Below, piece by piece: positions 1 through 22,236 of a DNA stretch of 22,236 nucleotides (its first letter is position 1; every line of letters begins with the position of its first letter). The notes under the pieces were generated by a model. The model was given only the letters and a program-made list of their open reading frames with translations. It was not told where the DNA came from and searched no databases. The DNA comes from a virus. A program made the translations under genes and the position numbers. The stretch spans positions 1 to 22,236 of the IMG/VR virus record IMGVR_UViG_3300029915_000153, one strand, 5' to 3'.

Positions 1-59
1 GGCGACACAACCGTGCACGCTATGCCGCCCCTTCTCAGAACTGTGATTTTGGTTTCCAT
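1..59 (-). CDS. Partial unknown protein, N-terminus only, running off the left edge
   Basis: On the - strand an ATG at 59-57 opens a frame with no stop to the window edge, reading METKITVLRRGGIACTVVS. An AGG with 7-base spacing (CAGGTCAGACC before ATG) can serve as ribosome site. It would be the next gene of the leftward block, 129 bases downstream of the stop at 189. Only 19 residues are visible, so no function can be given, and it could be a chance frame. Confidence 0.45.
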   Translation of the reverse strand, partial: METKITVLRRGGIACTVVS

Positions 60-156
60 GGTCTGACCTGCCGGATTACTCACGACAGTTTGTGGATATG
101 GTTAGCTTCACACAGTTCCTAGCCGCTGGGGTTAGCCCGGTCGCGAACCAAGCATT

Positions 157-198
157 GCCCAGCGGTATCACCGCCGCGCCCAGCGGTATCACCGCCGC
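157..198. repeat. Perfect tandem duplication of a 21-bp unit at the 3' end of a gene
   Basis: Two identical adjacent 21-bp copies occupy 157-177 and 178-198. Each contains the small inverted repeat gcggt-atc-accgc. The right-hand copy includes the last codons and TGA stop (191-189) of the leftward gene, so the duplication copied the gene's 3' end into the intergenic space. It may be a recent slippage event or a pair of protein-binding or hairpin sites. Confidence 0.9.
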
Positions 199-1019
199 TT
201 GGTCATCTTGCTGTTCGTCGGCTTGGCAGGCGCGGCAGGCTCGTCACGCGCCATGGGCGGCGTGTACGGGAACCCGATGCCTTCTTCCACGGTTTTGTGC
301 CGCGCCATGACGATCGCCATGAGGTCATCCGGCACGGCGCCGATCACTTCGAACACCACGCGAAACTGCGACTTGGGGTCAGGCTCAACAACGACGTTGG
401 TGAAAACCCCGTGCGGCGGGCGAAAGAGCTCAGCCGCCGTGCCGCGCACGAAATTCCCGTAGTTCTTCACGCTCATCACGGGAAGCTTCATGTAGGCGAC
501 GTCGGCTTTTTCGAAGTGCTCGGGCTCGTCGTACATTTCGAGCTCCAGAGCGGCGGTGCGCCCCGGCCCTTTCTTGTACTCGCCGGCAGGGATCATGGCG
601 AGCCGCATGACGTTGGAACATGCTTTGCCCTTGCCGGTGCGGGCACTCCCCCATGCGTTTTGCGGGCACCCGTTACAGGTGTCGTGCTGGCGCTCGAAAT
701 AGGGATCGTTGTCCACCGCCGAACTGGGCTCAAGGTCTTCCTCGTTCTTGGCGAACGCGAAGCACTTGGGCGACGTTGGCGTGTCCGGATCAAAGGGCGT
801 GTCGTAGTAGCTGTTCTCCATGGTGTCGGCCAAGATGATCACCGCCATCATGTTGCCCGGCATTGCCACGCCGTCGTAGGACAACTGCCCGGCGCGCATT
901 GAGAAGAACTTGCCGCCCCCACCAGAGGCGCGCTGCGCGGCTGCGGCGATCTTCGCCTGCTCCGCCATTTCCTTTTGCCAGTCGACCACGGCGGTCCCCG
1001 GCTTTGCTTTGGTAGCCAT
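189..1019 (-). CDS. Four-cysteine phage protein, possible ssDNA-binding protein
   Basis: The protein has 276 residues. ATG at 1019 is preceded by GGAG at 9-base spacing. Cysteines at about 86, 115, 118 and 134 (C, then CNGC, then a C after a Gly/Lys-rich stretch) form a probable zinc or metal site. The N-terminus is Ala/Lys/Gly-rich and the C-terminal tail is basic and Pro-rich, ending TKRR. Proteins with this CNGC signature recur in phage replication regions, and I recall some being labelled single-stranded-DNA-binding. That role is inferred, not shown by a motif. It lies near the end of the leftward block and is preceded by a 14-base leader repeat shared with the gene at 2122-2310. Confidence 0.85.
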   Translation of the reverse strand: MATKAKPGTAVVDWQKEMAEQAKIAAAAQRASGGGGKFFSMRAGQLSYDGVAMPGNMMAVIILADTMENSYYDTPFDPDTPTSPKCFAFAKNEEDLEPSSAVDNDPYFERQHDTCNGCPQNAWGSARTGKGKACSNVMRLAMIPAGEYKKGPGRTAALELEMYDEPEHFEKADVAYMKLPVMSVKNYGNFVRGTAAELFRPPHGVFTNVVVEPDPKSQFRVVFEVIGAVPDDLMAIVMARHKTVEEGIGFPYTPPMARDEPAAPAKPTNSKMTKRR

Positions 1020-1036
1020 GTATTCAGTCTCCAGTT

Positions 1037-1050
1037 AACGAGTTACGAGT
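1037..1050 (-). promoter_or_regulatory. Leader repeat ACTCGTAACTCGTT, copy 1
   Basis: The - strand reads ACTCGTAACTCGTT, itself a near-tandem of ACTCGT. It ends 17 bases before the start codon at 1019, just upstream of the Shine-Dalgarno sequence. An identical 14-mer lies in the same position before the gene at 2310. A translational or transcriptional control site is an inference. Confidence 0.55.
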
Positions 1051-1072
1051 GCAAACAGTTTACACCCGGCAG

Positions 1073-1312
1073 TTAAGGATTACTAGCTGCCTCAAAACCC
1101 TGCCGGAACAAGGCAAAGCCTCCAAGGTTGAAGTTCGGATAGAGTTGGTCGTACGCCAGCCGCGCCGGGGTTGGCGAGCATACTACCGAGTCTTTCACGG
1201 CTGTAACTGTAAAGCCCTCGGCTTCTTTCTCTTCAGTGAACCGCCGCAACATATCGCGCCCCATTCGCTCGGCGTGCGCCGCCTGCCTTAGATATTGTGT
1301 GGCTGTGATCAT
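1073..1312 (-). CDS. Unknown small protein, 79 aa
   Basis: ATG at 1312 overlaps the upstream stop as TGATG, giving MITATQYLRQAAHAERM. The sequence is moderately charged, with two Phe/Tyr-rich stretches and no recognisable domain. The open frame continues upstream to 1399, but the overlap start fits the pattern of the operon. It is followed by a 53-base gap holding the leader of the gene at 1019. Not recognised. Confidence 0.75.
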   Translation of the reverse strand: MITATQYLRQAAHAERMGRDMLRRFTEEKEAEGFTVTAVKDSVVCSPTPARLAYDQLYPNFNLGGFALFRQGFEAASNP

Positions 1313-1533
1313 CACGACACCAAGCCGTGAAAAGCGCGGCAGTCGCCCCAAGCAGCGCTCAGAGCGTTTACAGCCGTGTCGGCGTACTTGGGAAAGCAAC
1401 AGCCCGCGCCTAGCTTAGTGTGCTGAGCGCTGTGGTGTCTCACCGTGATGTTGGCAAAGTAGACGCCCTGCTCGTCGTTGCGCACGAGCCACATGAAGCC
1501 AGCGGCTTCGATTTCTCTACACAAGGTTTCCAT
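1312..1533 (-). CDS. Unknown small protein, 73 aa
   Basis: The start ATG at 1533 overlaps the preceding TAA (TAATG). A perfect AGGAGG lies inside the last codons of the preceding gene, 6 bases before the ATG. The protein contains a Cys-Cys pair and several His residues (VRHHSAQH) and is predicted soluble. Coupling to both neighbours implies co-translation. No family recognised. Confidence 0.8.
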   Translation of the reverse strand: METLCREIEAAGFMWLVRNDEQGVYFANITVRHHSAQHTKLGAGCCFPKYADTAVNALSAAWGDCRAFHGLVS

Positions 1534-1727
1534 TATTTCCTCCTCATCGCGACGCCAAGGTCCAGGTCTATGCCTGCGATGACCACGCCGTCGCTGCGAA
1601 TTACGTGCGCGTGGCCGCTTTCAACCACGCTCTCCGCCGCGTCTAACAGACAGCGGATAGCGCGGACCCAGGAAGTCGTGCTGGGTAACAGTGTTCGCGC
1701 ACCGGCGATGACTTTGTAAGTCAGCAT
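1533..1727 (-). CDS. Unknown small protein, 64 aa
   Basis: ATG at 1727 overlaps the upstream TGA (TGATG), with AAGGGG 8 bases before it. A GTG one codon earlier (1730) is possible but less likely. The sequence begins MLTYKVIAGARTLLP and its C-terminal codons (RRK) carry the AGGAGG of the next gene. The mixed alpha/beta character suggests a small folded domain. Function unknown. Confidence 0.78.
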   Translation of the reverse strand: MLTYKVIAGARTLLPSTTSWVRAIRCLLDAAESVVESGHAHVIRSDGVVIAGIDLDLGVAMRRK

Positions 1728-2122
1728 CACTTGCGCCCCTTGGCGGCGGTCAAAGAGATCTTGACCACGGTGAAGGGTTCCACGCCGGGGACGTTCTTCT
1801 TGTCGTCGAAGAGTTCCTGGGCGGCGCCTTCGCTCAGGCGCTTTTGCATGAGCTCAAACCGGCCCGTGCGCTTGATGTACGCGTAGAACTTGTCCCAGTC
1901 CGCGACGACCAGCTTCTCGGCATTGTAGGTTTCCACCTTGTGGTGCTTGCCCACGGCGCCGCCGCTGTCTTTTGGAAGGTTGTTGATGATGTACTCGACA
2001 AGGTCGTTTTCTTCGGCCTTCAGGGCGGCGGCCACCTTATCGGCGGCTAGGCGCTCTTGGCGCTTGTCGTACAGCAAGTCCGCGCATGCGGCCATGCTTT
2101 TTGGGAATTTCATGGTGGGCAT
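1727..2122 (-). CDS. Phage protein of unknown function, 131 aa
   Basis: ATG at 2122 overlaps the upstream stop (TGATG) with GGAG 8 bases before. A second ATG three codons on (2113) is an alternative. The N-terminal half is helical and charged (KRQERLAADKVAAALKAEENDL), followed by an aromatic segment (DWDKFYAYIKRTGRFELMQKR) and a Pro/Val-rich end (VPGVEPFTVVKISL). I recognise this as a type of protein seen in phage early regions, but I know of no assigned activity. The length and helical N-terminus would allow a small nucleic-acid- or nuclease-interacting factor, which is speculation. Confidence 0.85.
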   Translation of the reverse strand: MPTMKFPKSMAACADLLYDKRQERLAADKVAAALKAEENDLVEYIINNLPKDSGGAVGKHHKVETYNAEKLVVADWDKFYAYIKRTGRFELMQKRLSEGAAQELFDDKKNVPGVEPFTVVKISLTAAKGRK

Positions 2123-2310
2123 CAGCGTTGCTCCAACTTGGCTTGGGCTTCGCGGCGAAGCTGTTGCGATGGGCCACGCTGTCCGGCGCGCAGAGAATCC
2201 GCAGCTTGCGCGTAACGCGGGTTCGCATTGATGCAAGCCGCAAGCGCCATAGCTTCGCAGGCATTTAGGTCCTTCAATATATTTAGGACTATGTGTTCTG
2301 ATATGTGCAT
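2122..2310 (-). CDS. Unknown small helical protein, 62 aa
   Basis: ATG at 2310 has a good ribosome site (GGAG, 7 bases). The sequence MHISEHIVLNILKDLNACEAM is amphipathic, and the C-terminus is Gln/Arg/Ala-rich (RREAQAKLEQR), so the protein is probably all-helical. It is the first gene after a 73-base leader holding a promoter-like TATACT, a hairpin and the 14-base repeat, so it may head a transcription sub-unit. No family recognised. Confidence 0.8.
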   Translation of the reverse strand: MHISEHIVLNILKDLNACEAMALAACINANPRYAQAADSLRAGQRGPSQQLRREAQAKLEQR

Positions 2311-2325
2311 CTTATTTCTCCGTTG

Positions 2326-2339
2326 AACGAGTTACGAGT
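2326..2339 (-). promoter_or_regulatory. Leader repeat ACTCGTAACTCGTT, copy 2
   Basis: This is identical to the 14-mer at 1037-1050. It ends 15 bases before the ATG at 2310 and directly precedes the CAACGGAG ribosome site. Same sequence, spacing and context in two separate leaders argues for function. Confidence 0.55.
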
Positions 2340-2343
2340 TTTC

Positions 2344-2362
2344 GGCGGGGCAGCGCCCCACC
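2344..2362 (-). other. Hairpin in intergenic leader
   Basis: On the - strand GGTGGGGC-gct-GCCCCGCC forms an 8-bp stem (one G-U pair) with a 3-base loop. It lies between the promoter-like TATACT and the 14-base leader repeat. No U-tract follows directly (GAAAA comes next), so it looks less like an intrinsic terminator than a 5' leader structure. Confidence 0.55.
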
Positions 2363-2365
2363 AGA

Positions 2366-2377
2366 AAGTATAAGCCT
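2366..2377 (-). promoter_or_regulatory. Candidate promoter -10 region, AGGCTTATACTT copy 1
   Basis: The - strand 12-mer AGGCTTATACTT contains a TATACT -10-like hexamer. A weak -35 match, CTGGCA, lies 18 bases upstream. The same 12-mer occurs at 9157-9168, in both cases just after a stop codon and in front of a gene with an unusually long leader. Confidence 0.4.
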
Positions 2378-2383
2378 TTTGAT

Positions 2384-2638
2384 TTAGGATTGCCAGCCCG
2401 TGCCGTTGCACGCTTCACATATTTGTGTGATGCGGGTTACAAAGCGCCCTTGCCCTTTGCACAGAACACACTTGACAGGGGTCATGAGAACACCCTTGGC
2501 CTTAGATATTTCCGCCCAGCGCGCCGCGTCGGGTGTGCGACAATCGGGGTGGCATGTTACACTAAGTCGCCGAAACGCGGCGCTGGCTTCGGCGGGGTCG
2601 TTTATGCCAAGTGCGATCAGGGCTTCTTCACGCGTCAC
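2384..2638 (-). CDS. DnaJ-like mini co-chaperone: J-domain-like helix plus zinc motif
   Basis: With GTG at 2638 (GGAG 7 bases before; overlaps the upstream gene by 11) the protein has 84 residues. Residues 4-50 look like a trimmed J domain, with the HPD tripeptide at 30-32 in TCHPDCRTP, the signature used by J proteins to stimulate Hsp70 ATPase. Residues 57-81 hold two CxxCxGxG repeats (CVLCKGQG and CEACNGTG), half of the DnaJ zinc domain. Full DnaJ has four such repeats and a substrate-binding C-terminus, both absent here. A longer frame exists from TTG at 2677 without a ribosome site. It probably recruits host DnaK for phage replication or assembly (inference). Confidence 0.85.
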   Translation of the reverse strand: MTREEALIALGINDPAEASAAFRRLSVTCHPDCRTPDAARWAEISKAKGVLMTPVKCVLCKGQGRFVTRITQICEACNGTGWQS

Positions 2639-2912
2639 CGTGTCTCTCCAACCAAGCGCGGCCCGCCGCTTTGTCAACCCAGTCTATGTGAATCTCACCT
2701 TTGACAGTTTCAAGCACGAAGTCTTCCTGCTCCAAGTCGAAGACGTAGCCGTGGCTACCGACTTTGGTCTGGGCTGGCCCCGGTTCACCTGTAAAGGCGC
2801 GCTTGACATAGCCTTGGGTAAGGTTGACTTCCACCGCGCCGGTTTGCACGAAGCCATCTAAGAAGACTTGGCATTGTGGTACGCCGTCGAATTTCAGAAT
2901 TATGTCAGGCAT
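2628..2912 (-). CDS. Unknown protein, 94 aa
   Basis: The start is MPDIILKFDG at 2912, overlapping the previous gene by 8 bases. The frame is open to 3008, but that extension lies inside the neighbour. The sequence is beta-rich, with alternating hydrophobic residues (CQVFLDGFVQTGAVEVNL, YVFDLEQEDFVLETV) and an acidic middle. The C-terminus HGDA overlaps the DnaJ-like gene's start. No family recognised. Confidence 0.8.
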   Translation of the reverse strand: MPDIILKFDGVPQCQVFLDGFVQTGAVEVNLTQGYVKRAFTGEPGPAQTKVGSHGYVFDLEQEDFVLETVKGEIHIDWVDKAAGRAWLERHGDA

Positions 2913-3147
2913 CTTCAAGCACCTTATCTTCTTCCAGAATTTCATCGGGGTCGCCCAGCGGTTTGAAGCCGCAGAGACAGTACGCTCTCCAATATCCAGG
3001 ACCACCACGAAGCGTCACGCGAGCCATGGTACAAAAGCCGGGCATGACTTCGGCGACAAAATACAGCGCGCCGACGGTAAGACCACTAGGGTAATCTTCA
3101 ATCTCGGGGCCAATAAATATCAGCGGTGTGCCGGGGCCTACGTCCAT
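2905..3147 (-). CDS. Small SH3/KOW-like beta-barrel protein, 80 aa
   Basis: The pattern GLTVGALYFVAEVMPGF followed by YWRAYCLCGFKPLGD resembles small phage proteins with an SH3-like barrel (GxxYxV core, C-terminal F-P). CLCG gives two cysteines three apart. The start was chosen at ATG 3147, overlapping the methyltransferase stop by 10 bases. ATG at 3162 is possible but has no ribosome site. Binding partner unknown. Confidence 0.75.
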   Translation of the reverse strand: MDVGPGTPLIFIGPEIEDYPSGLTVGALYFVAEVMPGFCTMARVTLRGGPGYWRAYCLCGFKPLGDPDEILEEDKVLEDA

Positions 3148-3797
3148 TGCTCTACCACCCATTTGGAGTAAGCGGGCGGGATTGCCTCGCTTAATTCACT
3201 GAGAGTCATCCAGTCAATACCCATGGCCTCGCTCGCCACGGCGCGGTGATCCCAGGGATCACGCGTAGCGCGGCCCCCGTGCTTTGCGGCCCTACAACGC
3301 GCGTGCCCGCCGTAAACGCCCACAACGGGCTCTGTATGGGCGCAGGGCGGCAGCGCAGGGCCAAAGCCACCCGCTAACACAAGCCGGTGACGCTGTAGCT
3401 GGTAGAATTTACCCGCGTGGCTGGCGCCCAGCCCAAACATGGAGCCGCATAGAATTTCAGCCAAAGGTCCCATAGCGGCGCGGGCACTGGCGCTGACAAC
3501 ATTTTCCAACGCCCACGGGATTGTCTGCCGCTCTAGACGGCGGCGCATGCGGCCAAGCATAGATGGGTCATGCGAAGATTTATCGTTGTTCATCTGCGTG
3601 TGGCCTTGGCACGGCGGGCTTGCCCAGATAAAGTCAAACCCCTTTAGCGGGTACGTCATGGCGTCTGCCCGTACAAACGCGTCGCCGCAGTAGCGGGGCT
3701 GCGGCATGATGTCCACGCCGGTCACGTGATATCCCGCTTGCTGTAAACCGCGGGTCGCGCCCCCGGCGCCACAAAATAGGTCGAGGGCGCGTTTCAC
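3138..3797 (-). CDS. Small DNA cytosine-C5 methyltransferase
   Basis: This enzyme would transfer a methyl group from SAM to C5 of cytosine in DNA. Motif I (LDLFCGAGGATRGL, residues 6-19) binds SAM. Motif IV SPPCQG (60-65) holds the catalytic Cys63. Motif VI ENV is at 98-100, a motif VIII-like QLQRHR at 133-138, and a motif X-like end (AIPPAYSKWV) at 205-214. At 219 residues it is much shorter than typical C5 methyltransferases, mainly because the target-recognition region is only about 60 residues. The start is GTG at 3797. No restriction endonuclease is adjacent, so it is an orphan enzyme, probably protecting phage DNA or regulating it (inference). Confidence 0.92.
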   Translation of the reverse strand: MKRALDLFCGAGGATRGLQQAGYHVTGVDIMPQPRYCGDAFVRADAMTYPLKGFDFIWASPPCQGHTQMNNDKSSHDPSMLGRMRRRLERQTIPWALENVVSASARAAMGPLAEILCGSMFGLGASHAGKFYQLQRHRLVLAGGFGPALPPCAHTEPVVGVYGGHARCRAAKHGGRATRDPWDHRAVASEAMGIDWMTLSELSEAIPPAYSKWVVEQWT

Positions 3798-3799
3798 CG

Positions 3800-4114
3800 T
3801 CAGTGCCTATTACAAGCGATGTGGTCGGCAGACCATTGGTCGGGGTCAAGCTGTAACAGTTGGTCGCGCACTTGCGCCTCGTGGTCGGGCGTGCGCAAGT
3901 GCGCGCCTATCATGCAGTCACCGTTGGGTGACTTGTGGCGGCTGACGCGCAGCAAGCCCAGCGCGGGGCGCGCGGCTAGGTAGCCGGTCGCCTCGCTGTG
4001 CGTACCGGCAAAGTCTACGTGGATATAGCGTGTGGCCATGGTGTATCTCTTTGCTAGCGCGGGATGCGCCAGTACGTCAAGGCTAGCACGGATATTTTCC
4101 GCGACACAATCCAC
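3800..4114 (-). CDS. Unknown protein, 104 aa (79 aa from the internal ATG)
   Basis: GTG at 4114 overlaps the upstream stop (TAGTG) and gives 104 residues. ATG at 4039 with GAGA upstream gives 79 and may be the true start. The core reads YIHVDFAGTHSEATGYLAARPALGLLRVSR, followed by an Asp/Gln-rich end (DQLLQLDPDQWSADH). It lies two bases upstream of the methyltransferase frame, so the two are co-translated. No family recognised. Confidence 0.72.
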   Translation of the reverse strand: MDCVAENIRASLDVLAHPALAKRYTMATRYIHVDFAGTHSEATGYLAARPALGLLRVSRHKSPNGDCMIGAHLRTPDHEAQVRDQLLQLDPDQWSADHIACNRH

Positions 4115-4320
4115 TATTTTATGTCAAGTGTTCGGTGAGCGCGACACACAAGCATGACCGGCGCGTTGTCCTCTACTGGGACCATTTCAATCTCGACCAA
4201 AACAAACGCGCATCCGTTGAAGCAGAACTTGGGCTCTGGGTTGATCAGCGTAAACGCATTAGGAAACGACCTGTCAAATTCTTCGACGGCCATGTTGAAT
4301 TCTATTGTGTCGATTATCAT
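4114..4320 (-). CDS. Unknown small protein, 68 aa
   Basis: ATG at 4320 overlaps the upstream TGA (ATGA). The sequence is acidic and hydrophobic: EFNMAVEEFDRSFPNAF, then FVLVEIEMVPVEDNAPVMLVC. Three cysteines are present. It is predicted to be a small beta-containing domain with no signal peptide. Function unknown. Confidence 0.78.
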   Translation of the reverse strand: MIIDTIEFNMAVEEFDRSFPNAFTLINPEPKFCFNGCAFVLVEIEMVPVEDNAPVMLVCRAHRTLDIK

Positions 4321-4520
4321 AGCTGCACCATAACCCCGTCGCCGTGCTTGATTATCTTCACCGTCGTTTCACCCTCGAGTAACGGCGTGCTCAAAATTAC
4401 TTCGCCACTTTCGAGCGCTATCATCAGCATCATCGCGCCTCGGAAAACACGGCGGGGCGTCAACGGCGTGTCGACGCAACCGGCGTAATGATCAAAACTT
4501 TCCACCCATTTAGAAGTCAT
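4317..4520 (-). CDS. Unknown small protein, 67 aa
   Basis: ATG at 4520 overlaps the stop of the helicase gene (ATGA), with AAGGTAGG six bases before. The sequence MTSKWVESFDHYAGCVD is followed by a beta-rich half (SGEVILSTPLLEGETTVKIIKHGDGVMVQL). Translational coupling to the replication protein suggests a related role, but nothing in the sequence names it. Confidence 0.8.
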   Translation of the reverse strand: MTSKWVESFDHYAGCVDTPLTPRRVFRGAMMLMIALESGEVILSTPLLEGETTVKIIKHGDGVMVQL

Positions 4521-6538
4521 AGCGGACCTACCTTTGTGTTCTTTAGAAGATCAGCCAAAGAAGCTTTCTTCCACTTGGCTGTATTGCGCACGATAAAGAA
4601 GCGGCTTTGCGAGCCGTCATCTAAACGTATGGGGTTTCCCTTATGGGCTTGAGCAAACCCAGCGGCGGCCAAAGCACGGGACATGCCGTTGATGGTGACC
4701 TTACCAGATGGGTCGTGATTCTGCTGGTACATGGCTAGAATATCTTTGGCAGTGAAAAGGTCACGCCTATGCCGCATCTTACCAAGCATAAGATAAGCGT
4801 CGGGGTTTTCGCGCAGGTCTGCGCACCACGCCCCTAGGTCGCTGCGCCCGTGAACAACCATTCTAGCCTTAGCAGCGGTCTTGAAGGCGGGCGCATGTGG
4901 GTTGAAGTTAGACGTGTCCCTGTGTAGCAAGTAATAGAACAGATGGCTCGGGCCGCCGTTGGTCCGCCACTCGTGATACTTGCGGTAGAACTCGTCAGGC
5001 AGCGGCTCATCTTGGGTCACTTCATGAATAGCATACCGGCGGTCCTTGTCTTCGATATAGAACGCATCGGCATGGTTGCTCGTGAAATAGTAATTGATCA
5101 CGTCCGGTATTGTGTACTCCGGCACGTTCTTCGTGTTTATGGAAATTTCTTCTTGAGTGATCACAGCTTTGAGTTCGTCGGACTCTGCTCGTTTGTCTGT
5201 ACCGGATATCTCATCGCCAAGTATGAACTGTTTGTTTGCCGCCCATGTGTTGAAGCTTGACTTGAGCTGGCGGTTTGTCACCTTGGTGAAGTTATAGCCA
5301 TACAAAGAGCCTAGCGTGTATCCCACCAAGCTTTTGCCCGTACCTGTGGCGCGCCCATGCACAATGACAGCGCTGAACAGCTTCGTGCCGGGGTACTGTA
5401 TCGGGTAGGCGCACCAATCCAGGAACCAATCTAGGAACTCGGCCTCGGCATCTTCGAATAGGAATTTTGTAAGATCAGTCCACGGCTTGATGTCGCCTTT
5501 TTTGGGTTCGCACCCCCAGCCGTTCCACTCGTTGAACAGACCATCGTCGGTGAACTTGGGCGCGCCCGGCGCATAGGTGATCTTTGCAACAGACTTACGC
5601 AGTGGCCACTTTATCCAGGCGGCGGCGGCGCTAACCTTGTCATAGCTAAGGGAGCCGCCCGGCTTTACCACGCGCTCGGGCGTGCTTTGGGTTGCCCAGT
5701 CGCTATGACCGGTAAACCCAGCGGGCGACATCTTGATATTGTACGACTCACCGTCTGATGAGGCTATGATAATGCCGGGGTCACGCACATACGTTAGTTC
5801 GTCGTTCATCTCCCATAGCTTGGTTGATATAACAAGTGGTTCGGCTTCGGCCATAAGGGCCACGAGTTTCTCTTCGCCGCGCTCTATCAGAAAGTCATCA
5901 AGCCCAGTCTTCTTATCGGCGTACACATCGGGTAGCGATATGAGCCGGGGCTTGGCGCCGCGCTCTTGGAGTTCTTCACACAGAAGGTTAATGGCGTGGC
6001 AGACCATGGGGTTGTCCACATAGTCTGAATCATACGCCACGTAGACAGCCCGGCGCGCCCACTTGATTGTCTCAAGTTCGGGGAGCCAGAAGATACCGTC
6101 TTTGGCTGCGCGGAAGTTATGCACGCCGCCCAGCCCGATGGCGCTGAAGTTATGCGCTGCGGCCTTGGCGGCTTTGAGCTCGCCCTCGGTTATGATTATG
6201 GGCTCGTCCGTGTTCTCCGCGATTGTGGACCACGGTAGGCTCTTAGGGAAGTAGGCGTGCGCGCTGGTAAAGGCGGGCTGGCTGTAGCGCTGCGCCTTGC
6301 TGGCGTTGAACCCTTTGACGGAAGGGTTGGCGTCTAGGTACCTGACGCGGAAGAACGGGACCGTCGCATCGCGCAACGGTTTACCGGCGATATCGTAATA
6401 CGGGATGACAAGGGAGGGCGTCGCCTTGAAGTTGGACCCTAGAACTAGCGCGCTCTCGATGCTGTACATACCAAGATCGGCAGCTTCCTTTGGCGTCAGC
6501 CCGCTGCTCTTAACCTTTACCGCCGCAATGTCTAACAA
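4517..6538 (-). CDS. Toprim (DUF3854-like) and SF3 helicase fusion, phage primase-helicase type
   Basis: This is the likely replication protein. Numbering is from TTG 6538 (673 aa). A Toprim-like domain has IIITEGE at about 114-120 and YDSD at 169-172, the acidic metal-binding pairs of DUF3854. A superfamily 3 helicase follows, with Walker A GRATGTGKS (395-403), Walker B FILGDE (438-443), sensor-1 region FTSNHAD (485-491) and Arg-Arg (500-501) as candidate arginine fingers. This arrangement resembles D5/DUF5906 helicases of phages and plasmids. The TTG was chosen because GGGAGG lies 6 bases before it. The frame stays open to a TTG at 6652 that has no ribosome site. I see no archaeo-eukaryotic-type primase domain, so priming may need a host or separate enzyme. 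Confidence 0.9.
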   Translation of the reverse strand: MLDIAAVKVKSSGLTPKEAADLGMYSIESALVLGSNFKATPSLVIPYYDIAGKPLRDATVPFFRVRYLDANPSVKGFNASKAQRYSQPAFTSAHAYFPKSLPWSTIAENTDEPIIITEGELKAAKAAAHNFSAIGLGGVHNFRAAKDGIFWLPELETIKWARRAVYVAYDSDYVDNPMVCHAINLLCEELQERGAKPRLISLPDVYADKKTGLDDFLIERGEEKLVALMAEAEPLVISTKLWEMNDELTYVRDPGIIIASSDGESYNIKMSPAGFTGHSDWATQSTPERVVKPGGSLSYDKVSAAAAWIKWPLRKSVAKITYAPGAPKFTDDGLFNEWNGWGCEPKKGDIKPWTDLTKFLFEDAEAEFLDWFLDWCAYPIQYPGTKLFSAVIVHGRATGTGKSLVGYTLGSLYGYNFTKVTNRQLKSSFNTWAANKQFILGDEISGTDKRAESDELKAVITQEEISINTKNVPEYTIPDVINYYFTSNHADAFYIEDKDRRYAIHEVTQDEPLPDEFYRKYHEWRTNGGPSHLFYYLLHRDTSNFNPHAPAFKTAAKARMVVHGRSDLGAWCADLRENPDAYLMLGKMRHRRDLFTAKDILAMYQQNHDPSGKVTINGMSRALAAAGFAQAHKGNPIRLDDGSQSRFFIVRNTAKWKKASLADLLKNTKVGPL

Positions 6539-6671
6539 GTGGACCCTCCCGCTAAAGTAGGGGCGGCGCGCTAAAGCGAAGGTCCAGAACTCTTCAGTGC
6601 GCCGCCCCACCACCCGGCCACAGGTGGAACTAACCAGTATAGCCGCCCGCAAAGGGTTTGGCTACAGGGTA

Positions 6672-6983
6672 TTAGTCCATACGGGCCACAATAAACGCCC
6701 CGTCGGGCTGAACAACGGCTACCCACGCGTGCTCGTATATACGGATTACCTCTTTGCGAAGCTTTCCTTCGGCGAGTAACCGGGTCGGCGGGTCTCCTGG
6801 ATACTGGAGGTTGCCGTTTGGGAGCATCGTAAAGCCCTCAAACGGGCACCACCCGCCCCCATGGGCGTAGCACTTGTGAAGCTGCGCCACGGCATCATCC
6901 TTGTCGTGTTCGTTTAAGAAGCCGGGGATATACCCGAGCATCTCGCGCGTAGCTTGTGGATGTTTCAGTTCGAAGTTGATCAT
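6672..6983 (-). CDS. Conserved-looking phage protein of unknown function, 103 aa
   Basis: ATG at 6983 overlaps the upstream stop (ATGA), with GGAGG 7 bases before. A central region rich in conserved-type residues (YAHGGGWCPFEGF, then YPGDPP) is followed by LLAEGKLRKEVIRIYEHAWVAVVQPDGAFIVARMD, a probable beta-sheet. I recognise the GGGW-PFEGF / YPGDPP pattern from uncharacterised proteins in phages and bacteria, but no activity is known to me. It directly precedes the replication protein gene. Confidence 0.85.
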   Translation of the reverse strand: MINFELKHPQATREMLGYIPGFLNEHDKDDAVAQLHKCYAHGGGWCPFEGFTMLPNGNLQYPGDPPTRLLAEGKLRKEVIRIYEHAWVAVVQPDGAFIVARMD

Positions 6984-7201
6984 GAGTTTTCCTCCAAGGC
7001 TAGTGCGTACATCGCCCAGTAGTGGGCGCATTGAAGTTCATAGAACCAAGAGTCTGCCCAGTATTCGGCGCGTTTCTGAGCGCCGCGCCTAAGCAAGGTG
7101 ATATGGCACCACTCTAAACATGAGCGCGCGCGATAATCAGCGCTCGACCCAATCGCAAGAGCGCCGCCGTATTCTACGACAATGTTATCGAAGATACTCA
7201 C
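6980..7201 (-). CDS. Unknown small aromatic-rich protein, 73 aa
   Basis: GTG at 7201 is the only usable start near the N-terminus. A weak GGCGG precedes it and a TAA abuts it. The sequence is rich in Tyr, Trp and Ala (EYWADSWFYELQCAHYWAMYALALEE) with three Cys, and the helical pattern is amphipathic rather than membrane-spanning. It is ATGA-coupled to the next gene. Not recognised. Confidence 0.72.
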   Translation of the reverse strand: MSIFDNIVVEYGGALAIGSSADYRARSCLEWCHITLLRRGAQKRAEYWADSWFYELQCAHYWAMYALALEENS

Positions 7202-7214
7202 TTAGGCCGCCATA

Positions 7215-7268
7215 TCAATGAAGAAAAAGGAACAGGCAGAATAGGGTCCGTCTGTACATGCGGCTCAC
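7215..7268 (-). CDS. 17-residue hydrophobic miniprotein
   Basis: GTG at 7268 overlaps the preceding stop as GTGA, and a strong GGAGG lies exactly 7 bases before it. It reads MSRMYRRTLFCLFLFLH: a basic N-terminus and a hydrophobic tail, as in tiny membrane peptides. It fills a 63-base gap in an operon that otherwise has almost none. The ribosome site and overlap are the evidence for translation. No function can be given. Confidence 0.5.
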   Translation of the reverse strand: MSRMYRRTLFCLFLFLH

Positions 7269-7696
7269 TGCCACGCCTCCGCCGTGTCCAAGTAGTTCCC
7301 GCTGCCGATCTTCTGGGAGTTCCAGACAGCGCGGAAATTGTCGTCGGTCGGGTAGCCGCGTGGCAAGATATTCAGCCCGAACGCCAGCACCGTGATGGGC
7401 TCGCCGTATTCGCGCGTCGCCTTGAACAGCGCATGCGCCAGCATGACAGCACGGCCTGGATTGCACGCCGCCACTTCGCTCAGAACCAGAACGACGCCGG
7501 GGCTATACTCCAGATCGGTTAGCTCCAGACGTTTCTGGATGATTTTGGTTACGTCGGGCGGCTCAATGTCGGCGAACAGGTCAGGGGCTTTGACCGGCGG
7601 TAACGCGCCGCGTGTCTCAGCGAACATAACGCTCATGAGAACGTTGGCCTCTTCCTTGGTCATGTCGCGCATTTCACCAGCGAATAAGTCTTTCAT
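7265..7696 (-). CDS. Unknown protein, 143 aa
   Basis: ATG at 7696 overlaps the upstream TGA (TGATG) with GGAG 7 bases before. A GTG one codon upstream is possible. The N-terminal part is acidic and Met-rich, followed by DLFADIEPPDVTKIIQKR and a hydrophobic stretch (VVLVLSEVAACNPGRAVMLAHALF) that looks like buried helices. No catalytic motif or family recognised. Confidence 0.82.
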   Translation of the reverse strand: MKDLFAGEMRDMTKEEANVLMSVMFAETRGALPPVKAPDLFADIEPPDVTKIIQKRLELTDLEYSPGVVLVLSEVAACNPGRAVMLAHALFKATREYGEPITVLAFGLNILPRGYPTDDNFRAVWNSQKIGSGNYLDTAEAWQ

Positions 7697-7896
7697 CACG
7701 GTACTCCGTTGCAGTGGTTGAGAGGATCCCCGCTCAGCGCTTCTTCAAGGCAAAGCATAAAGGGCGGCGCCCTGACGCGCGGCGGGGTTATCTGCATCGC
7801 GTCATGCTCGTGCTTGATGTAGCCGACCAAGAATATCAGCCCGACCACAACGACGATGATACACTCGCCCAGTGTATCTTCGCGTTCTCGGTTCAT
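7696..7896 (-). CDS. Small single-pass membrane protein, 66 aa
   Basis: ATG at 7896 overlaps the upstream stop (ATGA). After a charged N-terminus (MNREREDTLGE) comes one clear membrane segment, CIIVVVVGLIFLVGYI (residues 12-27), followed by a His/Lys-rich and Pro-rich tail with two Cys. Charge placement does not settle the topology. It could be an accessory lysis or exclusion protein, but no evidence selects one. Confidence 0.8.
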   Translation of the reverse strand: MNREREDTLGECIIVVVVGLIFLVGYIKHEHDAMQITPPRVRAPPFMLCLEEALSGDPLNHCNGVP

Positions 7897-8141
7897 GAGA
7901 TATCCCCACGCGCCACGGCGACGAGCAGGTCCTCGTCGGCGATCTTGGTGAGGTCCGCCGCCGCGCGTTCGTACTCGCCGCGCTTGTATGTCTCGCCCGT
8001 GATGGCGGACGCGGCCCTGAGCATGGCCGTTGGTGTGTAGGCGCTGTTCGGCTTCATACCGGTCTTGGCGTAGAGCCTTAGTCCGCTGGCGATGACGCGG
8101 GCACGATATACGTCTATCCCGCCGTTGATGAATGTGGTCAC
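7893..8141 (-). CDS. Unknown phage protein, 82 aa
   Basis: GTG at 8141 overlaps the upstream TGA (GTGA) and has GGAGG 7 bases before. The frame is open far upstream to 8417, but that part is a low-quality Arg-rich shadow of the neighbouring genes. The sequence INGGIDVYRARVIASGLRLYAKTGMKPN followed by a helical C-terminus resembles small uncharacterised phage proteins. Function unknown. Confidence 0.8.
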   Translation of the reverse strand: MTTFINGGIDVYRARVIASGLRLYAKTGMKPNSAYTPTAMLRAASAITGETYKRGEYERAAADLTKIADEDLLVAVARGDIS

Positions 8142-8320
8142 AGCTTTGCCTCCTGCTGAAAAACGAACTCTTGCTCGTCTTGTGACATCGTGGGCCAAAC
8201 GTCCCGCATGCGCGCTTGTATGGCGTCGGCAGTTGGGGCTTGACCCTTGGCTTCGCGGCGTTTTCGCCACGCCGCCATAACGCGGGCGCGGGTTTTCAAC
8301 CGCTCTGGCGATACGGTCAT
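8138..8320 (-). CDS. Unknown small helical protein, 60 aa
   Basis: ATG at 8320 overlaps the preceding stop (ATGA) with GAGG upstream. It is strongly basic in the first half (RLKTRARVMAAWRKRREAKG) and acidic/Gln-rich in the second (SQDEQEFVFQQEAKL). The all-helical composition would fit a small nucleic-acid- or protein-binding factor (inference only). Confidence 0.78.
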   Translation of the reverse strand: MTVSPERLKTRARVMAAWRKRREAKGQAPTADAIQARMRDVWPTMSQDEQEFVFQQEAKL

Positions 8321-8577
8321 GGCGCGGTCCTCTGCCGGTAGTTGACCAAGTGGCTCTCGGCCACGGCCTGAGCATGCGCGGGGTCGTTAGGCACGCCCTC
8401 GCGTACACCCTTGCCACGGCTGGGCATGCGGTCCATGACAGCCAGTGGGCGCCATTGGTTCGGCCGGGTCATGCTCATATTCCCGGTCTCGTGGGAATAG
8501 GTGTACCAGATCTCGCCCGAGATATGGATGAACCGGCTGAAGGGTTTTCCCCTGAACGTGTAGTCTTCGCGGATCAT
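8317..8577 (-). CDS. Unknown protein, 86 aa
   Basis: ATG at 8577 has GGAGA upstream and overlaps the stop of the membrane protein at 8574-8753 (ATGA). The sequence contains aromatic strands (RFIHISGEIWYTYSHETGNMSM) followed by a Pro/Gly-rich loop and a helical end. No family recognised. Confidence 0.78.
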   Translation of the reverse strand: MIREDYTFRGKPFSRFIHISGEIWYTYSHETGNMSMTRPNQWRPLAVMDRMPSRGKGVREGVPNDPAHAQAVAESHLVNYRQRTAP

Positions 8578-8753
8578 TTGCTTCTCCTTTCCGCACTAAG
8601 CCAGATCGCGGCGCAGAACGCCGTGGACGCCATATCACAGCGGTCGCCCATGGCGGCTAACGCCCAGCCCGCGTTCCAGACTGGAACGTGGAGCCCTGCA
8701 CCGACGAACCACGCCAGCATGGCGCACGCCAGACAGCCGAGAAAGCGGGTCAC
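8574..8753 (-). CDS. Small membrane protein, 59 aa
   Basis: A GTG at 8753 overlaps the upstream TGA (GTGA), and its TGA stop overlaps the next ATG (ATGA). It exactly fills the space between two genes: 60 codons including stop. The translation has a membrane-type first half (LGCLACAMLAWFVGAGLHV) and a second hydrophobic stretch (MASTAFCAAIWLSA) before a basic tail, ERRSK. Four Cys are present. The exact overlaps at both ends are strong evidence that it is a gene. Two short helices could suit a holin- or spanin-like accessory, but this is unproven. Confidence 0.75.
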   Translation of the reverse strand: MTRFLGCLACAMLAWFVGAGLHVPVWNAGWALAAMGDRCDMASTAFCAAIWLSAERRSK

Positions 8754-8959
8754 GACTTCACCCAGTAGGCTGGGAACATGGGGATGGCGAAGTTAGTCTC
8801 GCCGCGCACGGGCTCGCCGGTCATGTCGATGCGCCGCACCGTGACAATGGCGGGCGTTTTCTTTGCGGCCGGAATATCACGCTCGTACTGCCACGACCGG
8901 CCAAGCTGATCGATGACTCGTTCACCGGACTTCACCGGCTTGTTTCCTTGCATAAGCAT
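8750..8959 (-). CDS. Unknown small protein, 69 aa
   Basis: ATG at 8959 follows a perfect AAGGAGG at 5-base spacing, the strongest ribosome site in the region. A second ATG at 8953 is possible. The sequence is beta-rich and basic (GERVIDQLGRSWQYERDI, then AIVTVRRIDMTGEPVRGE), ending in an aromatic segment. It is the first gene after the structured leader at 8960-9166. Function unknown. Confidence 0.83.
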   Translation of the reverse strand: MLMQGNKPVKSGERVIDQLGRSWQYERDIPAAKKTPAIVTVRRIDMTGEPVRGETNFAIPMFPAYWVKS

Positions 8960-8994
8960 TAGGACCTCCTTGGGGTTTCGCGCTTAGTTGCGCA

Positions 8995-9020
8995 CATCGG
9001 CACGACAGATAGCCGTGGAC
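8995..9020 (-). other. Conserved covarying hairpin element, copy A
   Basis: On the + strand it reads CATCGG, CACGAC, agata, GCCGTG, GAC. In the leftward transcript the 6-bp stem includes one G-U pair. Flanks and layout are the same as in copies at 11892-11919 and 13007-13034. It lies 36 bases before the start at 8959 and 2 bases after a second hairpin. Confidence 0.75.
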
Positions 9021-9022
9021 CC

Positions 9023-9053
9023 GGCCGACTCCGCGGGTCAGGAAGAGTCGGCC
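9023..9053. other. 9-bp perfect hairpin upstream of element A
   Basis: ggccgactc (9023-9031) and gagtcggcc (9045-9053) are perfect inverted repeats around a 13-base loop. No U-run follows on the - strand. The stem resembles the hairpin at 11926-11949 (ggccgaccc/gggtcggcc), so the two leaders share both structures. Confidence 0.8.
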
Positions 9054-9067
9054 TTGGCTTGAAGGGT

Positions 9068-9085
9068 TTAACCTCCGGGATTCAT
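9068..9085 (-). CDS. Possible 5-residue leader peptide MNPGG
   Basis: ATG at 9085 has a good ribosome site (AGAGGAGA, about 8 bases) and the frame stops after MNPGG. It sits in the 207-base leader upstream of two hairpins and the gene at 8959. A leader peptide controlling the downstream structures is possible. It could instead be a degraded gene start, since the frame after the stop ends in KADSS, like the KADP end of the protein at 11937-12512. Confidence 0.35.
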   Translation of the reverse strand: MNPGG

Positions 9086-9156
9086 GATGGTCTCTCCTCT
9101 GTACTTGTGAACTACCCGCGCGGCCGGAGCCGTGCTCGCGGGTTAGCCAACGAAGC

Positions 9157-9168
9157 AAGTATAAGCCT
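9157..9168 (-). promoter_or_regulatory. Candidate promoter -10 region, AGGCTTATACTT copy 2
   Basis: Same 12-mer as at 2366-2377, overlapping the TAG stop of the gene at 9167-9343 and preceding the 8960-9166 leader. TATACT fits a -10 box. No good -35 hexamer is visible, so an activator or a phage-specific factor would be needed if it is a promoter. Confidence 0.4.
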
Positions 9169-9343
9169 AAACTAACAGGCGAACTAGCAGGGCGGGCGCC
9201 AGCACATAAAACGCCCCTAGCAGGCTCAGGGACGCTGCTACGCGCCACCATTGGCGCTTGCGGGCGCAATGGTAGGCGTAAAACAAAAGCGGCCCTGATA
9301 CGGGTCCTATGGCAAGGATTGCCATGAGCTTAGTGGTGGACAT
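9167..9343 (-). CDS. Small two-helix membrane protein, 58 aa
   Basis: The start is MSTTKLMAILAIG at 9343, overlapping the end of the DUF6011-type gene by 14 bases. The frame is open to 9427 inside that gene. Two membrane segments, about residues 5-23 (KLMAILAIGPVSGPLLFYA) and 37-56 (AASLSLLGAFYVLAPALLVR), flank a basic loop, CARKRQWWR. This hairpin topology is seen in holins and other small phage membrane proteins. No lysis enzyme is nearby, so the role is open. Confidence 0.78.
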   Translation of the reverse strand: MSTTKLMAILAIGPVSGPLLFYAYHCARKRQWWRVAASLSLLGAFYVLAPALLVRLLV

Positions 9344-9743
9344 GGAGCACACATTCTGGGCCGAACCCGCTTGCGAGGGAACTCGGCACTGTGAGTGCTC
9401 TGCCACAACGCCCGCAGTGACCATCATGCCATATCTCCAGCATGGGATGGAGCTCGCCCTTGTTCAAGCGCCGCAGTAACCAAGCGAACGCCTCCACTGG
9501 CAGAGATCCAGTGGTCATCTTGGACTTCGAGCTAAGGCGGAGCTCTCCGTTCTTGATGAAGCCGAGATAGGTGTAGTGTCCCGGCTCGGTCAGCAGGCGC
9601 ACGAATGAGATTCGCTTGTCCTTACTGGCTCTCACGCGATAGGTGTACCGATACTTGGTCACCTTTGATACTATGGTGAACCGCGCGTTGCCACCGAGCA
9701 CGAAGGCGCGTGCTTCGGTGGCGCTGGTGAAGGGGGCGGTCAT
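9330..9743 (-). CDS. Phage protein with DUF6011-type C-terminal zinc motif
   Basis: The protein has 137 residues. ATG at 9743 overlaps the upstream stop (ATGA). The N-terminal part (ARFTIVSKVTKYRYTYRVR and HYTYLGFI) is beta-rich, with a basic patch. The C-terminus carries HCGRCGRALTVPSSLASGFGPEC, whose CxxC...L...S...GxGPxC pattern matches the DUF6011 zinc-binding family common in phages and plasmids. That family has no established reaction, and a nucleic-acid-binding role is an inference. The longer frame to 9866 lies within the neighbouring gene. Confidence 0.88.
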   Translation of the reverse strand: MTAPFTSATEARAFVLGGNARFTIVSKVTKYRYTYRVRASKDKRISFVRLLTEPGHYTYLGFIKNGELRLSSKSKMTTGSLPVEAFAWLLRRLNKGELHPMLEIWHDGHCGRCGRALTVPSSLASGFGPECVLHVHH

Positions 9744-9913
9744 CTGTACCACACGAGGTCCGGGATCGGGGCGCCGAACTCGTCGGTCACCCTGATCGGT
9801 GGCGGCAGGCTGTTCAGAGTCCGCCGCTCCATGTCGAGCGACATGGGCTTTAGAATATACGACCATTGGTCGCCCCGCTTGACTTGGATGCGGTACAGTG
9901 GTTCTTCAGTCAT
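9740..9913 (-). CDS. Unknown small protein, 57 aa
   Basis: ATG at 9913 has GGAGG 6 bases before and overlaps the previous gene's stop region by 8 bases. The sequence MTEEPLYRIQVKRGDQWSYI is beta-strand-like, followed by Pro-rich VTDEFGAPIPDLVWYR. It lies between the AAA/DUF7192-type pair and the DUF6011-type gene. No family recognised. Confidence 0.75.
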   Translation of the reverse strand: MTEEPLYRIQVKRGDQWSYILKPMSLDMERRTLNSLPPPIRVTDEFGAPIPDLVWYR

Positions 9914-10745
9914 AGTCTGCCTCCACAATGGTCTCGCCCGCCGCGTTGTTGATTATGTTGACCAACGAGCGCACGGCGCCGCGCGTGGTCTTACAGTCGG
10001 AGTACGCTATGTTGATACACAAGGCGCGCTCAGCGTCGATGAGCGGCAGGATTTCAGCCGTGATGGGTATGGAGTGTCCGTAGTCATCGTCCTGCATACT
10101 GTACCGCGTGCGCTCCCGCAAAGCGAACCCGAGGCGCCGCACAGAGGCCGGATGCGCAATGCTAAAGGCAAGCGCCCCGAAGTCCAAGTGTTCGTCAGCG
10201 CGCTTTATCTTCCAGCCCTCTAGCGATTTGCCGTTGGGGAGCCGCCGGTAGAACGCAACGTCCAGCTCCACGCGGCGTCCCGAGGCCTCCAACTGGTCGA
10301 TGACCAATGCCATAGCAGTCCCCATGGTGAGGAACTCATAGGCGGTGACCTCGCTGTGAGTCATGGGCGCGATTACCAAGTGGATCACCGGCTTTATGCC
10401 GGACTGGCGCCCGCGCCGGACCATGCAGTCAGGCTGACCACTCACGAAGCGGCCGACATCGGGGAAGTCACCCCCGACATCGAACTGGCGCTTATGGTGG
10501 ACCGCTTGTGGCGCGGGCATAGCCTTGACGCCCTTGGCAAGGCGGTCCGTGCCGTCGGGCCATCCTTTGAGGGCGAGCTCCAGCGCACCCTCGTAGTCAA
10601 GGCCAAAAGTCCAGCGGTGACCGTAGTCATTAGTCTTGGAGTTGTTGTAGGTCCAGACACGCGGCGTCGTGCGCAAGTAACGCACAACGTCGTCTAACGA
10701 GTCACCAAACTGAACGACTATGTTACCGGACTGTGACAGGCGCAT
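9906..10745 (-). CDS. DUF7192-like partner of the CobS-type ATPase
   Basis: The protein has 279 residues. ATG at 10745 overlaps the ATPase stop (TGATG). The N-terminal region (GDSLDDVVRYLRT, then FGLDYEGALELALKGWPDGTDRL) matches my recollection of DUF7192-type phage proteins, which often lie beside CobS-like ATPases. The central part is alpha/beta (KPVIHLVIAPMTHSEVTAYEFLTMGTAMALVIDQLEASGRRVELDVAF) and reads like the core of a Rossmann or VWA-type fold. A MIDAS DxSxS motif is not evident. I infer that it is the substrate or adaptor partner of the upstream MoxR/CobS ATPase. The DUF assignment is from memory of the pattern. Confidence 0.75.
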   Translation of the reverse strand: MRLSQSGNIVVQFGDSLDDVVRYLRTTPRVWTYNNSKTNDYGHRWTFGLDYEGALELALKGWPDGTDRLAKGVKAMPAPQAVHHKRQFDVGGDFPDVGRFVSGQPDCMVRRGRQSGIKPVIHLVIAPMTHSEVTAYEFLTMGTAMALVIDQLEASGRRVELDVAFYRRLPNGKSLEGWKIKRADEHLDFGALAFSIAHPASVRRLGFALRERTRYSMQDDDYGHSIPITAEILPLIDAERALCINIAYSDCKTTRGAVRSLVNIINNAAGETIVEADYD

Positions 10746-11848
10746 CAGAGCACCCCGTTCTCTATGCGGCGCCGTACGTCAGCCGCCAGACCTTTCCAGA
10801 TCGTGGCGTCCGCGACGACTCCGCGGTCCATACCGGCGGCGAGCATGCGCGCGCCCCGTATAGAGGCACGCGGGCTGACAATGTGCCGGACTTGTTGCGC
10901 CATCACTTGCGCGCGGATCTTCTGGACATAGGTGGTCCATTCCGTGTCCCCAGCGATTTCGTGCTCCAGCGCTTCATCATAGTCGACTTCGAAGAAGTCG
11001 AACCGGTCGATAGTGGCCGCGTCCAGTTGATTGCGGCCGACATACTGGCGGTCTGCGCCGCGCCCAAAGGTATTGCCCGCCGCAATGGCGTGGAAGTCCT
11101 TGTGGACTTGCACAAGACCGTTCGGGAAGTCACACATGCCGTTGTCCAGCGCGGCATTAAAGCTTGTCATGGCGTCCGCGTCGCTGGCGTCCACCTCATC
11201 GAAGAGAAAGACTCCACCGTATTCGTACGCTTCGCGGAAGCTTGTGCGAACCGTGGCGCCATGGGCGTCCACGAAGCCGATAAGCTTGAACTCGCTGGTG
11301 ACTCGCGCCGCCATGTAGAACTTCAGCCCCATGACCTTGGCGATTTGCTTCGCCAGTGTGGTCTTGCCGGAACCGGCTGGGCCGACCAAGAATGGGTTGG
11401 ACCCCGCCACCATGGCCTGAAGTATCGTCGGGAGCATGGCGTGGCTCTTGTCCAGCTTTACACTGGGCGCCTTACCAATCTTGATCTCCGCGACCTTGGT
11501 GACCTTGAGAAGCTCGGACCGCACAAGCGCTGGGAGCATCCTCTCGACGCCGGGGCCGACCGTGGCCACGAAATGCTCGGCCACCTTTTCGAAGGTGAGG
11601 TCAGCAGTCTTGCGCGCAAGGTCGTCGACGTCGACGCCCTCTACGTTGACCGCTGACGTTGCCGCGTTCTTGGCAAACGCGGGCTCAGGGGCCGGTTCGC
11701 CGCTTACGTCGAACTCGTACCTGTGTGTCGCGCAGTAGAATTTGCGCCCCATTACTGAGTCAACGCGGTAGCACCCCTCGTTTGGAGGGAGCTCCATTCC
11801 GCATACACTGCATTTCGCAGCGTATATGTTTGCTCTCCAGATTGTCAT
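10745..11848 (-). CDS. CobS/MoxR-type AAA+ ATPase with N-terminal zinc motif
   Basis: The protein has 367 residues. ATG at 11848 follows AGGAGA. The N-terminus has a probable zinc site (C13, C16, C26, C39, H42). The AAA+ core has Walker A GPAGSGKT (156-163), Walker B VFLFDEVD (213-220), sensor-1 Asn in AIAAGNTFG (about 259) and an arginine finger in AATIDRFDFF (R282). The layout matches CobS, the ATPase of cobaltochelatase, and MoxR proteins, which remodel partner complexes. Phage copies are not expected to make cobalamin and more likely act as protein-remodelling machines with the DUF7192-like neighbour. Its leader carries the conserved hairpin (copy C). Confidence 0.92.
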   Translation of the reverse strand: MTIWRANIYAAKCSVCGMELPPNEGCYRVDSVMGRKFYCATHRYEFDVSGEPAPEPAFAKNAATSAVNVEGVDVDDLARKTADLTFEKVAEHFVATVGPGVERMLPALVRSELLKVTKVAEIKIGKAPSVKLDKSHAMLPTILQAMVAGSNPFLVGPAGSGKTTLAKQIAKVMGLKFYMAARVTSEFKLIGFVDAHGATVRTSFREAYEYGGVFLFDEVDASDADAMTSFNAALDNGMCDFPNGLVQVHKDFHAIAAGNTFGRGADRQYVGRNQLDAATIDRFDFFEVDYDEALEHEIAGDTEWTTYVQKIRAQVMAQQVRHIVSPRASIRGARMLAAGMDRGVVADATIWKGLAADVRRRIENGVL

Positions 11849-11891
11849 CTAGATCTCCTGTTCATGTTTCGACCCTTATGCCTTGGGTCAT

Positions 11892-11919
11892 CATCGGCAA
11901 GGCGGCATTAGCCTTGGAC
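11892..11919 (-). other. Conserved covarying hairpin element, copy C
   Basis: The + strand reads CATCGG, CAAGGC, ggcatta, GCCTTG, GAC: a perfect 6-bp stem with a 7-base loop. The stem sequence differs from copies A and B, yet pairing is kept. It lies in the leader of the AAA+ ATPase gene, 44 bases before the start at 11848. Confidence 0.75.
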
Positions 11920-11925
11920 ATGAAC

Positions 11926-11949
11926 GGCCGACCCGGTTAGGGGTCGGCC
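11926..11949. other. 9-bp hairpin spanning a stop codon
   Basis: ggccgaccc (11926-11934) and gggtcggcc (11941-11949) pair around a 6-base loop that includes the stop (TAA on the - strand, 11939-11937) of the gene at 11937-12512. There is no U-tract, so it is probably a stability or coupling element, not a classic terminator. Similar in sequence to the hairpin at 9023-9053. Confidence 0.8.
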
Positions 11950-12512
11950 TTGGTAATGTACTGATTTTTGAACATCCAGTTGAAGTCCAGCTTCTTCTCT
12001 TGATACGCGCCGGACTCTCTGTGAGCCGCGACCGCGTCCCGCGTGTTACCATGGGCGAGGATGGTCCGGACCATGTAGTTCGTCCAGTTCATCACGTTGC
12101 GACCACGTCGGTGCTGAGCCGGTCCCGCTGTATAGTAGATCGTCGCGCCTTGGCGGACGCGAGTCTGGCGGGTCGTCACTACCCTCTTAGTCGCCACACG
12201 CGGCTCAGGCTCTTGGGCGGTCGTCTGGCGCCTTGGCAGGACTTTTAGGAAGGCGTCGGTAAAGATCGCCTTCCCTGTCCACATTGCGGCGAGATCTCTC
12301 ATAGTCGGTTCCTTCTCATGAGGGAGTTTTTCGTTGTACATGAACTGACGCGCCATGGCCATCTGCTGATCGGGCTTTGCCTTGGCAAAGCGCTTCTCAG
12401 CCTTGGCTAGCGTCGCCGCGTCCACGTTTTGCACGGCGCGCGCAAAGCCCTCGACCGTACAGTGTACGGCCGAGATGCTCTGGCATGCCGCGAAGATGGT
12501 CGGGGCGATCAT
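11937..12512 (-). CDS. Mosaic protein: ACQ/CT N-domain plus WT-YMV/DF-WM C-module
   Basis: The protein has 191 residues. ATG at 12512 overlaps the upstream stop (ATGA). Residues 1-60 (APTIFAACQ, then CTVEGFARAV, then DAATLAKAEKRFA) are paralogous to the gene just upstream (12509-12751). Residues 121-188 (GATIYYTAGPAQ, WTNYMVRTILAH, KLDFNWM, YIT) match the C-terminal part of the protein at 13087-13686. A basic Gln/Arg/Thr-rich linker joins them. This looks like a duplication and module fusion within one operon. No family recognised. The basic linker would suit DNA binding (inference). Confidence 0.85.
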   Translation of the reverse strand: MIAPTIFAACQSISAVHCTVEGFARAVQNVDAATLAKAEKRFAKAKPDQQMAMARQFMYNEKLPHEKEPTMRDLAAMWTGKAIFTDAFLKVLPRRQTTAQEPEPRVATKRVVTTRQTRVRQGATIYYTAGPAQHRRGRNVMNWTNYMVRTILAHGNTRDAVAAHRESGAYQEKKLDFNWMFKNQYITKADP

Positions 12513-12751
12513 AGGCGCGCCATGAGCGCGGATATGATCGCCGCGCGCTCTCCAGCGGACAACGCGGCAAAGCGATTTTCCAAGCGCTTCACCGTGTCCG
12601 CGTCATAGCGGCGCAGCGCTTTGGCGAAGTCTTCGCTAGTGCAACGCTCCCGCCCATGGGCGGCGACGCGCTGGCAAGCTTTGAACATGGTTGGCGCGCG
12701 GTTCACCGCTATCGCGATGTCCGCAGCGCTCAGCTTTGGGTCAGAGCGCAC
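12509..12751 (-). CDS. Small protein paralogous to the N-domain of its downstream neighbour, 80 aa
   Basis: GTG at 12751 has GGAG 9 bases before and overlaps the upstream gene by 11 bases. ATG at 12778 (89 aa) is the alternative. Its core, APTMFKACQ, CTSEDFAKAL and DADTVKRLENRFA, aligns closely with residues 3-44 of the next protein. It is helical and charged, with two Cys. The adjacent paralogue suggests a tandem duplication. Function unknown. Confidence 0.8.
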   Translation of the reverse strand: MRSDPKLSAADIAIAVNRAPTMFKACQRVAAHGRERCTSEDFAKALRRYDADTVKRLENRFAALSAGERAAIISALMARL

Positions 12752-12974
12752 GCCGGTCCACTCCGTCCCAGTGACCATGCCAGTCGCGGGTGAACGTGAA
12801 CACGTTTTTCCCCTCGGCGAGCAACGCGGCGCGGCGCTTGCCATAGGCGCGCTGGCATTCGGAGCGCTTAACAAAGCGCCCGATCTCCGTGCCGTTCTCT
12901 TCCAGAACGTGGCGTACATAGGTCCCGCCTCTGGGACCGCGCTCTATAACCCGAGCGCAAGTTAGCTTTGCCAT
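12741..12974 (-). CDS. Unknown basic protein, 77 aa
   Basis: ATG at 12974 has AGGAGA upstream. The frame is open to 13172, but the extension crosses two hairpins and is Arg/Pro-rich noise. The sequence is MAKLTCARVIERGPRGGTYV, with a basic middle (RSECQRAYGKRRAALLAEGK) and an aromatic end (FTFTRDWHGHWDG). The GPRGG-YVRHV pattern suggests a small beta domain. It is the first gene after the conserved hairpin element B. Not recognised. Confidence 0.8.
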   Translation of the reverse strand: MAKLTCARVIERGPRGGTYVRHVLEENGTEIGRFVKRSECQRAYGKRRAALLAEGKNVFTFTRDWHGHWDGVDRRAL

Positions 12975-13006
12975 CTTGGTCTCCTGTTTCGGCCATGCTT
13001 GGCCAT

Positions 13007-13034
13007 CATCGGCACGCCAGCGATAGGCGTGGAC
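13007..13034 (-). other. Conserved covarying hairpin element, copy B
   Basis: The + strand reads CATCGG, CACGCC, agcgata, GGCGTG, GAC: a perfect 6-bp stem with a 7-base loop. The flanks are identical to those of copies A and C. It ends 33 bases before the start at 12974. Confidence 0.75.
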
Positions 13035-13043
13035 AGGCGCTCG

Positions 13044-13072
13044 GACCCCACGCCATTTTCGGGCGTGGGGTC
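13044..13072. other. 11-bp strong hairpin (terminator-like) between genes
   Basis: gaccccacgcc (13044-13054) pairs with ggcgtggggtc (13062-13072) around a 7-base loop. It lies 14 bases after the stop at 13087 of the leftward gene. No U-tract follows leftward, and only a short TTT rightward. Its ccccacgc/gcgtgggg core is the same as in the terminator at 16263-16287, which hints at a common origin. Confidence 0.75.
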
Positions 13073-13086
13073 TTTGCGGGCGGACA

Positions 13087-13686
13087 CTAGCCGAGCTTGA
13101 TGTACCCCTTGGCGTCCATCCACTTGAAGTCCAGCGGCTTGGTCGCGGGGTAACCCGCTTTCGCGGCGCCATCCTTGTGCGCGGCGGTCGCGCTGTCCGT
13201 GTCCTTGTGCTTCAGGGTCAGCGTGACCATGTACAAGGTCCAGCCGCCCTTGGCGTTGGCGTACACGACCGACCCCTTGGAGATCGTCCGGTTCACCGCG
13301 ACGCGGGGCGTCTTGGTCGCCGCCTTGGCGGGCTTGGCGGTTGCGGCGCGTTCTTCCGGGGTCATTGCCTCACGCTTTAGGGCGTTGACCGCCTTGTTTG
13401 CCGCGATGACAGCCAGTTCGGCCGCCGCCTTGGCGGTAAACGCGTCCTTGCGGGCGGCGCCCTTAGCCTTAGTGGCGGTTGCGGTTGCAACGGTCACCGC
13501 CGCCTTGGCGTCGGCCAAGGTTTTCTCGGCCTTGGCAAGCTTGGTCGCGGCCGCGTTTTCAGCAACGGCGCGCTTAGTATGCGGCGCTTTGTCCGTTGCG
13601 CCGTGCGCGGGCGCCGTAGCCACTTTGGTCACGGTCGGTTCGCCGCCCTTGGAGGGGCGAGTGTCTTTAGTAACGGTCTTGGTCAT
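13087..13686 (-). CDS. Lys/Ala-rich histone-like protein with WT-YMV/DF-WM C-module
   Basis: The protein has 199 residues. ATG at 13686 has AAGGA 8 bases before. Residues 1-135 are almost entirely Ala, Lys and Thr (for example LAKAEKTLADAKAAVTVATAT), a composition like histone-H1-type or coiled-coil nucleoid proteins. Residues 137-197 (GSVVYANAKGGWTLYMVTLTLKH, then PLDFKWMDAKGYIK) form a folded module shared with the protein at 11937-12512. I infer DNA binding by the basic tail. The strongly biased composition could also be a low-complexity linker. Confidence 0.85.
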   Translation of the reverse strand: MTKTVTKDTRPSKGGEPTVTKVATAPAHGATDKAPHTKRAVAENAAATKLAKAEKTLADAKAAVTVATATATKAKGAARKDAFTAKAAAELAVIAANKAVNALKREAMTPEERAATAKPAKAATKTPRVAVNRTISKGSVVYANAKGGWTLYMVTLTLKHKDTDSATAAHKDGAAKAGYPATKPLDFKWMDAKGYIKLG

Positions 13687-13719
13687 TGTTTTGGTCCTTC
13701 AGTGTTATCTGATCGGGCA

Positions 13720-13878
13720 TTAGGCCTCGTCAGCAAACGTATAACGTCTGGACGGCATAGCCGTTTCGGCCTTCAGTAAAACGTCACCGCCCCGCCATGC
13801 TTTGCAGCATAGCGGGGCGGGGTCGCTGTATTTGCGCCAACGGGCGCTCCCCAAATTCGGGTATGGGGCGTTTTTCAT
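13720..13878 (-). CDS. Possible small protein, 52 aa
   Basis: ATG at 13878 gives MKNAPYPNLGSARWRKYSDP, then a Cys-Cys pair and FADEA at the end. An upstream ATG at 13917 is in frame. Neither has a convincing ribosome site. Composition is protein-like, not the Arg/Pro/Ala-rich type of random frames here, and it sits 33 bases before the next gene, so it may be the first gene of the leftward block. Confidence 0.45.
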   Translation of the reverse strand: MKNAPYPNLGSARWRKYSDPAPLCCKAWRGGDVLLKAETAMPSRRYTFADEA

Positions 13879-14328
13879 GCGTCGCTTATAGCTTGGCCAC
13901 AGCCGCCCTTCGCGCATCGCAGAGTTTTATTGTGTAGCGCTAGGGTCTGCTCGGTCCTTATAGTCGCTTGGTCTCACCTATCGCCTTAGTTGTGGCCGGT
14001 TGCTTATGGCGGGGCGGGCGGTTGCACTGTTGCGGCTGTATACAGCCAAAGCTTCGCCCTAGCGCGGCTCTGTTACTAGCCGTATCCCTGCCTCCCTTTG
14101 CCGCGCCGTCTGCCTTGGCGCCCGCACTGGCTACGCTGTGGCGGGCTTAACCTCGGGCTGTGGCATTATCGGGCGGGGCGCTTCTTGGGGTGGCGCTTGT
14201 AACCGGGCTCCCTACGCAATGCCTGTGCGTTAGGTTGTACTGTTGGCCTAGTGGCGCCCATCCGGGTCGCTAAGTAAGGCGGGTCCTAGGGCGTTGCCCC
14301 GTGTTTACAAAATGCAAGGCTCTCCATA

Positions 14329-14357
14329 GGCGCACTATGCGCCGACCTCTTTGTCGG
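14329..14357. other. Two adjacent short hairpins
   Basis: ggcgca-cta-tgcgcc (14329-14343) is followed by ccgac-ctcttt-gtcgg (14342-14357), then TCGTTTT. The second, with its T-run, could act as a weak rightward terminator. The pair overlap by two bases and could be alternative structures. Confidence 0.45.
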
Positions 14358-14470
14358 TCGTTTTAATGGGAGATGCAAGCATTATTTGGACCGTGGGGCG
14401 GCTGGCGCTGCACGGGGTACGGCAACCGCCCGCCCGCGTAGGGGGACGGCCCGTAAAGGCCAAAATGCGA

Positions 14471-14539
14471 GAGATACAGGCCGACCGGGCGGGCGGTGAT
14501 AACATTACACCGACTAGGGTCGCCGTCGGCCTGTATCTC
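14471..14539. repeat. 15-bp perfect inverted repeat with a structured loop
   Basis: gagatacaggccgac (14471-14485) is exactly repeated in inverse at 14525-14539. The 39-base loop contains nested pairs (cggtg...caccg and cgac-tagg-gtcg), so the whole can fold into a branched hairpin on either strand. It lies at the end of the leftward gene at 14543. Candidates are a replication-initiation structure, an operator or a 3'-end RNA structure. Confidence 0.85.
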
Positions 14540-14542
14540 CGT

Positions 14543-14737
14543 TTATCTTTTTGGACAAGCTTTGCGGTGATGGCGCGCAAGTCTTAGCTTGATTCTGTAA
14601 TGCTTACGCCAGTATAAAGCGACATCAAGGCGGTCGGCCATCAGTTCTCCTTTTAGTTTCTGTATCTGTTTGTTCACTTTGTTCAGTTTAGCTTGGTACT
14701 TCAGTTCTTCGGGGGAGCGAGGATCTACTTTAGGCAT
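14543..14737 (-). CDS. Unknown small basic coiled protein, 64 aa
   Basis: ATG at 14737 overlaps the end of the gene at 14730-15152 by 8 bases. It is Lys/Arg/Leu-rich and helical: ELKYQAKLNKVNKQIQKLKGEL is a probable coiled coil, and the C-terminus HRKACPKR is very basic. It could be a DNA- or RNA-binding accessory of early transcription. No family recognised. Confidence 0.75.
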   Translation of the reverse strand: MPKVDPRSPEELKYQAKLNKVNKQIQKLKGELMADRLDVALYWRKHYRIKLRLARHHRKACPKR

Positions 14738-15152
14738 GCTTGGCTCTCAGTCGTTCTAACTCTAGTTCGGCTTTTCTTAGCTTCACAGCGCGCGCCTGTA
14801 CTTTTAGCTCGACCTCTTTTTCTTTGCGCTTTCGCACTTCGTCACTAACGGGTGGACCACGGCGCGCGTTCTGTACTAAGGCGACAAAGCATAGTTCTAC
14901 GGACATAGTGTCCGGGTTCACGCACATTATTCCGTCGGCGTAGACTTCTTGGTAGAAATTTACTCTAAACGTAGATGCTTTGTTCTTACTATTCTGCCGC
15001 TTCTGTAGTCCGGCCTTGGTAATGACGGCGGCTGCTTCCCACGAGTGGACTGTTACTGTAAATCCGGATTCCCACCGCAGTTCCAGGCGCAGTCCTTTGT
15101 CTACTCCAAGGTTAACTTGCCGCATTAGTCGGTTCTTTACTTCCTCGCGCAT
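14730..15152 (-). CDS. Unknown protein with charged coiled-coil C-terminus, 140 aa
   Basis: ATG at 15152 has AAAGGA 8 bases before. The N-terminal half is beta-rich (LRLELRWESGFTVTVHSWEAA, then FRVNFYQEVYADGIMCV). The last 45 residues are a long charged helix (DEVRKRKEKEVELKVQ, then KLRKAELELERLRAK), a likely coiled coil. It is the first gene leftward from the AT-rich control region, where early regulators usually lie. No helix-turn-helix is obvious. Confidence 0.82.
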   Translation of the reverse strand: MREEVKNRLMRQVNLGVDKGLRLELRWESGFTVTVHSWEAAAVITKAGLQKRQNSKNKASTFRVNFYQEVYADGIMCVNPDTMSVELCFVALVQNARRGPPVSDEVRKRKEKEVELKVQARAVKLRKAELELERLRAKHA

Positions 15153-15164
15153 TTGAATTCCTTT

Positions 15165-15183
15165 ATTGTTTAATAAAAACAAT
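15165..15183. repeat. Inverted repeat attgttt/aaacaat; its 3' part is a 16-bp direct repeat
   Basis: attgttt (15165-15171) and aaacaat (15177-15183) form a 7-bp dyad 13 bases upstream of the leftward start at 15152, covering its ribosome-site surroundings. The 16 bases gtttaataaaaacaat (15168-15183) recur exactly at 15459-15474. An operator site is plausible. Confidence 0.7.
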
Positions 15184-15296
15184 GGGTTAGCTTTTGGGCA
15201 TTTTCGCGTAAGTGCTTGTTTTTACTCAGTAAATTCGGTTTTTGCTACAAAGGCGTTTGCTACACAGCCGCCCGCAAGCAGTATATGCTCCGCCCC

Positions 15297-15326
15297 TTAC
15301 TAAATAAATCCCAATTAGTTTAGTAA
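15297..15326. repeat. 8-bp AT-rich inverted repeat ttactaaa/tttagtaa
   Basis: ttactaaa (15297-15304) and tttagtaa (15319-15326) form a dyad with a 14-base centre, just upstream of the candidate leftward -10 (15285-15280). The spacing suits a dimeric regulator binding two turns apart, which is an inference. Confidence 0.6.
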
Positions 15327-15339
15327 AGGTTCCACCAAA

Positions 15340-15582
15340 ATGGGGTTACCGTGCGGAGGCTTATGTTCAATTCGTAGTTTTTTGCCCTTTTTGCTTTGCT
15401 TTTTAATAGTTTGTGCTCACTTTGGTTGCGTGCGCAGCCATGGCAACGCTTGTTTCAGGTTTAATAAAAACAATAACTTACGGGGTGGCCAATACTGTGC
15501 ATTTGCGGCGTTTTTTACCCTGCCAACGCGCGCGAGCACTGAAGAACAGAGAGGCGGAGACCTGAGCCTATACCGTCTTTAG
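15340..15582 (+). CDS. Uncertain small membrane-type protein, 80 aa
   Basis: ATG at 15340 has only a distant AAAGG upstream. The first third has one hydrophobic segment (SFLPFLLCFLIVCAHFGCV), and seven Cys are spread along the frame. The region also contains repeats and is AT-rich, and the frame covers the second 16-bp repeat, so the coding call is weak. If real it would be the first rightward gene. Confidence 0.25.
   Translation: MGLPCGGLCSIRSFLPFLLCFLIVCAHFGCVRSHGNACFRFNKNNNLRGGQYCAFAAFFTLPTRASTEEQRGGDLSLYRL
15459..15474. repeat. Second copy of the 16-bp direct repeat
   Basis: gtttaataaaaacaat is identical to 15168-15183, 291 bases away. This copy lacks the left arm of the dyad (it is preceded by cag, not att). 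Confidence 0.75.
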
Positions 15583-15628
15583 GAGCCTAGGCCATACCGT
15601 TGCGCGTAGTCGGGGAATATACAGGCGA

Positions 15629-16141
15629 ATGTGGACGGTCCTAGTCACCGTTGGCGCTACAGAATTCTTAGTGCGCGACCGCTTGGTCGCCCTAGGACTC
15701 CAAGTATTCTGCCCCTATACTGTGGAAAAGCAACGCGTCAAGGCCCCTACACGTGGGCGCACAGTGTTTAAGGCCGTAGACACAGAGATCCCACGGTGGC
15801 CACGATACTTGTTCTGTAGAACAGAAGACGATGCTGCACTGGCGCTAGTAAAAGCGACGCGCGACGTGAACTATCTCCTGAAAAGCGCCGAAGGCGAGCC
15901 CGCGTTGCTTCCCGACAACGTAATGGCAAAGATTATGGCGGGCTGCGATACTTCGGGCAAAGTATTATCGCGCGCACTGTTACATGATTTCTCAGCCGGT
16001 GATCTGCTGCGGTTTGTAGCCGGGTCCAGCTTTGCTAACCGTTCAGCTTTGGTAATCGGTATTGAACAGAACGGCGCAGTGCGCGTTATGGTAGACTCGC
16101 ACATTAAAGCGATTGTAGACTTTAAAGATCTAGCGGCATAG
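15629..16141 (+). CDS. NusG/RfaH-like transcription elongation factor
   Basis: The protein has 170 residues. The N-terminal NGN-type domain begins WTVLVTVGATEFLVRDRLVALGLQVFCPYTVEKQR, followed by IPRWPRYLFCRT, the W-x-V and P-RY-F signature of NusG paralogues. A C-terminal KOW-like segment (DFSAGDLLRFVAGSSFANRSALVIGIE) follows a linker. NusG proteins bind the RNA polymerase clamp and reduce pausing or block Rho termination. A phage copy would favour long phage transcripts (inference). It stands alone just before the packaging genes, with weak ribosome site AGGCGA and a following terminator region. Confidence 0.9.
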   Translation: MWTVLVTVGATEFLVRDRLVALGLQVFCPYTVEKQRVKAPTRGRTVFKAVDTEIPRWPRYLFCRTEDDAALALVKATRDVNYLLKSAEGEPALLPDNVMAKIMAGCDTSGKVLSRALLHDFSAGDLLRFVAGSSFANRSALVIGIEQNGAVRVMVDSHIKAIVDFKDLAA

Positions 16142-16336
16142 GCTGGATCTACTCCGTTAACTTGTTATCGCAGCGCCAACGGGCGCCGCAGCAAGCAACC
16201 GAGGGGCATTGGCGCGTGGCGCCATGCAGTGCCGCGCTATGGCTCAGGTCCAAGTCACAAAAAACCCCACGCACAAGGCGTGGGGTTCTGTAGTTCTAGG
16301 CTGGGTTAGCGGTTAAGCGCGGCGCGCCGTTGGTTA
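16142..16336. other. Intergenic stretch between convergent genes
   Basis: No gene was found. It contains GC-rich short inverted repeats (ggcgcgtggcgcc near 16210) and the intrinsic terminator at 16259-16287. It separates the rightward NusG-like gene from the leftward gene at 16337. Confidence 0.7.
16259..16287 (-). terminator. Rho-independent terminator, leftward
   Basis: On the - strand AACCCCACGC-cttgt-GCGTGGGGTT is followed by TTTT, giving a 10-bp stem and a six-U tract (the + strand A-run is 16259-16264). It lies 49 bases after the stop of the leftward gene at 16337. The other direction has only TTCTGT, so rightward activity would be weaker. Confidence 0.9.
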
Positions 16337-16609
16337 CTAAAGCGATTCAAACAATTCGGTTACTACGTTATGCGTTTCGTGAGGCGCCGTTGCTTCCAAA
16401 GCTTGCTGTTCTTCTTCTTCACCATCGGCCAGTGTTTCTAATTGGTCTTCGGTAAGTGTAGCAAGCCACGCGTCTATTTCGGTTAGTGTTTTGCTAGTGG
16501 CGAACCCACCGTTAAACAGTATGTCGGCCACTTTGCCCGCGCTTGGTACTGCGCATTCGTTGCATTGTGCTAGGCGCGCGGCAAACTTTACTAGGTTGGA
16601 CATTTGCAT
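16337..16609 (-). CDS. Unknown acidic protein, 90 aa
   Basis: ATG at 16609 (GGAAGG 9 bases before; a second ATG two codons later) on the strand opposite to its neighbours. It is basic at the N-terminus (MSNLVKFAARLAQCNECAVP, with a CxxC) and very acidic later (TEDQLETLADGEEEEQQALEA). It is the distal gene of a small leftward island with its own terminator, a layout typical of separately acquired or regulated phage genes. No family recognised. Confidence 0.8.
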   Translation of the reverse strand: MQMSNLVKFAARLAQCNECAVPSAGKVADILFNGGFATSKTLTEIDAWLATLTEDQLETLADGEEEEQQALEATAPHETHNVVTELFESL

Positions 16610-16627
16610 TTACTTGGACCTTCCGTT

Positions 16628-16671
16628 GGGGCTTAGGGCCAACCCCTAAGCTGCATGCAGCTTAGGGGTTG
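16628..16671. repeat. 32-bp perfect palindrome with an overlapping alternative stem
   Basis: Positions 16640-16671 are a perfect, loop-free palindrome with half-site CAACCCCTAAGCTGCA. Immediately left, gcttaggg (16631-16638) can also pair with the palindrome's ccctaagc (16644-16651), so three copies of the arm compete for pairing. It sits 31-62 bases before the leftward start at 16609. Candidates are an operator, a resolution or recombination site, or a leader switch. Confidence 0.9.
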
Positions 16672-16929
16672 AAATCCAGTCTGCCTAGCCCCTATTTTCA
16701 CTTTTACTGAAAATAAATGCAGACCCACGCTAAGACCGAAATAAGCGAGCCACACGGCGATTTGGTTAGGGTGATAGGTTAGTACCACGGGGCGCCGCTG
16801 CCCCGTGGTGGCCTGCCCCGTGGTGGCCTGCCCCGTGGTGGCCTGCCCCGTGGTGGCCTGCCAGCCGGGCGCCGCGCCCTGCCAGCAACGCACGATCGGC
16901 CACGGCGCTGACGGCAGCTCACGATCCAC
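16633..16929 (-). CDS. Possible repeat-containing membrane protein, up to 98 aa
   Basis: A leftward frame from GTG 16929 (no ribosome site) reads through the tandem repeat as GQATT pentapeptides, then a plausible membrane segment, NQIAVWLAYFGLSVGLHLF, and a basic KVKIGARQTGF, ending in the palindrome. The repeat unit of 15 bases keeps the frame. It would precede the gene at 16609 in one island. The hydrophobic part looks protein-like, but the start is doubtful and internal GTG codons could be used. Low certainty. Confidence 0.35.
   Translation of the reverse strand: MDRELPSAPWPIVRCWQGAAPGWQATTGQATTGQATTGQATTGQRRPVVLTYHPNQIAVWLAYFGLSVGLHLFSVKVKIGARQTGFQPLSCMQLRGWP
16693..16715. repeat. 8-bp inverted repeat tattttca/tgaaaata
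   Basis: tattttca (16693-16700) and tgaaaata (16708-16715) surround a 7-base centre. It is AT-rich in a GC-rich context and 22 bases right of the 32-bp palindrome. It could be a regulator-binding dyad, or codons of the uncertain leftward frame. Confidence 0.6.
16784..16860. repeat. Four perfect 15-bp tandem repeats with an inverted half-copy
   Basis: 16801-16860 is exactly four copies of ccccgtggtggcctg. Just left, accacgggg (16784-16792) is the inverse complement of the unit's first nine bases and can form a hairpin with the first copy around an 8-base loop. Perfect identity suggests recent slippage or an iteron-like array. The unit is in frame with a possible leftward protein. Confidence 0.95.
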
Positions 16930-16972
16930 GGGCGGAGATCAGAATTTTAACTTTTTTTCTGTTGTCAAATGA

Positions 16973-17572
16973 ATGAGTAGCGAGATGCCTAGCACACCGC
17001 CAGACAATGCTATCATGGTCAGCAAGAACCAGAAAGCGCTGGATTTCCGCAGGCTTCTTTCCGATAAACCAGATCTCTACGAACAAGTGGAGAACTACAG
17101 CCTCTTAGGGGCCAAGGGCGACGATCTCGCCGCTTTGTTTCGTGTTGACAGAGAAACGTGGCTCTACTATGTCAAGCACTCCGAGGAACTACGCGACGCA
17201 ATAGCACGGGGCGGCGCGTTGGCCGATGCGCAGGTCGCCAAGGCGATGCACAAGCGCGCCACGGGTTATGAGTACACCCGCCAGCGCGTCATCGTCGGCA
17301 AGGACGGCAAGGGCGTAGTCCACGACCTTATCGAGCATGTTCCTCCCGATACCAGCGCGGGCAAGTTCTGGTTGACAAACCGAGATGGCCGCAAGTGGGC
17401 CGACCGAGGAGCAGATGGCAGGGGAGGTCAAGGCGATGCGCCCCGAGACCAAAATATCACGATTAACTTCGTTGGCGCGGCTGAAAGAGCTTCGCCTCCG
17501 ATTGATGTTACACCTTCTCATCCCTCCCCGGCCGAAACCCCGCTTTCACTAGTAGAGTCCTGCGATGTCTGA
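16973..17572 (+). CDS. terS: Terminase small subunit
   Basis: The protein has 199 residues. A helix-turn-helix-like N-terminal region (LLGAKGDDLAALFRVDRETWLYYVKHSEELRDAIARG, about residues 44-80) resembles the recognition helices of small terminases. It is followed by DAQVAKAMHKRATGYEY and DTSAGKFWLTNRDGRKWADR, typical of phage TerS C-terminal parts. TerS binds the packaging site and recruits TerL. The start at 16973 is uncertain because no ribosome site is visible; ATG at 16985 or 17015 is possible. It precedes TerL with one small gene between. Confidence 0.87.
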   Translation: MSSEMPSTPPDNAIMVSKNQKALDFRRLLSDKPDLYEQVENYSLLGAKGDDLAALFRVDRETWLYYVKHSEELRDAIARGGALADAQVAKAMHKRATGYEYTRQRVIVGKDGKGVVHDLIEHVPPDTSAGKFWLTNRDGRKWADRGADGRGGQGDAPRDQNITINFVGAAERASPPIDVTPSHPSPAETPLSLVESCDV

Positions 17573-17891
17573 CCGCACCCTTATAGATGGCTCCCCCGTT
17601 CCCGGGGATAATTCCCACACCACCATAGACCCCAAGACAGGGATGCAGAAAGCCTATGTCGTACTTTCCGTGGAGGAAAGGGCCAAAGGGTTCATTCGCC
17701 CGCTACGCCGATCCTACAAGCACTCGCGTTGCGGCGGCGTCACCCACATGGGGCTCGCTCTTTGCGAAACCTACGCGCGGGACCCGTACTTTTACTCGGG
17801 GACCTTTTGCGCGACGTGTGGGACCCACTACCCGGTTGGTTTTGATGGCGAGTTCACGTGGGTAGAGGACGGGGAGCGCGTTGGAACTTAA
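17565..17891 (+). CDS. Unknown Cys-containing protein between terminase genes, 108 aa
   Basis: ATG at 17565 overlaps the TerS end by 8 bases, and the 3' end overlaps the TerL start by 11. The Cys/His pattern (C in HSRCGGVTH, C in ALCETYARD, then FCATCGTHYPVGFDGEF) suggests a zinc-binding site. The conserved-looking end FDGEFTWVEDG is beta-type. Small proteins in this position are common in related phages but have no known role that I can name. It may help the packaging machinery (context only). Confidence 0.82.
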   Translation: MSDRTLIDGSPVPGDNSHTTIDPKTGMQKAYVVLSVEERAKGFIRPLRRSYKHSRCGGVTHMGLALCETYARDPYFYSGTFCATCGTHYPVGFDGEFTWVEDGERVGT

Positions 17892-19155
17892 CCTACCCTC
17901 TGCTTTTGAGCCGCTGTTCCAGCCCCTTGCCGATGACGGGAACCCCGTCCGGTACAGGATGTTCCACGGGGGCCGAGGCGGCGCAAAATCGCACTCTTTT
18001 GCGACGGCTCTTCTGGTAAAGGCACGCGCGCAGCCGCTGATGATACTGTGTGCTCGTGAAATCCAGCACTCTATCCGCGACTCTATCAAGCGTTTGCTTG
18101 ACAACAAGATCAAGGCTCACGGCTGGGGCGTCAACGGTGATGGTTCTTTTGAGTCTCTTGATACTGAAATACGGGGAAAAGACGGATCGCTGTTCGTTTT
18201 TGCCGGTATGCGCTCCAATGCAGACTCAATCGCCTCCATGGAAGGCATCGATATCGCGTATATCACCGAAGCCCGAAGCGTTAGCCAAGCCAGCCTAGAT
18301 ATCCTAACGCCGACCATTCGGGCCAAAAATTCAGAAATCTGGGCTGACTGGAACCCCCGGGACCCTACCGACCCTATCGATGTGATGTTCCGTGGCGCGG
18401 CTGGGCCGCCGCCGAGGTCCATTATTCGCGAGGTCAACTACTACGACAATCCTTGGTTCCCCGATACACTTCGGGAGGACATGGAATGGGACAAACGCCG
18501 TGATCCCGACAAATACAATCACGTCTGGCTGGGGCAATATCGCCAGAACTCTGAATCGCGCGTCTTCAAGAACTGGCGCATCGGAACGTATGACGAGTTC
18601 CAAACAAACAACCGTACGCTCTTTTATTTTGGAGCCGACTTTGGGTTCAGCGTTGACCCCTCCACCCTCATTCGGTGCTATCTCGATGGCCGAACGCTCT
18701 ATGTAGACAAGGAACTCTACAAGGTCGGTGTGGAAATCGACCATTTGCCTATGTTCTATGACCAAGTCATGAACGAAAGTATTACGCCGGGGGGCCGCAA
18801 GTGGACGGTGGTCGCTGACAGCTCCCGCCCTGAGACCATTAGCTACCTCCGGCGTAAGAATTTCAACATGATACCCGCCCGCAAGGGGCCGGGTTCTGTA
18901 GAAGATGGGGTGGAGTTTCTCAAGTCTTACGATATCGTGGTTCATCCTGAGTGTATCCGCACCATCGACGAACTCAGCCTCTACGCTTACAAGATCGATC
19001 CCAAGACTCAGTTGGTCACGCCCGTTCTAAAAGACGAGCACAACCACATCATCGATGCCCTGCGGTACGCGGCCGAGCCGCTGCGCCATAACAGGGTGAT
19101 CCCTTTCGCCCGCCCGATCATAGTATCTGGTTCGCGCCGAGCACCAGGAGCCTAA
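17881..19155 (+). CDS. terL: Terminase large subunit, PBSX type
   Basis: The protein has 424 residues. It is the ATP-driven DNA-packaging motor and nuclease. Walker A is FHGGRGGAKS (28-37), the catalytic Glu lies in DIAYITEA (E130), and a coupling motif WADWNP follows (154-159). The C-terminal RNase-H-like nuclease has Asp in FGADFGFSVDP (D253, D259), VADSSRP (D313) and NHIIDALRYA (D392). The layout matches the Terminase_3/PBSX family. The start is TTG at 17881, with GGGGAG four bases before, inside the previous gene's end. It is followed directly by the portal gene. Confidence 0.95.
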   Translation: MELNLPSAFEPLFQPLADDGNPVRYRMFHGGRGGAKSHSFATALLVKARAQPLMILCAREIQHSIRDSIKRLLDNKIKAHGWGVNGDGSFESLDTEIRGKDGSLFVFAGMRSNADSIASMEGIDIAYITEARSVSQASLDILTPTIRAKNSEIWADWNPRDPTDPIDVMFRGAAGPPPRSIIREVNYYDNPWFPDTLREDMEWDKRRDPDKYNHVWLGQYRQNSESRVFKNWRIGTYDEFQTNNRTLFYFGADFGFSVDPSTLIRCYLDGRTLYVDKELYKVGVEIDHLPMFYDQVMNESITPGGRKWTVVADSSRPETISYLRRKNFNMIPARKGPGSVEDGVEFLKSYDIVVHPECIRTIDELSLYAYKIDPKTQLVTPVLKDEHNHIIDALRYAAEPLRHNRVIPFARPIIVSGSRRAPGA

Positions 19156-20760
19156 ATGGCAAAGACACCGCGCGGAGGCCGAGGAATTCTCGCCCCGGAT
19201 CCGACTAACAGGGGTATCGCCCCAGATGCGAGCATGGGGTATCCCAGCCCGCCGAGCGACCTTACTTGGCAGCAACTTTCGCGGACGCGTGGCTCCTCGG
19301 GACTGCGCCAGTATGGCGGCTGGGTCCGAGAAGAATTTCTTCCTCAGTTAAGAGGGCGGCAGGCGGCGCGGACTTACCGCGAGATGCAAGACAACTCCCC
19401 AACCGTGGGTGCCATCCTGTTCGCCATTCAACAAACCATGCGCCAAGTCTCTTGGAGGGTTAGTTCTGCGAGCGATGCCTCCAATGCGATCGAAGGGGCC
19501 GAATTCCTTGAGACTTGTATGGAGGACATGAACCAGCCATGGCCAGATTTTGTCTCCGAAACGCTGAGCATGCTCCCGTATGGGTTCGCACCGCACGAAC
19601 TTGTGTATAAGAAGCGCGACGGACGTCAGCGCAATACGGGTGTAGGGCCGAAGAAGCGGTCCAGCAAGTTCAACGACGGTAAGATTGGCTGGGCCAAGAT
19701 CGCTCTGCGTGGACAAGATACCATTCTGAAGTGGTTCTTCGATGAAGAAGGCGACGTCACCGGGCTCACGCAGCAACCGTGGTTCGGCGGCCTCATCGAT
19801 ATACCGATAAACAAGATGCTGCTTTTCCGTCCGAGGGCGCACAAGAACAATCCCGAGGGTAACTCCATACTTCGGAGCGCTTACCGCCCGTGGTGGTTCG
19901 CCAGCCGCCTTGAGGAGCAGGAAGCCATCGCCCTTGAGCGCATGTCTGGCACGCCGGAATATAGAATCCCAAATGCCGTGATGGAAGCGGCAGCGACAGG
20001 GGACCCCGGTGCGCTCGCCAGCATCGAGCAATTCAAGAAAATCGTGACCAATATCAAGGTCGACGAGCAAATGGGGCTCATAACTCCGTCGGACACCTAC
20101 GAAAACCCCGACGGAACTCCGAGCACGGTCCCCATGTACGAATTCAAGTACAATGTGCCCCAAAGTGGCCGAGTAGCGATCAACTTCGATCCGGCCATCG
20201 AAAGGTACAAACTCGACATGATGACGAGTGTCCTGGCTGACTTTTTGATGCTCGGGCACTCGTCTAGAGGCACGCAGTCGCTTGGTGTGACCAAGTTGGA
20301 CCTGTTTTTTCAGGCCACTGAAGGCTGGCTAGACTCCAATGCCGCCGTTCTTAACGATTATGGAGTGGGCCGACTCTGGGATTTGAACGGTGAAGGCGAT
20401 GACACCATGCCGCAGTTCGTGCCGAGCATGCCACAACGCACGGACCTTGATTCTTTGGGCACGTTTATCTACAATATGTCCCAAGCCGGGGCGCGGTTAT
20501 TCCCTGATAATGACCTTGAGAACTATCTGCGCGAAGCTGCGGACCTTCCGGAACTCTCGGAGGGTCAACTCTCCGAAGTAAGCGGTGTTGAAGGCCCGGC
20601 AAGCACTGATCCTGGGGTCCAAGACCCTCGGCGCGTGCCGGATAACGCCGCTGCGGCCACGGATGCGTCGTTGCAGAAGCACATAGCGGGGATGTTGGCC
20701 CGCCGCCTAGAACGTGGGAACTATATCACCATCAAATCAAAACGAAAGAAGAGCAGATGA
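19156..20760 (+). CDS. Portal protein, DUF935 / Mu gp29-like
   Basis: The protein has 534 residues. ATG at 19156 abuts the TerL stop, with AGGAG upstream. Features typical of DUF935-like portals are YREMQDNSPTVGAILFAIQQTMRQVSWRV (about 75-103), LSMLPYGFAPHELVYKK, the acidic-aromatic region ILKWFFDEEGDVTGL and PEGNSILRSAYRPWWF. The C-terminal 80 residues are Pro/Ala-rich and end in a basic KSKRKKSR tail. Portals form the dodecameric vertex through which DNA enters and leaves. The gene order TerL-portal supports the call. Confidence 0.85.
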   Translation: MAKTPRGGRGILAPDPTNRGIAPDASMGYPSPPSDLTWQQLSRTRGSSGLRQYGGWVREEFLPQLRGRQAARTYREMQDNSPTVGAILFAIQQTMRQVSWRVSSASDASNAIEGAEFLETCMEDMNQPWPDFVSETLSMLPYGFAPHELVYKKRDGRQRNTGVGPKKRSSKFNDGKIGWAKIALRGQDTILKWFFDEEGDVTGLTQQPWFGGLIDIPINKMLLFRPRAHKNNPEGNSILRSAYRPWWFASRLEEQEAIALERMSGTPEYRIPNAVMEAAATGDPGALASIEQFKKIVTNIKVDEQMGLITPSDTYENPDGTPSTVPMYEFKYNVPQSGRVAINFDPAIERYKLDMMTSVLADFLMLGHSSRGTQSLGVTKLDLFFQATEGWLDSNAAVLNDYGVGRLWDLNGEGDDTMPQFVPSMPQRTDLDSLGTFIYNMSQAGARLFPDNDLENYLREAADLPELSEGQLSEVSGVEGPASTDPGVQDPRRVPDNAAAATDASLQKHIAGMLARRLERGNYITIKSKRKKSR

Positions 20761-21341
20761 ACGATAAATTGAACGCTCAAGCTATGGTCGGTGCGATGAT
20801 TATCGGCAACAACGGCGCGGCTGATCGTTGCGAGGCTATCGGCATCTACTATGCCCAGTGCCTCGATGCGGACGGGAACATCAAGTGGGAGGATGAGTTT
20901 CCCAACCTTGTCGTGAACGTGGGCAAGAACCTCATTCTCGACCAAGCGCTCGCCGGATCGGCGTGGACCGCTACTGGGCCGTTCATGGGGCTTATCTCCT
21001 CGGTGTCTTACACGGCCATTGTGGCGGGTGACACCATGGCGTCTCACTCGGGTTGGACCGAGGCGGGTTCGACCAACGCACCTACGTTCACCGCGCGTAT
21101 CACTACCAATGGCGGCTGGTCCGCAGCCTCGGGCGGAGCTAAGGCGCTTGCATCGGCGCTTTCGTTCACAATGACCTCTGGCGGTACGTTGGAAGGTTGC
21201 TTCCTGGTCGGCGGTTCCGGCGCGGTTGCCACTTTGATGAACACTTCGGGCACGCTTATCTCGGCAGGGTTGTTCACAGGCGGCACGCGCGCCGTTCTTA
21301 CCAGCGACGTGGTCAATGTATCGTACTCCATGAGTATCTAA
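20757..21341 (+). CDS. Putative virion structural protein
   Basis: The protein has 194 residues. ATG overlaps the portal stop (ATGA). After a short N-terminal segment, NLVVNVGKNLILDQALAG and GPFMGLISSVSYTAIVAGDTMASHSGWTE resemble small phage virion proteins of tail-fibre or decoration type that carry a G-L-I-S and D-T-H-GW pattern. The rest is Gly/Ser/Thr-rich beta sequence, as expected for an exposed structural protein. No enzyme motif. The exact location in the virion is unknown. Confidence 0.72.
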   Translation: MNDKLNAQAMVGAMIIGNNGAADRCEAIGIYYAQCLDADGNIKWEDEFPNLVVNVGKNLILDQALAGSAWTATGPFMGLISSVSYTAIVAGDTMASHSGWTEAGSTNAPTFTARITTNGGWSAASGGAKALASALSFTMTSGGTLEGCFLVGGSGAVATLMNTSGTLISAGLFTGGTRAVLTSDVVNVSYSMSI

Positions 21342-21355
21342 ACGGGGTGTGACCC

Positions 21356-22236
21356 ATGGCCGTCCCGAATATTATACTTCTAACTTCTGGGACGTCATGG
21401 ACAGTTCCGGCTGACTGGTCTTCTAACAACAAGATCGAATGTCTTGGTGCTGGGGGCAACGGCTACACCGGGGCGGCGACAAGCGGCGGTGGCGGCGGCG
21501 GGTCGGGCAGCTACGCCTTCGTCGAGAACGTGGCGCTCACCCCCGGCAACTCGGTCCAGTATCAGGTCGGCGCAGGCGGCGGCATAAGCGGCACGACCGG
21601 GGCGACGTGGTTCAACGGCGCCTCCGTCGCCGCAGCCTCGGCGGGGTGTCGCGGCGGGGTTAGCGCCGTCTCCGCGACCGGAGGCGGCGCTGGTGGGACT
21701 ACCGGCTCAGGCACGGTCACGAACGGCGTCGTTGGCGGGGCGGGCGGCTCTGCCGTGGGCGGCGGCGGCGGGGGCGGGGCTGCGGGCCCGACCGGCAACG
21801 GAACCCTTGGCGCGGCTGGCGCGGCCACCACGGGGGGCGCAGGCGGCGCGGGCAACGGCGGAGCCGCTGGCGGGTCGGGGGGCACGGCCAGCGCGCCGCC
21901 CAACATCGGCGGGTCGGGCACGAACTTTGGGTCGCAGCTCTCGGGCGTCGGGTCCGGCGGCGGCGGCGGCGGCGGCTCTCTTGCCGCAGGCGATACCGGC
22001 GGCGCGAATGGCGGGAGCCACGGCGCCGGGGGCGGCGGCGGTTACAATGCCGGGGGCGGTGGCGTAGGCGGTAGCGGCCTTATCGTTATCACGTATGTTC
22101 CCGCGATCGCCAAAGTCGCGATTATCACTAGTGGTTCTACGTGGACTGTTCCGTCTGATTTCAATCCGAACAGCAACCTTGTCGAAGTCATCGGTGCTGG
22201 CGGTAACGGTTTCACGGGCGGGTCATCCACGGGTGG
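21356..22236 (+). CDS. Glycine-rich repeat virion protein, partial at right edge
   Basis: ATG at 21356 (GGGGTG 7 bases before) opens a frame without a stop to the window edge, 293 codons. It begins MAVPNIILLTSGTSWTVPADW and passes into a Gly-rich region with many Gly runs, ending in SGLIVITYVP. A second module (VAIITSGSTWTVPSDF, then GAGGNGFTGG) starts at about residue 253, so the unit is about 248 residues. The TWTVP then Gly-rich layout matches phage Gly_rich-type proteins, whose Gly runs can form polyglycine-II bundles as in some receptor-binding tips. Host recognition is an inference. Confidence 0.85.
   Translation, partial: MAVPNIILLTSGTSWTVPADWSSNNKIECLGAGGNGYTGAATSGGGGGGSGSYAFVENVALTPGNSVQYQVGAGGGISGTTGATWFNGASVAAASAGCRGGVSAVSATGGGAGGTTGSGTVTNGVVGGAGGSAVGGGGGGGAAGPTGNGTLGAAGAATTGGAGGAGNGGAAGGSGGTASAPPNIGGSGTNFGSQLSGVGSGGGGGGGSLAAGDTGGANGGSHGAGGGGGYNAGGGGVGGSGLIVITYVPAIAKVAIITSGSTWTVPSDFNPNSNLVEVIGAGGNGFTGGSSTG

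Follow-up and report, generated by a model that had tools for sequence, protein, structure and literature searches.

Predicted type III hammerhead ribozymes with a variant core, each behind a hairpin, at intergenic sites of a leftward tailed-phage transcript

Three structured elements on the minus strand of the window, the whole 22,236-nt stretch of phage DNA analysed here, are probably cis-acting type III self-cleaving hammerheads with a variant core. They occupy intergenic sites in the leftward transcript of a tailed phage, and their cuts would give this transcript 3′ ends clamped by a hairpin. We computed their architecture, their kinship with phage hammerheads, the core changes, the covariation of the kissing loops, the gene context and the neighbouring hairpins. 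Type III hammerheads of phages are already known; the window adds a phage whose three hammerhead copies found all share a rare core change. A sequence-only reading had described three hairpins (8995–9020, 11892–11919 and 13007–13034), and their coordinates, constant flanks and stem sequences were found as given there. Two points are corrected: each element is longer than the hairpin first noted, and a weak, decayed fourth copy is present. The elements are given below with their scores under covariance model R1, for which 26 canonical hammerheads from other viral contigs were the sole input.

12983 to 13037, minus strand: copy A, candidate type III hammerhead whose core has C4 plus an additional U following A9; descriptor match, R1 44.4 bits (E 7.2e-10), possible kissing pair GCU/AGC
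11860 to 11925, minus strand: copy B, candidate type III hammerhead whose core has C4 plus an additional U following A9; descriptor match, R1 37.3 bits (E 5.5e-8), possible kissing pair GCC/GGC
8973 to 9022, minus strand: copy C, hammerhead-derived element with C4, U replacing A9, a short loop I and no kissing pair; descriptor match, R1 29.4 bits (E 6.8e-6), partial Rfam HH9 match below threshold
about 13708 to 13755, minus strand: copy D, probable hammerhead relic; R1 17.4 bits (E 0.01, filters off; next match 8.5 bits) and sequence

On the minus strand, copies A, B and C show the complete type III layout, stem III-GUC^-stem I-CCGAUG(A)U-stem II-GAA-stem III, with a three-way junction open at stem III and loops closing stems I and II. 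All three contain the GUC cleavage triplet (NUH) and the A15.1-U16.1 pair, both required by the descriptor, as well as GAA at G12-A13-A14 between stems II and III. The predicted cuts lie between 13032 and 13031 in A, between 11917 and 11916 in B and, if C is cut at all, between 9018 and 9017. Copy D retains stem I, a core reading CTGACGA and a shortened stem II; stem III, the GUC triplet and the A15.1-U16.1 pair are missing, and GAU stands in place of GAA. The earlier statement that no element of this form had been described does not hold, since the piece noted is hammerhead stem I, GUC and part of the core (CCGAUG), with stem II, GAA and stem III overlooked, and since R1, which is independent of the window, finds all three copies.

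The earlier proposal of a structured RNA with compensatory pairing is supported by the full architecture, for which the descriptor gave three matches in the window; shuffled sequences yielded no match, be it in 60 trials under the strict core or 15 under the loose core. Across A, B and C, standard pairs make up 97.8% of 45 pair cells, in six pairs both partners have changed (shuffled mean 2.1), and covariation scores 0.644, compared to a shuffled mean of 0.192 and at most 0.156 for slid versions. Stem I is only a third of the structure, and compensatory changes occur in stems II and III too. The flank-and-gap pattern alone is not significant (three found versus 1.82 expected; at least three in 29 of 100 shuffles). 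An Rfam search of the window gave no match at the gathering score, and sub-threshold matches other than HH9 were taken as chance. At seven other loci the gathering score reports one of seven canonical copies and none of three C4 copies, which shows that many phage hammerheads are missed by such scores.

The core deviates from the consensus C3-U4-G5-A6-N7-G8-A9 by C in place of the nearly invariant U at position 4 in A, B and C, further by the extra U in A and B, whose remaining core bases are all intact, and by U for A9 in C. Changes at such positions (U4, A9) cost 10–100-fold (PMC4075628), and the departures at U4 in all copies and at A9 in C would count against the ribozyme reading, as would the failure to reach an Rfam gathering score and to appear in a second lineage. 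Among the matches listed, 29 of 120 canonical phage hammerheads likewise have one nucleotide more in the core. According to excerpts of PMC9608096, a C4 variant of PLMVd is active and C4 is also found in a viroid-like RNA, CtaHVd-LR1. Both show the change from CUGA to CCGA seen in the window copies, but as single variants in circular RNA replicons, whereas here a DNA phage carries C4 in each of the three copies found. Among phages, naturally occurring core variants are likewise reported for Bcep176 (A6C; excerpts of PMC7151607) and halovirus HF1/HF2 (excerpts of PMC3088659), although at other core positions than in the window. Because C4 is a documented active natural variant, we file A and B, by their sequence, as core-variant hammerheads; C and D are classed as hammerhead-derived, and no activity is claimed for them. 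We expect cleavage in A and B; C would be slow or inactive, and D a relic. With A and B intact, C weakened and D decayed, the window holds a graded series that may reflect how such arrays wear down.

C4 cores were also found elsewhere. A C4 pattern search returned 13 loci, three of them real (the same phage and the phage-like contigs L222 and L231), and the pattern in genome_contigs gave 50 loci with one real (L354, likewise phage-like). These three contigs have a type III CCGAUGA core like the window copies but, unlike A and B, no extra U. L354 additionally holds a canonical U4 copy, the stem I of which is nearly identical to that of its C4 copy. In the folded upstream sequence, a hairpin ends 0–1 nt upstream of the L231 copy and of both L354 copies, and 4 nt upstream of the L222 copy. 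Descriptor matches in L370 and L381 lay away from the pattern match, combined weak stems with different cores, and were left out of the count. A strict pattern of C4 plus extra U yielded five loci, of which one was real and belonged to the same phage; a looser version matched at least 119 loci, with a hammerhead in none of the 118 scanned among the matches listed. The core of copy C matched nine loci and was real only in the same phage.

When the AAA ATPase and the DUF7192 protein were each searched against viral_contigs, the same phage alone was recovered. An alignment of the primase identified 267 relatives, and the best 80 of 267 were examined, one of which was the same phage. On the remaining 79 the descriptor gave no hammerhead that was counted; single weak matches in L043, L045, L067 and L095 had a 3-bp stem III and were rejected. 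R1 reached at best 13 bits on 23 of these 79 loci plus four annotated phages (MW202621 was covered over 10000–55719), and a blastn search of 'phages' with the region returned nothing. In these searches the same elements were not found in a second lineage, the sole other record being the same phage.

These results bear on the reading that an acquired hammerhead array is now decaying (C4, lost A9, lost GAA), with the remainder at most a plain structured leader, which we regard as unlikely. The loss of GAA and stem III in D, of A9 and the kissing pair in C, the C4 in all three copies and the lack of a counted hammerhead in the 79 primase-related loci (from the best 80 of 267) agree with it; that A and B keep the other core bases, three stems and the kissing pair, with compensatory changes, and that C4 is reported as active elsewhere (excerpts of PMC9608096) argue against it.

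The kissing pair is a possible 3-bp contact of loop I with loop II in A and B, seen as pairing potential only; no loop-loop pairing was found in copy C. In other phage hammerheads among the matches listed, this contact covaries (12 of 18 versus a permutation mean of 3.66; p 0.0002, an optimistic value because the test was set up after inspecting the loop list), and the pair of A and B agrees with this covariation. The scan behind these loop counts, behind the extra-nucleotide count above and behind the hairpin, copy-number and context counts below used U4 cores with UGUC and ACA in stem III, after removal of duplicates by context and of matches with fewer than 12 stem pairs.

The second hairpin reported behind each element is present at all three, and another lies upstream of the relic:

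13044 to 13072, minus strand: 11-bp hairpin 5′ of copy A, 6 nt from stem III; by folding
11926 to 11949, minus strand: 9-bp hairpin 5′ of copy B, touching the full 8-bp stem III; by folding
9023 to 9053, minus strand: 10-bp hairpin with an 11-nt loop 5′ of copy C, touching stem III; by folding, and in the hairpin statistics with the wider loop limit only
13787 to 13820, minus strand: strong hairpin about 30 nt upstream of relic D; by folding and sequence

Under the exact rule of the hairpin statistics, which measures gaps from the four innermost stem III pairs, the gap is 4 for B and 7 for A, and C fails because its loop has 11 nt. Among the matches listed, 55 of 119 other phage copies and 21 of 70 clusters have a tight hairpin that ends 0–2 nt ahead of the ribozyme, against 16 of 564 in the control, which suggests that the hairpin's job is to provide clamped 3′ ends; a hairpin within 10 nt upstream occurs at 60 of 119 phage hammerheads, compared to 5.5% of 2380 random positions and 7 of 116 on the downstream side. 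Three short blastn queries found no hairpin-hammerhead unit in cultured phages.

Type III hammerheads of phages and prophages (RF00008 Hammerhead_3; Perreault et al. 2011, excerpts of PMC3088659) share the stem order, GUC, GAA and A15.1-U16.1 with the window copies and are likewise intergenic with several copies per phage. The window copies differ in C4 in three, the extra U in A and B, the lack of A9 in C and scores below the Rfam gathering score, and also in the neighbouring 5′ hairpin, of which the available excerpts make no mention. Processing of long phage transcripts by hammerheads was proposed in the same report, where phage arrays cut in vitro, the A. tumefaciens array also in E. coli, and where the HF1/HF2 ribozyme lies 13 nt before a start codon with an mRNA 5′ end within 3 nt of the cut (excerpts of PMC3088659). 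The role of hammerheads in phages and bacteria is still called open (excerpts of PMC6155905 and PMC7151607).

We infer a single transcript over the region, cutting of its RNA and protection of the ends by the hairpins. Each copy would fold co-transcriptionally into the three-way junction and then be cut after GUC. The upstream mRNA would carry a strong hairpin a few nt from its new 3′ end (2′,3′-cyclic phosphate), and the downstream mRNA would start with a 5′-OH at the stem I hairpin, its Shine-Dalgarno site lying at or just past stem III. By cuts and flanking hairpins the long transcript would be split into pieces that each have structured ends, and neither a protein nor a terminator would be needed there. 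Possibly, and we suggest this only tentatively, clamp hairpin and hammerhead constitute a two-part device, widespread in tailed phages, that creates protected mRNA 3′ ends within a long phage transcript while transcription continues past them, with the C4 core here as a fixed, rate-tuned version.

The distances between the same-strand copies, about 1.1 and 2.9 kb, and the two or three copies in 23 of 93 viral loci among the matches listed would also suit ribozyme pairs that release the intervening RNA for ligation into a circle, as in retrozymes and viroid-like RNAs. This is very improbable here, given the ordinary genes between the copies, the lack of matches to the RtcB and RNA_ligase families in the phage's 64.8-kb and possibly incomplete record, and the absence of circular or spliced products from such arrays in the available excerpts of PMC3088659. 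An ordinary terminator, attenuator or protein-binding dyad that resembles a hammerhead by chance would fit the strong hairpins directly upstream and the chance level of the flank pattern, but can practically be dismissed, since the descriptor found nothing in shuffles, the independent model reached E values down to 7.2e-10, none of the hairpins at 13044–13072, 11926–11949 and 9023–9053 is among the minus-strand terminator-like sites (G+C-rich hairpin plus U run), and promoter-like and terminator-like sites are no commoner than in shuffles.

The self-cleaving hammerhead reading also conforms with the gene context. The earlier placement of the elements in leaders of a leftward transcript is borne out by the minus-strand copies and the genes downstream, and the distance to the start codon, previously given as 33–44 nt, is about 32, 35 and 43 nt on recount, so that the range stands with slightly altered values.

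12981 to 12985, minus strand: Shine-Dalgarno AGGAG that serves the gene after copy A and overlaps stem III in its 3′ strand; from the sequence
12741 to 12974, minus strand: small gene after copy A, 77 aa, part of ORF 12741–13172, with the start ATG at 12974 placed by its Shine-Dalgarno site
11855 to 11859, minus strand: Shine-Dalgarno AGGAG of the gene after copy B, adjoining stem III; from the sequence
10745 to 11848, minus strand: AAA ATPase gene after copy B, 367 aa (Pfam AAA_5, E 2.5e-12; PHROG 249)
8965 to 8970, minus strand: Shine-Dalgarno AGGAGG of the gene after copy C; from the sequence
8750 to 8959, minus strand: small gene (ORF) after copy C, 69 aa, no Pfam or PHROG match
13087 to 13686, minus strand: gene (ORF) between relic D and copy A, 199 aa, no Pfam or PHROG match

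This context matches that of other phage hammerheads. Among the matches listed, 32 of 120 are followed within 80 nt by a Shine-Dalgarno site with a start codon, against 204 of 2400 at random and 9 of 120 in antisense, and 88 of 120 are not; a long frame ends within 150 nt upstream in 92 of 117, compared to 45% in the control. Unmasking of the Shine-Dalgarno site by cleavage was considered and rejected: its predicted accessibility increases markedly for A alone (from 0.38 to 0.58), barely for C (from 0.57 to 0.61), and falls from 0.94 to 0.57 for B.

The three hairpins that the sequence-only reading had placed at 8995-9020, 11892-11919 and 13007-13034 of the + strand (CATCGG, stem, GAC) were located as claimed, and their coordinates were confirmed. 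The CATCGG-gap-GAC pattern alone is ordinary, occurring at least three times in 29 of 100 shuffles. Extended both ways on the minus strand, each copy reads in the order stem III, GUC, stem I, CCGAUG(A)U, stem II, GAA, stem III. The earlier interpretation as a structured RNA element was partly right, although the form is not a new one: the element is a hammerhead ribozyme, a class already described, and its core is unusual in each of the three copies, which were found by an architecture descriptor and by the covariance model R1.

12983-13037, minus strand: copy A, type III hammerhead
11860-11925, minus strand: copy B, type III hammerhead
8973-9022, minus strand: copy C, type III hammerhead

These are the only three descriptor matches in the window, and dinucleotide shuffles gave none in 60 with a strict and none in 15 with a loose core. 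Standard pairs fill 97.8% of the 45 pair cells of the three copies together, and six pairs, two per stem, change on both sides among them. Kinship with other viral hammerheads was assessed from a scan of viral_contigs for the consensus U4 form (at least 120 loci). Removal of duplicates and of hits with fewer than 12 stem pairs left, among the matches listed, 120 distinct hammerheads in 93 loci, with one copy in 70, two in 19 and three in 4. R1 was built from alignment A4, comprising 26 of these references with a 7-nt core and no sequence of the window's phage; A4 covaries strongly (score 0.804 vs 0.175 shuffled). Searched against the entire window with filters off, R1 found copy A with 44.4 bits (E 7.2e-10), copy B with 37.3 bits (E 5.5e-8) and copy C with 29.4 bits (E 6.8e-6). 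A fourth match, copy D (13708-13752, minus strand, 17.4 bits; E 0.01, or 0.041 in a larger search), is probably a decayed copy; the next matches in the window reach at most 8.5 bits. The same four places were found in a 64,774-base longer record of the same phage, while four annotated phages and 23 of 79 loci taken from the best of 267 primase relatives scored at most 13 bits.

Rfam at gathering score matched nothing in the window or the longer record; below threshold, its sole match to the hammerhead copies was a partial Hammerhead_HH9 match to copy C (20.6 bits, gathering 52). Annotation of type III hammerheads in phages is probably incomplete: in seven other database loci (L222, L231, L246, L247, L269, L283 and L354), Rfam at gathering score reported one of seven canonical and none of three C4 hammerheads found by descriptor, the one with 48.7 bits at a cut-off of 48.5.

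Position 4 is C in copies A, B and C, where the consensus has U. C4 is rare in these scans: 3 of 13 loci in viral_contigs were real (the window's phage and the phage-like contigs L222 and L231) and 1 of 50 in genome_contigs (L354, also phage-like). R1 gave the C4 copies elsewhere 57.4 (L222), 51.2 (L231) and 63.6 bits (L354). L354 carries two hammerheads 4.6 kb apart (777-825 and 5380-5432, minus strand), one U4 and one C4, with almost identical stem I; this pair is natural material for measuring the effect of C4. Copy C has U at the A9 position, and copies A and B hold an additional U between A9 and G10.1. An additional core nucleotide is present in 29 of the 120 canonical phage copies among the matches listed (U in 26), and a viroid hammerhead is reportedly of this kind as well. 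PMC9608096 describes a CUGA to CCGA change in one viroid-like RNA, and in PLMVd this change is reported to leave self-cleavage unaffected. C variation at position 4 is also cited in PMC4075628, where A9 changes inhibit 10-100-fold.

In the class with a stem I of 5-6 bp and a loop I of 6-7 nt (18 distinct cases among the matches listed), the final three bases of loop I could pair with loop II in 12 cases, against a mean of 3.66 in a permutation test devised after data inspection (p 0.0002). Such pairing is possible in copies A (GCU/AGC) and B (GCC/GGC), and copy C has no fitting loop I-loop II pair. Copy D kept CUGACGA and lost GAA and stem III. From core state and loop-loop pairing, A and B therefore look cleavage-competent, C looks weakened and D looks dead.

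We propose an RNA-only unit that would split the phage transcript and leave structured ends. Cleavage would place a hairpin close to the new 3' end of the upstream RNA and give the downstream RNA a 5'-OH end located at stem I. A hairpin near a 3' end should hinder 3' exonucleases. Among the canonical copies listed, 60 of 119 have a hairpin (at least 6 bp, loop 3-8, gap counted from the inner four stem III pairs) within 10 nt upstream of stem III, a share that falls to 5.5% at 2380 random positions and to 7 of 116 when the downstream side is examined; in 55 of 119 the gap is 0-2 nt. After clustering at 70% similarity, 21 of 70 clusters among the matches listed retain a hairpin at 0-2 nt (control: 16 of 564 sites just behind stop codons), and the 8 nt following these 21 hold at most four T. 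Against this reading, about half of the sampled hammerheads and 70% of clusters, among the matches listed, have no hairpin within 2 nt. In the window, 6 nt separate the upstream hairpin from stem III in A, and in B and C the hairpin abuts stem III; by the strict rule the gaps are 7 (A) and 4 (B), and C fails with an 11-nt loop. Since not all window copies satisfy this rule, the reading of the hairpin as a clamp is slightly less likely. None of the three was included by a scan for terminator-like sites.

Because a GTGTC...GACAC stem recurs in neighbouring hairpins (7 of 70 clusters among the matches listed, e.g. L235, L246, L250, L259 and L262), hairpin and ribozyme may travel as a single unit. 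The genes directly upstream of B and A (11937-12512 and 13087-13686, minus strand) are related at the C-terminus, where a two-sequence comparison gave 34% over 86 positions with E 1e-9. A joint duplication of gene end, hairpin and ribozyme may explain this. The elements look locally acquired, because the descriptor found none in the 79 primase-related loci. Both this absence and the fact that the one further record with the elements comes from the same phage (three compared proteins are 100% identical) speak against the proposed reading.

Processing of long transcripts by phage hammerheads was already proposed by Perreault et al. (2011; PMC3088659), who observed cutting of tandem arrays in vitro and, in the case of A. 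tumefaciens, also in E. coli. In that paper the word hairpin appears twice, for ribozyme loops and in a reference title. Among the matches listed from open-licence PMC papers on hammerheads, no title or displayed abstract describes a neighbouring hairpin. The hairpin beside phage hammerheads is a wider finding worth pursuing.

Among the matches listed, 92 of 117 canonical copies have the end of a frame of 50 codons or more in the 150 nt upstream (control 45% of 2400), and 9 and 14 of 120 lie wholly within an ORF of at least 100 codons on the same and opposite strand, respectively. In 32 of 120 listed copies the next 80 nt contain a Shine-Dalgarno sequence and the start codon of a frame some 40 codons long or longer, compared to 204 of 2400 random same-strand positions and 9 of 120 antisense. 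Unmasking of the Shine-Dalgarno sequence by cleavage found no support from predicted accessibility in the window copies. Just upstream of copy C's hairpin, a five-codon frame, MNPGG (9068-9085, minus strand), follows an SD-like GAGGAGA and may encode a leader peptide or have arisen by chance. A NusG-like gene (15629-16141, + strand) matches Pfam NusG (E 8.5e-8) and the transcription antiterminator PHROG 6386 (E 1e-10); read-through transcription would give ribozyme processing a task. The hairpin CCCCACGC...GCGTGGGG at 16259-16291, with a minus-strand U-run and a weak Leu_leader match on both strands, resembles a terminator separating two gene blocks of opposite orientation.
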